From NCBI RefSeq assembly GCF_022549785.1, contig NZ_JAKZGO010000003.1, forward strand, positions 196,167 to 260,166: 64,000 nt of DNA, read 5' to 3'. Positions 1-64,000 of this stretch are shown here, piece after piece (position 1 is the first letter of the stretch; each line of letters starts with the position of its first letter). The stretch is from Belliella alkalica. GTDB taxonomy: Bacteria > Bacteroidota > Bacteroidia > Cytophagales > Cyclobacteriaceae. The notes beneath the pieces are model-generated. The model was not told where the DNA came from, did no database searches, and saw only the letters and a program-made list of their open reading frames with translations. Both the position numbers and the translations under genes were made by a program.

Positions 1-514
1 AAAGAATCAGCGCACATCAGGGCAGTCAGCATGCTATTTATTTCTCCCGCAGATCTCGTAGATTACCGCAGAAGTAGGAGTGTGGATTGATCAAGTTCTT
101 GATTTCCGGTAAAGAATCAGCGCACATCAGGGCAGTCAGCATGCTATTTATTTCTCCCGCAGATCTCGCAGATTCCCGCAGAAGTAGGAGTGTGGATTGA
201 TCAAGTTCTTAATTTCCGGTAGAGAATCAGCGTACATCAGCGCAGTCAGCGGGCTAATGTTTTCTCCCGCAGATCTCGCAGATTATCGCAGAAGTAGGAG
301 GGTGAATTGGTCAAGTTCTTTGTTTCCAGTAAAGAATCAGCGTACATCAGCGCAGTCAACAGGCTATTAAATTCTCCCGCAGATCTCGCAGATTTCCGCA
401 GAAGTAGGAGTGTGGCTTGATCAAGTTCTTTGTTTACAGTAAAGAATCAGCGCATATCAGCGCAAACAGCGGGCTATTAAATTCTCCCGCAGATCTCGCA
501 GATTCCCGCAGAAG
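1..514. repeat. Tandem array, about 4.7 copies of a 110-bp unit
   Basis: Units start at 1, 111, 221, 331 and 441; the last stops after about 74 bases. The copies differ at scattered positions. Each unit has two sub-motifs: a CAG-rich half in which AATCAGCG, ACATCAGCG and AGTCAGCG follow one another about every 10 bases, and a half built on CCGCAGATCTCGCAGATT and CCGCAGAAG. No open reading frame runs through it. The array probably starts before the window. Related wording (AAATCAGTGCAAATCC, then AATCAGTGTTATCCGC) continues at 551-590. From 595 to 664 nothing further is visible. Confidence 0.9.
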
Positions 515-664
515 AGAAATGGGTTGGTTTGATGACAAATTCTTAGAAATAAATCAGTGCAAATCCGACTAATCAGTGTTATCCGCATTCAATCATAAAA
601 GTCCTAAAAGCCTCAATTCAAGCAAAAAGCTCTAAAACACTTCAACTTTCAAACTTTCCAACCC

Positions 665-1276
665 TCATATATGCTTCTCCTTCCCCGAGGCAATCTCAAA
701 AAGCAATTCCCTGGACCTGTGAAGTTGGGCTTTGACAGTACCAAGCGGCTTGTCCAGTTCTTGTGCGATTTCATCGTAGGATAATTCTTGGAAATAGCGG
801 AGCTCAACCAGTTTTCTGTATTTGGCGGGCAACTTATCGACAAATACCCTGACCATTTCGATTCTCTGGGATCTGATGAATTCATCCTGTGGATTGTTGT
901 CATCATCTTCCACATCTATCGTCACAGAGTTTCCTCCGTCATCGCTCAAGGTGGTATTCAAACTCATGGTTTTGAGTTTTTTCTTTCTGATAAAGTCAAT
1001 GGTGTTATTGGTGGCAATTCTGAAAAGCCAAGTACTGAAAGTATAGTCTTTTTTGAACTTGTGAAGGTTTTTGAATGCTTTTGCAAAAGCTTCCATTGTC
1101 AAATCTTCGGCATCGTCAGCATCTCTGATCATTTTCAAAATCATAAAATAGACTGCTTTTTTGTAACGCTTCATCAACGTAGCATAAGCTTGCTGATCCT
1201 TTTGGTCAACAGCCTGATCTATTAGATCAAAATCTTCTAAAGCTTTATTCGAAAAACCTCTTGTATTTACTTCCAT
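665..1276 (-). CDS. ECF-type RNA polymerase sigma-70 factor
   Basis: A 203-residue sigma factor with only regions 2 and 4, which is the ECF arrangement. Region 2 is roughly residues 27-100 (ending around FSTWLFRIATNNTIDFIRKK) and binds core polymerase and the -10 element. An acidic linker rich in D and N follows. Region 4 is roughly residues 148-197 (LPAKYRKLVELRYFQELSYD, then a helix-turn-helix with GTVKAQLHRSRE) and reads the -35 element. No anti-sigma factor is next to it. Its first ten bases overlap the end of the upstream glycosyltransferase, so the two are probably co-transcribed. The regulon cannot be told from the sequence. Confidence 0.93.
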   Translation of the reverse strand: MEVNTRGFSNKALEDFDLIDQAVDQKDQQAYATLMKRYKKAVYFMILKMIRDADDAEDLTMEAFAKAFKNLHKFKKDYTFSTWLFRIATNNTIDFIRKKKLKTMSLNTTLSDDGGNSVTIDVEDDDNNPQDEFIRSQRIEMVRVFVDKLPAKYRKLVELRYFQELSYDEIAQELDKPLGTVKAQLHRSRELLFEIASGKEKHI

Positions 1277-2406
1277 CTAACTTTTTTTGATTGATACCCC
1301 AAAGTCCCTACAATCCAAAAATACCCCAGATAAATGACATCGAAAAACGTTGTCCAATACACTTTTGTATTTCCTTCTAATTTTTTTCTTGCCGATGTAA
1401 ATACCGAAGTGAGCAATATCGACCGGACAATAGTTATACCTATAATTAATGAAAATTGTTCCCAATTTTGGTTAATGCCATGAAATATAGTCAAGGAAAT
1501 ACTGCATACCCAAAATAATAGATGGGAAAATGAGTAAAGTCCAATTTTCAGTTTGTCTTTGCTGCGATAATATTTTCCGGCATGGAAATGCCTGTTTTTT
1601 TGCAAAAAGTAATTTTTCCAAGTTGATTTTGGCTTTGATAGTGTATTGCACAATGGATTTATGACCACTGTGGTGTTTTTGCCGTTTGCATATTTGTTGA
1701 TAAATAGGTCGTCGTCACCACATTCGATTTGCCAAAGATCTTTGAAAGCTTTTTTCTCCATGAAGAAACCTCTTCTATAACAAAGATTTCTTCCCACACC
1801 CATAAATGGCGCCCCCCAAAGGGCAAATGAAAAATAAAGCATCCCTGTCCACAATGTTTCAAATTGAATCCATTTGTTTAAAATACCGACGTCCTTTTCA
1901 TAAGGGGAATAGCCTAAAGCAAATGTTTTGCCTTCCTCTCTAACCGGTGCTGTCATCAAACGAATCCATTGATCGGATTGTGGAACACAGTCTGCGTCGG
2001 TCAGCAAAAGCACATCATTTTTCGCTACTTTGATACCAAGTGTGAGTGCGTATTTCTTTGAGGTGACATGATCGGGGGTGTATTTGATCGTTACTGTTCG
2101 GAGTTGGGGGTAGATTGCCATCATTTTTTCCAACAAAACCCTAGTCCCATCAAAAGATCTGTCATTGATGATCATGACATCATAGTTTGGATAATCTTGG
2201 CTGCAAAGAATTGGGATAAGTTTTTTGAGGTTGGCTTTTTCATTGTGAGCAGCAACTACAATGGTCACACCTTCCATGTTGTCATTGTTTTTCCCTGAAA
2301 TTTTGTTTTTGTTGGAGTAGGAAAGCCTTCCAAAAATAAAAAGTATGTAGATCAATTGCACACCTAGGGCAACCAAAAACATTATCCACAAAATATCATT
2401 GATCAT
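1267..2406 (-). CDS. Family 2 glycosyltransferase, membrane-anchored
   Basis: A processive-type GT2 enzyme. One membrane segment lies at the N-terminus (ILWIMFLVALGVQLIYILFI), then the GT-A core begins with VTIVVAAHNE. A nucleotide-sugar/metal motif follows in LLTDADCVP, and an acidic GDDD sequence lies further on, with QKNRH in the place of the Q(Q/R)xRW box. Two hydrophobic stretches close the protein. It probably transfers a sugar to a lipid or polysaccharide at the inner membrane; the substrate is unknown. The ATG at 2406 is used because it opens directly into the membrane segment; an in-frame ATG at 2448 would add 14 residues. It overlaps the downstream sigma factor gene by 10 bases. Confidence 0.82.
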   Translation of the reverse strand: MINDILWIMFLVALGVQLIYILFIFGRLSYSNKNKISGKNNDNMEGVTIVVAAHNEKANLKKLIPILCSQDYPNYDVMIINDRSFDGTRVLLEKMMAIYPQLRTVTIKYTPDHVTSKKYALTLGIKVAKNDVLLLTDADCVPQSDQWIRLMTAPVREEGKTFALGYSPYEKDVGILNKWIQFETLWTGMLYFSFALWGAPFMGVGRNLCYRRGFFMEKKAFKDLWQIECGDDDLFINKYANGKNTTVVINPLCNTLSKPKSTWKNYFLQKNRHFHAGKYYRSKDKLKIGLYSFSHLLFWVCSISLTIFHGINQNWEQFSLIIGITIVRSILLTSVFTSARKKLEGNTKVYWTTFFDVIYLGYFWIVGTLGYQSKKVRWK

Positions 2407-2540
2407 TCTTATGCATTTAACTGGCAAATATAAAAGCAAATTCAGCATTCATTTAAGAATAAGCTTATATTTTTGTGCTTGAATTTATGAAGAAGTGCCA
2501 AAGGCCGTAATATAAAGGTCTTGGTGCTTGAGAAAAGGAT

Positions 2541-3671
2541 ATGAAATTTACATTAGAACATACAGACCCTCAGAGCAAAGCAAGGGCAGGAGTACTCAAG
2601 ACTGATCATGGAGATATAGAAACTCCTATTTTTATGCCTGTAGGGACAGCGGGCTCAGTCAAAGCAGTTCATCAGCGTGAACTGACTTACGATATCAAAG
2701 CCCAGATTATTTTGGGGAATACTTATCACCTTTATTTGAGGCCTGGACTAGGTGTGTTGGAAAAAGCTGGAGGATTACATAAATTCAATGGCTGGGAAAA
2801 ACCAATCCTGACAGACAGCGGTGGGTATCAGGTATTCTCTTTGGCAGGCACAAGGAAAATCACCGAAGAAGGTGTGGTTTTCAAATCACATATCGATGGT
2901 TCCAAGCATATTTTTTCTCCGGAAGGAGTGATGGATATTCAGAGAAGCATCGGAGCAGATATCATTATGGCATTTGATGAGTGTACTCCATATCCTTGTG
3001 AGTTTGAATATGCGAGGAAATCAATGGAGATGACCCATCGATGGCTGAAGCGTTGTATTGATAGATTTGATAGGACTGAAGGGAAATATGGCTATAGCCA
3101 AACTTTGTTTCCGATCGTACAAGGCTCTGTATACAAAGATTTGAGGAGGCAATCTGCGGAATTTATTGCTTCTTGTGATAGGGAAGGAAATGCTATTGGA
3201 GGATTGTCTGTAGGTGAACCTGCTGAGATGATGTATGAAATGACCGAAATGGTCACTGATATTCTCCCTAAAGACAAACCGAGATACTTGATGGGAGTTG
3301 GTACTCCAGCCAATATTTTGGAGTGTATTGCGTTGGGAGTGGATATGTTTGACTGTGTGATGCCAACCAGAAATGCCAGAAATGGAATGCTGTTCACATC
3401 TGAGGGAATCATCAATATCAGGAACGAAAAGTGGAAAGAAGATTTCAGTTCTATAGACCCTGCGATCAATTCTTACGTAAGTAGTTTTTATTCCAAGGCT
3501 TATTTGAGACATTTGACAATATCAAAAGAAATCCTAGCTGCCCAGATCGCCAGTATTCACAATTTGGCCTTCTATCTATGGCTGGTAGGTCAGGCGAGGG
3601 AAAAAATCAAGTCAGGTGAATTCTCCACTTGGAAAGATCAAATGGTCAAAAAAGTCAGTACTAGATTGTAA
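2541..3671 (+). CDS. tgt: tRNA-guanine transglycosylase (queuosine)
   Basis: A 376-residue enzyme that exchanges G34 of GUN-anticodon tRNAs for preQ1 during queuosine synthesis. Family motifs are clear: TDSGGYQVFSL, FDECTPYPC, GGLSVGEP and PTRNARNG. The C-terminal segment SKAYLRHL followed by ASIHNL aligns with the zinc-site region, but the usual CxCxxC is absent: the corresponding residues read INSYVSS. The downstream histidine (SIHN) is kept. The loss of zinc ligands may be typical of Bacteroidota, which I could not check. The stop is four bases before the LptF/G-type permease gene, suggesting one transcript. Confidence 0.95.
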   Translation: MKFTLEHTDPQSKARAGVLKTDHGDIETPIFMPVGTAGSVKAVHQRELTYDIKAQIILGNTYHLYLRPGLGVLEKAGGLHKFNGWEKPILTDSGGYQVFSLAGTRKITEEGVVFKSHIDGSKHIFSPEGVMDIQRSIGADIIMAFDECTPYPCEFEYARKSMEMTHRWLKRCIDRFDRTEGKYGYSQTLFPIVQGSVYKDLRRQSAEFIASCDREGNAIGGLSVGEPAEMMYEMTEMVTDILPKDKPRYLMGVGTPANILECIALGVDMFDCVMPTRNARNGMLFTSEGIINIRNEKWKEDFSSIDPAINSYVSSFYSKAYLRHLTISKEILAAQIASIHNLAFYLWLVGQAREKIKSGEFSTWKDQMVKKVSTRL

Positions 3672-3675
3672 GCAC

Positions 3676-4749
3676 ATGAAATTATTGGATAAACTCATCA
3701 TCAAGGATTTTCTCAAAACCTACTTTTTTGTGGTTTTGATGCTGATCCTTATTGTGCTTGTTCTGGATTTTACAGAAAAAAATGATGCATTTATCCGAAA
3801 CGAAGTGCCTGTATCGGAAATTTTGAAGTATATGGCCAATTATGGCCTATATCTCAATAATTTACTTACTCCCATTACAGTATTTATCTCAGTAATTTTT
3901 ATTACTTCCAAGATGGCAGGGAGAACAGAAATCGTTGCCATATTGAGTTCAGGAACGAGTTTCGTTCGCATGCTTGTGCCTTTTTTTACTGGAGCAGCAT
4001 TGATCGGAGCCGCTTCATTTCTGTTGAATGGATGGGTTTTGCCTGTTGCGACGGCTGGAGTTACTGAGTTTAAGACAAGATATTTGGAAGACACTAAATT
4101 CTACAACGAAACAAACATCCATATCAAAGTAGCTCCTGATGTTTATGCTTATATTTCGAGGTATTACCCTTCGGGAAATATGGGTTATAGCTTCACTTTG
4201 GAGCAAATTAGGGATGGGGAATTGGTTGCCAAATTATCAGCAGACCGAATAGTTTGGGATACTGCCATCAATTCTTGGACGATGAAAAACTGGAACTTGA
4301 GGGTTTTGAACGATATGGGGGAAGATTTTACAAAAGGAGATAACCTCGATACCTTACTTTCCATTACCCCTGATGATTTTGATTTGCCTTCCAATCATCA
4401 TGAGACTTTGAAATTGCCAGAATTGACACGTCAAATCCAAGTATTGGAAGATAGGGGAGCTGACAATGTGAATTATTATAAGATTGAAAGATATGTGAGA
4501 TACATGTCTCCATTTGCGGCAGTTATTTTGACATTTATAGGGGTCATCGTTTCATCAAAGAAGACCAGGGGAGGTTCTGGATTTCAGATTGCCTTGGGTT
4601 TCATGCTGGCCTTCGTCTATATTATTTTGTTTTTATTGTCTCGGACTTTTGCAGAAGCTGGTACCACATATCCTATATTTGCGATATGGCTGCCCAACTT
4701 GGTGTTTGCCATCACAGGATTGGTGTTGTATAAAACAGTGCCAAGATAA
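3676..4749 (+). CDS. LptF/LptG family permease (YjgP/YjgQ)
   Basis: A 357-residue inner-membrane permease of the LPS transport ABC complex, which moves lipopolysaccharide from the inner membrane to the periplasmic bridge. It begins MKLLDKLIIKDFLKTYFF, typical of the family. There are three membrane segments in the N-terminal third, a soluble beta-jellyroll-like middle (about residues 125-270) and three more membrane segments at the end. The ATG at 3676 is chosen over a GTG at 3616 because the longer form would overlap tgt and adds a non-family N-terminus. It sits 2 bases before the next gene. The ATPase and the partner permease are not in this window. An OstA-like protein at 44208-45833 may belong to the same pathway. 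Confidence 0.9.
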   Translation: MKLLDKLIIKDFLKTYFFVVLMLILIVLVLDFTEKNDAFIRNEVPVSEILKYMANYGLYLNNLLTPITVFISVIFITSKMAGRTEIVAILSSGTSFVRMLVPFFTGAALIGAASFLLNGWVLPVATAGVTEFKTRYLEDTKFYNETNIHIKVAPDVYAYISRYYPSGNMGYSFTLEQIRDGELVAKLSADRIVWDTAINSWTMKNWNLRVLNDMGEDFTKGDNLDTLLSITPDDFDLPSNHHETLKLPELTRQIQVLEDRGADNVNYYKIERYVRYMSPFAAVILTFIGVIVSSKKTRGGSGFQIALGFMLAFVYIILFLLSRTFAEAGTTYPIFAIWLPNLVFAITGLVLYKTVPR

Positions 4750-4751
4750 AT

Positions 4752-5672
4752 ATGCTTCAAAACACTACAGTCAAAGATTACCTAATGCTCCATTTCATCG
4801 TGTTGATTTGGGGATTTACAGCTATTTTGGGATTATTGATCAGTATTCCATCAGTAGAGATAGTTTTCTACAGGACGCTTATGGCAAGCGGTTTTTTGGG
4901 TTTGGTGTTTTTGGTGAAAAAGCAAAAAGTCAGACTTACAAACCAAGAACTTTTGAAAGTTATCGGTACAGGTTTTTTGATTTCTATCCATTGGATTTTG
5001 TTTTTTTGGGCGGCGAGGGTTTCCACAGCTTCTGTTTGTCTTGCAGGCATGGCTACGACATCTCTTTGGACGGCTTTCATTGAGCCGATGGTCAATAAAT
5101 CCAAAATCAAGTGGTTTGAGATTTTGCTTGGGATGATGGTGATTTCTGGGCTTTATGTAGTTTTCAGCTTTGAAGGAGGCTATTGGTTAGGCTTGACCAT
5201 GGCTGTGGTTTCTGCATTGATTGCAGCGATTTTTACCGTCATCAATGGCAGGTTGACCAAAAGACATTCACCTTATGTATTGACATTTTATGAAATGCTG
5301 GGAGCCTGTATTTTTTCGGTTTTGTTTATGCCCTTTTATGCTGCTTTTTTCACAGAAGGAGCGGGTTTACAACTGATTCCACAAGGTTGGGATTGGTTTT
5401 GGCTGTTTCTTTTGGGTGGTGTTTGTACTGTTTATGCTTTTTCAGTTTCTGTAGAACTGATGCGTAGGTTAACAGCCTTTGCGATCAACCTAACGGTAAA
5501 TCTAGAGCCCGTTTACGGTATCGTATTGGCGGTATTGATTTTTGGAGAAAAAGAACAGATGACACCTGGTTTTTATTTGGGGACATTGATCATTTTGATC
5601 TCAGTTTTGCTCTATCCGGTGTTCAATTATTTCAATAGGAGAAGGCAAGCTAAGAGGGTTTTGGGGGTGTGA
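4752..5672 (+). CDS. EamA/DMT family transporter
   Basis: A 306-residue integral membrane protein with about ten hydrophobic segments in two repeated halves, the EamA (drug/metabolite transporter) fold. Family-like sequences are LHFIVLIWGFTAILG at the start, the YRTLMASG stretch after the second helix and VNLEPVYGIVLAVLIFGE in the second repeat. A basic tail ends the protein. It probably exports a small metabolite; the substrate cannot be inferred. It begins 2 bases after the LptF/G gene, so it is probably the third gene of a tgt-led operon. Confidence 0.9.
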   Translation: MLQNTTVKDYLMLHFIVLIWGFTAILGLLISIPSVEIVFYRTLMASGFLGLVFLVKKQKVRLTNQELLKVIGTGFLISIHWILFFWAARVSTASVCLAGMATTSLWTAFIEPMVNKSKIKWFEILLGMMVISGLYVVFSFEGGYWLGLTMAVVSALIAAIFTVINGRLTKRHSPYVLTFYEMLGACIFSVLFMPFYAAFFTEGAGLQLIPQGWDWFWLFLLGGVCTVYAFSVSVELMRRLTAFAINLTVNLEPVYGIVLAVLIFGEKEQMTPGFYLGTLIILISVLLYPVFNYFNRRRQAKRVLGV

Positions 5673-5715
5673 GATAAAAGTTGAATTAGTGGGGCTTGTT
5701 TAAAGTGAAAACCTT

Positions 5716-6813
5716 CTAATCAATTGGCACATTATATTGGTAAATTTCCGGGACTCTTTCAAAAGAACCCTTATCACTCTTAAAGTGGAGACCATAAATT
5801 TTATTGTTCAAAGGGTCTAGTGCAATAAGGTTCAGTAAAAGTTCAAGCTTATAAGTTTCAATTAAATTACCATTCCAATCTAATTTATATACAGTTGAAT
5901 AAAAGTTTTCTACAGGATTTTCTCTTAATTCGGATTGTTTTAAACCTATATACAAAGCATATATGTGAGCATCAGTAGCTTTTAAGTCAACAAAGTTGTT
6001 AAGAATGGAAGGTGGGATAAAAGATCGTGACTCTTCTGATAAATCAGGGGTAATTAAATCTCCTAAAGTAAAAGTTTTTTCCAAGTTTGCATTTTCATCA
6101 TATATGTGAACTTGGTTAAAGTAATACATAGCTTGAGCAATCTTTTTATTTTTCTCGTTATGTAAAATTAAACTGTTGTATACAAATGATTTACTTTTCT
6201 TAAATAGGCTTTCTTCTGGAATTTTTGGGTGGAATTCTTGCCAAGTTAATTCTCTTGTTTCAGGATCAAACAAATAAAAACTACCTTTTCCTTCAATTGG
6301 GTTTTTTCCGATGATTTTTCCAGAAGGCATAATGTTTATATCAAAGCTTCCCAAGATTTTAGGATCCATAATTATGTTTTCTTGTAAAGAATAACCCGAG
6401 GCGAGGTTTTTATCAACCTTGATTTTCTGGAATCTTTTTTTGTTAGGATCAAAAATCCAAAATTCGTCACTTTTTCCAGATACAGAGTTTTTTACAAATT
6501 TAGGTAGACTGAAATCTTCGGGGCCATCTCCTTCTTTTCCAAAACTCCCTAATTTCTCAAAATTTGATGTAGAATAAACTTGAAAAATTTCACTTTGACT
6601 TCTATCAAGAAGAATCAAATTGCTACCCACGACTGCGAATTCTGAAAATTCATTATCTTCCTCAATAGTGTTTATTTTTTCAGCTGTCAATTGAGTTACT
6701 TTTGTGGGATTGGTAGATCCGTCTTTATTTGTGCTTTTTTCAGAACATGAAAAGAATATAAAAAGAAGGATGCTTGTCAACGAGATATACTTGTTTTTTA
6801 AAATGATGCTCAT
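5716..6813 (-). CDS. Predicted 6-bladed beta-propeller lipoprotein (BF3164/TolB-like type)
   Basis: A 365-residue exported lipoprotein: the N-terminal hydrophobic stretch ends in a lipobox (LFIFFSC). The rest is rich in short beta-strand patterns of the kind seen in TolB-like six-bladed propellers, for example SFGKEGDGPEDFSLP, which resembles the GxGPGEF loop of this family. The function is unknown; relatives commonly sit beside small secreted peptides in Bacteroidota. It starts 3 bases after the thioredoxin-like lipoprotein stop and is the last gene of a three-gene minus-strand cassette. The fold is assigned by eye, from blade-like repeats and overall similarity to the lipoproteins at 28167-31759. 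Confidence 0.7.
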   Translation of the reverse strand: MSIILKNKYISLTSILLFIFFSCSEKSTNKDGSTNPTKVTQLTAEKINTIEEDNEFSEFAVVGSNLILLDRSQSEIFQVYSTSNFEKLGSFGKEGDGPEDFSLPKFVKNSVSGKSDEFWIFDPNKKRFQKIKVDKNLASGYSLQENIIMDPKILGSFDINIMPSGKIIGKNPIEGKGSFYLFDPETRELTWQEFHPKIPEESLFKKSKSFVYNSLILHNEKNKKIAQAMYYFNQVHIYDENANLEKTFTLGDLITPDLSEESRSFIPPSILNNFVDLKATDAHIYALYIGLKQSELRENPVENFYSTVYKLDWNGNLIETYKLELLLNLIALDPLNNKIYGLHFKSDKGSFERVPEIYQYNVPID

Positions 6814-6816
6814 TTT

Positions 6817-7347
6817 CTATTTCGTTAATATTAATTGATATAAATCATATACTAGTTCATTTGCAACAGGCGATCCAATTAATGAAATTTTGTTTTCGCT
6901 ATCTAATAAAAATGTTTCTCTTGAATAGAAATTTAAATTATTTAAATCTATAAAAGAATTTTTTTCATCAATGTAAATAGTGAATGGGTAATTGTAGTTT
7001 TTCATTACGTGGTCAAAGTAATCATTCCTCTTACCAGTAGCAATGAAATAAATTTCTAATTCAGAGTTGAGTTTTTTTGAAGAGATAAAACTTGACCAAT
7101 CTTCCATTTCTAAAAAACATGCTGCACATTCAGTAGTAATTAGCTTAATGACTTTATACCCAGTTTCAGAATTTATTTCATTTATTCCTTTTACTTTTTC
7201 AATTTCATAAAAATGCTTTATTGCAGTATCTTTCATTAGTGGAAATTGCTTCATATAGTTTGAAGAAAGAGATTGAATCTTTTCCTCATTAGTAGAACAA
7301 CTAAAAATTGATAAAATTGTAAAAAGAACTATAAATGCTGATTTCAT
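6817..7347 (-). CDS. Thioredoxin-like (redoxin) lipoprotein with CAAC motif
   Basis: A 176-residue lipoprotein. The signal ends in a lipobox (LSIFSC, Cys17). Then comes a thioredoxin-like fold with strand KVIKLITTE leading to the redox motif C74-A-A-C77, and a later strand-loop-strand ending with SRETFLLDSENKISLIGSP, as in the cis-loop region of periplasmic redoxins. The proline normally before this strand is not obvious. It lies between a four-cysteine secreted peptide and a propeller lipoprotein. By inference it could make or break disulfides in that peptide. It could also be a general TlpA-like reductant. Confidence 0.72.
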   Translation of the reverse strand: MKSAFIVLFTILSIFSCSTNEEKIQSLSSNYMKQFPLMKDTAIKHFYEIEKVKGINEINSETGYKVIKLITTECAACFLEMEDWSSFISSKKLNSELEIYFIATGKRNDYFDHVMKNYNYPFTIYIDEKNSFIDLNNLNFYSRETFLLDSENKISLIGSPVANELVYDLYQLILTK

Positions 7348-7371
7348 TTTCTTGTTTATTTCTTGAAAATA

Positions 7372-7405
7372 GATATCTATTCAAGCATTAACTTGAATAG
7401 ATATC
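7372..7405 (-). promoter_or_regulatory. Perfect 14-bp stem-loop between peptide and redoxin genes
   Basis: GATATCTATTCAAG at 7372-7385 is followed by a 6-base loop and its exact reverse complement at 7392-7405. On the minus strand it lies in the 68-base gap after the peptide gene and before the redoxin gene. No strong U-tract follows, so it is more likely an mRNA-stabilising or partially terminating element than a full terminator. It would allow the peptide to be made in excess over the two lipoproteins. Confidence 0.75.
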
Positions 7406-7415
7406 AAACCCTTAA

Positions 7416-7646
7416 TTAGTTTACTCCTTGGTTACAAGTACCAATGACAAACGCATCATCTGCATCCTTGTAAGGGCAACCTGAATTGCAAATGGGCACA
7501 CTATTCATAGTTCCATTTTGTATAGCATAACAGTCAGCGGTTCCACCTCCGCCTTCACCTGGAGGTAATGAGGCTTGAGATATTGCGTTAGTTGAAATGA
7601 ATATAAAACCTCCTAAAACAACAATACCTAATAATAATTTACGCAT
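7416..7646 (-). CDS. Small secreted four-cysteine peptide (NVEALA-like)
   Basis: A 76-residue protein with a Sec-type signal of about 25 residues (MRKLLLGIVVLGGFIFISTN, then AISQA). The mature part starts with a proline/glycine-rich stretch (PPGEGGGG) and has four cysteines, C39, C53, C57 and C71, in the symmetric spacing C-x13-C-x3-C-x13-C. I do not recognise a named family with certainty. The size, signal, cysteines and location next to a beta-propeller lipoprotein resemble the NVEALA peptide families of Bacteroidota. It is the first gene of the cassette with a redoxin and a propeller lipoprotein, and its coding frame is clean. Confidence 0.75.
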   Translation of the reverse strand: MRKLLLGIVVLGGFIFISTNAISQASLPPGEGGGGTADCYAIQNGTMNSVPICNSGCPYKDADDAFVIGTCNQGVN

Positions 7647-7974
7647 AATTGTTAATGGTTAGGTAAAATATTAAGTTCCAAAGGAACTAGCTTCAACCTA
7701 AAAGCTTTCACAATATTATTATTATTAAGTGCAAATAATTAAAATAAAATTTTTAAAAAAAGTGATTGAAATAGTGATGTTTTTTTTGTTTACGGTTTAT
7801 ATAAATTATTTATTGCTTTGGTGATTGGTCTCAAGAATAATAGAATTACAAAAGTCAAGTGAAAACTTCAAAAATATCTTCTTCAAATATTTTGACTTTT
7901 CAAGCACTTAAAGTGGCATCATGGCTTTTTAATTATTCGATTTTTTTAAGAAAATTGCTTTCAAGTTCAGAATC
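7647..7974. other. Intergenic, 5' leader of the peptide gene
   Basis: A very AT-rich gap. Two small hairpins lie in the presumed peptide leader: AGTTCC at 7674-7679 with GGAACT at 7683-7688, and AGCTT at 7689-7693 with AAGCT at 7702-7706. No clear TAnnTTTG promoter could be assigned. From about 7850 to 7974 nothing is recognisable. The right border is the end of the decayed toxin copy. Confidence 0.6.
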
Positions 7975-8307
7975 TCAAAATGTAGTAATATCCCCCAAAG
8001 TTGCCAAAGCCATTTGCAGTTCCTTCTCGGAAATTCTCCCGATTCTTTCTACCAAGCGTTCTTTTGAAATGGAGCGAATATGAAAAACCATCATTTCAGA
8101 TATTCTCCTCAGGTTGTTCGTAGTGTCAGGGATTAAAATTGGGTTGCCATGATAATTTTTTATTTTGGAAGTCAAAGGAACAGTGATGACTACTTTGAGG
8201 TGTTTATTGAGTAAGTTTCCACTTATAATGACTACTGGACGAAAGCCAGCTTGCTCAGAACCTTTACTAGGATTCAGATCAGCATACCAGATTTCACCTT
8301 GTTTCGT
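7975..8307 (-). pseudogene. Decayed MazF/PemK-type toxin copy, start codon lost
   Basis: This is a close duplicate of the toxin at 13087-13419; by eye roughly nine bases in ten agree. The frame is open over the full 110 codons, but the initiation codon has changed from ATG to ACG (CGT at 8305-8307 on the plus strand, CAT in the intact copy). The first internal start that is still usable would give only the C-terminal 66 residues. Because the paired antitoxin carries two nonsense codons, the simplest reading is an inactivated toxin with relaxed selection. The remaining sequence still has the GFRPVVIISG core of the family. Confidence 0.85.
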
Positions 8308-8490
8308 CTTCTATCTGCTTGAAATATTCAGCCATCCCTTATTCTGCCAAATTGACCATGTCCTTGTCTTCTTTGGCTTGACTATATGATTTTACATATG
8401 CAGCTCTTTTAAGATGCTCAAGGTATAATCTTAAGGCTTTTTCAATTAGCTTGTTTTTAGGTGTTTTTAACTTTTTGGCTTATTCATCGA
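8294..8490 (-). pseudogene. Decayed antitoxin remnant paired with the MazF-type copy
   Basis: A duplicate of the antitoxin at 13406-13648. Two in-frame TAA codons interrupt it, at 8339-8341 (a Glu codon in the intact copy) and 8480-8482 (a His codon there). Similarity ends near 8490, so the N-terminal part of about 17 residues and the promoter/operator are missing. It overlaps the toxin copy by 14 bases exactly as in the intact pair. Confidence 0.85.
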
Positions 8491-8498
8491 ATACTGGT

Positions 8499-8535
8499 TT
8501 AGTCGAAAAATTCCCTGTGTTTGTCGAAAAAATTT
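8499..8535 (+). promoter_or_regulatory. Direct repeat TNGTCGAAAAATT with 21-bp period (possible LytTR operator)
   Basis: TTAGTCGAAAAATT at 8499-8512 and TTTGTCGAAAAAATT at 8520-8534 repeat with the GTCG cores 21 bases apart, two helical turns. A third, inverted core (TTTTCGACTTTT) is at 8607-8618, just before the receptor start. LytTR regulators typically bind paired direct repeats of about this period. The adjacent regulator at 12253-12990 is therefore a candidate, by inference. Confidence 0.5.
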
Positions 8536-8627
8536 AAAAAAGAAGCTAGTGTTTTATTATTTCAACCGATGAAAAGTATATATAGGTTTCAGATCGGTAT
8601 TATTTCTTTTCGACTTTTCATAAAATA

Positions 8628-11051
8628 ATGTTAAGGAATATGAAACAGTTTAGTAAAATACTATTTGTAATGTTGTTTTGTACTGTAGCTAAAGAAGTAC
8701 AGGGACAGATAAAAGGCAGGGTAATGGAGAGTAGCGAATCAGGAGCTCCGTTTGCTACTGTGCAACTACTTTCCTCCAAAGACAGTAGTATGGTCAAAGG
8801 AGCTATTACTGACGAAGAGGGCGAGTTTGTTATTCAAACAGCAAACCCAGGCGAGTACTTATTGGGGATTAGTTCAATAGGTTATTCTTCTTACAAAGGA
8901 GAGGTGTTTACTTATAATGGTGATTTAAAGGTACTTTCTCCAATCGTCCTTAGTGAGTCAGCTGTAGCACTTGATGAAGTGGTAGTGAAAGGACAGCGAC
9001 CTGTAATGGAAAGAAAATCTGATCGGTTTGTTATGGATGTCACAGCCAGTTCATTTCAAGCAGATAACTTAATGGATATTTTCAGGGCATTGCCATTTGT
9101 CCAGATCAGTGATGGTGGTATTGCTATCAATGGACGTCCCAATGTTTTGATTGTATTGGACAATGTACAGATGCCTGGTGCAACAATGAATACAATACTT
9201 GAAAATATGACAGGAGATGAAATAGAAAATATTGAATTCATCACGAATCCATCTTCTCGATATCCATCCAATATCAATTCAGTAATCAGAATTACTACAA
9301 AAAAGTCAAAGAATTATGGACTTACCGGGAGTGCCAGAGGAAATTTCTCTCAGGGAGTCAAGTTTCGGGGAAGCGGGGGAGTATCATTAATATACCGTAA
9401 GGAAAAATGGTTTGCAGATCTAAATGTAAATTATTCATCAAACAACTTTTTCCTGGATAGAAATGGCTATAGAACAATGACCATAGATGGCGTTCCGCGT
9501 GTATTCAATGAAGCTTATGAATCTATTACTGTTTGGAACACCCTCATGCTTAGAGGAAGGGTTGAATACAGTTTTTCTCCAAAACATGCTTTTGGAATTC
9601 AGGCCAATTACTCAAACAAAGATGTTCCTGATAGATCTTTGAGTAATAACCAAATAGGTTTTTCCAATAACATAGGAGGGGTAGCCGACTCAACGCTTGT
9701 GAGTGATGCGATTACTTATGGGTATCAGAATACTCAAAATTATAGTGCCTATTACTCTGGTAAGTTAGATGACAAGGGGAGACGTATGGATTTGGTATTG
9801 ACCTACACGCCAATTGGAAATAGAAATAGTGATGAAATGTTTTTTCAAGATATGCTTTCCTCAGAAGGAGACCTTTTAGCCAATCTACCAGTTGTTAGAA
9901 ATACAGCTGTCAGTAATGCTAAAATCTATGTAGGACAACTGGATTTTGAGTTGCCATTTGAAAATGGATGGAATGGAACGGCGGGAGCGAAGGTGACTTT
10001 GTCTACCAATAAGACTAGACCCTTTCAGGAAGTAAAGCAAAATGACCTTTTTGTAAAGGAAGAAGAGTTTAGCTTTCAAAATGACTTTGAAGAGCAAATA
10101 TGGGCAGGGTATGGTTCCTTAGGAAAGACGTTTGGGAAGACAACCATTGATGCAGGCTTACGGGTAGAACACTCCACGATGTTGGTACAAGACTTGGTTG
10201 AAAGTTCCGTTCCAGTTGATAGGGTATTTACAGACTTCTTCCCTACTTTGATGATTTCTAGGCCCCTATCGGAACAGGTAATAATGAGTTTTAATTATAG
10301 GGAAACAATTAGTCGCCCTGGATTTTCTGTTCTGACCCCATATCGAATTTATAGAGATGATTTTACCATAATGGAAGGTAATCCAGAACTTCGCCCCCAG
10401 TATAATAGATTCCTAACTATCAATAGTGTTATAAAGGAAAACCTTTTTCTTGAATTAGAATACAAGCAAGAACGAGATGTTTATACCCATATTCCCGAAC
10501 TGGTTGATAACACGATGATTCTTAAGATGAGGAATTTTGATCTGGATTACTATAGTTTGACCATGAACTACAGTTACCAATTTACAGATTGGTGGTCAGG
10601 GAGTGTATTTGGCATGGGAGCTTTGTACGATGGGAGGATGTTTCAGGAAAACTTCAGGGATATAGAAATCCCGCAAAGCTTTTTCCACACTTTAGGTATT
10701 AACAATACCCTCAGCCTACCAAAGAATCTTAAGTTGGATTTAGGATATAACTATACAGGGCCATTTCATTATGGTCTGGTGAAGACAATAACCAATCAAT
10801 TTACGAGAATTGCCTTAAGTGGAGGATTGTTTGAGAATAAGTTACGCTATACAATTTCTGCATTGGATGTATTCAGGGGTAGTTTTGAAGGGGGAGAGAT
10901 TACTTCATTCAATACCTTTATGAGGTCTGTAGATTACAGGGATGCAAGAAGATTTCAAATCGGTCTTGTTTACTCCTTTGGCAAGAAAACTGTGAAAAGA
11001 GCAAGCAGTAAGGGGTTGGGTAATGAAGATGTAATCGACAGGGTGGATTGA
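8628..11051 (+). CDS. TonB-dependent receptor-like outer-membrane beta-barrel protein
   Basis: An 807-residue outer-membrane protein. A signal peptide ends near residue 27, then a carboxypeptidase-regulatory-like domain (about 28-110, starting IKGRVMESSESGAPFATVQL) and a plug-like segment (VALDEVVVKGQ, then DLMDIFRALPFVQ pattern). The rest is a long barrel of alternating aromatic strands ending in a YSFG-type strand followed by a basic tail. It matches the OMP_b-brl_3 type rather than full SusC. The ligand is unknown. The neighbouring histidine kinase and LytTR regulator probably control it. ATGs at 8628 and 8640 are both possible starts. Confidence 0.88.
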   Translation: MLRNMKQFSKILFVMLFCTVAKEVQGQIKGRVMESSESGAPFATVQLLSSKDSSMVKGAITDEEGEFVIQTANPGEYLLGISSIGYSSYKGEVFTYNGDLKVLSPIVLSESAVALDEVVVKGQRPVMERKSDRFVMDVTASSFQADNLMDIFRALPFVQISDGGIAINGRPNVLIVLDNVQMPGATMNTILENMTGDEIENIEFITNPSSRYPSNINSVIRITTKKSKNYGLTGSARGNFSQGVKFRGSGGVSLIYRKEKWFADLNVNYSSNNFFLDRNGYRTMTIDGVPRVFNEAYESITVWNTLMLRGRVEYSFSPKHAFGIQANYSNKDVPDRSLSNNQIGFSNNIGGVADSTLVSDAITYGYQNTQNYSAYYSGKLDDKGRRMDLVLTYTPIGNRNSDEMFFQDMLSSEGDLLANLPVVRNTAVSNAKIYVGQLDFELPFENGWNGTAGAKVTLSTNKTRPFQEVKQNDLFVKEEEFSFQNDFEEQIWAGYGSLGKTFGKTTIDAGLRVEHSTMLVQDLVESSVPVDRVFTDFFPTLMISRPLSEQVIMSFNYRETISRPGFSVLTPYRIYRDDFTIMEGNPELRPQYNRFLTINSVIKENLFLELEYKQERDVYTHIPELVDNTMILKMRNFDLDYYSLTMNYSYQFTDWWSGSVFGMGALYDGRMFQENFRDIEIPQSFFHTLGINNTLSLPKNLKLDLGYNYTGPFHYGLVKTITNQFTRIALSGGLFENKLRYTISALDVFRGSFEGGEITSFNTFMRSVDYRDARRFQIGLVYSFGKKTVKRASSKGLGNEDVIDRVD

Positions 11052-11176
11052 AGGCTTTTAAATGTAGGGTAGTCAACAATTTTGATGTTGTTTAAAGGGC
11101 AACACAATGAATTTATATACTTTTAGGCAAGTAATATAAACGCTGTAAATTTACCATCTCAAAAAAGTAAGTATCG

Positions 11177-12256
11177 ATGGATAGTAATCAAAAACTGGCT
11201 AAAGAAAACACTTTGATCAGAGCATCTCTTTATGGAGTGAGCTTTATAATAATTTGGTTTTATAATGCCATTCTTTTTGATCAAACAAAATTTGATATTG
11301 TTATTTTGGGCTATTCGGTTTGGAATTTTGTGGTTGTAATTCTGAATCAGTTTACTATAGAAACCATTGTTTTTAGGGTTAAAAGTACTCTAAGATGGTT
11401 GATTTTGTTTGTATCCTTAGTTATACTTTATTTTGTATCGGTATTTCTTTTGGTGTATCCACTCAAATGGTTGAATTATTTTCGACCAGATGATGAAAGA
11501 ATAGAGGTAATATTCAATAGGTTTTTTTTTCCTTCAATAGAAGGTGCATTTTCAGTATTAGGACTTTCTTGGTCAACTGGTCAGTTATATTTTCATCTAT
11601 TTTTTTTACTTATTGGAACTTTTATATTTAGGTATGTACAATCTATGAAGAAAATTGCAGCTCTTCAGATAATGAATGCTAACCTTGAGTTGGATTTACT
11701 TAAATCTCAGATTCATCCCCATTTTTTGTTTAATACACTCAATAACTTATACCGATTAGTTATGGACGTTCCCCAAGCAGGGGAAGTTGTATTGAAATTG
11801 TCTGATTTATTGAGGTTTAGTCTTTACGAAAGCAACACAGAATCGATATCCCTGGGAAAGGAAATAGGGTTTTTGGAAGATTATATAGAGTTGGAAAAAA
11901 TCCGACATCATAGTCATGTTCAAATAGCATATGATTTTGAATCAGTTCAAAATAGAGATAAGCGAATTGCTCCCCTAATTTTCATTAATTTTATAGAAAA
12001 TGCCTTTAAACATGGGGTGAACAATACGGTAAAAGAGTCATGGGTAAAAATAATTTTGGAACAAACTAACAATATCGTCATCTTCAAGGTTGCAAATAGT
12101 AAAATCGGGAACGGAATTACAAAAAAGGAAGTGGGAGGACAGGGGATAGCCAGTGTTAGGAGAAGGTTGGATATTTTATATTATGGCAAATATGATTTAG
12201 AGATTTTGGATGAAGAAAGTGTATATCAGGTTAATTTAAAAATAGAACTTGCATGA
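11177..12256 (+). CDS. LytS/YehU-type sensor histidine kinase
   Basis: A 359-residue membrane kinase with about four hydrophobic segments in the first 155 residues. The dimerisation and phosphoacceptor box of the His_kinase family follows (SQIHPHFLFNTLNNLY, His180/His182), and then an HATPase-like domain with FIENAFKHGVNN (N-box) and GGQGIASVRRRL (G-box). It has no large extracytoplasmic sensor, so the signal is probably sensed in the membrane. Its stop overlaps the start of the response regulator by 4 bases (ATGA), which is translational coupling typical of such pairs. Confidence 0.93.
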   Translation: MDSNQKLAKENTLIRASLYGVSFIIIWFYNAILFDQTKFDIVILGYSVWNFVVVILNQFTIETIVFRVKSTLRWLILFVSLVILYFVSVFLLVYPLKWLNYFRPDDERIEVIFNRFFFPSIEGAFSVLGLSWSTGQLYFHLFFLLIGTFIFRYVQSMKKIAALQIMNANLELDLLKSQIHPHFLFNTLNNLYRLVMDVPQAGEVVLKLSDLLRFSLYESNTESISLGKEIGFLEDYIELEKIRHHSHVQIAYDFESVQNRDKRIAPLIFINFIENAFKHGVNNTVKESWVKIILEQTNNIVIFKVANSKIGNGITKKEVGGQGIASVRRRLDILYYGKYDLEILDEESVYQVNLKIELA

Positions 12257-12990
12257 GTATTTTTATCAAGTGTTTGATAGTAGATGACGAGCCTTTCGCT
12301 CAAGAAGTGATTGAGAAGCATGCGGAGAAAGTTCCATATCTTCAAGTGGTCAAAAAATCCAATAATGCAGTGGAGGCTCTTAAGGACATAGAAGAGTATC
12401 TACCGGATTTGGTTTTTATGGATATCCAAATGCCTGAAATGAGTGGCTTGGAATTAATCAAAATACTTAATAATCACAAGCCAAAGGTGATCATTACGAC
12501 TGCATTCCCAGAACATGCGCTTGAAGGTTTTGACTTAGATGTTTCAGACTATTTATTAAAACCAATTTCTTTTGAACGCTTTCTCAAGGCAGTAAATAAA
12601 GTTTATACATACCAAAAGCTAGCTACCCAGCCAAGGATTCCCGCTGTGCAATCTAGTGAATCTGATAGTCCAACTTTTTTCTGGGTAAAAGAAAACGGGA
12701 AATTAGTACACGTAGCCTTTGAGGATGTTCAGATGATCAAGGGGATGAAAGATTATTTACAGATTTTTTTGAAAGAAAGGCGTATCATTACCTACATGAC
12801 TATGAAACGCATCATGGAAATCCTGCCCTTACAAGATTTTATGCGTGTAAGCCGATCTTATATTGTTCGAAAATCTTCTATCATTTCCATCAATGGGAAT
12901 ATGTTGGAAACATCTCTAGGTGAGGAAGTGATGATAGGAACAACCTATCGTGATATCATTCGTGATGAAGTCAATGAGTGGCTTAAATAG
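12253..12990 (+). CDS. LytTR-family response regulator
   Basis: A 245-residue regulator. The receiver domain is roughly residues 5-122, with acidic pair D11/D12, phosphoacceptor D57 (LVFMDIQMPEMSG) and conserved K103 in YLLKP. A linker follows, then a LytTR DNA-binding domain (about 150-245) recognised from FWVKENGKLVHV, the MKDYLQIF box and FMRVSRSYIV. It is the cognate partner of the kinase just upstream. Likely targets are the repeats at 8499-8535 and perhaps the GGTCGAAATTTT/TTGGTCAAGG repeat immediately after its own stop (12991-13022). Confidence 0.93.
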   Translation: MSIFIKCLIVDDEPFAQEVIEKHAEKVPYLQVVKKSNNAVEALKDIEEYLPDLVFMDIQMPEMSGLELIKILNNHKPKVIITTAFPEHALEGFDLDVSDYLLKPISFERFLKAVNKVYTYQKLATQPRIPAVQSSESDSPTFFWVKENGKLVHVAFEDVQMIKGMKDYLQIFLKERRIITYMTMKRIMEILPLQDFMRVSRSYIVRKSSIISINGNMLETSLGEEVMIGTTYRDIIRDEVNEWLK

Positions 12991-13086
12991 TTGGTCGAAA
13001 TTTTCAATTAAATTGGTCAAGGATTAATATGGATGGTAAACTCTTTAAGCCACAAACAATTGATCTCAAAAAACAAAATCATTCAG

Positions 13087-13419
13087 CTACATCGTAGTAA
13101 TATCTCCCAAAGTTGCCAAAGCCATTTGCAGTTCCTTGTCGGAAATTTTACCGATTTTTTCTACCAAGCGCTCTTTCGAAATTGAGCGAATATGAAAAAC
13201 CATCATTTCAGATATTTCCCTCAGGTTGTTCGTAGTGTCAGGGATTAAAATTGGGTTACCTTGATAATTTTTTATTTTGGAAGTCAAAGGAACAGTGATG
13301 ACTACTTTGAGGTGTTTGTTGAGTAAGTTTCCACTGATAATGACTACTGGACGAAAGCCAGCTTGCTCAGAATCTTTACTAGGATTCAGATCAGCATACC
13401 AGATTTCACCTTGTTTCAT
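13087..13419 (-). CDS. MazF/PemK-type mRNA interferase toxin
   Basis: A 110-residue type II toxin of the PemK/MazF family. It begins KQGEIWYADLNPSKDSEQAG and continues with FRPVVIISG, the conserved core with the nucleic-acid binding loop, and then VPLTSKIKNYQGNPILIP. It would cleave mRNA. It is the second gene, overlapping the antitoxin by 14 bases. A second, decayed copy lies at 7975-8307. Both N- and C-terminal parts match the family length, so this one should be functional. Confidence 0.9.
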   Translation of the reverse strand: MKQGEIWYADLNPSKDSEQAGFRPVVIISGNLLNKHLKVVITVPLTSKIKNYQGNPILIPDTTNNLREISEMMVFHIRSISKERLVEKIGKISDKELQMALATLGDITTM

Positions 13420-13648
13420 CTTCTATTTGCTTGAAATATTCAGCCATCCCTTCTTCTGCTAAATTGACCATGTCCTTGTCTTCTTTGGTTTGACTATATG
13501 AATTGACATATGCAGCTCTTTTGAGATGCTCAAGGTATAATCTTAAGGCTTTTTCAATTAGCTTGTTTTTTGGGATTTCTAATTTCTTGGCATGCTCATC
13601 GAGCATTTCCAATAAGTCATTTGGAAGTGAGCTAGTAAAAGTTGCCAT
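13406..13648 (-). CDS. Antitoxin of the MazF-type pair (RHH-like)
   Basis: An 80-residue protein starting MATFTSSLPNDLLEMLDEHA, with the beta-strand then two helices of a ribbon-helix-helix/CopG-like DNA-binding fold (PKNKLIEKALRLYLEHL). The C-terminal part, about residues 45-80, is charged and would wrap the toxin. The ATG at 13648 is chosen over an upstream in-frame ATG at 13675 because it starts directly at the RHH strand. It precedes and overlaps the toxin, the usual order. It probably represses its own promoter through the palindrome at 13672-13706. Confidence 0.85.
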   Translation of the reverse strand: MATFTSSLPNDLLEMLDEHAKKLEIPKNKLIEKALRLYLEHLKRAAYVNSYSQTKEDKDMVNLAEEGMAEYFKQIEDETR

Positions 13649-13671
13649 ATTTTTACATTTGAAGTAATAAT

Positions 13672-13706
13672 ACAAATTATATTTATAAAATGTAAATATA
13701 ATTTGT
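13672..13706 (-). promoter_or_regulatory. Perfect 14-bp inverted repeat, probable toxin-antitoxin operator
   Basis: ACAAATTATATTTA at 13672-13685 is repeated in reverse complement at 13693-13706 with a 7-base spacer. It lies 24 bases upstream of the antitoxin ATG, where RHH antitoxins usually bind. The decayed copy at 8490 has lost this element. Confidence 0.75.
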
Positions 13707-13728
13707 CAAAAATTATTCATGAACTTTA

Positions 13729-14535
13729 CTACATCTCTCCCTCAAACACAAAATAACCTTCTTTCCAAACCCCTTTTTCTACTTTCTCATCAAACAATCC
13801 AAACACTGTCGACCCTGACCCTGACATGGCAGCGTAGAAAGCACCCATTTCATAAAGTTTACTTTTGATAGCTGCAATCTCTGGGTATTTGGGGAAGATG
13901 CTTGCTTCAAAATCATTGACCAATTCGTCCTTCCACCTCGATCGGTCGGCAAGGACTTCAGATAGGTTAACTGTCGGTGCTTGTGGGACTACACCAGCAT
14001 ACGCTTCTTTTGTCCCAATGTGTATATTTGGGTTGATTAGTAGAAGGTGTTTGCCTTTCAGGTCGATATTCACTGGCTCAAGAACTTCTCCTCTTCCTGT
14101 AGCGATCTTTGGCGTATTTTCTACGAAAAAAGCACAATCACTACCCAATTGCGCAGCATAATCTTCCAAAAACCAATCTTCAAGCAACAAATCAAAAAGA
14201 TTGTTCATCATGCTCAATGCAAAAGCAGCATCTGCTGAACCACCTCCCAAACCTGCACCCATAGGGATGTTTTTGTGAAGATGAATGCTCACATGCGGCA
14301 ATTCATTGAAGTCTTTGCGCAGGAGTTTGAATGCTTTGAGGATGAGGTTGTCTTTGTCTGAACCAGGGATAGGCAACCCCGTACTTGTGAAAGTGGTTTT
14401 CTTGTCTAAGATCATTTCTAACGCATCGTACAGAGGAATGGGGACCATGCAAGTCTCTACCTCGTGATAGCCATCTTTTCTTTTGGCTGTGATGTGTAAG
14501 CCAAGATTTATTTTTGCATTTGGGAAACTGATCAT
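13729..14535 (-). CDS. ispE: 4-diphosphocytidyl-2-C-methyl-D-erythritol kinase
   Basis: A 268-residue GHMP kinase of the non-mevalonate isoprenoid pathway. It phosphorylates the 2-hydroxyl of CDP-methylerythritol with ATP. The N-terminus AKINLGLHITAKRKDGYHE is the IspE signature, including the lysine and histidine substrate residues. The glycine-rich ATP loop is PMGAGLGGGSADAAFAL. Near the C-terminus MSGSGSTVFGLF is the third GHMP motif. The length is close to the family norm, slightly short at the C-terminus. It stands alone between a toxin-antitoxin pair and the ilv leader. Confidence 0.94.
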   Translation of the reverse strand: MISFPNAKINLGLHITAKRKDGYHEVETCMVPIPLYDALEMILDKKTTFTSTGLPIPGSDKDNLILKAFKLLRKDFNELPHVSIHLHKNIPMGAGLGGGSADAAFALSMMNNLFDLLLEDWFLEDYAAQLGSDCAFFVENTPKIATGRGEVLEPVNIDLKGKHLLLINPNIHIGTKEAYAGVVPQAPTVNLSEVLADRSRWKDELVNDFEASIFPKYPEIAAIKSKLYEMGAFYAAMSGSGSTVFGLFDEKVEKGVWKEGYFVFEGEM

Positions 14536-14888
14536 GCCCCGAATTTATAAATTATGTGACGAGATAAATAATTCACCAAGCAAATCTTTCAAAACCATTT
14601 GTTTTTCAATAGTTTATTGTTTTTTATTGTGATTTGTGGAAATACAAAAACTTTGCGTATTCATTACTGTATCTTATCGATAAGGATTTTTTATTTATAA
14701 AAAAATCAAAAAAAATAACTTTTTGTTAACACTTAGCGAATCCGTGATTTTGTTTTGAAATTTTAAATAAATTTTGAAAAATAAATATATAATTCTGATT
14801 TTGTTCAAAAAATAGATTTATAATTTTTTCAAAAAGTTTAATGACGGTATTTAAAATTTAAATGTGAGATAAAAAAAGAATTAAAATA
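14536..14888. other. AT-rich intergenic region upstream of the ilv promoter
   Basis: About 350 bases with very low GC and long A and T runs. No open frame or repeat is visible. It separates the divergent ispE gene from the ilv-leu operon and probably holds its upstream promoter elements. Nothing else is recognised. Confidence 0.6.
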
Positions 14889-14919
14889 TTGTAAGTATGG
14901 AAATTGAGGTTTAATATTG
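14889..14919 (+). promoter_or_regulatory. Candidate Bacteroidota-type promoter of the ilv-leu operon
   Basis: TTG at 14889-14891 and TAATATTG at 14912-14919, 20 bases apart, match the -33 (TTG) and -7 (TAnnTTTG) elements of Bacteroidota sigma-ABfr promoters with one mismatch. Transcription would start near 14926, about 33 bases upstream of the leader peptide ATG. The assignment is by pattern only. Confidence 0.5.
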
Positions 14920-14958
14920 TATCACGAAATCGAAACAAAAAATATTAACCATAACCAC

Positions 14959-15015
14959 ATGTTTAAATCAGTCAGCCTTATTGGAATTATTATTCTCATC
15001 ATTGGAAAACAATGA
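14959..15015 (+). CDS. ilv-leu operon leader peptide (attenuation)
   Basis: An 18-residue frame, MFKSVSLIGIIILIIGKQ, holding six Ile, two Leu and one Val. These are the three amino acids made by the operon that follows. The stop TGA overlaps the first arm of the antiterminator hairpin (15013-15020). Stalling at the Ile codons would leave that arm free. Completing translation would cover it and let the terminator form. This is the classic layout of a transcription attenuator. The open frame is too short for a gene caller, but the composition and the hairpins make it credible. Confidence 0.9.
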   Translation: MFKSVSLIGIIILIIGKQ

Positions 15016-15085
15016 GGCGCTAGACTATATAAATTAAACAACCATATAATTCTAGGTGCCTCATCCAAGTGAGGCACTTTTTTTT
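15013..15085 (+). terminator. Attenuator: antiterminator/terminator alternative hairpins
   Basis: The terminator stem is AGGTGCCTCA (15054-15063) with TGAGGCACTT (15070-15079), loop TCCAAG, followed by 8 T (15078-15085). The upstream TGAGGCGC at 15013-15020 can pair with the same GTGCCTCA arm (one G-T wobble), and a further CTAG/TAG extension is possible. The two pairings exclude each other. The ribosome position on the leader peptide therefore decides whether RNA polymerase reads into ilvD. Confidence 0.92.
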
Positions 15086-15116
15086 ATACAAGCTTATTAA
15101 ATAAACCTATTGAACC

Positions 15117-16796
15117 ATGAGTTTGAAGAAATACAGTTGGGAAATCAGCCAAAATGAAGAGCATCCGGCCGGCAAGGCCATGTTGTATGCCACAGGCTTG
15201 ACTGATAAGAAAATGAACCAACCCTTCGTGGGTGTTGCCAGTTGCGGCTATGAAAGCAACCCTTGCAACATGCACCTCAACGACTTCGCCGGTCTGATCA
15301 AAGCATCTTCCCAAGAGCATGATCTGACCGGTTTAGTATTTAATACCATTGGTATTTCGGATGGTACGACGATGGGTACTTTGGGTATGCGCTATTCCCT
15401 TGTATCTAGGGAGATCATCGCCGATTCTATAGAATCTTTTATCATCGGTCATTCCTTTGATGGCTGTATCTCTGTCGCAGGTTGTGACAAAAATATGCCA
15501 GGAGCACTGATGGGAATGATCAGGACAAACAGACCCTCAATCCTCGTCTATGGCGGAACAATAGCCTCGGGCAATTACAAAGGTGAAAAACTTAACATTG
15601 TATCTGCATTCGAAGCTTTTGGCAAGCGTGTCAATGGAAATATTTCTGATGAAGACTATGATGGTGTGATCCGAAATTCATGCCCTGGAAAAGGCGCTTG
15701 CGGAGGAATGTACACAGCAAATACCATGTCTTCTGCCATCGAGGCAATGGGCATGTCTTTGCCTTATTCCGCATCATATCCTGCTAATTCCCCCGAGAAA
15801 TTGAGGGAGTGTAGAGAGGTCAATAAATTCATGAAAATCCTTCTTGAAAAAGACATCAAACCAAGTGATATCATTACCAAAAAGAGTTTGGAGAATGCTG
15901 TCACTGTGACAATAGCACTGGGAGGAAGTACCAACGCTGTGATGCATATCATTGCGATTGCGAGGACTGCCGGTATTGATTTTACCATTGAAGATTTTAA
16001 GGCGATCAACGCAAAAACTCCGATGATTGGAGACTTCAAGCCTTCAGGTAAATTTATGATGGAAGACCTTCACGAGCAGGGTGGACTTCCTGCATTTATG
16101 AAGTACATGTTGCAAAATGGATTTTTACATGGCGATTGCCTTACAGTAACTGGTAAAACTTTAGCTGAAAATCTTGAGAATATTGATGCCATTGTTCCTT
16201 CTATGGTCAATGTAATCCATCCTTTAGAACAACCTATCAAGGCTACGGGACACCTTTGTATCTTAGATGGAAATCTTGCCCCTGATGGAGCAGTTGCCAA
16301 AATCACAGGAAAAGAAGGGAGTTCATTTACAGGGCCTGCAAGGGTTTTTGACTCAGAGCAAGAGGCAAATGACGCCATTCGTGACCATAAAGTACAGAAA
16401 GGTGAAGTACTTGTGATTCGAAATATTGGCCCAAAAGGTGGTCCAGGCATGCCTGAGATGCTTAAGCCTACATCAATGATCATTGGTGCTGGCTTGGGTT
16501 CTGATGTGGCATTGATTACTGATGGCAGATTTTCTGGTGGTACTCATGGCTTTGTGGTAGGACATGTCACTCCGGAAGCATTTCTTGGAGGACCGATCGG
16601 ATTACTGAAAGATGGTGATATGGTCACTATTGATGCAGACAAACTGAAATTGACTTGTGAAGTCAGTGAAGAGGAGTTTTCTGAGAGAAGAAAGGCTTGG
16701 AAAAAGAAAGACATTAAGGGCCTACAAGGTACTTTGAAAAAATATAATTTATTGGTTTCCACAGCCTCTGAAGGATGTGTGACTGACAAACAATAA
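15117..16796 (+). CDS. ilvD: Dihydroxy-acid dehydratase
   Basis: A 559-residue Fe-S dehydratase. It converts dihydroxy-isovalerate and dihydroxy-methylvalerate to the 2-oxo acids of valine and isoleucine. Family blocks are [27 protein letters not shown] and [16 protein letters not shown], which supply the cluster cysteines. The last third includes [18 protein letters not shown] and HVTPEA. It is the first structural gene after the attenuator, and ilvB follows 11 bases after the stop. The length matches the family. Confidence 0.96.
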
Positions 16797-16807
16797 AACC
16801 CAACACC

Positions 16808-18490
16808 ATGATAAGAGGAGCAGATATCGTAGTGAGATCATTGATAGCCGAAAATGCCAAGCATATTTTTGGGTATCCAGGAGGGGCGATTATGCCTGTG
16901 TATGATGCGCTTTATGATTATAGTGATCAGATTAGACATGTTTTGACACGACATGAGCAAGGGGCAATCCATGCCGCTCAAGGATATGCGCGTGTCTCTG
17001 GGCAAGTCGGTGTGGCCTTGGCAACTTCAGGCCCTGGTGCTACCAATTTGATAACAGGCCTTGCTGATGCCATGATTGACAGTACGCCTTTGGTCTGTAT
17101 TACAGGTCAAGTTGCTGCACATTTGCTGGGTACTGATGCTTTTCAAGAAACGGACGTGGTCGGAATTTCAATGCCTGTGACAAAGTGGAATATTCAGGTC
17201 AGAAGAGCCGAAGATATTGCTCCGGCTATCGCAAAAGGCTTTCATATCGCAAGATCTGGTCGTCCAGGACCAGTTTTGATTGACATCACAAAAAATGCAC
17301 AGACTGAAGCTGGAGAGTTTAATTATGTGCCTTGTCTAAGTATCAGATCCTACAGGCCATATTTTGAAGTCAAGAAAGATGAGGTGCAAAAAGCAGCTGA
17401 ATTGATCAATGCTGCAAAAAGACCTTATGTATTATATGGACAAGGTGTTGTCATTGGAAAAGCAGAGGCAGAGTTAAAAGCATTTTTGGACAAAACTGGA
17501 ATTCCTGCAGCATGTACTTTATTGGGTTCTGGAGCACTATCAGAAGAGCACCCTTCTTACGTTGGTAAGCTTGGTATGCATGGAAACTATGCTCCAAATA
17601 TGCTGACAAATCAATGTGATGTGCTGATAGCTATCGGAATGCGCTTTGATGACCGTGTTACTGGTGATCTCAAACGCTATGCGAAGCAAGCGAAAGTGGT
17701 CCACTTGGAACTTGATCCAGCAGAGATCAATAAAAATGTATTTGCTGACGCACCTGTTTTGGGAGATTGTAAACAAAGCTTAAGTATGCTAAATCAGGCA
17801 GTGAATCCAAACAGCCATGAAGAGTGGATGTCAAAATTCAAAGAACTGGAGTTGCTAGAAAGAGAATCTGTAATCGCCAATGACCTGTCACCGACGAAAG
17901 TAGGGTTGACAATGGGTGAGGTGATCAGATTTATCAATCAATATAAAGCTGACGATGCTATTTTGGTAACGGATGTTGGACAGCATCAGATGATCGCATG
18001 GAGGTATTTTGATTACAAAACTTCCAAAACACAAGTAACTTCCGGTGGACTGGGTACTATGGGATTTGCCCTTCCAGCAGCATTGGGAGCTCAGATGTAC
18101 GATTACAGCCGTCAGGTGATCTGTGTGGTCGGTGACGGGGGAATCCAAATGACAATCCAAGAGCTAGGGACTATCATGCAGACCAAAGCTCCTGTGAAGG
18201 TAGTGTTATTGAATAATAACTTCCTTGGGATGGTAAGACAATGGCAGCAGATGTTCTTTGATAGAAGGTATTCATTCACAGAACTGGACAATCCTGATTT
18301 TATCAAACTAGCGGAAGCATACAGCATCAAAGCTACAAAGGTTTCTGAGAGAGAGGGGTTAAGTGAAGCAGTAGCAGATATGCTGATGCATGATGGACCA
18401 TATTTCTTGGAAGTTGTGGTAGAAAAAGAGGATAATGTATTCCCGATGATCGCTACGGGTTGTTCGGTAGAAGAGGTAAGACTAAGCTAA
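16808..18490 (+). CDS. ilvB: Acetolactate synthase, large (catalytic) subunit
   Basis: A 560-residue ThDP-dependent enzyme. It condenses two pyruvates to acetolactate, or pyruvate and 2-oxobutyrate to acetohydroxybutyrate. The ThDP-activating glutamate is in HEQGAIHAAQGYARVSG. The FAD/middle domain contains RFDDRVTGD, and the ThDP/Mg motif is GDGGIQMTIQELGTIMQT with NNNFLGMVRQWQ. It starts with GADIVVRSLIAENAKHIFGY, as expected. The regulatory subunit follows after 14 bases. It makes a complete AHAS with IlvN. Confidence 0.96.
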   Translation: MIRGADIVVRSLIAENAKHIFGYPGGAIMPVYDALYDYSDQIRHVLTRHEQGAIHAAQGYARVSGQVGVALATSGPGATNLITGLADAMIDSTPLVCITGQVAAHLLGTDAFQETDVVGISMPVTKWNIQVRRAEDIAPAIAKGFHIARSGRPGPVLIDITKNAQTEAGEFNYVPCLSIRSYRPYFEVKKDEVQKAAELINAAKRPYVLYGQGVVIGKAEAELKAFLDKTGIPAACTLLGSGALSEEHPSYVGKLGMHGNYAPNMLTNQCDVLIAIGMRFDDRVTGDLKRYAKQAKVVHLELDPAEINKNVFADAPVLGDCKQSLSMLNQAVNPNSHEEWMSKFKELELLERESVIANDLSPTKVGLTMGEVIRFINQYKADDAILVTDVGQHQMIAWRYFDYKTSKTQVTSGGLGTMGFALPAALGAQMYDYSRQVICVVGDGGIQMTIQELGTIMQTKAPVKVVLLNNNFLGMVRQWQQMFFDRRYSFTELDNPDFIKLAEAYSIKATKVSEREGLSEAVADMLMHDGPYFLEVVVEKEDNVFPMIATGCSVEEVRLS

Positions 18491-18504
18491 ATCGAAGAGA
18501 ATTT

Positions 18505-19017
18505 ATGAACCGTTATACCATACTTATTTATACAGAGAATTTTATCGGTATCCTCAATAGGATCACGATCATTTTCACCAGAAGAGGCATCAATATTGAT
18601 GCGCTCACCGCTTCCGAAAGCCGCTTGGATGGGATCCATAAGATCACCATCGAGTGTACTGTGACAGAAGAGCAGATTATCCAATTGGTAAAGCAAATAG
18701 AAAAAATCACAGATGTGATCAAAGCTTATTACTTCATGGATAGTGAGGTTGTCTATCAAGAAATTGCGCTTTACAAGCTTCCAATTGACAGCTTGGATGC
18801 AAGTCTTGAAAAAGTAATCAGACAATATAATGCCCACATCATTGCAGCAGAGAAGGAATTTGTTGTGGTGGAATTTACAGGGCATAAAGAAGATACTCAG
18901 GCATTGTTGGAGACACTCAAGCCTTATAGCCTTCTTGAGTTTTCTAGGTCAGGCCGTGTAGCTATTGCCAAACCTAGATTTTCCGTATCAGAATATTTAA
19001 ATAATCAAACCTTATAA
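18505..19017 (+). CDS. ilvN: Acetolactate synthase, small (regulatory) subunit
   Basis: A 170-residue ACT-domain protein. It binds the catalytic subunit and confers feedback inhibition by branched-chain amino acids, usually valine. The first ACT domain occupies roughly residues 3-75 (YTILIYTENFIGILNRITII, then RRGINIDALTASES). The C-terminal half is the ALS_ss_C region. The ATG at 18505 is chosen over a frame-open upstream start at 18460, which would overlap ilvB and adds 15 residues of no family likeness. Confidence 0.94.
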   Translation: MNRYTILIYTENFIGILNRITIIFTRRGINIDALTASESRLDGIHKITIECTVTEEQIIQLVKQIEKITDVIKAYYFMDSEVVYQEIALYKLPIDSLDASLEKVIRQYNAHIIAAEKEFVVVEFTGHKEDTQALLETLKPYSLLEFSRSGRVAIAKPRFSVSEYLNNQTL

Positions 19018-19029
19018 AAACCAATAACT

Positions 19030-20073
19030 ATGAAACTGAAATTTGGATCAGTAGAAGAAAATGTAGTAACCAGAGAGGAATTTCCACTGGAGAAAGCTAG
19101 AGAAGTATTGAAGGATGAAGTGATCGCCGTATTGGGTTACGGAGTACAAGGTCCTGGTCAAGCATTGAACTTGAAGGACAATGGCTTCAATGTAATCGTG
19201 GGTCAGAGAAAAGATTCCAAGACTTGGGACAAAGCAGTTGCTGATGGCTGGGTTCCTGGAGAGACACTTTTCGAATTGGAAGAAGCTTGTGAAAAAGGCA
19301 CAATTCTTCAATTCTTACTTTCTGATGCAGGACAAATAGCGCTTTGGCCTACAGTGAAAAAACACCTTACTCCTGGAAAAGCATTGTATTTTTCTCATGG
19401 TTTCGGTGTGACTTACAAAGAAAAAACAGGTATCGTTCCCCCAGCTGATGTTGATGTGATTTTGGTTGCACCTAAAGGTTCTGGGACATCTTTGAGAAGA
19501 ATGTTTGTAGAAGGTAGAGGATTGAACTCTTCTTATGCCATCTTCCAAGACGGAACAGGTAGAGCAAAAGATAGAGTTGTAGCACTTGGAATCGGTGTAG
19601 GATCAGGTTACTTATTCGAGACTGATTTTTACAGAGAGGTTACATCTGATTTGACAGGTGAAAGAGGAACTTTGATGGGGGCTATTCAAGGAATCTTTGC
19701 TGCTCAGTATGAAGTGTTGAGAGCGAATGGTCACACTCCTTCTGAGGCTTTCAATGAGACTGTTGAAGAATTGACACAAAGTTTGATGCCATTGGTGGCA
19801 GAGAATGGAATGGATTGGATGTATGCCAACTGTTCTACTACTGCCCAAAGAGGTGCTTTGGACTGGTGGAAGCCTTTCAGAGATGCAACTAAGCCGGTAT
19901 TTGAAGAGCTTTATGATTCTGTAAAAACAGGTAAAGAAGCACAAAAATCAATTGATTCAAATAGCAAATCTGACTATAGAGTAAAATTAGAAGCTGAATT
20001 GAAAGAATTGAGAGATTCTGAAATGTGGCAAGCTGGCGCAACCGTCAGAAAATTAAGACCCGAAAATAACTGA
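19030..20073 (+). CDS. ilvC: Ketol-acid reductoisomerase (class I, short)
   Basis: A 347-residue NADPH enzyme converting acetolactate to dihydroxy-isovalerate by alkyl migration and reduction. The N-terminal Rossmann motif is [20 protein letters not shown], followed by [12 protein letters not shown], which shapes cofactor preference. The knotted C-terminal domain has the Mg-binding acidic residues in [11 protein letters not shown] and [10 protein letters not shown]. The size fits class I. It sits 12 bases after ilvN and 4 bases before leuA. Confidence 0.96.
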
Positions 20074-20077
20074 TATT

Positions 20078-21589
20078 ATGAGTGAAAAGCTATGGATATT
20101 CGATACCACCCTTCGTGATGGGGAACAGGTACCGGGTTGTCAATTGAACACCCGAGAAAAGATCGTGGTCGCTAAGGCATTAGAAGAACTGGGAGTAGAT
20201 GTGATTGAAGCTGGGTTTCCAATATCCAGTCCAGGTGACTTCAATTCAGTTGTTGAAATTTCCAAAGCTGTATCAAATCCCATTATCTGCGCCCTTTCCA
20301 GAGCTGTGGAAAAGGATATTGATGTAGCTGCTGACGCGCTGAAATATGCAAAAAAAGGAAGGATTCACACCGGCATCGGTGTGTCTCCTTTTCATATACA
20401 ATACAAACTCAGATCTACTCCTGATGAAATCATTGAGCGGGCTGTAAGGGCGGTGAAATACGCCAAGCGTTATGTAGAAGATGTGGAATTTTATGCAGAA
20501 GATGCAGGTCGTGCCGAAAAAGATTTTTTAGCCAGAATATTGGAACAAGTCATCAAAGCCGGTGCTACTGTAGTCAATATTCCAGATACCACAGGTTATT
20601 GTCTTCCGGAACAATACGGAGCAATTATCAGGCATCTAAAAGAAAATGTTTCCAACATTGACAAAGCAATCATTGCTACCCATTGCCACAATGATCTTGG
20701 TATGGCGACAGCCAACACCATTTCTGGTGTTCAGAATGGAGCAAGACAAGTGGAGGTTACGATCAATGGGATAGGCGAAAGAGCTGGAAATACTTCCATG
20801 GAAGAAGTAGTCATGGCAATCAAATGTCACCATGATATTCCAATCCATACAAGCATTGTCACTCCGAAGATTTACGAGACCAGCAGGTTGATCTCCAAAT
20901 TGATGAATATGCCTGTTCAGCCAAACAAGGCCATTGTAGGAAGAAATGCCTTTGCACATTCATCAGGAATCCATCAGGATGGTGTGTTGAAGCACAGAGA
21001 GAATTATGAAATCATCGATCCTAAAGATGTTGGCGTTCATGAATCATCGATAGTATTGACAGCAAGAAGTGGAAGGGCAGCATTGAAGCACCATTTGGAT
21101 GCTTTGGGTGTAGTTTTGGAAGGTGAGGCTCTGAAAGAAGTTTATGAAGAATTTTTGGTGATGGCAGATTCCAAAAGGGATATCACACCAAAAGACCTAC
21201 TTTCATTGGTAGGGAAATATATGGACGAGTCTTCCTTTATCGAATTGGATAAAGTGAGTTACGAGTCAAATGGAGAAATCAAATCAACCGTTTCCCTAAA
21301 AATCGGTGATAAAATTGAAGTGGCATCTTCTACAGGAAATGGTCCAGTAGATGCAGTACTTAAAGCTATTGAGAAAATCGTAAAGCCTGATATTGAGCTT
21401 GAAGAGTTTCTCATCCAAGCTATTACGGCAGGAAGTGATGATGTAGCTAAAGTTCACATGAGAATCATGCAAGGAAAAATCCCTTACTATGGTTTTTCTT
21501 CCAATACAGATATCGTATTGGCTTCAGCACAGGCATTTGTAGATGCCTTGAATAAAATACCCGTCAAAAATAAAGTGACAGTAGCCTAA
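20078..21589 (+). CDS. leuA: 2-isopropylmalate synthase
   Basis: A 503-residue enzyme that condenses acetyl-CoA with 2-oxoisovalerate, the first step of leucine synthesis. It shows the DRE-TIM signature [14 protein letters not shown], the SPFHIQYKL substrate block, an FYAEDAGR block, and [13 protein letters not shown] with metal ligands. The C-terminal LeuA dimer domain, probably the leucine feedback site, covers about residues 370-500. It is distinct from the second LeuA-like protein at 24001-25629, which has a different substrate pocket. leuC follows after 2 bases. Confidence 0.95.
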
Positions 21590-21591
21590 TT

Positions 21592-22992
21592 ATGGAAAAG
21601 AAAACATTATTTGATAAAATTTGGGATGCACATGTGGTCAAATCTGTCCCATCAGGACCGGATGTATTCTTCATTGATAAGCATTTTATCCATGAAGTAA
21701 CCAGCCCTGTTGCGTTTTTGAATTTGGAAAAACGTGGTGTAGGCGTCCTTCATCCGCAGAGGACAGTAGGTACTCCAGATCACAATGTGCCCACGGTGGA
21801 TCAAGATAAGACCATCAAAGACAAGCTTTCAAGAATGCAAGTAGAAAAGCTTCGTGAAAACTGCAAGAAGCATGGGATCGAATTGCATGACTTGGGTTCT
21901 GCCCACCATGGAATTGTCCATGTGATAGGTCCAGAGCTTGGGATTACCCAGCCAGGAATGACCATCGTTTGTGGAGATAGCCATACTTCTACACATGGGG
22001 CTTTTGGTGCCATCGCATTTGGTATTGGTACATCAGAAGTTGAAATGGTATTGGCTACGCAATGTATCATGCAGAGCAAGGCAAAGAAAATGCGCATCAC
22101 TGTCGATGGTGAGTTGAGTGCTGGTGTCACTTCTAAAGATATCATTCTATATATCATCGCTAAAATCTCTGCGGCAGGTGCTACTGGTTACTTTGTGGAA
22201 TATGCTGGCTCGGCAATCGAAAGCCTTAGCATGGAAGCAAGGATGACCATCTGCAACATGAGTATAGAAATGGGTGCCAGAGGAGGCCTAATCGCTCCTG
22301 ACGAAACTACTTTTGATTACCTAAAAGGAAAACAATATTCTCCAAAAGGAGAAGAATGGGACAAAGCAGTGTCTTATTGGAAGTCTTTGAAAACTGACGA
22401 TGGAGCTGTTTTCGATAAAGAATATCATTTTGATGCAGCGGATATTGAGCCAATGATTACTTATGGTACCAATCCAGGTATGGGTATCAAAGTCAAAGGA
22501 AATATCCCAAGCACCGAAGGTATGGAAGGTAGCAACAAAACTTCCTACTTGAAGTCATTGGATTACATGGGATTTGCTCCAGGTGAAGCGATCCAAGGAA
22601 AGAAAGTGGATTTTGTCTTTGTAGGAAGCTGTACCAATGGCCGAATTGAAGATATCAGATCAGTTGCCAATTATGTAAAGGGTAAGAAAAAGGCGGATAA
22701 CATTACCGCTTGGATCGTTCCGGGATCTAGGGAAGTAGAGAAAATGGCTCACGAAGAAGGCTTGGTGAAAATCTTGGAAGAAGCAGGATTTGAGTTGAGA
22801 CAACCGGGTTGTTCTGCTTGTTTGGCGATGAATGATGATAAGATTCCTTCAGGGAAATACGCTGTCTCCACTTCAAACAGAAACTTTGAAGGAAGACAAG
22901 GGCCAGGAGCCAGAACTATGCTCGCCAGTCCATTGACTGTAGCAGCAGTAGCTGTTAAAGGTGAAATATGTGACCCTAGAGAGATCTTTTAA
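21592..22992 (+). CDS. leuC: 3-isopropylmalate dehydratase, large subunit
   Basis: A 466-residue aconitase-family subunit binding a 4Fe-4S cluster. With LeuD it isomerises 2- to 3-isopropylmalate; if the cimA-like gene is real it also handles citramalate. Conserved blocks are [37 protein letters not shown], the cluster cysteine in [11 protein letters not shown] and [12 protein letters not shown] with two more cysteines. The length and block order are normal. It is followed by leuD 19 bases later. Confidence 0.96.
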
Positions 22993-23011
22993 TTCTTAAA
23001 AAAAGGAAAAA

Positions 23012-23605
23012 ATGGCTTACGATAAATTTAATGTGTTGACTTCAACAGTTGTCCCGCTTCCTACCGAAAATGTGGATACAGATCAAATCATCCCTGCAAG
23101 GTTCTTGAAAGCAACTGAGCGGGAAGGTTTCGGAGACAATCTTTTTAGAGACTGGAGATATGACGTAGAAGGCAACCCAAAAAAGGATTTTGTACTCAAT
23201 GATTCTACTTACACTGGGAAAATACTCCTTGCAGGCAGAAACTTTGGTTCTGGCTCGAGTAGAGAACATGCCGTTTGGGCATTGTATGATTATGGGTTCA
23301 GATGTGTGGTATCTAGCTTCTTTGCTGATATCTTCAAAAACAACTGTCTGAACATCGGAGTACTTCCAGTGACTATCAGTCCAGAGTTTGCAGACGTATT
23401 GTTTGCAGCAGTTGAAGCTGATCCGAGTACAGAAGTAGAAGTGGATATTGATACACAAAAGATCACCTTGCTCAGTACAGGTCAATCAGAATCTTTTGAT
23501 ATCAATGCCTACAAAAAAGAGAACATGAAAAATGGCTTTGATGATATTGATTATCTTTTGAACCTAAAAGGGGAAATAGAAGAATTTGAGAAAGGAAGAG
23601 CTTAG
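23012..23605 (+). CDS. leuD: 3-isopropylmalate dehydratase, small subunit
   Basis: A 197-residue swivel subunit that completes the isomerase with LeuC. It contains PLPTENVDTDQIIPARFLKA, the arginine/substrate block GRNFGSGSSREHAVWAL, and VSSFFADIFKNNCLNIGVLP. It is preceded by a purine-rich site (AAAAAAAGGAAAAA). The last residues are acidic. A repeat-bounded gap of about 395 bases separates it from the next gene, which may reduce or change co-transcription. Confidence 0.95.
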   Translation: MAYDKFNVLTSTVVPLPTENVDTDQIIPARFLKATEREGFGDNLFRDWRYDVEGNPKKDFVLNDSTYTGKILLAGRNFGSGSSREHAVWALYDYGFRCVVSSFFADIFKNNCLNIGVLPVTISPEFADVLFAAVEADPSTEVEVDIDTQKITLLSTGQSESFDINAYKKENMKNGFDDIDYLLNLKGEIEEFEKGRA

Positions 23606-23957
23606 AAAGGATGAAGGCTGAGGGATGAAGTAAGAAAGATGGAAGATTGAATAACCAAAAAATAGGTTATCAATGGAGGAAGGGAAAAGAACAAGGAAGT
23701 GAATCGAAATCTTTTATCTTATCTCGATATGATATTTAGATTAGAAAAATACAACCCCGAAGAGCTTGTTCCGAAAATCGGGAGGTTATACTATGATTAG
23801 CCTAGGGTTGCAACCCTGGGATTGAGTTGATATCATCGGACAGCAACCCCGAAGTGGGTTGAATTTGAAATGCTTGCAAATCATAAACATAGTGTGAAAT
23901 ACCAAAGTCTGTCAAACATCAAATTTTCATCCTTCAAACTTCATCCTTCATCCTTTC
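23605..23957. repeat. Inverted-repeat-bounded insert between leuD and the cimA-like gene
   Basis: GAAAGGATGAAGG and GGATGAAG, at 23605-23630, face CTTCATCCTTCATCCTTTC at 23939-23957 in inverted orientation. Inside are a 20-base near-palindrome, CCTAGGGTTGCAACCCTGGG (23801-23820), and a hairpin CAACCC/GGGTTG (23844-23861). No open frame is present, so this looks like a small non-coding element or a dispersed repeat. It lies inside an otherwise compact operon. Confidence 0.6.
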
Positions 23958-24000
23958 AAAATCTCATGTCTAAAATCTACCCTCTACAATCAAAAATAAA

Positions 24001-25629
24001 ATGGGAACACATAGGAAAATAGAAATCATGGACACCACGCTGAGGGATGGAGAGCAGACCTCAGGAGTCTCTTTTCTTCCTTCTGAAAAACTCCAGATAG
24101 CCAAGTTGCTGTTGGAGGAACTGAAGGTGGATAGGATAGAAGTGGCATCTGCCCGGGTTTCTGAGGGAGAGATGGAGGGTGTCAAAAAAATTACCCAATG
24201 GGCTGCAGAGAAAGGTTATTTGGATAAAGTTGAAGTTTTGGCTTTTGTAGATACGCCTGCATCTATCAATTGGATGGTGGAAGCAGGTGCCAAAGTCATG
24301 AACCTTCTCACAAAAGGATCATTGAATCATTTAACCCATCAACTCAAAAAAACTCCTGATCAGCATTTTGAAGATATCAGAGCTTGTGTCAAATATGCAC
24401 GTAGCAAAGGTATAACTGTCAATGTCTATTTGGAAGATTGGAGTAATGGGATGCGAAACTCCATGGATTACACCATGGATTTAATTAGCTTTTTGAATGA
24501 AATCAGAGTGCGTAGGATTATGCTTCCCGATACTTTGGGTCTTTTGCATCCTAGGGAAGTTTCCCATTTCGTAAAACTGATTACAACAGAATTCCCTGAT
24601 TGCCATTTTGATTTTCATGCACACAATGACTACGACCTTTCTGTAGCAAATGTACTGGAGGCGATTTACAATGGAATTGCGGGAATTCATACCACTGTCA
24701 ATGGACTCGGTGAAAGAGCTGGAAATGCTCCTTTGGAATCTGTAATTGCAGTTTTGAAGGATTTTACCGATTACAGGATTGGCCTCAACGAAAATAAGAT
24801 CTACCGTGTAAGCAAACTCGTAGAGCAGTTTTCCGGCCAACATATTCCTGCTAATAAGCCAGTGGTGGGAGAGAATGTCTTTACACAAACTGCAGGAATC
24901 CACGCAGATGGTGACAATAAAAAGAACCTTTATTTCAATGACTTGCTTCCTGAGAGATTTGGAAGACAAAGAAAATATGCGCTTGGAAAGACTTCTGGAA
25001 AGGCCAACATCCTCAAAAACCTTCAGGAATTGGGGATTTCCCTTGAGAAGGATGAGTTGACCAAAGTGACACAAAAAATCATTGAACTTGGGGATAGAAA
25101 AGAACGAGTGACCACTGAAGATTTGCCGTATATCATTTCAGATGTATTGCAAAACAATTCGATCACCAAAGATATCTTTATCGAGGGATATCACATGACC
25201 CACTCTAGGGGCTTGAAGCCTACAGTGCAGTTGAAAATGAGTATCCATGGCAAGTCTTTTGAAGAGCATTCTTCGGGAGATGGTCAGTACGATGCATTTA
25301 TGCGTGCATTGGTGAAGATCTATAAATCTCAAGGAATGCAGTTGCCGAAGTTGACTGATTACCATGTGTCCATACCTCCAGGAGGAAAAACAGATGCTTT
25401 CGTAGAGACTGTGATTACATGGGACTATGGAAGGATTTTCAAAACCAAAGGCTTGGATTCGGATCAGACAGTAGCTGCGATGATGGCTACTGAGAAAATG
25501 TTGAACATAATTGATAAAATGCATAAAAATCCTTCTGATAAAGCAATTTTTCAGGAGTTGAAAAATCAAAACCCAGAACAAGACAAAGAGAATTTCTATG
25601 GAAATGAATATAGCACTACTGCCAGGTGA
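24001..25629 (+). CDS. cimA: Probable (R)-citramalate synthase (LeuA-family), Leptospira-type
   Basis: A 542-residue DRE-TIM enzyme with C-terminal LeuA-type regulatory domain. Catalytic Arg15-Asp16 is in [15 protein letters not shown] and the metal site in [14 protein letters not shown]. The substrate pocket differs from the true LeuA at 20078: it has [11 protein letters not shown] (Leu102, Leu103) and [10 protein letters not shown] (Tyr143) where LeuA has SPFHIQ and FYAEDAG. As I remember them, these are the pyruvate-binding positions of Leptospira citramalate synthase, to which the whole sequence is very similar. It could make 2-oxobutyrate for isoleucine without threonine deaminase, using LeuCD and LeuB. 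It could still be a second isopropylmalate synthase. Its end overlaps leuB by 32 bases. Confidence 0.75.
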
Positions 25630-26659
25630 TGGCATAGGACCTGAGGTAATTGCTCAGGCAGTAAAAGTGGTCAAAGCTGTAGGTAAGAAGTTTGGCCATA
25701 CAATCAATTTCGAAGAAGCACCAGTTGGGGCGGCAGCAATAGACTTGACTGGCAACCCATATCCAGATGCTACCCACGATGTTTGTCTAAGAGCAGACGC
25801 GGTGCTTTTTGGAGCTATCGGAGATCCCAAGTATGACAATGATCCCAAAGCCAAAGTAAGGCCAGAGCAAGGTCTTTTGGAAATGAGGAGGAAATTGGGA
25901 CTTTTTGCCAATGTACGTCCTACTTTCACATTCCCTTCTTTGATTCACAAATCTCCATTGAAACTCGAAAGGGTGGAGGGAGTAGATTTTGTTTTCTTCA
26001 GAGAACTGACTGGAGGGATTTATTTTGGTGAGCCAAGAGGAAGAAACGAGCAAGGAACCAAGGCATTTGACACAAATGTCTATACCAAAGAAGAAATCAC
26101 GAGATTGGCTCGAATGGGTTTCGAAGCTGCGCAAAAAAGAAGGAAACTGTTGACTTGTGTAGATAAGGCTAATGTATTGGCTACTTCGAGATTGTGGAGA
26201 GAGACTGTACAAGAACTTGCTCCAGAATACCCTGATGTCAAAGTAGAATATGAATTTGTGGATGCAGTTGCTATGCGCTTGATCCAATGGCCAAAAGCTT
26301 ACGATGTTTTGATTACAGAAAACCTATTTGGTGATATTTTGACTGATGAAGCTTCGGTGATTTCGGGCTCTATGGGCTTGATGCCATCAGCTTCGGTTGG
26401 TACTGAGAACAAATTGTTTGAGCCAATTCACGGTTCTTACCCGCAAGCAGCAGGAAAAGACATCGCCAATCCATTGGCAACAGTGCTTTCGGCAGCAATG
26501 ATGTTCGAGTATGCTTTTGATATGAAAGCAGAAGCGCAAGCTATTTCTGATGTAGTCAATAAATCCTTGGCAGAAGGAATCGTAACAGAAGATATCGCCG
26601 AAGGATCCAAAGCCTACAAGACTTCAGAAGTAGGGGATTGGTTGGCGGAGAATCTATGA
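25598..26659 (+). CDS. leuB: 3-isopropylmalate dehydrogenase
   Basis: A 353-residue NAD-dependent beta-decarboxylating dehydrogenase, the third leucine step, and the 3-methylmalate step if citramalate is used. It has [11 protein letters not shown] at the start, [16 protein letters not shown] with the substrate residues, TCVDKANVL, and [12 protein letters not shown] with the Mg aspartates. The length is normal. ATGs at 25598 and 25604 are two codons apart. It overlaps the preceding gene and is the last operon gene, followed by a terminator. Confidence 0.96.
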
Positions 26660-26681
26660 TTTTGAAAAAGGATAAGTCGTT

Positions 26682-26713
26682 AAAAACCCACTTTGAGAGA
26701 AGTGGGTTTTTTT
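26682..26713 (+). terminator. Rho-independent terminator after leuB
   Basis: AAAAACCCACTT (26682-26693) pairs exactly with AAGTGGGTTTTT (26700-26711) around a 6-base loop TGAGAG. The right arm runs into a stretch of T. It ends the ilv-leu operon. Confidence 0.95.
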
Positions 26714-26777
26714 CTTATCATCATTCACTGAAGTTCTTTTTGATATAAGTGTAAATATTTTTGCAGAAATATTATTT

Positions 26778-27375
26778 TCATAATGCTTCTTTTTGCCATT
26801 CTAAAAAGTGATTATTTTCATCTGACGGAATACCAATGTATTGAATTGGAATTGATGGGTATTTTCTAAAAAGTAATTCTAATTTTTCTTTAAGACTGTT
26901 ATTTGGATTTACTTTTCTTAAAAAATACTTCAGGTCTCCTTGCAGTTTTTGCCTTTGAAATAATTGCTTGGAAATCAGAATACGGATCAAATTGATAGCC
27001 TACTTTATTATAAAATGGTTTTACAAACAAGGATTGATTATCCTGCCAATGACTATCATTGTATTGAGTAGCCATACAATAAATAAATTGTGTTCGGATA
27101 GCAATCTCTATTCTTTCGATACAGTCAAAAACTAAAATCCGTAACTCTCTATCAAAGGAATAAGTATCAACAATCTGTTCAAAGGTTGTTCCATTATCAA
27201 AATGATCCTTTACTTTTTGATAGGGTAAGAAGTAGGCACTTAATCGATAATAACTTATTTGCCCTAAGTAGTGGAGCGCCGACTCATCTTCGATTACAGT
27301 AAGGTTTCTATTCTTTAGTTTCTTTAGTTGTTGTTCTAAAGTCAAAGGTGTTTTGGTATATCTCCTTTTTTTCAT
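26778..27375 (-). pseudogene. Abi_2/AbiF-like abortive-infection gene with internal deletion and frameshift
   Basis: The start, MKKRRYTKTPLTLEQQLKKL, the YYRLSAYFLPYQ block and the SFDRELRILVFDCIERIEIA block fit the Abi_2 family. The first frame ends soon after PEVFFKK (stop near 26899). The C-terminal part, VNPNNSLKEKLELLFRKYPS and IPIQYIGIPSDE, continues in another frame. The join is near 26915. About 100 residues of the usual family length are missing, including the stretch where I would expect an RNxCAHH-like HEPN motif. It should be inactive. The usual partner of this family is a noncoding RNA upstream; see the candidate at 27391-27445. Confidence 0.8.
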
Positions 27376-27390
27376 AAGCGCTTTAAAAAG

Positions 27391-27445
27391 AAAAACCCCC
27401 CAAGTGTGCTACATAAGTAAGCCTGGAGGGTGTATTATCGTGTTG
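27391..27445 (-). ncRNA. Candidate AbiF-type structured RNA upstream of the Abi gene
   Basis: On the minus strand CCCTCCA (27430-27424) pairs with TGGGGGG (27402-27396), with one wobble, and then five U (27395-27391) follow. Inside is a smaller hairpin, GCTTAC with GTAGC. It lies 16 bases upstream of the Abi start. The abiF RNA motif is known to precede AbiF/Abi_2 genes and act as an RNA antitoxin. I did not match the consensus base for base, so the identity is tentative. The gap 27446-27577 has no other recognisable element. Confidence 0.5.
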
Positions 27446-27577
27446 AGAAGAGTTTATTTATTAAAAAAATTCACTTCCTACATAATTTCATTATTCATTA
27501 TGAATTCAAAATTACCACTTTTACCAAATCATCAATAAAATAACAATATTTTATCTGTTCAACTGTTTCAATTCGAA

Positions 27578-27640
27578 TTAAACCCTTTTTAAAGCTTTTT
27601 CATATTCTTCCTCTGTAGTGATAATTTTATCCCATTTCAT
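27578..27640 (-). pseudogene. HigA antitoxin remnant (20 residues)
   Basis: MKWDKIITTEEEYEKALKRV is the start of a HigA-type helix-turn-helix antitoxin, stopped by TAA at 27578-27580. The bases after it, CGAATTGAAACAGTTGAAC on the minus strand, read R-I-E-T-V-E in another frame, which would be the natural continuation of such a protein. It lies 23 bases after the HigB stop, in the usual toxin-first order. The rest of the gene is gone. Confidence 0.7.
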
Positions 27641-27663
27641 ATTTACGATTGGATTTTACTTTT

Positions 27664-27969
27664 TTAAAACTCCTCAACTGTATTTGCATCAATTTTATCA
27701 TATTCAGCAAGGGTTCCTATGAATTTGATAAAAAACCATTGTCTGATATAGCTGATCTGAACAATCAAGCTATATTTATTTCTTGCGATATTAAAAACCA
27801 CTCTGTTATTCTTTACCGGATCAGCATCAGGAATATCTTTTACAACATCCAACGACTTTTGCCAGTCAACATTTTTGACGATAGCAATCCAAGTTTCTAT
27901 TCTTGCTTTGTAATCTGGATGCTTGTCGTAAAACTGAAGAAGGTTTTTTATGGCTATGATGTTTTTCAA
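27664..27969 (-). CDS. HigB-type toxin (orphan, probably inactive)
   Basis: A RelE-fold type II toxin. YDKHPDYKARIETWIAIVKN, NRVVFNIARNKYSLIVQISY and FIGTLAEYDKIDA are the HigB blocks. The family usually has GTHxEYD or MTHKEYD; here the His is replaced by Leu, so activity is doubtful. A TTG at 27969 gives the natural N-terminus (LKNIIAIKNLLQF). An ATG at 28002 would add 11 residues of non-family sequence. The antitoxin is truncated (27578-27640), which a fully active toxin would not tolerate. Confidence 0.7.
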   Translation of the reverse strand: MKNIIAIKNLLQFYDKHPDYKARIETWIAIVKNVDWQKSLDVVKDIPDADPVKNNRVVFNIARNKYSLIVQISYIRQWFFIKFIGTLAEYDKIDANTVEEF

Positions 27970-28166
27970 TGGACTCTTATTATCAATGGTTGAATACAAC
28001 AATAAGTTTTCAAAATGAAAACATATTATTAAAATGTTCTATTTGGTTTAAACTTTATAATTTGATTCTAGGCTATATTCAGAAATTAACTTCTTAGATT
28101 GGTATTTAAAGATATAGTTTATTAAATTGAAAAATAAAATTAGTTGAACACATTTTGTTTTTAGTT

Positions 28167-29303
28167 ATGGCAAATAGAATCTTTTCATTAACCACTCTAA
28201 TTATCCTAATTTCTATTTGTGATTTGCAAAAAGTAAATGCTCAATACAAATTCGAAAAAAACCGTGAGTTTCAGATCAAATCACTTAACTCTGTTGAAAT
28301 TGTTGATTATGATCCGGTTAAACAGCAATTCTTGGCTTATGAAAAAGGAGGCGGTGAGTTTGTCGTAGTTTTGTTGGATGATAAAGGTAGAATTTTGCAA
28401 AAGAAAGACTTGAATGGTCAAGGTCCAGGGCAATTCAGTTCAGCTATGAATTTCCTCGGGTTTTCAGATACGGAAGATATTCGGGTAATTACTCCAAACC
28501 AAATGATCTCTTATGATAGGAAATTGAATTTTAAGGAAAGCAAAAAGTTTGTAATTGATAATCCATTTTTTGTTTTTGGAGGATCAAAGGCTCCTGTGTT
28601 TTATTATAAAAATGGGCAAAAAGACAACCTTGTCTTTACTACATATCCTTCAGGGACTTCGAGATTTATGAGAGAGAAAAGTCTGGAAAAGCATCATTTA
28701 ATTGAGATGCACGAATTAAATTCAAAGAAGACTTTTCACTTGGTACCTATTGCACATAGGCCAATTTTTAAACATTTAGACAATACCATCAATTCTATGT
28801 ACAAGCCGATTTTTACTCAGGATAAGAAGAGCAATCAGCTTTATGTAACAGCTTCACTCGACAATGAAATCACAGTGTTTGATCTTCAATCAGGAAAAAC
28901 TATCTCCAACATCAAAATCAATCATGGAGATTTTGGCAGCTTCAAGAAATTCCCAATTTCTGATAAAGACTTACCTAGCTACCCACCTTATACGCTTGCC
29001 TCAATGAATTTAAATGTTTATCATTTGGATGGAGGGCTTGTTTTACTGGATTATGTAAAAGAGATCCCTTACGGCACTTTTGAAAAAAAGAAAAAAGAGG
29101 ATGCACAATATCATCATTTTCAAGACCCAGATTACCATAGAGTAATTCTATTTGATGAAAGAAAACAACTTAGCAATGATATGAAAATTCCATATGGCCA
29201 AATCAAAATTGCGATGCCTAATAATTCCATCTTAATCAAACTGCTCAATCCTGACGAAGAGGAGGATTTTGTGCGGTATGGGGTTTATCAAGTGTCAAAA
29301 TAA
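28167..29303 (+). CDS. Predicted 6-bladed beta-propeller exported protein
   Basis: A 378-residue protein. The start is MANRIFSLTTLIILISICDL with a signal peptide ending near NAQ (about residue 26). No lipobox cysteine is at the cleavage site, so it is periplasmic or secreted rather than lipidated. The body has repeated short strand patterns, and DLNGQGPGQFSSAMNF is a propeller-type blade loop of the BF3164/TolB-like class. An in-frame TTG at 28155 would add four residues. It is first of five genes with lipoprotein and TlpA features (28167-34479). The function is unknown. Confidence 0.65.
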   Translation: MANRIFSLTTLIILISICDLQKVNAQYKFEKNREFQIKSLNSVEIVDYDPVKQQFLAYEKGGGEFVVVLLDDKGRILQKKDLNGQGPGQFSSAMNFLGFSDTEDIRVITPNQMISYDRKLNFKESKKFVIDNPFFVFGGSKAPVFYYKNGQKDNLVFTTYPSGTSRFMREKSLEKHHLIEMHELNSKKTFHLVPIAHRPIFKHLDNTINSMYKPIFTQDKKSNQLYVTASLDNEITVFDLQSGKTISNIKINHGDFGSFKKFPISDKDLPSYPPYTLASMNLNVYHLDGGLVLLDYVKEIPYGTFEKKKKEDAQYHHFQDPDYHRVILFDERKQLSNDMKIPYGQIKIAMPNNSILIKLLNPDEEEDFVRYGVYQVSK

Positions 29304-29347
29304 TCAATGACAAAAACTGGATTTTAATAGCAAATCAAAATGTTAGC

Positions 29348-30505
29348 ATGAAATATTTATTAATTATTTTTATAATAGTTTCCTGTTCACAAAAATCAAA
29401 TAAATTAAAAGACAATTATCTAGCAGGTATGCAGTTCCGTCTTGATACAGTGATTGTGAATCCCGGAGATGAAATAATTTTTCTTAATCAAGATATTCAA
29501 TCAGCTAGCTTGAGTAATGATAAGAAGTATCTTTACAATTTCAATCCAAACGATCATACTTTTGAGAAGGTCAATTTGGATGCATTGCAACTTGAAGAAA
29601 AAATTTCATTTGAAAAAGAAGGACCGAATGGCACAGGAGATTTTTTTGGTGGATTACGAATTTTAAACTCTAATGAATTTACAATTTCAACTATAAACTG
29701 GCTTGCTTTATTTTCTTTAGATGGAACAAGAATAAAGAAAATCAACTATGAGGGTTTTTTTCTTGAAAACAATCCTATTCGTTCAGGTACATTGAGTTTT
29801 ATTTCTACCTATTTAGACAGCGATGCGTCCCGTTTTTTTGCATTATTAGGTCAAGAAATGGATAAATTGTATTCATTAGGAGTTTTTAATCTAGATGATT
29901 ACAGTTATCGAAAAATCCCAATACCTAGTTTTGATGGTATTTACGATTATAAGTTCAACCTGCAATTTGGACCTAGTTCTATTTCATTTGGCCCAAAACT
30001 AAGTATGGTATTGTCAGAATCAAGATTGATCTTTTCAAATCAGTTATTGAATGAACTGTCAATATATGATATGCAAGGAGACAGTATGTATGTAAAAGAG
30101 TATAGCAGTCATCTAACAGAAAATAAAAAAGTAAATAAATATCAACAGGACCATGAGTCAGAGGAAATTTTGGTGGAAGAATTCACTAGATTCCATCAGG
30201 AAATAAACTTCTTGCCGCCATTTTGGGATGAAAAAAATCAGGTTTTTTATCGTTTTTCTTTTCAGGAATTGCCAGCCAATTCAGAAAATGGAGTCCTTGC
30301 CCGTTCGGATATTTATCTATCGGTATTGGATAAAGACCTTAATCTAATCGGAGAGGCCTTAGTGCCTGATTTAAGGAAAAAACCAGCAACGTTATTTTCC
30401 AATCTATTCCCTAGACATTTTGCTAAAGATGGTAAAATCTGGATCTACGAGAATATCAATGATGAGATGGGATTTGTAATTTTATCAATAACAAACCAAT
30501 ATTGA
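29348..30505 (+). CDS. DUF4221-type lipoprotein
   Basis: A 385-residue lipoprotein with a short signal ending in a lipobox (FIIVSC, Cys13). The body is beta-rich and alternates strand motifs such as GPNGTGDFFGGLRIL with charged turns. I place it in the DUF4221/BF3164 propeller superfamily, common in Cyclobacteriaceae. The match to DUF4221 rests on general resemblance and gene setting. It shares a 'PSISFGPKL' type blade. It is the second gene in the cluster, 44 bases after the previous stop. The function is unknown. Confidence 0.6.
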   Translation: MKYLLIIFIIVSCSQKSNKLKDNYLAGMQFRLDTVIVNPGDEIIFLNQDIQSASLSNDKKYLYNFNPNDHTFEKVNLDALQLEEKISFEKEGPNGTGDFFGGLRILNSNEFTISTINWLALFSLDGTRIKKINYEGFFLENNPIRSGTLSFISTYLDSDASRFFALLGQEMDKLYSLGVFNLDDYSYRKIPIPSFDGIYDYKFNLQFGPSSISFGPKLSMVLSESRLIFSNQLLNELSIYDMQGDSMYVKEYSSHLTENKKVNKYQQDHESEEILVEEFTRFHQEINFLPPFWDEKNQVFYRFSFQELPANSENGVLARSDIYLSVLDKDLNLIGEALVPDLRKKPATLFSNLFPRHFAKDGKIWIYENINDEMGFVILSITNQY

Positions 30506-30586
30506 CTTTAGAAAAACTAGGGATTTCAGGTCCTATGTGAATAATGTTGAGAAAGAAAATAAGGTTAAATTTTAATTTAGATATAA

Positions 30587-31759
30587 ATGAAGAAGACTCT
30601 GTTATACTTATTCTATTTTTTCATCATCTTTTCTTGTAACCAAAAGAGCGATGAAGAAAAGTCAGATCAAAATAGTGATTTGAAAAACATCACCCTTGAA
30701 AAGCTAGACAGCATTCAAATAGAATATTTAGGAAATCCGATTGTACATGACATTGATCCTAAATCGAAGACGGTTCTGTTTATGGAGTTTGAGGAGTTTT
30801 CAAATGATATTATGCTGGCTGATTTTGATGGGAATGTTTTCAACTCTTTTTCAAAGTTTGGAGATATGCCAGATGGATATGGGAGTCTTTTGGCACCTAT
30901 ACAAATTCTTGGAAAGGATGAGATATTAGCTTTTGGATTAAAAGGGTTTTCGAATTATGATTTTCAAGGTAATTTACACAATCAGGTTGGGCTAGATGAA
31001 ATATACTTTCCCAATTTTAGAAGAATTGCCATGGGACATACAATGAATAAATTGGGGAACAAATATTTGTATTTAGAGGGAGGGACCAGAGATATTGATT
31101 ATGATAAAATAAATCTTCATTCAGACATTTTTTTATTTAATTTACTTGATCCAAGTACTGGATCTAAAGAACCAATAATTCAATTTCCTAAAACTAGCAT
31201 TTATAAAAGTGGCAAATATTTTTTCAGGAATGCATGGTCTCCAGTTTTTTCTGTAGTCGAAAATCAAGTTTTTATAGCTTTTGGTGGCGAACCAGTGATT
31301 TATAATTACAGTGGAGAGTCACCATTTGAATTGATTTCAAGTCTTCCCATTGACATACCTAATTATCGATATTTTGAGGGAAGTAATAATGAAAACCTCG
31401 AGTATGATTTTATTGGATTGTTTTTAAGCTCTGCTAGAATAGAAAATATTAAGAAAGTAGGAGATTATTTTTTGGTAGCATATTTCCAAGGATATGATGA
31501 TGTCGATAGAGAGTATTTTTTTGCGAACAAAACACCTGATGAATCGAAAGAATTAAGAGAAAGGTTAAAAGAAAAGTATCCTTACAGGTTGGCAATATTC
31601 GATAGTTTAGGAAAAAGATTAAACGATTTTTCTCCTGAAGATTATGATCCAACTAGTATGCTGCTTCGAGACGGACAACTCTGGGTCATGGAAAAACCTG
31701 ATCCAGAAGTTGAAAAAGAATATTTTAGATTGTATAGAGTGGGGCTTAAAGGCGAATGA
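30587..31759 (+). CDS. Beta-propeller-like lipoprotein (BF3164/DUF4221 type)
   Basis: A 390-residue lipoprotein; the lipobox is FFIIFSC. The sequence is a chain of short strands, and the block FSKFGDMPDGYGSLLAP resembles the propeller loop found in the neighbouring proteins. Near the end there is LRDGQLWVMEKPD. It stands 81 bases after the previous gene and 4 bases before the carboxypeptidase-regulatory-domain protein. The function is unknown. Confidence 0.6.
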   Translation: MKKTLLYLFYFFIIFSCNQKSDEEKSDQNSDLKNITLEKLDSIQIEYLGNPIVHDIDPKSKTVLFMEFEEFSNDIMLADFDGNVFNSFSKFGDMPDGYGSLLAPIQILGKDEILAFGLKGFSNYDFQGNLHNQVGLDEIYFPNFRRIAMGHTMNKLGNKYLYLEGGTRDIDYDKINLHSDIFLFNLLDPSTGSKEPIIQFPKTSIYKSGKYFFRNAWSPVFSVVENQVFIAFGGEPVIYNYSGESPFELISSLPIDIPNYRYFEGSNNENLEYDFIGLFLSSARIENIKKVGDYFLVAYFQGYDDVDREYFFANKTPDESKELRERLKEKYPYRLAIFDSLGKRLNDFSPEDYDPTSMLLRDGQLWVMEKPDPEVEKEYFRLYRVGLKGE

Positions 31760-31763
31760 TTTT

Positions 31764-33068
31764 ATGAAAAAGACATTTATGAAATACAGAATATTTACGT
31801 TTCTATTATTTCTAAGCTTTCCGACTTTTGCTCAAAAGGGCAAAAATGTAAATATAAAAGGGATTGTCATTGATGCTAAAAATCAGGATCCATTGCCTAA
31901 TACTTTTATTTATCTAAAAAATCATAGTGAATTCAGCATTTTGTCAAGCAACAGTGGAGAATTTGATCTCAATTATCCAAATTTATTTAGGACTGATACG
32001 CTTGTAATTTCTTTGTTGGGTTATCAAAAAAAGCAAATTCCGCTTTCTAATTTGAATCAAAAAATAAATCAAATATCTCTTAATCAAGTGGATATAAGTC
32101 TTCAAGAGGTGGTGGTTCAACCTGATGAATCTTTGTTTGAGGAGTTTTTTACCAAAGTCATCGAAAATATTCCCAATAACTATCCTACAAAAAAACATCA
32201 GCTCAATGCTCTATACAGAAGGGTATCCACAGATTACAATGAATACACCAAATTGGTGGAGGCCGCTGTATTGGTCGAGGACTATGATTACAAAAGGGAT
32301 ATCTACCATTCGAAAATAAAAATTGAAGCCCTTAGACAAAGTGATGAGCTGGGTGATGTTGATTCTGTTTTGATCCAATCTTTTCAGAGGCTGAGTGAAC
32401 ATATTGCCAAGCAAGTAGAAAGGATGCGAGCAAATTCTATGATCAATGAGGGATTTGAAAGCAACATTATCAGATATGCACGCTCTCCCAATTCAATGTT
32501 ATCAAAAGAGAATTACAAAGTTGCATTTTTCGGCTCTTCAAGATTCCCTGTTTATCATAGCTTGGTTGGTACAGAGATCCATGGGCAGGATACTATCTTT
32601 CATATTGCCTTTGGTAATACAGATCCACCAAAAGGAGACAGTTTTATCAAGATTAATAGTAGAAATTTTGCAATAGAGGAATTTCAGTTAACTTCTAATG
32701 GTTTTGGTAAAATTGAATTTTATGTTCAGCATTACATGAAATACAAGGAAGTGAAGGGAGTATATTATCCAGAGAAAGTTGAATACAGAATGATGCGTTT
32801 TATCAATAGAGATATTGGAAGTCATCAGGTGGATATACATACATTTTGGTTTGATGATGTACAGACAGAAAACCTACAAAAAATTCGTCCACGCGATGTA
32901 TTGGATAGAGATTTTCGGATAGAAACTAGGAGTTTTGACTATGATAAAGATTTTTGGGAAAGGTATGAATTAATCAAAAAGCATCCACTTGATCCATCTG
33001 TTAAAAAAAGTCTTGAGCGTTTCAAAAGCTTAGAAAAACAATTCGAAGAAAATTCAAAAAATAGATAA
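31764..33068 (+). CDS. Carboxypeptidase-regulatory-like domain protein, exported
   Basis: A 434-residue protein. The signal peptide ends near FPTFAQ. A carboxypeptidase D regulatory-like domain follows (about residues 25-110, starting VNIKGIVIDAKNQDPLPNTF, with SLLGYQKKQIPL), as found at the start of SusC proteins. The remaining two thirds are not a barrel; they are mixed alpha/beta with VEYRMMRFINRDIGSHQ. Homologues of this shape are common and mostly unnamed. The ATG at 31764 is 4 bases after the previous stop and is used instead of an upstream start that overlaps that gene; ATG 31779 is possible too. Confidence 0.72.
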   Translation: MKKTFMKYRIFTFLLFLSFPTFAQKGKNVNIKGIVIDAKNQDPLPNTFIYLKNHSEFSILSSNSGEFDLNYPNLFRTDTLVISLLGYQKKQIPLSNLNQKINQISLNQVDISLQEVVVQPDESLFEEFFTKVIENIPNNYPTKKHQLNALYRRVSTDYNEYTKLVEAAVLVEDYDYKRDIYHSKIKIEALRQSDELGDVDSVLIQSFQRLSEHIAKQVERMRANSMINEGFESNIIRYARSPNSMLSKENYKVAFFGSSRFPVYHSLVGTEIHGQDTIFHIAFGNTDPPKGDSFIKINSRNFAIEEFQLTSNGFGKIEFYVQHYMKYKEVKGVYYPEKVEYRMMRFINRDIGSHQVDIHTFWFDDVQTENLQKIRPRDVLDRDFRIETRSFDYDKDFWERYELIKKHPLDPSVKKSLERFKSLEKQFEENSKNR

Positions 33069-33078
33069 CTTATACACT

Positions 33079-34479
33079 ATGGTAAGAATTCCCAGCTTTG
33101 TTTTTCTGATGTTTTTTATAGCTTTTTGGTCTTGTGGGTCTAAGGAAATTGAGGAGAACGATCATTTGGAAATCGAATCGGTATATTTTATGATCGAGGA
33201 CAGTCTGACACTCGACTATCTTCACTATCAAAATGCAGGGTTGAAATATGTGGAAAATGAGGTATTTGTAGCATCACTCTTTTTATCAAGCGATAATTTC
33301 TCTTTTCATATCCCAACTGCAAACCCAACTTTAGAAATCAATTACAGGGATAAATCGTCCATCGATTTTTCTTATTTGTTCCAAAAAGGAGATTCAGTAT
33401 TGATTAAGGTAAAAGATAAAATGCCTTGGTTTGAAGTAGTAAACCGCAAGACGAAAGCGCATGAAATTAATTTTGAATCCTTAAGAAACAAAGCGCTATT
33501 TCAATCCCGATATACAGGGTATCAAGATTTCTATTTGATCTGGAATATGAGTAAAGGAAATCCAATGGTTGACTTCAGGAGAGATTTGAATGCTACCAAA
33601 TCGAAGGCACTTGATAAACTTTCATTGGAAAAAGCATGGTTGGATTCTTTGCTTCAGCTTGAGGCTATTCCGGAAAAAGCAGCAGACTATTTCATGAACA
33701 AAACTGAATTTGAACGAAATAAACTCGCCTTGTTCGATCCAAAAAAAGATTCACTTTCTTTGACTGATCTGTCTAATGTAATTTTGGAAATTTCTGATTA
33801 CAGCAACCTATATCAAATGGAATTTGCGGATTTGGTTCTCGATAGATTAGATGGTTTTTCAGATGAAAACGTGGATGTGGAGAATTTGTTTAAGGGTCAA
33901 TTTGGAAAGATTTTGCTATTCAAGTATTTAGAAAGGCAGATATTCCGACTTTCTTTTGAAGAAAGTGAGCAATTAATTGCTCAATATAGAGATGATGTTA
34001 AGTCTTCATGGTTTTCGATTTTGGAATATAATACTCGGTCAACAAATTCATTGATACGTGATATCCTATTGGAAGATGAATTCGGTAATATTTTCGAATT
34101 TGCAGATTTACTCGCTCAAAAAAGCGGTAAATATCTTTACATTGATTTTTGGGCTGCTTGGTGTATTCCGTGTATTCGGTCATTTCCAGCGTCACTTGCC
34201 CTAAATGAAAAACACAATGACTTAGAAGTCCTTTATTTATCCATAGATGAAAATCAAAACTTATGGAAGGACGCCGTTCAAAAGTATGATATCAATATTC
34301 CAAATCAGAGCTTTCTGATTACAAATAGGGAAGAATCAGTTTTTCTAAAAGGCATACAATTACATTCTATCCCGCGCTATCTTATTTTTGATAAGGAAGG
34401 TAATTTTATTCATCCTAATGCTCCAAAACCAGATAAAAAAGAAGTACTTGAGAGATTTATAAGTGAGCATAAAGAATAA
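33079..34479 (+). CDS. TlpA-like thioredoxin-domain lipoprotein
   Basis: A 466-residue lipoprotein; the lipobox is IAFWSC. Residues about 20-330 are an unnamed N-terminal region with a helical middle. The C-terminal thioredoxin domain starts near residue 345, with FWAAWC362-I-P-C365 and a cis-proline loop SIPRYLIF near residue 432. This domain is the TlpA/ResA type and is likely reducing in the periplasm. It is last of the 28167-34479 cluster. The pairing of a CxxC redoxin with propeller lipoproteins repeats the arrangement at 5716-7646. Confidence 0.85.
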   Translation: MVRIPSFVFLMFFIAFWSCGSKEIEENDHLEIESVYFMIEDSLTLDYLHYQNAGLKYVENEVFVASLFLSSDNFSFHIPTANPTLEINYRDKSSIDFSYLFQKGDSVLIKVKDKMPWFEVVNRKTKAHEINFESLRNKALFQSRYTGYQDFYLIWNMSKGNPMVDFRRDLNATKSKALDKLSLEKAWLDSLLQLEAIPEKAADYFMNKTEFERNKLALFDPKKDSLSLTDLSNVILEISDYSNLYQMEFADLVLDRLDGFSDENVDVENLFKGQFGKILLFKYLERQIFRLSFEESEQLIAQYRDDVKSSWFSILEYNTRSTNSLIRDILLEDEFGNIFEFADLLAQKSGKYLYIDFWAAWCIPCIRSFPASLALNEKHNDLEVLYLSIDENQNLWKDAVQKYDINIPNQSFLITNREESVFLKGIQLHSIPRYLIFDKEGNFIHPNAPKPDKKEVLERFISEHKE

Positions 34480-34541
34480 ATCTTCAATTACTCAGATTTT
34501 AAACTTTTGGTTTCCGTATTTTCGATGTCAAATCAATCTCC

Positions 34542-35324
34542 ATGCAAAACAAACCCTTCACTTACCTTTTTTATATCCAATACCTGGGCCTTCGCTTTCA
34601 CGGCTGGCAGAAGCAGCCTGGTTTGAAAACGATCCAAGGGAAATTGGAAAAGGTGGTTAGGTATGTTTTGGGTCATGAAGATTTTACTATTCTAAGTGCA
34701 GGTAGAACAGACTCAGGTGTTTCCTGTCATCGAGGAGCTTTTGAATTGTTCAATACCGCAGATATCGAACTGGCCTTATTTATCCACCAAGTCAATGAAA
34801 ACTTACCTGATGACATCAGGCTTTTGGAAGGAAAGCGAGTTTCCTTAGATTTCAATATCATCCAAGATGTTATTGCGAAAGAATATCGATTCTACTTTTC
34901 AACAGGTGAGAAGTTTCACCCTTTTGCAGCAGGGAATTTGACATACTTTTCAGGGGAATTCGATATTGATTCGATGAAAGCTGCTGCTGATATTTTTGTT
35001 GGGGAGCATGATTTCCGAAGATTCTGTGCGAAGCAAAAGCAATCTGATAACTACCGCAGACAGATTTTTGAATCAGAGATATTAGAAGACAAACTGATTT
35101 TGACGGATGGAACACAGCTAAAGAGATATTGCTATCGGGTGAAAGGAAAAGGTTTTCTGATGCATCAAGTCAGACTGATAATGGGGAGTTTACTGGAAAT
35201 AGGAAAAGGAATTATTAACAAAGGGGATATTGAAGAAGCCTTAAAAAGCCAAGAGACAAGTCCATTGAGTGGAAAAGTTCCTGCCAATGGATTAGTATTG
35301 CATGATGTGGAGTTTGGATCTTAA
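34542..35324 (+). CDS. truA: tRNA pseudouridine(38-40) synthase
   Basis: A 260-residue enzyme isomerising uridines 38-40 in tRNA anticodon arms. The catalytic aspartate lies in LSAGRTDSGVSCHRGAFEL. FIHQVNENLPDDIRLLEG and FCAKQKQSDNYRR are typical, as is the C-terminal FLMHQVRLIMGSLLEIGKG. The length is normal. Its TAA stop shares TTAA with the stop of the convergent ParE-like gene, so the two genes overlap by 4 bases end-to-end. Confidence 0.95.
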   Translation: MQNKPFTYLFYIQYLGLRFHGWQKQPGLKTIQGKLEKVVRYVLGHEDFTILSAGRTDSGVSCHRGAFELFNTADIELALFIHQVNENLPDDIRLLEGKRVSLDFNIIQDVIAKEYRFYFSTGEKFHPFAAGNLTYFSGEFDIDSMKAAADIFVGEHDFRRFCAKQKQSDNYRRQIFESEILEDKLILTDGTQLKRYCYRVKGKGFLMHQVRLIMGSLLEIGKGIINKGDIEEALKSQETSPLSGKVPANGLVLHDVEFGS

Positions 35325-35605
35325 AATCTTGGACTTCTTTTATTGTCTCTTACACTGAGTATTATTATATCTTCTTTTTCAATTTTTAAAAATAGACTTG
35401 TCTGTTTGTTAATTAAAGCTCGTCGAACTTTTAACGGGCCGAATTCTGGATAAATCAAGGGTGTTTCTCTTAAAATTGAAACTGTTGTATTTAATTTTTC
35501 TAAAAAAGTTAGAACTTGTTTTTGATACCACTTTTTGTCTAAGTAATCAATAACTTCTGATAAGCTAATTTCTGCTTCCTCTGTCCAGACTACTTTGTAA
35601 TTCAT
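35321..35605 (-). CDS. ParE/RelE-type toxin
   Basis: A 94-residue type II toxin with the ParE pattern: VVWTEEAEISLSEVIDYLDK at the start, then LNTTVSILRETPLIYPEFG and VRRALINKQTSLFLKIEKED. It ends SVRDNKRSPRF, a basic tail typical of the family. Its ATG overlaps the antitoxin stop by 4 bases. Its target (gyrase or mRNA) cannot be read from the sequence. Confidence 0.85.
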   Translation of the reverse strand: MNYKVVWTEEAEISLSEVIDYLDKKWYQKQVLTFLEKLNTTVSILRETPLIYPEFGPLKVRRALINKQTSLFLKIEKEDIIILSVRDNKRSPRF

Positions 35606-35832
35606 TTTTTATATTTTGCTTTAAGTTGTTCCATGACTACATTATGGGGTCTTACCTTTCCTTGTTCGTAATCATTTACTCCTCGTTTAATGGAGGTTTT
35701 GGTTTCATCATCTAAAGAGTACCAAAAATCTTCTTCATCTTTAAAAAGTAGGTCTCTAATCTGACTTAAAACTTGTTCATTATCAGTTGACATGATTTTT
35801 TCTATAAGTGTATATTTCAGTAATTTATCCAT
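35602..35832 (-). CDS. Antitoxin partner of the ParE-like toxin
   Basis: A 76-residue protein. The N-terminal two helices (LKYTLIEKIMSTDNEQVLSQ) and the C-terminal DYEQGKVRPHNVVMEQLKAK match the addiction-module antitoxins that pair with ParE/RelE toxins. It is upstream of the toxin and overlaps it by 4 bases. No clear operator palindrome is visible upstream. Confidence 0.75.
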   Translation of the reverse strand: MDKLLKYTLIEKIMSTDNEQVLSQIRDLLFKDEEDFWYSLDDETKTSIKRGVNDYEQGKVRPHNVVMEQLKAKYKK

Positions 35833-35869
35833 GTTTAAATTTACAATTATTTCTCCAAATAAGAAAAGC

Positions 35870-36060
35870 TACTAAAAAGGGGCTTCCGCCTTGTGATCTT
35901 CGTAGAAAAGCGAATGTAATTTAAATCATTGAAGATGCGTAGCCCTGACATCTTTTTGGTCAATCAAATAATAATTCTTTAGCAATGAATAGATTACAGG
36001 GGTACACTCCCTGTTTCACCTGAATTCAATTTTTCTACAAAGATATATGGGCTACGCCCC
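35870..36060. repeat. REP-like intergenic element
   Basis: GCGTAGCCC at 35937-35945 and GGGCTACGC at 36049-36057 are exact inverted copies. Other pieces such as GGGGCTTCCGCC, GGGGTACACTCCC and TTTTTCTACAAAGATAT are of the wording I associate with dispersed repeats in Cytophagales genomes. No open frame is present. The family is not verified. Confidence 0.55.
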
Positions 36061-36091
36061 CCAGTTCTGAATCCAATTGATTTAGATGATT

Positions 36092-36120
36092 CAAAAAAAA
36101 GCTGCCCTTTCGGACAGCTT
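36092..36120 (-). terminator. Terminator of the DUF2911 gene
   Basis: On the minus strand AGCTGTCC and GGGCAGCT form a GAAA-loop hairpin (36100-36119), followed by eight T (36100-36093 complement). It sits 7 bases after the DUF2911 stop. Confidence 0.9.
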
Positions 36121-36126
36121 TCTGAT

Positions 36127-36771
36127 TTATTTGATAATGAATGGCATGCTAACTTTAATTTGATCCCAACTGAGGGAGATTGCTCCTTCAGTATCTGAAA
36201 CTTTTTCTACCCCATAAGTCAATCTCTGTACTTCTTGATCAAGTTCGACTGGCTTTACATTTACTCTAACTACATCTTCTGATTCCTCGTAAGCATCAGC
36301 AAGGTGTTGGTCATAATTTTTGTTTAATATTAAGGTCCATTCTTCTCTGCCTGGTATGGTAAAGAATCCATACATTCCTGCGGCAACTTCGACTTCATTG
36401 ATTACTACATCTTCTGAAAATGTCACTGCTGTGGCCCAGTGCGAACCACTGACCCATACTTGATCATAAGAAACCAACCCATTCCAGATCACACGGCCTC
36501 TTTTTCCAGGAGAACCATAATTGACTGTAACTATAGCGTCACCAAAAGAACCAGATGCTTCTCTTCTTGCACTTCCTTTGAAGGTATCTTCTGCCAAGCC
36601 AGCATTCACACTGTCAGCATAGCTTGCCCTTTCGAGCAAATGTTCTTTTTCCAAATTCGAAAGCTCTTCCGATCCTGCTTCGACAGGAACTTCGATGTTT
36701 TCTTGCTTATTTTCACCACCACAAGAGAATAACAAGGTGGCAGATAACAATGCTAATAACGTATTTTTCAT
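36127..36771 (-). CDS. DUF2911 lipoprotein
   Basis: A 214-residue lipoprotein; the lipobox is ATLLFSC. Residues about 60-210 are the DUF2911 domain, with VTVNYGSPGKRGRVIWNGLV and a central YGFFTIPGREEWTLILNK block. The domain is common in Bacteroidota with no fixed function. A spacer rich in Glu precedes it. It stands alone, has its own terminator, and is followed upstream by a gap (36772-37062) with a short CCTGC-rich hairpin at 36822-36838 and nothing else clear. Confidence 0.85.
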   Translation of the reverse strand: MKNTLLALLSATLLFSCGGENKQENIEVPVEAGSEELSNLEKEHLLERASYADSVNAGLAEDTFKGSARREASGSFGDAIVTVNYGSPGKRGRVIWNGLVSYDQVWVSGSHWATAVTFSEDVVINEVEVAAGMYGFFTIPGREEWTLILNKNYDQHLADAYEESEDVVRVNVKPVELDQEVQRLTYGVEKVSDTEGAISLSWDQIKVSMPFIIK

Positions 36772-37062
36772 GTTACTTTAAATGATATATGCTTTACGAT
36801 ATATGGTAGAAATATGCCCCTACCTGCGGCAGGCAGGTTCGGCGATATATTAGAAATACGTAGTAAATCAGAAATCTAAACGAAAGATTTAACTCAAAAC
36901 AGGAAAGGCAAGGCTTCTTTAATAAATTTCTCTATTTATAAATTCCTGTCCACCACATTGAACAAGTTTTTCCAATTCAGTTATCTCGGACAAACTCTCC
37001 CAATCTTGCGCAAGCCAACTTTACAATTTTGTAACTTTTAAACCTTACAACAATCTTCTACC

Positions 37063-37878
37063 TCACTCTCCCGTCAACCCTTCCATCAATTCCTCAGAAA
37101 TTCCTGTTGTAGAGTATCCTCCATCGTGGAATAGGTTCTGCATGGTCACGTATCTGGTGAAGTCTGAGAACATGGTGATAATATAGTCAGCACAAGCTTC
37201 TGCTGATGCATTCCCTAGTGGAGACATCTTGTCTGCGAAGTTGTAGAAAGTATCAAAACCTCCGATGCCAGTTCCCGCTGTAGTTTTGGTAGGTGACTGA
37301 GAAATAGTATTGACTCTTACTTTTTTCAATTTACCATATCTGTAGCCGTATCCTCTTGCGATACTTTCCAAAAGTGCCTTGGCATCTGCCATATCTGTGT
37401 AGAAAGGATACACTCTCTGTGCTGCGATGTAAGAAAGACCCATAATGGATCCCCATTCGTTCATCACATCCATTTTCTCAGATACTTGCATCATCTTGTG
37501 GAAAGAAATAGCGGAAACATCATAAGATTTGTTAGCCCAATCATAGTTTAGGTCACCATAAGACCTGCCTTTTCTGATGTTTGGTGACATACCAATAGAG
37601 TGGAGCAAAAAGTCAAAATTCCCACCTAAATATTCCTTTGCCTCAGTATAAAGTTTTTCAATATCTTCCAAAGAAGTAGCATCTGCAGGAATCACAATCG
37701 TTCCACATTCCTGAGCCAATTCATTGATCGCTCCCATTCTCATGGCGATAGGCGCGTTTGTCAATACGAATTTTGCTCCTTGTTCATGGGCTTTGATAGC
37801 TGTCTTCCAAGCAATTGAATTCTCATCCAATGCACCGGTGATGATACCGACTTTTCCTTTTAGTAGATTCTCAGGCAT
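37063..37878 (-). CDS. fabI: Enoyl-[acyl-carrier-protein] reductase [NADH]
   Basis: A 271-residue short-chain dehydrogenase that reduces trans-2-enoyl-ACP, the last step of each fatty-acid elongation cycle. It starts with the cofactor motif KVGIITGALDENSIAWKTA. The catalytic tyrosine and lysine are in YPFYTDMADAKALLE (Tyr-x6-Lys). SQSPTKTTAGTGI follows as the substrate loop. The length matches FabI, the triclosan-target class. No fatty-acid operon is adjacent. Confidence 0.95.
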   Translation of the reverse strand: MPENLLKGKVGIITGALDENSIAWKTAIKAHEQGAKFVLTNAPIAMRMGAINELAQECGTIVIPADATSLEDIEKLYTEAKEYLGGNFDFLLHSIGMSPNIRKGRSYGDLNYDWANKSYDVSAISFHKMMQVSEKMDVMNEWGSIMGLSYIAAQRVYPFYTDMADAKALLESIARGYGYRYGKLKKVRVNTISQSPTKTTAGTGIGGFDTFYNFADKMSPLGNASAEACADYIITMFSDFTRYVTMQNLFHDGGYSTTGISEELMEGLTGE

Positions 37879-37991
37879 AATATTTTCGTTTATTAGTTCA
37901 AATTTGAAGGGGTAAAAATACGGAAAAAATCGAGACGATCGATGTGATGTAGCTGAATAGATGCCCAGAGACTGATCAGTAGCCCTTATAA

Positions 37992-39644
37992 TTAATTTTT
38001 GAGCAACTCCCGTGCACTTTCGTACGCGCTTTCGGAAGGGTTGGATCCAGCAATCATTTTTGCGATTTCTGTGATTCTGTCATTGCTTTCCAGTAAGCGG
38101 ATTTTCGAAATCGTTCTTTCTGTGCTGTTGTCTTTGTAGACAAAATAATGTTGATCTCCTTTTGCAGCTACTTGTGGCAAATGACTGATACAGATAACTT
38201 GATGGTTTTTTGCAATTTCCTGCATCATTCTGACCATTTGCAAAGCAACTTCACCCGATACTCCTGTATCTATTTCATCAAAAATCAAGGTTGGCAAGGC
38301 CATCTTGTCTGCCATGATATACTTAATGGCAAAGATCAATCTTGAAAATTCACCTCCTGAAGCCACTTGCTTCAGGGCTTGTGGTTTTACTCCTTTATTA
38401 GCCGAAAAGAGCAGGTCTAATTGATCAATTCCTCTTTTGCTTGGTGAGATTGTTTGATGAGAAAACTCAACTTGGGCATTTTCCATTCCAAGTTGTACCA
38501 AAAGTGAAATAAGTTCTTTTGAGAAGGCCTGAAAACCAGCTTTCCTCTTTTTGCTTAGGAGCTCACCTTTCTCTATCAAAGCTTTGTAAGCTGTATTCAT
38601 TTCAATCTTCAAATCCTCCAACTGCTCGTCGAGGTTTTCGATTTGAAAAGCTTTTTCAGCCAATTCCTTTTCCAAAGCCATCAAATCTTCTACCGATTCC
38701 AAGCCATGTTTTTGTTGTAGCTGATAGATTTTGCTCAAGCGCTCCCTTGTCGTTTCCAATTTCTCAAAATCAACCTCTACTTTGCTATCTTCATCTTCAA
38801 GACTTTCAGCAATGTCTTTCAGTTCGATCAAGACACTTTGAAAGCGTTCTTTGAAAGATTCATACTTATGGGCAAACCTTCCTAATTGCTGAATTCCAGT
38901 ATTTGCTTGTCCAAGGATGTTCAATCCTCCAAATTGCTCATCTTGGAGTTGAACGAGGATTTCTTGGATCTTGCTCTTTATTTCCTCGGCATTTTCGAGA
39001 ATCTCTTGATCGCTTTCAAGTTCTTCCTGCTCTCCTTCTTTGAGTGAAAGTGAGCTGAGTTCTTGAAGCTGAAATTGATTGAAGTCAGCTTCCTTTTTCA
39101 AGTCTAGGGCTTGTTCAGCAAGTTTTTCATAAGATTTCTTAGCTTTCTGATAGTCTTGGAATGCACTGGAATATGCATTAAGTTCACTTTGTGATTTGGT
39201 AAATGCATCGATCAAATCCAACTGATACTCGCCTTCACCCAGCTGGAGTGTGTCATGCTGAGAATGGACATCCATCAGGGATTTCCCCAATTCTTTGAGG
39301 ATTTCTAATCTGACTGGTGAATCATTGATAAATGCCCGGGATTTTCCATTTGGGCTAATTTCCCTACGGATGATACAGACCTCTTCGAAATCCAAATCTT
39401 CTTCTTCGAAAAAACCTTTGAGGTGGTAATTTTTTATATCAAAAACACCCTCAACGATGCATTTTTTTTCTTCATCAAAAAGTGCTTTCGTATCAGCCCT
39501 ATTTCCGAGAAGAAGCCCCACTGCTCCAAGCATAATAGATTTACCGGCACCTGTCTCACCTGTGATCATATTCAGGGAAGCGCACGGCTCCATTTCTAGT
39601 GATTGAATCAAAGCGTAATTTGCGATGCTAAGGGTTTTGAGCAT
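37992..39644 (-). CDS. recN: DNA repair protein RecN
   Basis: A 550-residue SMC-like ATPase used in double-strand break repair. The Walker A is ITGETGAGKSIML near residue 35, the signature motif is QVASGGEFSRLIFAIKYI, and Walker B is LPTLIFDEIDTGVSGEV. Two coiled-coil stretches, rich in Glu and Lys, lie between about 150 and 360. The length is normal. It is the last gene of a minus-strand block that continues up to bamD. Confidence 0.95.
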   Translation of the reverse strand: MLKTLSIANYALIQSLEMEPCASLNMITGETGAGKSIMLGAVGLLLGNRADTKALFDEEKKCIVEGVFDIKNYHLKGFFEEEDLDFEEVCIIRREISPNGKSRAFINDSPVRLEILKELGKSLMDVHSQHDTLQLGEGEYQLDLIDAFTKSQSELNAYSSAFQDYQKAKKSYEKLAEQALDLKKEADFNQFQLQELSSLSLKEGEQEELESDQEILENAEEIKSKIQEILVQLQDEQFGGLNILGQANTGIQQLGRFAHKYESFKERFQSVLIELKDIAESLEDEDSKVEVDFEKLETTRERLSKIYQLQQKHGLESVEDLMALEKELAEKAFQIENLDEQLEDLKIEMNTAYKALIEKGELLSKKRKAGFQAFSKELISLLVQLGMENAQVEFSHQTISPSKRGIDQLDLLFSANKGVKPQALKQVASGGEFSRLIFAIKYIMADKMALPTLIFDEIDTGVSGEVALQMVRMMQEIAKNHQVICISHLPQVAAKGDQHYFVYKDNSTERTISKIRLLESNDRITEIAKMIAGSNPSESAYESARELLKN

Positions 39645-39686
39645 GAATTTGGTGTGTTTTAAGAATGCAAATCTAACAAAATGATC

Positions 39687-40589
39687 TTAACCTCTCAGCA
39701 GGTCATTGTATTTTCTGGAATTTGTTGGATCTACTTTCAACAATAATTCTACTGCCTCTGTTCGAATTTCCAGTGGTGCTTTTTTGAATATTTTGCTTAT
39801 TTCATCTCCTTTTGCATCGATAAAGGAGATAGTAAAAATGCTGTTAGGCTGTGCTGTATTTGCCTCTTCCAATTTTTTGATGGCTTCTAGCATATTTTTG
39901 AATGCTTCCTCTGGGTCTTTGTTCAGAAGATCCATTCCTTTGCGGTGGTATAGATAGTTTGCTTCCCTGATTTGAGCAAATACGGAGGAAGTGTAAATGT
40001 CATTGATCAACCAATAGCGATTCCTTCTTTCGTTTGTACTCTGGTTCCACCCAGGACGGTTGGATTGCTGGGCATTGTTGACGATAGCGTTGGCGATTTC
40101 GAAATAAGGGTCTCCTCCACGTAAGGTAAAACTATCATAGTCAGTTCCCAGTGCCATATATGCATAGTATGCTAGGAGTGAACTGATGTTGTTGAGGTAA
40201 GAAAAGCGATTGAATTCCAAAGGTTGGTTTTGTAGAAATTCAAATGTCCAATTTCTATCAATAAAGTTGAAAATCATACTTTCGTAATTGGTGCCATATA
40301 TTGGTCGTACTACCTGTACTTGAACAGTAGCATTGTAAAAACCAACCTGAGGCATGTCATTTATCGTGATCAACATGCTCCCTTTGATTCTTTCTAGTGG
40401 TCGGAATTCATCATTCGTCCAATTTCTGCTATTTAGAAATTGTTCAAATGTAGATTTCATATCTTCAAAAACATCCTTTTCTTGAGTTCTTGCCCTATCA
40501 GAATTGATAATTACTTGAAAATTCAATTCTTGGGAAATTCCAAAAAAAGGCAAAAGGTAAAGAAGTGTAAGTGAAATAATTTTTCTCAT
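39687..40589 (-). CDS. DUF4835 protein (T9SS-associated type)
   Basis: A 300-residue exported protein. The signal ends near GISQE. The family body begins LNFQVIINSDRARTQEKDVF and has VVRPIYGTNYESMIFNFIDR. DUF4835 proteins are found throughout Bacteroidota next to bamD, rpoZ and coaBC, as here, and have been linked with type IX secretion under the name PorD; I recall this rather than derive it. It lies between recN and coaBC. A hairpin with ATATACAT/ATGTATAT arms is in the gap upstream (40625-40661). Confidence 0.85.
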   Translation of the reverse strand: MRKIISLTLLYLLPFFGISQELNFQVIINSDRARTQEKDVFEDMKSTFEQFLNSRNWTNDEFRPLERIKGSMLITINDMPQVGFYNATVQVQVVRPIYGTNYESMIFNFIDRNWTFEFLQNQPLEFNRFSYLNNISSLLAYYAYMALGTDYDSFTLRGGDPYFEIANAIVNNAQQSNRPGWNQSTNERRNRYWLINDIYTSSVFAQIREANYLYHRKGMDLLNKDPEEAFKNMLEAIKKLEEANTAQPNSIFTISFIDAKGDEISKIFKKAPLEIRTEAVELLLKVDPTNSRKYNDLLRG

Positions 40590-40769
40590 ATTGATATAAA
40601 GTTAACGATAAAAATATGTTTTACATATACATGATTCTTTGACAAAAGTCATTATGTATATCTTTTACCATAGAGATCTCTAACTAGTTGAATCTTGATA
40701 ATTCATGATTATTCACGGATTTAAATCATATGAATTCCACTAATGATAATGATGCTGAAAATCTTCGGA

Positions 40770-41978
40770 CTAAATTTCTACAGGAAGTTTTTTAATTTCC
40801 TGTAATATCAACTGGGCAATTTGAGCTTTGGGCAAAATTTCGGAAGTAAGTTCATTTCCATTTTTCGAAAATAAAGTAACTTTGTTTGTATCCAATTGAA
40901 ATCCAGCTCCAGCTTCTTTCATGGAGTTTAATACAATCAAGTCAAAGTTTTTCTTCATCAATTTCTCTTTTGCATGGAAAGCTTCATTTTCTGTTTCCAG
41001 CGCAAAACCGACATGGATCTGATGTGGTTTTTTTTCTTGGCCTAAAGTCCCGGCGATATCTATATTTTTGACTAGCGCTATGGTCATTCCCTCTTCAGCT
41101 TTTTTGATTTTTTCTTTTGCGACATTTTTCGGAGCATAGTCAGCTACAGCTGCGGCAAAAACACAAATATCCATTTTATGATGATGCTCTTTGACAACTT
41201 CATACATTTCCAAAGCGCTTTTTACTTCTATGATTTGGATATTGCTACCTTGGGGTTTTACGGCACCATGGCCGAGGATGACCAATACATCTGCGCCTTG
41301 ATCTGCAAAAGAGTTGGCTAGCGCAGCTCCCATTTTACCACTAGAATGGTTGCTTATAAAGCGTACAGGGTCTATTGCTTCCTGTGTTGGGCCAGAGGTG
41401 ATTAGGATTTTTTTGCCTTGAAAAAGTTTTGTACCTGAAAAATGGGAAATAACTCTTTCCAGAATATGCTCAGGTTCCATCAATCGACCTTGGCCAGATA
41501 GTCCACTTGCTAACTCACCGTCCTCAGCATCAAGGATAATGTTTCCAAAACTAATTAATGACTTTAAATTGGCTCTAACAGAAGGATGTTGGTACATGTC
41601 TAAATCCATAGCTGGAGCGATCATGACTGGGCAACGGGCTGAGAGGTAAGTGGCTGTAAGTAAATTGTCACAAATACCGTTTGCGAATTTGGCAAGTGTA
41701 TTAGCGGAAATAGGGGCTATTAAAAATAAATCTGCCCAAAGTCCCAATTCCACGTGATTAGTCCAAACACCATCATTTTCAGAGTGAAATTTGTAGTGTA
41801 CAGGGTTTTTGGAAAGGGTAGCTAAAGTCAATGGGGTGATAAAATCAAGAGCAGAGGTACTCATGATGACTTGTACCTCTGCCCCTTCTTTTATCAATAA
41901 ACGAGTCAAATGAGCACTTTTGTAAGCAGCAATACTGCCTGTTATACCCAATAGGATCCGTTTACCATTTAAATTCAT
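40770..41978 (-). CDS. coaBC: Phosphopantothenoylcysteine synthetase/decarboxylase
   Basis: A 402-residue bifunctional enzyme of coenzyme A synthesis. The N-terminal decarboxylase (about 1-190) has [18 protein letters not shown], a flavin site in [14 protein letters not shown] and the [11 protein letters not shown] loop. The C-terminal synthetase uses CTP and begins [19 protein letters not shown], with [10 protein letters not shown]. Its start overlaps the stop of the omega-subunit gene by one base, so they share a transcript. Confidence 0.95.
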
Positions 41979-42292
41979 TATTCTTCTATATCAAGGTCTG
42001 GATGACGAGAGTAGATTTTACCTTCTACGAATTCTTCCATTGCCAATGTTGATGGCTTAGGCATTCTCTCATAGAACTTTGATATTTCGATTTGTTCTTT
42101 GTTTTCAAATACTTCTTCAAGATTATCAACTGTAGAGGCAAACTCGGAAAGTTTACTATTCAACTCTTCCTTCATTGTAGAAGAAATCTGCTTTGCTCTC
42201 TGACCAATAACATGTATAGACTCATAAAGATTGCCAGTTGGCGCTGCGATTTTGTCTAAATCTCTAGTAATGATAGATGGATTAACTGCCAT
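41978..42292 (-). CDS. rpoZ: RNA polymerase omega subunit (RpoZ/Rpb6 family)
   Basis: A 104-residue protein with NLYESIHVIGQRAKQISSTM, the Rpb6-like motif of the Bacteroidota omega subunit. It helps assemble RNA polymerase. It lies between bamD and coaBC, as is usual in this phylum. The stop overlaps the coaBC start. Confidence 0.88.
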   Translation of the reverse strand: MAVNPSIITRDLDKIAAPTGNLYESIHVIGQRAKQISSTMKEELNSKLSEFASTVDNLEEVFENKEQIEISKFYERMPKPSTLAMEEFVEGKIYSRHPDLDIEE

Positions 42293-42301
42293 GTTTATTT
42301 A

Positions 42302-43240
42302 TTAATTATTGTTTTCTGTAATTGGGATTGTGATAACAGACTCACCTTCGGGGGAGACAACTCTCTGTTGCTCCTCAAGCTTGGCTTTGGCCAATCTTTC
42401 CTCGTAATCTTTTTTCAAGACCAAATGGTTGTCATACTCTTTAGTGGTTTTTAATACCGCTACATCAACTTTACCTAAGTATTTACTGTTTGGATATTTT
42501 CTTTTGAATTGTTCGGCAAAAGCCAAAGCTTGTTTCAAACGATCTTCTTTTTTATCAAAAACACTCCTCTCACTATACGCTGCAGATACTTCTACCAGTC
42601 TATATGCTAGTTCTTCGTTATACTTGCTGTCAGGATAGTTTTTTGCGAAATTTTGGAAGTTTATGATGCATGCTTTATAAAAATCACCTGGGTATAGACC
42701 TTCAGTTAACCTTAGATACATTGTTGATTCTTGATACGCTTTCTCCTCGAATCTTTTCTGCAAATCATCAATCATTGCCATTGCTCTTTCATAAGAGTCT
42801 GACTCTGGGAATTTATTGATAAAAAGCTGGATTGCATTGACAGCATCTTTACTGCTTTTTTGATCTAAATTGTAATCTGGGGAGTCCAAGTATAGCGAAT
42901 AAGCATTCATAAACATCGCTTCTTCCGCCATCGGGCTTCTATTATATGTCTGATAGAAAGTATTGAAATATCCAGCAGCTTCAATATATCTTTTTGTCCT
43001 AAAATGAGCATATGCATAATTGAAATCTGCAGTTTCTGCTCTTTCACTTCCCCGAATTACCGGTAGTACTTTGTCATAAAGAATGATTGATTTATTATAC
43101 TCTCCAGACTCGTAGTAAGTGTTTGCTGCATTATATAATTCTTCCCAATTTGTACTTTTTTCCAGCTTGTAAAACTTGCCACAAGAGGATAGTAGTATTA
43201 GTATTAGGAAAGGTAAAATATAGCTAAGGGATTTTTTCAT
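42302..43240 (-). CDS. bamD: Outer-membrane assembly lipoprotein BamD
   Basis: A 312-residue lipoprotein of the BAM complex which inserts beta-barrels. The lipobox is LILLSSC. Five tetratricopeptide-like repeats follow, for example ANTYYESGEYNKSIILYDKV and YAHFRTKRYIEAAGYFNTFY, where each pairs Tyr/Phe with charged residues. The length is close to BamD of other Bacteroidota. It starts a block with rpoZ, coaBC and the DUF4835 gene. Confidence 0.93.
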   Translation of the reverse strand: MKKSLSYILPFLILILLSSCGKFYKLEKSTNWEELYNAANTYYESGEYNKSIILYDKVLPVIRGSERAETADFNYAYAHFRTKRYIEAAGYFNTFYQTYNRSPMAEEAMFMNAYSLYLDSPDYNLDQKSSKDAVNAIQLFINKFPESDSYERAMAMIDDLQKRFEEKAYQESTMYLRLTEGLYPGDFYKACIINFQNFAKNYPDSKYNEELAYRLVEVSAAYSERSVFDKKEDRLKQALAFAEQFKRKYPNSKYLGKVDVAVLKTTKEYDNHLVLKKDYEERLAKAKLEEQQRVVSPEGESVITIPITENNN

Positions 43241-43315
43241 AATTTTCAGAGTGCAAATATAATGGAATATTACTTTGTATCAAACTTAGTATGAACTGCT
43301 AAGTGAAATGGCTTT

Positions 43316-44026
43316 CTATTCGACAACGAATTTTTTGGTGATTATATTTTTGTTGTCCACCACTAAAGTGTATAAATAGACCCCAGGTCTGAGGCCTTCT
43401 ACATTCATTACTAATGTTTTTTGTCTTGGATCAAGCCTGTATTCGGCTACTGGATTGCCGATAAAACTGTTTACACTGATTTTTGCAGTGGCTCTTGAGT
43501 TCTTAAAACTGTAATCTAATTGCGCAATTCTATTGCTCGGATTTGGATAGACACTTCCGATGGAGATGTCTTTGTGATCTACATCACTTCCCTCTCTATT
43601 AGGATTAGTGACATTATAAATGGCATCTATCACAAATAGATCACGATTATTCTCTGGGTTGACAAAATGAAACTCGAAATTTCCTCTAGTTTCAACTATA
43701 CCATAGTCGAATTCTAAATAAAGATCTGTAAATATTTCATTAGGTTTTAACTTTAGCCTGACCTTTGAAATATCTTTCTTTGGGTCAAAGCAAACGTCAC
43801 CTATGCACAGTTTGACTTTTTGGGATGTCCCGATGTTTCCTCTCAAAAATTTCAAATTATATTCCTTTGATTGATCGCTGTCATTTTGAATGATTAATGA
43901 CTTCCTTTGGGAATCACCAATTTTACCTACAAACTCAATATTTTCTGACAAAACACGAACCTGCGCATCCAAACTTATTGGAAGCAGCAAGATTAAGCAT
44001 GCGCATATCAGTAAAAAGGATTTCAT
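43316..44026 (-). CDS. Secreted protein with T9SS type-A sorting domain
   Basis: A 236-residue protein. The signal ends near LDA. Residues about 25-140 form a beta-rich domain of unknown function. The C-terminal 80 residues are a type-A sorting domain: GSVYPNPSNRIAQLDYSF, then GLRPGVYLYTLVVDNK and a final KKFVVE. This is recognised by the type IX secretion system, so the protein should be exported across the outer membrane and probably attached to the surface. It stands alone between bamD and the OstA-like gene. Confidence 0.88.
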   Translation of the reverse strand: MKSFLLICACLILLLPISLDAQVRVLSENIEFVGKIGDSQRKSLIIQNDSDQSKEYNLKFLRGNIGTSQKVKLCIGDVCFDPKKDISKVRLKLKPNEIFTDLYLEFDYGIVETRGNFEFHFVNPENNRDLFVIDAIYNVTNPNREGSDVDHKDISIGSVYPNPSNRIAQLDYSFKNSRATAKISVNSFIGNPVAEYRLDPRQKTLVMNVEGLRPGVYLYTLVVDNKNIITKKFVVE

Positions 44027-44207
44027 GTAGATTTTTTAAATCAATAAGCGATATAAATATTTGGTAAGCAGTCATGTTATAATACTATAAAATTACCTAA
44101 ATGGTTTCAGCTTCGAAAGGTTTATGGGTTAAATTTTGTTAAGCTAAATGAAATTTTTTTCAAAAAATGACGTTTTACTTTTTCCTTAAGGTAAATTACA
44201 ACAGAAT

Positions 44208-45833
44208 CTATTGATTATTAGCTGATTTCATTCTTTTATCAATGGATTTCTGTATTTCTTCATCTGTGGGTATCGGAATAATTAATTCAGGAATATTAAA
44301 AAGATTTTCTTCAAACCTTTTTCTACTTTTAGGTTTTCTCCAAGCATAGATTGTTTCCATGTCAGGTTTCTCTTCCTCTCTCCAAACTAGCCCATCTAAT
44401 TTTTTGTCTTCTTCCTTCAGTAAATGGGGTGGTGTAAATTTCCCCTCGGGTTTTATCAGATAGTTGATCTTATTGACATTCCCTTCTTGAAAAAACATGA
44501 TGATATTGGCACAAATATTCTTATTTACCCCTCTTAGTGTGCTGTCATTAAGAAGGTTAAAGTAGAGGGATTCTCCATTTCCATTGACATCCAATCTTTT
44601 GATCTCGCCTTCTTCAAATGTCCCAATCATTTTTCTTCCTTTCAATTGGTTGAAATTACCTAAGGTATCTTTGGTCACATTGAAGGCTTTATGATTGAGG
44701 TAAACTCTATCCAATTCTTCATTGGCTATCAAAATGCTGATACTGTCAGCTGTAATCTGACTTTTATTATTCCAGATCACTGGATCTTGGTAAAGGTGGA
44801 TCGTGGAGTCTGAGTAAATATATGTCAGTGAATCAGCCCTGCCAGCAAGTTCAGATTTGATCATTCTCACATTGTAAAAGGCTTGTAAAAAGCGTTCTGT
44901 TTCCAGTTCACTATCCTGGGATATTAAGGTGTCAGAAATCATGAACATGGTATCGGCCTCGAAGTATTTCTGGACCAATGCATTTCCATAGACCTTACTG
45001 TATTTTCTGTCTTCCCAATATTTCCCTTCTTCACCAAATATCTCAATATCCCTTTCTTTGTTATACACACTTACATCACCCCGGCCTTCATAATACTGTT
45101 GGTTTTCGTCATAAAATAAATTTTGGGCATAGACCAAGGATGTTTCTGTCTCTACTTCACCATCATAAAATCTAAACAGTTTGTTTTCAGTGTCGTAGTA
45201 ACTTCCTCGTTGTGCGTTGAGTTTGTTTCCTTCAGCAGAGACAATATTGGTAAGACCTACTGTTTCTGCGGTTTTAGGAATTGTAAGGTAGATAAGGAAA
45301 TTTGTCTTGAGTGTATAATCTGGATTTACTAAGACGACGTTTTCAGTAAATGTAATTTTTTCTATTGTTGTTTCATACACTCCATTGAGACTTGTGAGTA
45401 CATTGGTGCTGTCTACAACTTTCCCATCGTTGAAATAATTTGCAACGCCAGTTTCTCGGTTGTAATCCAAGAAATCTGTGTAGAGAGTGGTTGATTCATT
45501 CTTGAAAACCACTTTGTTCCTCAATTTTGCGATTCTGGTATTTCCATCGTACTCAGCATATCTGCTTGTGGTCGTGACTGGATCTTTTTGATCGACTATT
45601 CGGACATTTCCAAAAAGCTTAGCCATATTCTCTTCTTCGTAAAAATATGCGGAATCGCAATAAATCAGAGAATTCTGGTGTCTCATAACAGCATTTCCCA
45701 ATAATCGCTGGAATCCTGAGCTACCAATAAGTCTGTCGGCTTTTTGGATTTCCAACATGGTATCTTCCTGAGCTATAGAGAAATGTGAGAATGTGAAAAT
45801 AAAGAAGAAAAGAAAAGCGCTGTTTTTGATCAT
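44208..45833 (-). CDS. OstA/LptA-like LPS transport protein
   Basis: A 541-residue exported protein (signal ending near SIAQ). Repeated short beta-strands such as AKLFGNVRIVDQKDPVTTTS and GDVSVYNKERDIEIFGEEGK match the OstA-like jellyroll of LptA/LptD N-domains, which form the periplasmic LPS bridge. The two or three repeats make it longer than typical LptA. It lacks a C-terminal barrel, so it is not LptD. The C-terminal 60 residues are basic/proline-rich. Confidence 0.85.
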   Translation of the reverse strand: MIKNSAFLFFFIFTFSHFSIAQEDTMLEIQKADRLIGSSGFQRLLGNAVMRHQNSLIYCDSAYFYEEENMAKLFGNVRIVDQKDPVTTTSRYAEYDGNTRIAKLRNKVVFKNESTTLYTDFLDYNRETGVANYFNDGKVVDSTNVLTSLNGVYETTIEKITFTENVVLVNPDYTLKTNFLIYLTIPKTAETVGLTNIVSAEGNKLNAQRGSYYDTENKLFRFYDGEVETETSLVYAQNLFYDENQQYYEGRGDVSVYNKERDIEIFGEEGKYWEDRKYSKVYGNALVQKYFEADTMFMISDTLISQDSELETERFLQAFYNVRMIKSELAGRADSLTYIYSDSTIHLYQDPVIWNNKSQITADSISILIANEELDRVYLNHKAFNVTKDTLGNFNQLKGRKMIGTFEEGEIKRLDVNGNGESLYFNLLNDSTLRGVNKNICANIIMFFQEGNVNKINYLIKPEGKFTPPHLLKEEDKKLDGLVWREEEKPDMETIYAWRKPKSRKRFEENLFNIPELIIPIPTDEEIQKSIDKRMKSANNQ

Positions 45834-45882
45834 TTGATTAGTATTCGGCTACAAAATTAAGCAAAAATGGTATTTTTGGGTT

Positions 45883-47199
45883 ATGGTTGATCGATTTATC
45901 CAACATATACGGACAAAAAATCTTTTGGATTTAAATGAACACTATTTATTAGCCATCAGTGGTGGGGTTGATAGCGTCTGCTTGGGGCATTTGCTGCATG
46001 CTGCGGGAGTGAAGTTTTCTTTGGCACATTTCAATTATGGACTTAGAAATGAGGAAAGCGATGGCGACGAATTGTTCGTTAGGGAAATGGCGAAATTTTG
46101 GGATGTTTCACTTTTTATCAACAAAGCAAACCCTGAAGATTTTGAAATCCAGGGGAAATCAATCCAAATGGTAGCGAGAGATCTCCGTTACGAATGGTTT
46201 GCCAAATTGGTAAAGGAAGACCAATATGCAGGAGTAATTGTAGCACATCATTTTGAAGATCAATTGGAAACGATCTTACTCAATCTGCTTCGCGGGACAG
46301 GAATAGAAGGTGTGTACGGAATGGCAGAAAAGCGGGATTACCTGATAAGACCAATGTTGCCATTCAAGAGAAATGAGATCGAAACGTACATGGTGGATCA
46401 TAAGCTTCATTGGAGGATAGATAGCAGCAACCAAAAGAATGTCTATAAGAGAAATTTCTTGAGAAATGATGTCATTCCAAATATACTTCAAGGTTTTCCT
46501 GATGCATTGACGACCCTTGATGATAGTTTCCAAAGGCTGAAAGATACCGGAAAAGCTTTCTTTCACTTGTTTATGACTTGGAAATCGGAACACATTACAG
46601 AAGAGGGAGAGTTTCAATATTTGAAGGTTTCGGCGTTGAATTCCCTTCCGGGGAAAAATTCCATGGTTTATTATTGGCTTCGCGATTTTGGTTTTGGCTA
46701 TTCAGATGTAGTGGACATAATAGGGGCAATTTCGAGTGGGGGTTCTGGCAAAATTTTCTATGCTGGGAAATACATGGTCAATGTAGATCGGGATATGGTC
46801 ATTTTGGGAGAGAATAATTTTGAACAAAATGAATTGACTCTGGAGGCGACTTCAATTTCCATGAAAACCCAATTTTCGAAATATGATATTTTGCAATTAG
46901 AGATGCCATTTGATGTAGATAAAAATCCTGAAAATGCCATGCTGGATTTTGATAAGCTGGAATTTCCGCTTACTATTAGAAATTGGGAATTGGGGGACAG
47001 GTTTGTTCCACTTGGCATGAAAAATGAAAAGAAAGTGTCTGACCTTTTGATTGACCTGAAAGTTCCTATTATCAAAAAGAAATCAGTTTCGGTACTATGT
47101 TCGAAAGGGGAGATAGTTTGGGTAATAGGACTCAGAGTGAGTGAGAACTTCAAATTTGATGTCAACACCAAAAAAGTATTATATTTCAAAAAAAGATAA
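45883..47199 (+). CDS. tilS: tRNA(Ile)-lysidine synthetase
   Basis: A 438-residue PP-loop enzyme. It attaches lysine to C34 of the tRNA-Ile(CAU), so that it reads AUA. The PP-loop is SGGVDSVCLGHLL. The catalytic core continues with VAHHFEDQLETILLNLLRGTG and RPMLPFKRNEIETYM. The C-terminal RNA-binding region has DRFVPLGMKNEKKVSDLLID and VIGLRVSENF. The length is standard. A small cyclic-nucleotide-binding-domain gene follows 3 bases later. Confidence 0.95.
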   Translation: MVDRFIQHIRTKNLLDLNEHYLLAISGGVDSVCLGHLLHAAGVKFSLAHFNYGLRNEESDGDELFVREMAKFWDVSLFINKANPEDFEIQGKSIQMVARDLRYEWFAKLVKEDQYAGVIVAHHFEDQLETILLNLLRGTGIEGVYGMAEKRDYLIRPMLPFKRNEIETYMVDHKLHWRIDSSNQKNVYKRNFLRNDVIPNILQGFPDALTTLDDSFQRLKDTGKAFFHLFMTWKSEHITEEGEFQYLKVSALNSLPGKNSMVYYWLRDFGFGYSDVVDIIGAISSGGSGKIFYAGKYMVNVDRDMVILGENNFEQNELTLEATSISMKTQFSKYDILQLEMPFDVDKNPENAMLDFDKLEFPLTIRNWELGDRFVPLGMKNEKKVSDLLIDLKVPIIKKKSVSVLCSKGEIVWVIGLRVSENFKFDVNTKKVLYFKKR

Positions 47200-47202
47200 G
47201 TC

Positions 47203-47721
47203 ATGATCAATCCATTCTCCAAGACATTTACTGCCTCAGAGCTAGCCGTTTTCGAGTTTTTGTCAGAAGTCAAATTTTTTGAACGTCTGAAAAACTCCGA
47301 GATGGCAAAGTTTCTACCTACTATCCACAATAGAAAGTATGTAAAAGATGAAGTGGTTTTTTTTAGAAACGACCCGAGTCAGGCGCTTTATATTTTGAGA
47401 AGAGGGAATGTTCGCTTGACTATTGATATTATGGATAGTTTTGAAACTATTCTGGAAGTAGGCAAAGGTGGGGCTTTTGGAGAAAACTCCCTGATGGAAA
47501 ATGCAAAAAGGATCTACACAGCAATTGTGGATTCGGAAGAAGCTGAAATCATGGTTATCCCGCACTTTTCTGTCCAAGAGATTTTTGAAGCTAACCCAAA
47601 GATCAAAGCTAAAATGATGACTTCTTTGGCTGAGTTTTATAACCAAAACAATCAGAAATTATTTAGATCCTATCAGAGTTCGTTTGGATTTTTCAATTTG
47701 GCACAAATGTTTGAAGAATGA
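47203..47721 (+). CDS. Stand-alone cyclic nucleotide-binding domain protein
   Basis: A 172-residue protein with a cNMP-binding fold (about residues 25-140): a beta-roll starting FLPTIHNRKYVKDEVVFF, then ILRRGNVRL and the phosphate-binding loop GKGGAFGENSLM. Unlike Crp/Fnr proteins it has no helix-turn-helix after the roll; the C-terminus is a short helical tail. It could regulate a partner protein in response to a nucleotide or act as an adapter. It is 3 bases after tilS. Confidence 0.8.
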   Translation: MINPFSKTFTASELAVFEFLSEVKFFERLKNSEMAKFLPTIHNRKYVKDEVVFFRNDPSQALYILRRGNVRLTIDIMDSFETILEVGKGGAFGENSLMENAKRIYTAIVDSEEAEIMVIPHFSVQEIFEANPKIKAKMMTSLAEFYNQNNQKLFRSYQSSFGFFNLAQMFEE

Positions 47722-47863
47722 GCATTGGGGATTTCTCATGTATGCTTGTTTACCAAAATTATTTAGATAAGTTATGGTTTATTTTTTCATTAACAGTCAT
47801 TGTTTAATAACTTAGCGGGACTTTTGAATAAATCATTAAAACTTAATAAAAAACATATAAATC

Positions 47864-48802
47864 ATGGCTAAAGTAACCGTAGTTGGAGCTGGTAACGTAG
47901 GGGCAACTTGTGCTGACGTATTGGCATACAGAGAGATTGCCGAAGAAATTGTATTAGTGGACATCAAAGAAGGTGTGGCTGAAGGCAAGGCTTTGGATAT
48001 CTGGCAAAAAGCTCCAATCAATCAGTATGACAGCAGAACTGTCGGAAGTACCAATGATTATTCTAAAACAGCTGATTCTGATGTAGTTGTGATCACTTCG
48101 GGTCTTCCAAGAAAACCAGGAATGACAAGGGATGATTTGATCGAAACCAATGCAGGAATCGTAAAATCAGTAACTGAGAACGTTATCAAATTCTCACCAA
48201 ATGCAATCATTATCGTAGTTTCCAATCCATTGGATGTAATGACTTATCAAGCGCATATCACTTCCAAGCTTCCAAGAGCGAAGGTGATCGGTATGGCTGG
48301 AATCTTGGATACTGCTAGATACAGAGCATTTATCGCTGAAGAGTTGAACATTTCTCCAAAAGAAATCCAAGCGATCCTTATGGGTGGACATGGTGACACG
48401 ATGGTTCCTCTTCCAAGATACACTACTGTTGCTGGTATCCCTGTTACAGAATTGATCGCCAAAGACACTTTGGATGCGATCATCGAGAGAACAAAATTCG
48501 GTGGTGGTGAATTGGTGAAATTGATGGGTACTTCAGCTTGGTATGCACCAGGATCTGCTGCTGCTCAGATGGTAGAAGCGATTTTGAAAAACCAAAGAAG
48601 AGTATTCCCAGTTTGTATCAAATTGGAAGGTGAATATGGTATCGACGATTGTTACTTGGGAGTACCTGTAATCTTAGGAAAGAACGGTGTAGAAAAAGTA
48701 ATCGAATTGGATCTAAATGCTGAAGAAAAAGAACTTCTTGAAGTTTCTAGAGGACATGTCAAAGAAGTGATGAGCGTCTTGGACAAATTGTCAAGCAAAT
48801 AG
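47864..48802 (+). CDS. mdh: Malate dehydrogenase
   Basis: A 312-residue NAD-dependent enzyme oxidising malate to oxaloacetate. The nucleotide-binding loop is VVGAGNVGATCADVLAY, and the catalytic arginine sits in LPRKPGMTRDDLIETN. The active-site histidine is in GGHGDTMVPLPRY. The type is the LDH-like malate dehydrogenase of most Bacteria. It is alone with its own terminator. Confidence 0.95.
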   Translation: MAKVTVVGAGNVGATCADVLAYREIAEEIVLVDIKEGVAEGKALDIWQKAPINQYDSRTVGSTNDYSKTADSDVVVITSGLPRKPGMTRDDLIETNAGIVKSVTENVIKFSPNAIIIVVSNPLDVMTYQAHITSKLPRAKVIGMAGILDTARYRAFIAEELNISPKEIQAILMGGHGDTMVPLPRYTTVAGIPVTELIAKDTLDAIIERTKFGGGELVKLMGTSAWYAPGSAAAQMVEAILKNQRRVFPVCIKLEGEYGIDDCYLGVPVILGKNGVEKVIELDLNAEEKELLEVSRGHVKEVMSVLDKLSSK

Positions 48803-48823
48803 TAATTTAAAGTAATTTATCTT

Positions 48824-48853
48824 AAAAATCCCGGTTTATTGATCGGGATTTTT
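48824..48853 (+). terminator. Terminator after mdh
   Basis: AAAAATCCCG (48824-48833) pairs with CGGGATTTTT (48844-48853), with a T stretch in the right arm. The bases from 48854 to 49052 have no other recognisable element and are AT-rich. Confidence 0.92.
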
Positions 48854-49052
48854 AGGTTTTATAAAGAATTGAAATTTAATTGCCGCCAGCAATTTCTAAG
48901 GTTGATACTCTAATTTTAAAAATATTTTGAGACCTCTTTAGTTCTTTTTGAATAAGCTTACGTATTTATTTCTGAATAAAATATGCCTCTTGGTCAAAGT
49001 AAGCTTCAATTAGCTTTTGATAACGATTATATAAAAAAAAAACACCGAATCA

Positions 49053-51776
49053 GTGCGAATAGTAAAGCAAATCTTAGTTTCTTTATTGGTAGTCTCCTTT
49101 TTGGTTGGAGGATACTTTTTCTACCATAGTTCATATTGGAAAGGTGAAAAAAACGCACTTGAAATAGTTTCACCGGATGCGATTTTTGTATTTGAGACAC
49201 AAGAGCCAGTTTTGGCTTGGAATCAATTGGTAAGTCAACCGATTTGGAATAGGTTGACAGAGTTGCCTTCTGTCAATAATGCTGAAAACCAACTAGTCTC
49301 CTTAGATAGTCTTGTAGGAAGATCGGGTAATCTAGATCGTTCTTTAAAGGGGAATCAATTTGTGGTTTCATTGCACGCTGTAGGAAAAGACGAGTTTGAT
49401 TTTTTGTTCACCATATCATTTAAAAATAGGTCAGATCAGGATTTTATCTCTTCTTTAGAAAAAAATCTTCCTGATTTATCGCAAATTACAAAAAGAAATT
49501 ACAGCCAAATACCAGTTTATGAGTTGCAAAATGTGAATTTGGAAAGGAATCTAACCTATGCGAAGATAGGTAATATCATTGTGGCGAGTTATACTTCTTT
49601 TCTTGTTGAGGAGGCAATAAGACTTCATCAAAATTCTAGCGAACCAAATTTCAAATCTTCAAATAAGGTGTTGTTTGAGGAGTTGCCATCGTCAAAAGGT
49701 CTGGGAGTGTTTAGGCTGACAAGTTCTGGTCTATCCAAAATGGCTACAGTGGTTAGTAGAAAAGAGGATTTGAATTTAATCAAGCAATTTGCAACAAACG
49801 GACTTTCTGGTAACTTTGAACTGAATTTTTCTGAAGGGAAAATTTCTTTGAGAGGGGCTACTTTTTTTCAAAAAGGTCAAAAAATTGACTTTACGAAAGG
49901 AAATAGAGGTGTAAAAGAAGTTTCTAATTTCATACCTAATCGTACGTCGGTATTGTTTAGGTATAATTTGCAAAACGCTGCGCAACTATCAGCATTTATC
50001 AATGAAGATTTTCAGCCGAAATCCACAGTCTCTGGAGAAATTGAGAAAAATCTTATCCAAAAGGATTTTTTGAAGAGACTGACGGGGGATCTTACATTTA
50101 TGATTTTTGAAACTCCAGTGAACCAAGAAGAAGATAGGATCATCCTTATCCAAACCTCTGATCTTGATTCTCAGCTTAGTCTTTTGAAAAACTTTAATGC
50201 GGGTGTTGGAAACGAAGAGTTTCCCTCGGATTTGCTGGATATTTATCAAGGGAAGGAAATATTTGTCGTTGCCACAGAAGATTTTCCCGCACATTTGTTT
50301 GATGGAAAATTCAGGGGTTTTTCAGAGACATATATTACAGGATTTAATGGGATGCTTGTGTTTGCCAATAGTGTGAAATCACTCAGGGTTTTTCTTGATG
50401 ATATAGCGGCTGACAATACTTGGGGAAAAAGTCTGCAGCAGAAGCGAATTGCCAGTACTTTGAATAACGCATCTGGGTTTGATTTTGTGGTTAATGTGCC
50501 ACGAATTTGGAGTAGTTTGGAGAATGTGAGTTCACCAAATTGGAAAGTATTTCTGCAGAAATATGCTCCTCAGCTAAAATCTCTTGATATATTGTCTATT
50601 GGTGTTTTGGAAAATGAAGATCTACATAAAACAGATATTGATTTCTCCTATTCTTTGAGGCCAATAAAGTCGGTTAGTGGTGTGGTGCTGACTGAAAACA
50701 AAGTTGTGAGGTTTCGTGATAATTTGATTTATGGACCAAAATCTATCCAGAATTTTAATGATCGAAGCTCTGAGTTTGTAGTCCAAGATGAAAATAATCT
50801 CGTTCATTTACTCACGGGAGAGGGAGAGATTGTGTTTTCACAAGCATTGGATGGGGTAATCACTTCTGACATTTTCCAAATTGATTTTTATAAAAACGGA
50901 AAGTTACAGTTACTTTTCGCAACTCAAAAAATGATATATATCATTGACAGACTTGGAGGTGTATTGCCAGGTTATCCTCTTGAGATTCCAGGGCGAAATA
51001 TTACACATTTGAATTTGGTTGATTATGATAACAATAAAGATTATAGGCTCTTTGTCGGTACAGATCAGGCTGAGTTGTATTTAATCAACAAAAATGGGGA
51101 TGCATTAGATGGTTGGAATCCACAGGTGATCTCTTCCAATTTAGTAGTTAAACCTGCTCATCATAGAATAGCAGGTGCAGGAGACATGATGTTGGCTTTG
51201 AATGAACAAGGTGATCTTTATTTTTTCAATAGAAGAGGCGAGAAAGTACTTGATTCACCAATAAAGATAGGGGGCTCCGTACGCTCTGATTATATCATTA
51301 TTCAGAGAGGTAGTGCTTCTTCGAGTAGGTTGGTCACGGTTACAGAAGACGGAGAGGTAGTCAATGTCAACTTCAAAGGGGAAATGGGATATCGCAATCA
51401 ATTGATGAGGCCAGATAGGGAGAGTCAGTTTTATTTGATCAAAGATCAGAAAGAAGATAGATTTGTTTTTGTAGTTCATGAATTCAATAAAATTTCAATC
51501 ATGAATGCAGAATATGAGGAGTTGTTTTCTTATAATATTCTGTCTGAGGAATTAGAATTTCAGTTTTTTTCCTTTGGTTCCGACAAGAATATTTTTGTAG
51601 TAATTGACCCAACCCAGCAATTTACTTACCTTTTTAGTCTCAATGGCGAGCTGTTGAATACACTTCCTATAAGTACCAAAAACCAGATTGAAGTGAAGTA
51701 TTCAAGTAGCCAAAATGAATACAGGATCTATGCTATTTCAGAAAATGAATTTGTAGAATACAGGTTGCCAATTTAG
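49053..51776 (+). CDS. Large membrane-anchored protein with beta-propeller C-terminus, unknown function
   Basis: A 907-residue protein. One membrane helix at residues about 5-25 (VKQILVSLLVVSFLVGGYFF) then a large periplasmic part. Residues about 30-530 are of unknown family and contain a repeated pattern of strand-helix. Residues about 540-900 show propeller-like strands with blades such as LFVGTDQAELYLINKNGDAL and LYFFNRRGEKVL. The GTG at 49053 is the only plausible start; no ATG is close. The gene runs alone and ends 32 bases before the MscS-type gene. I do not recognise the family. Confidence 0.72.
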   Translation: MRIVKQILVSLLVVSFLVGGYFFYHSSYWKGEKNALEIVSPDAIFVFETQEPVLAWNQLVSQPIWNRLTELPSVNNAENQLVSLDSLVGRSGNLDRSLKGNQFVVSLHAVGKDEFDFLFTISFKNRSDQDFISSLEKNLPDLSQITKRNYSQIPVYELQNVNLERNLTYAKIGNIIVASYTSFLVEEAIRLHQNSSEPNFKSSNKVLFEELPSSKGLGVFRLTSSGLSKMATVVSRKEDLNLIKQFATNGLSGNFELNFSEGKISLRGATFFQKGQKIDFTKGNRGVKEVSNFIPNRTSVLFRYNLQNAAQLSAFINEDFQPKSTVSGEIEKNLIQKDFLKRLTGDLTFMIFETPVNQEEDRIILIQTSDLDSQLSLLKNFNAGVGNEEFPSDLLDIYQGKEIFVVATEDFPAHLFDGKFRGFSETYITGFNGMLVFANSVKSLRVFLDDIAADNTWGKSLQQKRIASTLNNASGFDFVVNVPRIWSSLENVSSPNWKVFLQKYAPQLKSLDILSIGVLENEDLHKTDIDFSYSLRPIKSVSGVVLTENKVVRFRDNLIYGPKSIQNFNDRSSEFVVQDENNLVHLLTGEGEIVFSQALDGVITSDIFQIDFYKNGKLQLLFATQKMIYIIDRLGGVLPGYPLEIPGRNITHLNLVDYDNNKDYRLFVGTDQAELYLINKNGDALDGWNPQVISSNLVVKPAHHRIAGAGDMMLALNEQGDLYFFNRRGEKVLDSPIKIGGSVRSDYIIIQRGSASSSRLVTVTEDGEVVNVNFKGEMGYRNQLMRPDRESQFYLIKDQKEDRFVFVVHEFNKISIMNAEYEELFSYNILSEELEFQFFSFGSDKNIFVVIDPTQQFTYLFSLNGELLNTLPISTKNQIEVKYSSSQNEYRIYAISENEFVEYRLPI

Positions 51777-51808
51777 GTTTCGTACCTTTGTGGCTGAAAT
51801 AAATCGAA

Positions 51809-53476
51809 ATGTTTACAAAAATGCGCTTTACTTTAATCTTATTACTTTCATTCACATTCTTTTCCACACTTTCTGCTCAGGTAATATTGGATGAAAACCA
51901 CATACCAGTTGACCCAGCGGAGCTTCACAGTCTCAACTCTCCTTATTCCGCTACGCTTACATTTTTTTATAATCTTCGGGAAGATAACTATGACCCAGAA
52001 ACAGCCTCGGAAGTATTGAGGACTACAGGTCAATCATTAGAAGAATCAAAAAGACTTGCAATACAACTAAAGCAGATTTTTGATGGAAACGGTGTGTATG
52101 TGAGGATTAACGAGATCCCAAATGATCCAAATTACATAGACTCTCTACACAATAATCAGTCAAGATATTTTTTTGATACTAGGATTTTGCCTGGCGTGTA
52201 TCTTGAAAAGCAAAATGAAGAATGGAAATTCAGTGCATTTACTGTAGATCAAATCCAAAGTCTTCATAAAGAAACCTATCCTTACGGCACTGATAAGCTA
52301 TTGAACACACTTCCAAAACTTGGGAATGAAGTTTATTTGGGGCTTCATTTTTGGCAGTTGGCAGGGTTATTTATCTTGATTTTGCTTTTATTCCTTTCGC
52401 ATAAAGTCATCACATTGGTTTTGGATAAGGGATTGCTCTATGCGTTGGAGAAATTTGGATACGGCTATGTGGGCGAGACCTACCTTTTGCCAGTTGCAAA
52501 GGTCATAAGTATCTATTTGATCATCATCCTTACCACGATATTTATCAGGATTCTTCAACTTCCAATCGAAATCGTGTCTTGGATCCTCTTATTGCTCAAT
52601 GCAGCCAAGCCTTTTGTAGTCACGATTGTCTTTTATAAAATTGTCGATATCGTTTCTATGTATTTTGCCAAGCTGGCAGAAAAGACAGAATCCACTCTAG
52701 ATGACCAGCTAGTACCATTATTGAGGAAGACACTCAAGGCATTTGTGGTGATAGTGGGTACACTGTATGTGTTGAAAGAAGGCCTGCAAGTTGATATTGT
52801 TCCCTTTTTGACAGGACTTTCTATTGGTGGTTTGGCATTTGCCCTAGCTGCTCAAGATACGATAAAGAATTTCTTTGGGTCGATTATGATTTTTATCGAT
52901 AAGCCTTTTCAGGTTGGAGATTGGATCACGAGTGGAGATGTGGATGGGACTGTCGAGGAGGTAGGTTTTAGATCTACGAGAATCAGGACATTCAGGAATT
53001 CAGTCATGTATATTCCCAATGGAAAAATCGCTGATGCAACTATAGACAACCACGGACTAAGGCAATATAGAAGATTTTACACTACTCTGACCATTACTTA
53101 TGATACTCCACCTCATTTGGTAGAGGCTTTTGTTCAGGGTTTGAGAAAAATAGTGGAATCACATCCTGATACCAGAAAAGATTATTACAACATCTATTTC
53201 AACAACCTTTCTGCTTATAGTCAGGATATTATGTTTTACGTCTTTTTCGAAGTGCCAAACTGGACCGAGGAATTGAGATCGAGACATGAGTTGCTGATTT
53301 CTATCGTCTCGTTGGCTAATCAATTAGATGTACGTTTTGCATTTCCTACGCAGACTTTGCACATGGAGAGCTTTCCTGAGAAGAAAACACTTGTTCCTGA
53401 ATATAGTCCTGATGCGAAATCTTATCAAGCCAAATTGCAAGAGTTTGTTTCAAAGGAATTGAATAAAAAGGATTGA
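51809..53476 (+). CDS. MscS-family mechanosensitive channel
   Basis: A 555-residue protein. The signal peptide ends near TLSAQ, and residues about 25-170 are periplasmic. Three or four membrane segments follow (from about residue 185), with the pore helix LTGLSIGGLAFALAAQDTIKN, then FGSIMIFIDKPFQVGDWI, and the MscS beta domain with STRIRTFRNSVMYIPNG. The channel releases solutes on osmotic downshock or conducts ions. The large N-terminal periplasmic domain makes it longer than the classic 286-residue MscS. Confidence 0.92.
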   Translation: MFTKMRFTLILLLSFTFFSTLSAQVILDENHIPVDPAELHSLNSPYSATLTFFYNLREDNYDPETASEVLRTTGQSLEESKRLAIQLKQIFDGNGVYVRINEIPNDPNYIDSLHNNQSRYFFDTRILPGVYLEKQNEEWKFSAFTVDQIQSLHKETYPYGTDKLLNTLPKLGNEVYLGLHFWQLAGLFILILLLFLSHKVITLVLDKGLLYALEKFGYGYVGETYLLPVAKVISIYLIIILTTIFIRILQLPIEIVSWILLLLNAAKPFVVTIVFYKIVDIVSMYFAKLAEKTESTLDDQLVPLLRKTLKAFVVIVGTLYVLKEGLQVDIVPFLTGLSIGGLAFALAAQDTIKNFFGSIMIFIDKPFQVGDWITSGDVDGTVEEVGFRSTRIRTFRNSVMYIPNGKIADATIDNHGLRQYRRFYTTLTITYDTPPHLVEAFVQGLRKIVESHPDTRKDYYNIYFNNLSAYSQDIMFYVFFEVPNWTEELRSRHELLISIVSLANQLDVRFAFPTQTLHMESFPEKKTLVPEYSPDAKSYQAKLQEFVSKELNKKD

Positions 53477-53510
53477 TCAAAAGCATTTGTTTGTCAATTT
53501 CTACTTTAAT

Positions 53511-54938
53511 CTAAACATTTCCAAAGATCAAGCTATAGATCATCACCGACACAAAAGCGAGGATGGGGCCAAGAACAATCATCAATAAGCCCCCGCTTCG
53601 AAAGTTCTTTTGCTCTATCATTCCTGTAGAATAAGCAATGGCATTGGAAGGTGTAGATACTGGAAGCAAAAGCGCACAAGAACAGCTCATCGCTACAATC
53701 AAAGGCGTAGCAAATCCCCAAATCCCAGGAAGAGCCAATCCTAAAGGTACCAAGATTGCTGCTGCTGCTGTATTGCTCATGATGTTGGAAATCAAGACGG
53801 CAATAATTGCAAATACAATTCCCACACCAAACATTGGAATGGGTAATTTCTCGATTTTCTCCATGATAATATCAGTCAATCCCACATCGACCATGGCTAT
53901 TCCAAGTGCCAATCCACCCGCGACAAGCATCAATGTGTCCCAAGGTAACCTTCTCACATCTTCTGCAACAATGATTTGAAATAGTGTGAGAAGTACGATC
54001 GGAATAGCAGACGTGGCAGCTATAGGGATGTGGTGAATTGGCTCAGTTAGCCAAGCAATGATGGTGACAATCAATGTAAATAGAACTGCATTCTTTTTGA
54101 ACCCTTTGACTTTGGTGTCAGTTTGTGTAAGTTTTTCCAAGTCCAAATTGATGTCTTTGATTTTGAGTGATTTTGAAAGGAATTTCCAGAATATGTATGT
54201 AGCTAATAGAGCTGTAGGAAGCCCAAAAATCATCCATTCTATAAATGTTATATTTATACCTTTCTCCTGCAATGCACCAACTGCAATAGCATTTGGTGTA
54301 CTTCCGATGATCGTTCCCATTCCACCCAAAGTAGCAGCCGCAGGAATACCTACCAAAAGTGCTTTCGTATAAGTGGAGCTTTTGCCCATCAGATTAGCCA
54401 AGGGAAGGACAGAAGAGATCATCATGGCAGTAGTAGCTGTATTTGACATGACCATACTTCCGATAGCGGTAGTAAACATCAATCCCATCAACAATCGGTC
54501 GGGTTTGCTTCCGAATTTTTTTAAAGTAAATCGAAAAAGCGACTTGTCAAGACCTACTTGGGACATCGCTTCAGCAAGGAAAAAACCACCCAAAAGCAAC
54601 CAAATCACATTACTAGTCCATGTGCCTAGGTACATCTCTACCGGTGTCCTATGATCTTCAAGGATAAAATCCGTTCCAAAACCTAAAAGTAGTCCTGCAA
54701 TAATGAATATACCAACAGCAAATGGTGGAATAGCTTCGGTAATCCAAAGTCCTATAGCCAAAATTGATAGGAAAAACACATAGTTGGCATCGTCAGCATA
54801 CCCGAGTTTATTGAAAAAATAGCCAATTACTAGAGCTAGAATAAAGTTTCCTGTGAAAGTAGAGGTGTTGAAAATCCAGCCTAGATTCAGTTTGCGATAA
54901 AGTCTTATGGCAGCTTGTCGAGAATCATTATAATCCAT
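53511..54938 (-). CDS. SLC13/DASS-family transporter
   Basis: A 475-residue carrier of the CitMHS/DASS group, with about eleven hydrophobic segments. The first SNT motif is in MVMSNTATTAMM and the second in ISNIMSNTAAAAIL; these hold the sodium and carboxylate sites. It probably imports a di- or tricarboxylate or sulfate. The ATG at 54938 is preferred over a TTG at 54977, which would add 13 residues. No regulator is next to it. Confidence 0.9.
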   Translation of the reverse strand: MDYNDSRQAAIRLYRKLNLGWIFNTSTFTGNFILALVIGYFFNKLGYADDANYVFFLSILAIGLWITEAIPPFAVGIFIIAGLLLGFGTDFILEDHRTPVEMYLGTWTSNVIWLLLGGFFLAEAMSQVGLDKSLFRFTLKKFGSKPDRLLMGLMFTTAIGSMVMSNTATTAMMISSVLPLANLMGKSSTYTKALLVGIPAAATLGGMGTIIGSTPNAIAVGALQEKGINITFIEWMIFGLPTALLATYIFWKFLSKSLKIKDINLDLEKLTQTDTKVKGFKKNAVLFTLIVTIIAWLTEPIHHIPIAATSAIPIVLLTLFQIIVAEDVRRLPWDTLMLVAGGLALGIAMVDVGLTDIIMEKIEKLPIPMFGVGIVFAIIAVLISNIMSNTAAAAILVPLGLALPGIWGFATPLIVAMSCSCALLLPVSTPSNAIAYSTGMIEQKNFRSGGLLMIVLGPILAFVSVMIYSLIFGNV

Positions 54939-55095
54939 AGTGGTTTTATCAATTTTTACTAAGAATGGAAATTGCAATTGAATGCGTCAAAAACTATATA
55001 CTGCTAAAACATCAAAGTAATAACAACATAAAGTTAAGTGATCGAATGTTTAAGATTTAGTCTTGAGTAAGAAATACAAGTTTAGATTTAACAGG

Positions 55096-56184
55096 TCAAG
55101 CTGGCATAAATGTGATGGTGAATTTTGTCCCTTTATTGACTTCACTTTCTACTTCGATATTACCATGGAGTTTTTTAATTTGATTGTATATTAAATATAA
55201 GCCTATTCCTTTGCTTTCTTCATGAAAATGAAATTTTTGATTGAGACCGAAAATCTTATCTTTCACTTTGTTCATATCAAATCCTATCCCATTATCCTCT
55301 ACAGTTAGTATAGGGGTGTTATTTATTTTTTGGATTCGTATTTGAATGATAGGGGGGTGGCCTGGTTGTGCGTAGCGAATGGAATTAGTTATCAGATTCA
55401 AAAAGACACTTACCATGTACTCTCTATTGAACATCACTGTTTCTATTGGGGAAAAGTCAGCGTCAATGGTCGTAGAAGAGGATTTTATTAATGACTGTAT
55501 AGAGCTTTTTACTTCCTTCAAAACATCTTCGAAATTCACAGGCTCTAGATTGAATTCATTAGAGCCTTTTTTACTTAACAAATCAACATAACTGTCAAGT
55601 TTGCTTTTTAAATTTTCTGTCGATTCTTCAAGAAACCCTAGTAATTCAAGATTTTCTTGATCATTGATTTTTGACTTGTCTATTAAATTCAAAATAGCCA
55701 TGAAATTATTGACGGGAGACCTCAAATCATGTGTGGTTCTATATGTCAAATTTTCCATTTCTTTATTGATCATGATAAGATTGGAGAGCAATTGATTTCT
55801 TTCTGCCTCCAGCTTTTTCTTGTACGTGATGTCCTTTGCAATGGCAAAGACCAACCTGTCTTTTTCCAAAAACATAGAAGTCCATGAAAGCCACACGACC
55901 TCCCCATTTTTAGTAAGGTATCGATTTTCAAAATTTAAAAGTGGCTTACTTTTGATTAGTTCTTTTCTAGCTTTTGCAGTTATTTCTTGATCTTCGGGAT
56001 GTACAAAATCGTTGATCGGTGTGTTAAACAGTGTCTCTTCATCATATCCCAAAAGCTTGCTGACAGCTGGGTTTATTTTTTTGAAAAATCCATCATAACC
56101 AGCTATACAAAATAAATCGGGAGAAATTTCGAAAAAATAGTCTAGTTTTTTAAGAATTTCGGGGTTTAGGTCTTTTCTAATCAT
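55096..56184 (-). CDS. PAS-domain sensor histidine kinase
   Basis: A 362-residue cytoplasmic kinase with no membrane segment. One PAS domain lies at about residues 10-125 (LFCIAGYDGFFKKINPAVSK, then ENRYLTKNGEVVWLSW). HisKA follows with the phosphoacceptor in RTTHDLRSPVNNFMAIL, and HATPase has NSIRYA and DNGIGFDMNKVKDKIFGL, then KGIGLYLIYN. It is an orphan kinase: no response regulator is adjacent. Confidence 0.93.
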   Translation of the reverse strand: MIRKDLNPEILKKLDYFFEISPDLFCIAGYDGFFKKINPAVSKLLGYDEETLFNTPINDFVHPEDQEITAKARKELIKSKPLLNFENRYLTKNGEVVWLSWTSMFLEKDRLVFAIAKDITYKKKLEAERNQLLSNLIMINKEMENLTYRTTHDLRSPVNNFMAILNLIDKSKINDQENLELLGFLEESTENLKSKLDSYVDLLSKKGSNEFNLEPVNFEDVLKEVKSSIQSLIKSSSTTIDADFSPIETVMFNREYMVSVFLNLITNSIRYAQPGHPPIIQIRIQKINNTPILTVEDNGIGFDMNKVKDKIFGLNQKFHFHEESKGIGLYLIYNQIKKLHGNIEVESEVNKGTKFTITFMPA

Positions 56185-56260
56185 AGTTTTGGTAATTATT
56201 AACTACAGATTATTGGTAACACATGCAAACATACATCTTATTTTAGGGCTTTGCATTTTT

Positions 56261-56812
56261 TTATTCTAAGTTGAAAAGTAAATTTTCAAAATTCTTATTC
56301 ATCAATCCCCACCGAAATTCATGGTTTGGTGTTTTGTAACTATAGCCTTTGAAGCTATTCTTTAGGACTATTGGAGATTTGCTAATTTGATGACCAGAGA
56401 GCCAGCCATAGAAGCCAACTTCTTGACGGATTTTGTCTATCCAGCCTATCACGACAAAATCTTTGTTTTGAGGTTTTTGTTCCTGTGGATAACCATAAGT
56501 CCAATTGTCATTCGGGGGATTGCTTGTTGACTTCAAAGCAACTTTCACATCGATTTTTTTTCCATTGATCAGAAAATCAAATTCGTCCGAATTCCTATTA
56601 TCGAATCTCTTCGTGTCAATTTCGTATTTGACAGACATTTGTTCTAGCCAATGGGCAAAAGCAAGCTCACCAAGGCAGCCAAGAAAAGCCTTGCTAAATC
56701 TTTCACCTGCACTCAACCCAAATCGGGAATAAAGCCCATTTTTTATCATTTCTGAGGCTTTTTTTCTAGCCTTTTTTTCAATGAGTTCAAAATCAAAATT
56801 TGTGATAATCAT
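56261..56812 (-). CDS. Predicted PD-(D/E)xK restriction endonuclease
   Basis: A 183-residue protein with the core motif of PD-(D/E)xK nucleases: Glu49 in FLGCLGELAFAHWLEQ, then Asp79 in DEFDFLINGKKIDVKVALK with Asp88-Val89-Lys90. The rest is short and basic. It lies 36 bases after the methyltransferase on the same strand, the usual layout of a restriction-modification pair. The recognition sequence is not visible. A DNA-repair nuclease is a less likely alternative. Confidence 0.75.
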   Translation of the reverse strand: MIITNFDFELIEKKARKKASEMIKNGLYSRFGLSAGERFSKAFLGCLGELAFAHWLEQMSVKYEIDTKRFDNRNSDEFDFLINGKKIDVKVALKSTSNPPNDNWTYGYPQEQKPQNKDFVVIGWIDKIRQEVGFYGWLSGHQISKSPIVLKNSFKGYSYKTPNHEFRWGLMNKNFENLLFNLE

Positions 56813-56848
56813 AAAAAGTTAAGTTTAAATAGTTAAAGAATGATTTTG

Positions 56849-58312
56849 TTAAAACACGAAGGTCCCTTGGTTTTCAAGCTCCTTCAATTCAAAATACTTA
56901 AATCCAGAATCAATTTTTGGAAGGGAATTTTTATGTTTTTTGTGTAAAAGACTTAATCTTTTGTGTGTGATTTCGGATATTTTTCTAAAGCCATTTCTGT
57001 ATGCTTCCGTGTTATGTTTGATAGTTTCTGGCAGTTGTACACAGATATATTTTCTTTTTCCCAAATCTTTTTCGTTCATCTCCAATACAGCCTGTGCTGT
57101 AGCACCAGAGCCAGCAAAGAAGTCCAAGAATATTCCCTCAGAATCATCCGAAAAACCCAAAAGATACTTGATCAAACTAGGAGGTTTGGGAAAGTCAAAA
57201 ACTTTTGCTCCCAGCATTGCCTGCAATTCCTTACTCGCAGTTTCATTGGTGTCCACACCTACCTTGTGATTGATCAGGTTAGGAGGGACTTCTTCATCAT
57301 AGGAAAGTTTTTCGTAAGATGGACTAAGTTTGATTGTGGGAATTTGTATGAAAGTTCCTTTTTTGATCTCTTCATCCAGCTTTGGCTGTGTCCATTTGAA
57401 TTTTGCTTTGAGGGTTACTTTTTTAATGAAAAAACCAGCTTTAACTTCTGTATCTTCCAATAATTCGATTGTATACTTATCAGTACCGTAGTTGCCTTTT
57501 GGGATTTTCCCATCAGGGATTCTTGTGGTAACTTTGTTTTTTGGGAAAGTCAAAATGTTGATTGCGTTGCTTTGATTGAGTAATCCATTGCTGCTTGGAC
57601 TTGTTTTCTTTATTCCTTTGAACTTGCTTTTATCTTTCAATTTTTGATAGCAAAGGACATATTCTACTACTTTTTTGCTCTTTCGGGAAAGATTGGCCGG
57701 GGTTTCGGATTTCACCCAAGAAAAAATCTCAATATAATTTTCTTCTCCAAACACTTCATCCATCAAAAGCTTCAGGTTTGCAAGCTCATGATCATCAATG
57801 CTTACGAAGATCAGTCCATCATTTCTTAGGAGCTTTCTTCCCAAGATCAATCTTGGATAGATCATCGATAGCCAATTGGAATGGATTGATTCGAAGTGGT
57901 TTTCTGGTTTTTGACTTGATTTGGCACTGGAAAATTTATCAGTATAGACAAAGCTTTCTGATCCCGTGTTATATGGTGGATCTATATAGATAGCCTTGAT
58001 TCTTTCGGTGAAATCCTCTTGAAGCAGCTTTAGCGCATCTAGGTTATCACCTTCAATAAAAATGTTTTCAGAAGAATTGAATTCAATGGATTTTTCAGGG
58101 TTTGGGGTAAGTTTGAAATTTGATTTGGAAAGAGCTTGGTTTTTGGAGGCTTCCTTCCCCAGCCATTGTAATCCTGACTTTATTTGATTTTCATTTTGTA
58201 GAATTTCATCTAGTTTTTTTAGATCAAGTTCATCATTAAAAAAAGCTTTGGGATGCTTTTTTTTAAGCATGTCAAGGAGTTTGTCAATAGTCTCAAAAGT
58301 GTATTCGGTCAT
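56849..58312 (-). CDS. N6-adenine DNA methyltransferase (beta class)
   Basis: A 487-residue methyltransferase. Motif IV is DPPYNTGSE (DPPY at residues 111-114) and motif I comes late, LDFFAGSGATAQAV, the beta order found in type III Mod proteins and some type II enzymes. A target-recognition stretch lies between (about 200-370). It is shorter than the usual type III Mod (about 600), and no Res subunit is present, so I read it as the M of a type II system with the gene after it. The ATG at 58312 is used; the frame extends to a TTG at 58318. Confidence 0.9.
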   Translation of the reverse strand: MTEYTFETIDKLLDMLKKKHPKAFFNDELDLKKLDEILQNENQIKSGLQWLGKEASKNQALSKSNFKLTPNPEKSIEFNSSENIFIEGDNLDALKLLQEDFTERIKAIYIDPPYNTGSESFVYTDKFSSAKSSQKPENHFESIHSNWLSMIYPRLILGRKLLRNDGLIFVSIDDHELANLKLLMDEVFGEENYIEIFSWVKSETPANLSRKSKKVVEYVLCYQKLKDKSKFKGIKKTSPSSNGLLNQSNAINILTFPKNKVTTRIPDGKIPKGNYGTDKYTIELLEDTEVKAGFFIKKVTLKAKFKWTQPKLDEEIKKGTFIQIPTIKLSPSYEKLSYDEEVPPNLINHKVGVDTNETASKELQAMLGAKVFDFPKPPSLIKYLLGFSDDSEGIFLDFFAGSGATAQAVLEMNEKDLGKRKYICVQLPETIKHNTEAYRNGFRKISEITHKRLSLLHKKHKNSLPKIDSGFKYFELKELENQGTFVF

Positions 58313-58318
58313 AGTCAA

Positions 58319-58646
58319 TGATAGTGTCTATTTAAATATTTATGGAATTGAAAAAAGAGGAATTTTAAAATTTAGTTTAAAATTATGAAAAATGGAACAT
58401 GAATAAACAGAACTTTGCCAGTAATGATAGAAAAACCTGATTTAGCCTAGATCTGATATTAATTGATAATAAAATAAGCGAACAGTCAACTATGAAATCA
58501 ATGCTTATGGCAAAAAAGCTTGTAATCATAAAATGGAAATACATAAGATTAGATTCTGTTTAAATCAGGCTAATTTTCATCAATTATTTTGCTTAACACT
58601 TTGGTCAAAATGTAAATTGATTTAGCCTTGTGTTTTCAAATTTGCT
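58319..58646. other. AT-rich intergenic stretch
   Basis: About 330 bases between the methyltransferase start and the AAA_14 gene stop. It is AT-rich with several TTTAGCCT-like words (58442-58448 and 58620-58626) and no open frame or hairpin that I can support. The methyltransferase promoter is expected here. Confidence 0.5.
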
Positions 58647-59843
58647 TTATTGAATGGATAAGTTTTGTATTATTTTTAAAAAAGCAATTAACCCAATCAT
58701 TTCTGTATTACCTTTTATAGGGAATTGATCCGAACCAGAATAGACTACAAATTTCTTGGTGGCTTTTATGTCTTCAGCTGCTCTATGGAATCCCGAACTG
58801 ATACTTGGTGCAAGGGATTTTTTGATTTCAATAGCCCAGACTGCATCATCCGGTCCTTCCAGTACCAAATCAATTTCATTTTGATTGCTTGAGCGGTAAT
58901 AGGAAGGCTTCCAGGTAGAAGGCAGGGAGTTGAGCGTGTTTTCTATCACAAAACCTTCCCAACTGGAACCAACCAACGGATGACCTAGAAGCTGATCAAA
59001 ACTCGAAATATTCAATAAATTGTGTAACAGTCCTGAATCACGGATATAGACTTTTGGAGATTTGACCAGTCTTTTTTTTGTATTTCCTGACCAAGGTTGT
59101 AGCTGACGAACCATAAAAAAGTCCTGCAAAGTATCAAGATATGTTCTGATGGTAGTATGGCTCACTTCGAGACTTTTTCCTATTTCGCTAAGTACCGCTT
59201 GCTGGCCGTGATAATGTGCCAGCATCATCCAAAACCTCTTCATTCTCGCAGCAGGTACTTGTGGGCCAAATAAAGGGATGTCTTTTTCAACATAAGTGCC
59301 GATAAAATCATAGCGCCAGTCCCAACTATCCTTGTCATTTTTTGCCAAATAACTATCTGGAAAGCCTCCTCTAAACCACAATTTTTCAAAATTGAATCCT
59401 AGAGAGTCATCCTCATACAATTCCCAAGCCGTAAAGGGAGTGAGTTCTAAGTACCTGATCCTACCAGCCAAGGTTTCAGAGGATTGTTGCAAGAGGTCTT
59501 TTGATGCAGAACCAAGAAGAAGAAAATGCCCAGCTTTTTCACCTGCTCTTTTTCGAATATCTATCAGTCCTCTGAGTGTCTTAAAGAGTTCAGGTTTCCT
59601 CTGTACCTCATCTATTATCAGAAGTTGATTTTCAAATCTTCTTAAATAGCTTTCCGCATCGTCCAACTTTGCCAGATCGGAATCCAATTCCAAATCTAAG
59701 TAATGGATAGGTTTACCTATCACTGCCCGTGATAGTTCTAGCGCTAAGGTAGTTTTTCCCACCTGCCTTGGGCCAAGAATTACGGCTACGGGCATGGATC
59801 CTAAACCATGATTCAACTTACTTTCAAGATCTCTTTGTATCAT
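58647..59843 (-). CDS. AAA_14/DUF4143 ATPase
   Basis: A 398-residue protein. The Walker A is ILGPRQVGKTTLALEL, the Walker B LLIIDEVQRKP, and the sensor region is FLLLGSASKDLLQQSSET. The C-terminal DUF4143 domain, about residues 220-390, starts near LSEIGKSLEVSHTTIRTYLD and has EIDLVLEGPDDAVWAIEIKK, a degenerate nuclease-like core. The family is common in Bacteroidota and is of unknown role, often suspected to be a toxin- or defence-linked gene. ATG 59843 is chosen over a TTG at 59855. The palindrome at 59880-59912 lies just upstream. Confidence 0.88.
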   Translation of the reverse strand: MIQRDLESKLNHGLGSMPVAVILGPRQVGKTTLALELSRAVIGKPIHYLDLELDSDLAKLDDAESYLRRFENQLLIIDEVQRKPELFKTLRGLIDIRKRAGEKAGHFLLLGSASKDLLQQSSETLAGRIRYLELTPFTAWELYEDDSLGFNFEKLWFRGGFPDSYLAKNDKDSWDWRYDFIGTYVEKDIPLFGPQVPAARMKRFWMMLAHYHGQQAVLSEIGKSLEVSHTTIRTYLDTLQDFFMVRQLQPWSGNTKKRLVKSPKVYIRDSGLLHNLLNISSFDQLLGHPLVGSSWEGFVIENTLNSLPSTWKPSYYRSSNQNEIDLVLEGPDDAVWAIEIKKSLAPSISSGFHRAAEDIKATKKFVVYSGSDQFPIKGNTEMIGLIAFLKIIQNLSIQ

Positions 59844-59879
59844 GATAAACTTCAATTTGGATGAAAATAATAAAAAAGT

Positions 59880-59945
59880 ATGTAATTTGAAAGTTTGACT
59901 TTCGAATTACATAAAAAAATAATTAAAATTATGTAATTTGAAAGT
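59880..59945. promoter_or_regulatory. Palindrome upstream of the AAA_14 gene, with a third half-site
   Basis: ATGTAATTTGAAAGT at 59880-59894 faces ACTTTCGAATTACAT at 59898-59912 with one mismatch and a 3-base centre. A further direct copy, ATGTAATTTGAAAGT, is at 59931-59945. This is a good candidate operator or recognition site for the AAA_14 gene. From 59946 to 60166 nothing else is recognised. Confidence 0.75.
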
Positions 59946-60166
59946 TTAAATAGGTTTTATGTCGAGGATAATTAGAATGTTTGTTTAAAGTTTTTAATCT
60001 AAAAATCAATTCATAAGATTTTCAGTAATAAATGAAGACAATAAAAAATTCAGCGATGGCAAAAATGAGTTTGGTGAAGAGTTGATGATTTGTAGTTCTG
60101 ATCCTTTAATTGGATATTAATACAGGCTTTGGCTGAAAAATAACAAAAGGATTTGTCCAAAAAGAG

Positions 60167-60202
60167 AAAAACCCCTTCAGAATTGCTTCTAAAGGGGTTT
60201 TT
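60167..60202 (-). terminator. Terminator of the tRNA-Leu gene
   Basis: AAAAACCCCTT at 60167-60177 and AAGGGGTTTTT at 60192-60202 form a hairpin with a 14-base loop, just downstream of the tRNA on the minus strand. Confidence 0.88.
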
Positions 60203-60204
60203 TG

Positions 60205-60286
60205 TACCCAGAGCCGGAGTCGAACCGGCACGCCTTGCGGCATTGGTGTTTGAGACCAACGCGTCTACCAATTCCGCCATCTGGGC
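60205..60286 (-). tRNA. tRNA-Leu (anticodon CAA)
   Basis: On the minus strand the gene runs GCCCAGATGGCGGAATTGGT, then the anticodon arm TTGGT-CTCAAAC-ACCAA with anticodon CAA (reading UUG). A variable arm, TGCCGCAAGGCG, marks a class II tRNA, and the T arm is CCGGTTCGACTCCGG. The acceptor arm GCCCAGA pairs with TCTGGGT (one G-T wobble). CCA is not encoded. The total is 82 bases. Confidence 0.95.
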
Positions 60287-60355
60287 AGGTAAACTCTCCG
60301 TTCCTTGCTGAACGGGATGCAAATATGAATACTATTTTTTTTCTGTGCAAGCCTC

Positions 60356-60652
60356 TTAGGGCAGTTCTATGATTTTTTTTGCACTAAATGCACTTGGTTT
60401 TTCTGAGAAAAGTGGCTTTGTGACGCTCCATACAGATTTAAATAGTTCAGAATCACGGTATTGATTCAACGCTTTTTCGTCTTCCCAAAAACTGTACGTC
60501 ATGAAAATATTTTTAAAATTTTCATCTTGCCATAGCTCCAAATGATGACAACCTGGAAAATTTCTGATCTTTTCCTTATTTCGATTGAAATTCTCTAGAA
60601 ACTCTTCCACCTTATTTTCCTGGAAAGTCATTCTTACAATTCGCTTCAGCAT
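60356..60652 (-). CDS. Antibiotic biosynthesis monooxygenase-like (ABM) protein
   Basis: A 98-residue ABM-type dimeric alpha/beta barrel: IVRMTFQENKVEEFLENFNR, then HHLELWQDENFKNIFMTYSF and WEDEKALNQYRDSELFKSVW. The aromatic FW core is typical. A role in small-molecule oxidation or a heme or quinone monooxygenase cannot be told apart. ATG 60652 starts at the family N-terminus. The SAM hydrolase gene ends 1 base before it on the same strand. Confidence 0.8.
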   Translation of the reverse strand: MLKRIVRMTFQENKVEEFLENFNRNKEKIRNFPGCHHLELWQDENFKNIFMTYSFWEDEKALNQYRDSELFKSVWSVTKPLFSEKPSAFSAKKIIELP

Positions 60653-60653
60653 C

Positions 60654-61430
60654 CTATTCCTCAGTTTCAAAATTGATGTAAATAGGGCTATCTAACCTCA
60701 ACCCCAACAAATCTGAACCATGACCATGATTAATACCAATCTCCAAGAGGTCCAAGCTGTTGAAAAAGGCAAAACAATCTCCAGGTTCGACATTGTCGTA
60801 GGATTTGTTGATTTTAGTCAATCCTTCTCGGCTAAACTCTATCACAAACCTCCCAGGATTCAGTTTTTCAAAAGCTTCTTTTTTGATATTTGTGATCAAG
60901 TTCCCATAATTGTCCACCCTCACGACATGGCCGACGATCTGTTTTCTTGTTGCTTTGAATTGTCGGGACATCATTTTTTTCATCTGCATCAAAGGCCCTC
61001 CAAAATCATGGATGGCAGCACCAGAAGCTACTTTGGCGGCAATTGGTGCCAGGATGTCTTTTGCAGGGAATGTACTATCTTTGAGATGGATATCTGCAAA
61101 CTGAACGATGATGCCTGGATCATAATCAGCCAAAAGACTTAATACTCCATTGTTTGGGCCGATAAAAATATGCTCTTCAAGTTTGATTCCTATAAAACCA
61201 TCTGTCATATTACTCGTTCCATTTAGGGCAACTAGATGAACTGTTCCTTTAGGAAAATCCTTATAGACAGCTCTCAATACAAATGCTGCATGGGCGATAT
61301 CATAGGTGTCTATCTTGTGAGAAATATCAATGATGTTCAGTTGGGGATTGATGGATAACATTTTCGCCTTCACTGCGGGAACATAATAGTCGCCGTCTCC
61401 AAAATCTGAAATGAATGTTATCAGTGCCAT
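60654..61430 (-). CDS. SAM hydroxide adenosyltransferase (DUF62)
   Basis: A 258-residue enzyme of the SAM-dependent chlorinase/fluorinase superfamily. It begins ALITFISDFGDGDYYVPAVK. The hydroxide adenosyltransferase subgroup hydrolyses SAM to adenosine and methionine. NIIDISHKIDTYDIAHAAF and FIGPNNGVLSLL are typical, as is the C-terminal VDNYGNLITNI. It is followed by the ABM protein. Confidence 0.9.
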   Translation of the reverse strand: MALITFISDFGDGDYYVPAVKAKMLSINPQLNIIDISHKIDTYDIAHAAFVLRAVYKDFPKGTVHLVALNGTSNMTDGFIGIKLEEHIFIGPNNGVLSLLADYDPGIIVQFADIHLKDSTFPAKDILAPIAAKVASGAAIHDFGGPLMQMKKMMSRQFKATRKQIVGHVVRVDNYGNLITNIKKEAFEKLNPGRFVIEFSREGLTKINKSYDNVEPGDCFAFFNSLDLLEIGINHGHGSDLLGLRLDSPIYINFETEE

Positions 61431-61532
61431 ATAAGCAAGTCGATTAAAATTTATATTTTTGTAACAAGTATGAACAAAAGTAGGAATTTTATCCTTACAC
61501 CATAAACAAACATCTAAATCAAATTCAATAGA

Positions 61533-62534
61533 TTGGTAGAAAAAGTAATTACTTTAGAAAATATTTCGTTACTGGACTTTTTGGGTTCTGAAAACGAAAA
61601 TATCCGACAGATTGCCGCGGCTTTTCCACAAAGCAAGATTGTTTCGAGAGGCAATGAAATCAGGATTCAAGGACGTGCACCTGAGATTTTGAGGATCAAT
61701 GATGTCATCAATATGCTTCTTCAGCATTTCAACCGATTCGGAAACATTACACCTGAACATGTAAAAGAATACATTACGCTCGAGGGAGTACCCTTTGACG
61801 AAAACCAAAGGAATGATGTGATTGTTTATGGTAATAAAGGTTTGGTCGTCAAGCCGAAATCTGCAAATCAGAGGAAGTTGGTAGAATCGGCTTCAAAAAA
61901 TGATTTGGTATTTGCTCTAGGTCCAGCTGGTACTGGAAAAACGTACATAGCTGTAGCTTTGGCAGTACGTGCTCTGAAAAATAGAGAGGTGAAAAGAATC
62001 ATCATTACCCGTCCAGCAGTGGAAGCAGGTGAGAATCTAGGATTTTTGCCTGGTGATTTGCAGGAAAAACTGGATCCATATTTAAGACCAATTTATGATG
62101 CGTTAAGTGACATGGTTCCTTCCGAAAAATTGAAATTTTATCAGGAAACCAGAGTGATTGAAATTGCCCCTTTGGCTTATATGAGAGGGAGAACTCTACA
62201 CGATGCGTTTGTCTTGTTAGATGAAGCACAAAACACTACAAGTGAACAAATAAAGATGTTTTTGACGAGGATGGGGCCTAATTCAAAGGTCATTATCACT
62301 GGTGATCAAACTCAAGTTGATCTTCCGAAAAGACAGAAATCTGGCTTAAGTGAATCGCTACATGTCCTCAAAGATGTAAAAGGCATAGGGATCGTCAATC
62401 TTAGCGGAAAAGATGTAATCAGACATAAATTAGTCAAGGCAATCATTGAAGCTTACGAGCAGGATGAAGCTGACAAATTGCAGAAAAGAGATGAGTATAA
62501 AAGTAGAAAAAGTAAAGACGAAGGAGCAGCTTGA
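61533..62534 (+). CDS. PhoH family ATPase
   Basis: A 333-residue protein with an N-terminal KH-like region (about 20-90) and the PhoH NTPase: FALGPAGTGKTYIAVALAV (Walker A), ITRPAVEAGENLGFLPGDL and LLDEAQNTTSEQIKMFLTRMG (Walker B). PhoH proteins act with endonuclease YbeY in RNA turnover and ribosome quality control. The start is a TTG at 61533 (VEKVITLEN); an in-frame stop lies just upstream so no ATG is available. It overlaps the GNAT gene by 44 bases. Confidence 0.93.
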   Translation: MVEKVITLENISLLDFLGSENENIRQIAAAFPQSKIVSRGNEIRIQGRAPEILRINDVINMLLQHFNRFGNITPEHVKEYITLEGVPFDENQRNDVIVYGNKGLVVKPKSANQRKLVESASKNDLVFALGPAGTGKTYIAVALAVRALKNREVKRIIITRPAVEAGENLGFLPGDLQEKLDPYLRPIYDALSDMVPSEKLKFYQETRVIEIAPLAYMRGRTLHDAFVLLDEAQNTTSEQIKMFLTRMGPNSKVIITGDQTQVDLPKRQKSGLSESLHVLKDVKGIGIVNLSGKDVIRHKLVKAIIEAYEQDEADKLQKRDEYKSRKSKDEGAA

Positions 62535-62928
62535 TAAAATTTTCAAGATTCGTGAGGAAGTTTTTGTCGTCGAACAGCAAGTGGATCCTCGTGAGGAGTA
62601 TGATGAGTTTGAAGAAACATCTACGCATTTCTTCGCAACCATAGATGATCATGCAGCTGGCACAGCTAGGTGGAGATTCACCAAAAATGGAATAAAGCTA
62701 GAGCGTTTTGCAGTATTGAAATCAATGAGAGGGAAAGGAGTTGGACAAGCTCTCGTACAGGCTGTTATTGATGATATTGCTTCAACTGACTCTGCAAAAG
62801 GCAAGTTGCTCTATATGCATGCCCAACTTACGGCGATTCCGCTTTATGCAAAGTTTGGATTTGAAAAAGTTGGCGAGATGTTTGAGGAATGTAACATATT
62901 GCATTACCAAATGGAAAAGTATTTATAA
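62491..62928 (+). CDS. GNAT family N-acetyltransferase
   Basis: A 145-residue acetyltransferase. The acetyl-CoA loop is SMRGKGVGQALVQAVIDDI, preceded by ERFAVLK and followed by LLYMHAQLTAIPLYAKFGF. It resembles the ElaA/YjcF type of GNAT. The substrate is unknown. The ATG at 62491 (MSIKVEKVKTKEQ) is chosen over upstream starts that would lie deeper inside phoH; it overlaps phoH by 44 bases. Confidence 0.9.
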   Translation: MSIKVEKVKTKEQLDKIFKIREEVFVVEQQVDPREEYDEFEETSTHFFATIDDHAAGTARWRFTKNGIKLERFAVLKSMRGKGVGQALVQAVIDDIASTDSAKGKLLYMHAQLTAIPLYAKFGFEKVGEMFEECNILHYQMEKYL

Positions 62929-62969
62929 TTTTACGACAGTTTTTATTGATTAAACAAATTTTAAAAGTC

Positions 62970-63518
62970 ATGAATAAAATATTACTAACAGTATTCGCTT
63001 TTTTTCTTTTCGCTACCTCTCTTTCAGCGCAGTCAGTGATGGAAAAAGAACACAGCACAGGTGAGATCAAACTAAATTTCCTCAATACAATTCTTCTTGG
63101 TTCGGTAGAAATAGGATATGAACATTTCATAGAAAAGGACCAATCTATTGGAGTAGAAATTCACTTCAATGATAGATTCGCCTATGTTGGCACAAATGAC
63201 AATAAGGATTTTAGTGCAACTTCAATTTTAGCATCTTACAATTTTTATTTTGTTGGTGACGAGAATGGAAAGCTTTACATATCTCCCTTCGCTAAGTATA
63301 GATTTGGAGATTTTACAGAAATTGAAAACAACGTTACAAATATTGTTGACATGAATAGTTTTCTTATCGGGCTTGGTGCAGGATACAAGTGGGTGTTTAA
63401 TGACAAGTTCGCTTTCGGTCCTTATGCTTCTATAGCACGAGGATTTAGCAAAGAAGTAAATGATCGATTTGCAGCCGTGGAATTTAAAGCTGGGTTTTCT
63501 GTAGGTTACAGATTCTAA
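62970..63518 (+). CDS. Small outer-membrane beta-barrel protein
   Basis: A 182-residue protein; the signal ends near SLSAQS. The body consists of about eight amphipathic strands such as TILLGSVEIGYEHFIEKD and LFVGAGYKWVFNDK-type patterns, ending in VGYRF. This is the OmpA/OprB-like small barrel. The ATG at 62970 is chosen because it opens a full signal peptide; an earlier TTG would add eight residues. The function is unknown. Confidence 0.8.
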   Translation: MNKILLTVFAFFLFATSLSAQSVMEKEHSTGEIKLNFLNTILLGSVEIGYEHFIEKDQSIGVEIHFNDRFAYVGTNDNKDFSATSILASYNFYFVGDENGKLYISPFAKYRFGDFTEIENNVTNIVDMNSFLIGLGAGYKWVFNDKFAFGPYASIARGFSKEVNDRFAAVEFKAGFSVGYRF

Positions 63519-63550
63519 AATAAAAAATTAAACGTTTTTAAACATTTAGA

Positions 63551-63575
63551 GGAGCTATATTTAGCTCCTTTTTTG
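63551..63575 (+). terminator. Terminator after the small barrel gene
   Basis: GGAGCTA at 63551-63557 pairs with TAGCTCC at 63562-63568, followed by a T run. Confidence 0.9.
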
Positions 63576-63611
63576 TTTTATTCGCTAGAATTAATCAAAC
63601 TTTTCTTGGTT

Positions 63612-64000
63612 ATGATATTTAGCGAGTTCCCATTTTTAAGATACTCCTTCTTTTTTGTCTTTGGAGTGTTGCTTTATCCCATTACAGGGTTTCTGCCAAT
63701 TGTTTGGATGATCGGAGTTTTGTCTGCTATCTATTTGATTTATATTTTTTTGGTCATAAAGAATAAGTCAAACAAATCTTATTCTTACAGAACCGCAATC
63801 CCATTGCTAGCATATATGCAACTGATATTATGTGGGATTATTTTCACAAGTCTTAAGGACATCAAAAATCAAAAGAACCATCTAATTCATTTCGAGGGCC
63901 AAGGCAAGTTTTACTTAGCTGTCGCTTTGGCAAATGATGATCCAAAACCAAATTCAATAGCAAACCGCGTGAAGGTCATTTCTATAATGGATTCGCTAGG
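63612..64000 (+). CDS. ComEC/Rec2-like competence protein, N-terminal part (cut by window end)
   Basis: The frame is open from ATG 63612 to the window end (129 residues visible). It starts MIFSEFPFLRYSFFFVFGVL and has three hydrophobic segments, then HFEGQGKFYLAVALANDDPK, an OB-like domain start. This fits the N-terminal DUF4131 region of ComEC, the channel for DNA uptake. It follows the terminator by 36 bases and continues beyond the window. Confidence 0.7.
   Translation, partial: MIFSEFPFLRYSFFFVFGVLLYPITGFLPIVWMIGVLSAIYLIYIFLVIKNKSNKSYSYRTAIPLLAYMQLILCGIIFTSLKDIKNQKNHLIHFEGQGKFYLAVALANDDPKPNSIANRVKVISIMDSL

Follow-up and report, generated by a model that had tools for sequence, protein, structure and literature searches.

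Upstream of the ilv-leu operon of Belliella alkalica lies a short open reading frame rich in isoleucine codons, followed by an intrinsic terminator, and the question raised by this locus is whether the two work together to adjust the operon to the supply of its products. We analysed it within a stretch of 64,000 nucleotides (the window, below) and in its relatives. The sequence features point, with a probability of roughly 0.93, to ribosome-mediated attenuation of transcription in response to branched-chain amino acids (BCAA), isoleucine above all. Attenuation had already been proposed in a preliminary description of this DNA, and the proposal gains from a leader and terminator kept in 78 of 80 related loci, from pairing kept through changes, from a conserved promoter and from downstream genes that match the leader.

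A leader ORF and three hairpins before ilvD

The leader ORF (plus strand, 14959..15015 with the stop) starts with an ATG at 14959, ends with the TGA at 15013-15015, and encodes in its 18 codons the peptide MFKSVSLIGIIILIIGKQ. Nine of the 18 residues are branched-chain amino acids (six Ile, two Leu and one Val); composition and coordinates are as the preliminary description had read them. By eye, no Shine-Dalgarno-like sequence was seen before the leader ATG. The terminator, identified by sequence scan and alignment at 15054..15085 on the plus strand, consists of arms 3 and 4 in an 11-bp stem with a 4-nt loop and a run of eight Ts (15078-15085). It is separated by 31 nt from the ilvD start at 15117 and is the one terminator in 14400-15200, against a shuffle mean of 0.2.

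Two alternative hairpins with a common arm had been described here, and both can be drawn. The common arm GTGCCTCA (15056-15063), within arm 3 (TCTAGGTGCCTCA, 15051..15063), pairs either downstream with TGAGGCAC (15070-15077), giving the terminator, or upstream, where TCTAGGTGCCTCA pairs with TGAGGCGCTAGA (15013-15024) across one bulge, giving the antiterminator. The 5′ arm of the antiterminator, TGAGGCGCTAGA, lies inside arm 2 (CAATGAGGC..CTAGACT, 15010..15026), and its opening three bases are the leader stop TGA, so the overlap of stop and antiterminator noted earlier is also present. A third hairpin was absent from that account: arm 1, located in the minimum-energy fold within the leader ORF (14970..14983, comprising AGTC at 14970-14973 and GCCTTATTG at 14975-14983), pairs with CAATGAGGC..GACT at 15010-15026, so that arm 2 is partner to both arm 1 and arm 3. 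With this 1:2 hairpin the classical set of 1:2, 2:3 and 3:4 is complete (four arms, three hairpins). The minimum-energy fold contains both the terminator and the 1:2 hairpin, and the region 14940-15091 has a folding z-score of -4.64, with none of 200 shuffles equally stable.

Transcription of the leader would begin at a predicted Bacteroidota sigma-A promoter on the plus strand (TTG-N20-TAATATTG). Its -33 element TTG (14889..14891) stands at the very start of the interval given in the preliminary description, and its -7 element TAATATTG (14912..14919) follows 20 nt later; the -7 consensus TAnnTTTG is named in PMC9723704. The transcript start would fall a few bases past the -7 element, near 14925. 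A sigma-70 promoter scan of the locus was uninformative, since promoters of Bacteroidota differ.

From use of the promoter through translation and stalling to termination or read-through, the following steps are ones that we infer from the sequence. RNA polymerase would start near 14925 and a ribosome would enter the leader at 14959. When charged Ile, Leu and Val tRNAs are ample, the ribosome would reach the TGA at 15013 and its body would mask arm 2; arm 3 would then be free to pair with arm 4, and transcription would stop at the T run. When these tRNAs are scarce, the ribosome would stall on the Ile/Leu run, masking arm 1 and sparing arm 2, which would pair with arm 3 and allow the operon to be transcribed. 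If the leader is left untranslated, arm 1 may instead pair with arm 2 and so protect terminator formation.

Folding the RNA left free by the ribosome, codon by codon (with an assumed footprint from 18 nt upstream to 13 nt downstream of the first A-site base), agrees with this scheme in part. Stalls at codons 5-8 and 11-14 (the latter being Ile, Ile, Leu, Ile) left the antiterminator 2:3, and stalls at codons 15-19, stop included, left the terminator 3:4; in the full fold, the terminator also formed at codons 1-4, 9, 10 and 15, of which 10 and 15 are Ile. The hairpin values (1:2 -13.8, 2:3 -16.6 and 3:4 -16.3 kcal/mol), like those of the stall walk, are energies and not kinetics. In the free RNA before arm 4 emerges, 2:3 (-16.6) is favoured over 1:2 (-13.8), and protection by 1:2 is therefore not clear-cut by energy alone.

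The genes downstream, all on the plus strand, were identified with NCBIfam models, eight of them above the cut-offs: ilvD, dihydroxy-acid dehydratase, the first controlled gene (15117..16796, TIGR00110, 712.6 bits against a cut-off of 618.15); ilvB, acetolactate synthase large subunit (16808..18490, TIGR00118); ilvN/ilvH, its small subunit (18505..19017, TIGR00119; the ATG at 18505 lies inside an ORF listed from 18460, and the family search covered 18508-19014); ilvC, ketol-acid reductoisomerase (19030..20073, TIGR00465); leuA, 2-isopropylmalate synthase (20078..21589, TIGR00973); leuC and leuD, the large and small subunits of 3-isopropylmalate dehydratase (21592..22992, TIGR00170; 23012..23605, TIGR00171); and leuB, 3-isopropylmalate dehydrogenase (25598..26659, TIGR00169). 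The ninth, a citramalate/isopropylmalate-synthase-like (cimA-like) gene at 24001..25629, falls below its cut-off (best match NF042433 CimA, 691.4 bits against 950). The products of the operon are the amino acids in which the leader is rich (Ile, Leu and Val). Over 559 residues, IlvD itself shows 100% identity to its Belliella calami counterpart (L002).

The leader would probably control the whole operon, as the preliminary description held. The strongest plus-strand terminator-like site after ilvD lies past leuB, at 26682-26711, and has the longest stem (13 pairs), although the terminator-like sites after the leader on both strands are about as many as chance would give (12 against 8.8 in shuffles). 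On the other side, leuD and the cimA-like gene are separated by a 395-nt gap (23606-24000) that holds no ORF of 100 amino acids and could house an internal promoter or a repeat element. Leader control would still likely extend to the last two genes (cimA-like and leuB). By eye, the gap contains repeated pieces resembling CAACCCCGAAG and GGGTTG. Elsewhere in the window, a 110-aa ORF lies on the minus strand at 13087-13419; we take it to resemble a MazF/PemK-type toxin of a toxin-antitoxin pair.

Conservation and pairing in close relatives

The sequence parts, their conservation and the persistence of pairing through sequence change can be observed directly among related loci. Relatives were taken as the best 80 of 192 IlvD matches, from Belliella, Algoriphagus, Indibacter, Mongoliibacter, Aquiflexum, Cecembia, Lunatimonas, Cyclobacterium and other genera. 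A search for the leader in relatives had been put forward as a check on the attenuator, and its outcome is favourable: a counterpart leader with at least five I/L/V residues and a terminator 3′ arm with its T run precede ilvD in 78 of these 80 loci, and the contigs of the other two start too late (L053 begins inside the leader, with the terminator present, and L077 has no upstream DNA). When the terminator was required to have an unbroken stem (G-U allowed, loop of 3-8), 75 of the 80 loci retained it; four others (L031, L032, L039 and L073) have a loop longer than 8, and the last is L077. The promoter is kept as well. In 49 of the 78 leader-bearing loci we looked for ATTG followed after 19-20 nt by TAnnTTTG, allowing at most one mismatch and requiring a distance of 35-60 nt from the -7 box to the leader ATG; all 49 had it, against 4.0 expected from shuffles, and the spacer was 20 nt in 48 of them.

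Pairing was assessed in an alignment of 55 sequences that was not fitted to the structures; besides the window it held 54 of the 78 loci, thinned by hand. The 2:3 and 3:4 helices were drawn from the window sequence and the 1:2 helix from the commonest pairs in single folds. First, the terminator 3:4 is paired in 97.5% of cells, against at most 59.6% in slid controls, and none of 500 shuffles was as high in percentage or score. Second, the antiterminator 2:3 is paired in 83.6% of cells (slid controls 26-46.0%) with a covariation score of 0.135 (slid at most 0.055; none of 500 shuffles as high). Two of its five measures are no better than shuffles, since the values for pairs changed on both sides and for further pair types were reached by 409 and 500 of 500 shuffles; the cells changed on both sides numbered 11, against 12 and 10 in two slid versions. 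Third, the 1:2 helix is paired in 77.0% of cells (slid at most 47.2%), with most of its measures within the range of column shuffles, and it is missing from the fold of some rows (e.g., L049). Because 49 and 50 of 500 column shuffles reach its percentage and score, the 1:2 helix rests on its place rather than on compensating changes.

The clearest change concerns the arm common to both hairpins. GCCTCA in arm 3 has become GCTTCA in six loci (L075, L076 and L078-L081, from Lunatimonas, Cyclobacterium and one Cytophagales MAG), and all six read TGAAGC in arm 2; arm 4 reads TGAAGC in five of them and has a G-U wobble in the sixth. In terms of alignment columns, the pair 89/141 of 2:3 goes from G-C to A-U in all six, while its counterpart in 3:4 is U-A in five and U-G in one. 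Arms 2 and 4 being altered alongside arm 3, the change in arm 3 was answered by both of its partners. The six sequences are related, and the change may hence represent one event.

Whether the ORF is translated can be approached through its codons, and here the pattern is only weakly coding-like; we do not count it in favour of translation. Over 110 close pairs there were 255, 184 and 272 changes at codon positions 1, 2 and 3; counted by codon, 161 changes were synonymous and 399 non-synonymous. Among 245 changed BCAA codons, 100 changes were synonymous, 43 stayed within I/L/V and 102 left that set. Arm 1, which lies inside the ORF, is an additional constraint on the leader sequence. A stronger argument for translation of the leader, again from comparison, is that BCAA-rich leaders recur in other genera and families with different leader and terminator sequences.

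Reach across the phylum and rival readings

To follow the device beyond close relatives, 156 regions upstream of ilvD were scanned (89 from the 181 family genomes with a match, mostly one per genus or closest, and 67 from the 109 with a match in the phylum; the set partly overlaps the best-80 loci). The scan score combines a BCAA-rich short ORF, a terminator and an antiterminator, and the clade is defined by an IlvD at least 73% identical. A score of at least 6.5 was reached by 68 of 156 regions: within the clade 39 of 40 did so, among the remaining genera of the family 13 of 49, and in the phylum sample 16 of 67. The last 16 come from two families, 11 from one in another class (f21) and five from one in the same class (f6). 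The remaining 88 scored lower (a single one of the 40 clade regions, 36 of 49 from elsewhere in the family and 51 of 67 from the phylum sample), and in some of these the operon may begin with a gene other than ilvD. Controls were run on the first 116 regions, before the last 40 were added: a score of at least 7 was reached by 63 of 116 ilvD regions, by 3 of their 116 reverse complements and by none of 348 dinucleotide shuffles, and at a score of at least 6 there were 68, 5 and 1, respectively. Regions upstream of his, thr, trp and prephenate-dehydratase genes, taken as a further control, gave 1 of 77 at 6.5 or more. Separately, 15 of 196 family genomes, several of them nearly complete, have no IlvD match at E <= 0.001; these may have lost BCAA synthesis or may use another dehydratase.

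Outside the clade, BCAA leaders of other sequence stand before ilvD in 29 of 116 regions, for example MIFSIVIIVVVLVIITPTTG (L118), MPILVVITIIVIIVIVQWRG (L150), MLSTVISLVIIRVIGIQYRPGRLCSK (L173) and MQISIIITSVVVVNVIHTSASGML (L197). In four of these 29 rows the best antiterminator match lies far from the stop (-55, -92, -94 and -95), and in several it lies at -10 to -20; the distances scatter more than in the clade, and the antiterminators of these rows are hence candidates only.

These leaders bear on the explanation in which the ORF encodes a small hydrophobic (membrane) peptide with a function of its own, while the terminator only holds operon expression at a fixed, lower level. We consider this very improbable. 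The peptide MFKSVSLIGIIILIIGKQ would pass as a membrane helix, Phe is also used in the clade of the window (69 of 707 leader residues), and the codon-position signal described above is weak. However, leaders outside the clade retain I/L/V (46-59% of residues, against 49% in the clade) with few other hydrophobic residues (A/F/M/W/C 5%, against 13% in the clade) and with N, S and T interspersed. The position of the stop argues in the same direction, since all 39 scoring clade regions have their best arm-2 segment beginning -2 to +8 nt from the leader stop. A fixed terminator, moreover, would not need the 2:3 pairing, yet this pairing is kept.

A second explanation, to which we assign a comparably slim chance, keeps the switch and discards the ribosome: the hairpins would be switched by a protein, a small molecule or a tRNA in the manner of a T-box, and the ORF would be incidental. 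Alternative hairpins are by themselves no proof of ribosome control, and the weak codon-position signal would fit an incidental ORF. Against this, no T-box or riboswitch reaches the Rfam gathering score in the window, and BCAA-rich leaders recur beside terminators of differing sequence. The least credible reading, by a clear step, is that the terminator ends an upstream transcript or a small RNA and does not regulate ilvD: a short transcript of ~160 nt would resemble a small RNA, but the upstream gene (13729-14535) is on the opposite strand, and in 78 of 80 loci leader and terminator occupy the same position ahead of ilvD, as does the promoter in the 49 tested. Ribosome-mediated attenuation remains the preferred reading of the locus.

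Other leaders, known systems and significance

The same family offers further leaders. Upstream of trpE, all seven Belliella genomes (L245-L251) have a WWW leader and an intrinsic terminator with T7; the leader in the genome of the window (L247) is MKTIQAKYWWWHLTSFQGEEPNAIV, and its occurrence in the same genus was counted in favour of attenuation at ilvD. For his and thr, the 30 best loci each were surveyed, from 59 family genomes (L279-L308 for hisG and L309-L338 for thrA). A His leader (at least four His in the last 14 residues; e.g., MNRNFLHIDLFLATAHAGTVHHIHHSS; L239/L279 is from the genome of the window) precedes 26 of the 30 best hisG loci, against 0 of 300 shuffles. A Thr leader (e.g., MSTSTFTTTTITG; L272 is from the genome of the window) was found at 24 of the 30 best thrA loci, but 24 of 300 shuffles gave one too, and two of the hits, L336 and L338, resemble chance matches. 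Neither L239 and L272 nor the trp leader locus L247 matches an Rfam family.

In the his leaders the stop codon sits in a hairpin loop, and the stem varies in sequence while the pairing stays (TTCCTC/GAGGAA, ATTGCT/AGCAAT, TGTGC/GCACA, ATCTCTC/GAGAGAT). A hairpin above the set score encloses the stop at 20 of the 30 best hisG loci and at 21 of the 30 best thrA loci, in the latter mostly as ACGGG..CCCGT around the stop. Within the next 60 nt, a CATATnGCC-like motif occurs at 10 of 30 hisG and 10 of 30 thrA loci (20 of 60), mostly 17-20 nt past the stop; these hairpin and motif counts come without shuffle controls. By eye, the seven Belliella his leaders carry CATATCGCCC after the hairpin. The scan found no terminator before hisG in seven of seven Belliella genomes, none within 1 kb before thrA in seven Belliella stretches and none upstream of prephenate dehydratase genes in seven of seven regions.

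A wider proposal, at which we would put even odds, is that leader peptides are a main means of controlling amino-acid operons in Bacteroidota and come in two forms, a terminator type (ilvD and trpE) and a stop-in-loop type (hisG and thrA), for which no U-run terminator was found in Belliella. If this is true, the stop-in-loop form would need a different read-out, such as pausing, Rho or translation control; Bacteroidota make little use of Shine-Dalgarno starts. The stop-in-loop his and thr leaders are a more novel lead than the ilv attenuator.

In enterobacteria, ilv and leu operons are controlled by the leader-peptide attenuators ivbL, ilvL and leuL. The locus in the window resembles these in its short BCAA-rich ORF, in the BCAA operon downstream, in its putative 1:2 protector, its 2:3 antiterminator and 3:4 terminator, and in a stop located at the deciding arm. 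It differs from them in lacking an Rfam leader match and a Shine-Dalgarno-like sequence at the leader ATG, and in having a single leader for a joint ilv-leu operon, with 18 codons only and mixed Ile/Leu/Val. Firmicutes rely mostly on T-boxes. A comparative prediction of BCAA, His, Thr, Trp and Phe attenuators was reportedly made by Vitreschak et al. in 2004, and the abstract is said to name Bacteroidetes/Chlorobi. The Bacteroid-trp motif RF01692, which is presumably linked to a trp leader, has no gathering-score match to the window or to the Belliella trp leader (L247). It shares with the present locus the standing of a cis-regulatory candidate in Bacteroidetes, as tabulated in PMC2864571.

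The preliminary description had called such attenuation best known in Proteobacteria and Firmicutes. This calls for a qualification: by an account of 2010, demonstrated leader-peptide systems were confined to Proteobacteria and Actinobacteria until that report added a his leader from Firmicutes (PMC2965389). It had also thought a case in Bacteroidota worth recording. This is not the first hint, because 'strong clues' of leader-peptide attenuation upstream of amino-acid operons were described for F. psychrophilum (PMC9723704). The F. psychrophilum set is alike in phylum, in proposed mechanism and in its amino-acid biosynthesis operons, and differs in that the main text of that paper names no ilv element ('ilv' occurs 0 times); the same source describes Shine-Dalgarno sequences as lacking in flavobacteria. 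Small ORFs reminiscent of leader peptides are mentioned for B. thetaiotaomicron (PMC7366714), and leader genes near their genes, Bacteroidetes included, are treated in PMC4833913, which does not use the term 'ilv'. By title or abstract opening, the open-licence literature gave no ilv leader in Bacteroidota, Bacteroidetes or Flavobacterium, which is no proof of absence. The ilv-leu attenuator is accordingly classical by anatomy and of a kind hinted at in Bacteroidota, and it is not worked out as far as the literature was searched.

At the Rfam gathering score, the only match in the 64-kb window is a tRNA. Matches at E<=10 in 14880-15120 number 11, all below the gathering score and none a T-box or riboswitch. 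An identity as T-box, riboswitch, Leu_leader, Bacteroid-trp or other Rfam leader was rejected, there being no gathering-score match and none among these 11. Ile/Val attenuators were noted as absent from Rfam in a 2013 paper (PMC3766115). Because no Rfam family matched the leader, Rfam-based annotation will probably overlook it.

For a phylum in which amino-acid control is poorly known, the locus adds a clear, conserved and testable device. Matched changes in its three arms would make it a good reporter for probing the coupling of transcription and translation. If it works as proposed, this coupling would be close enough in Bacteroidota to permit attenuation, despite the missing Shine-Dalgarno sequences.
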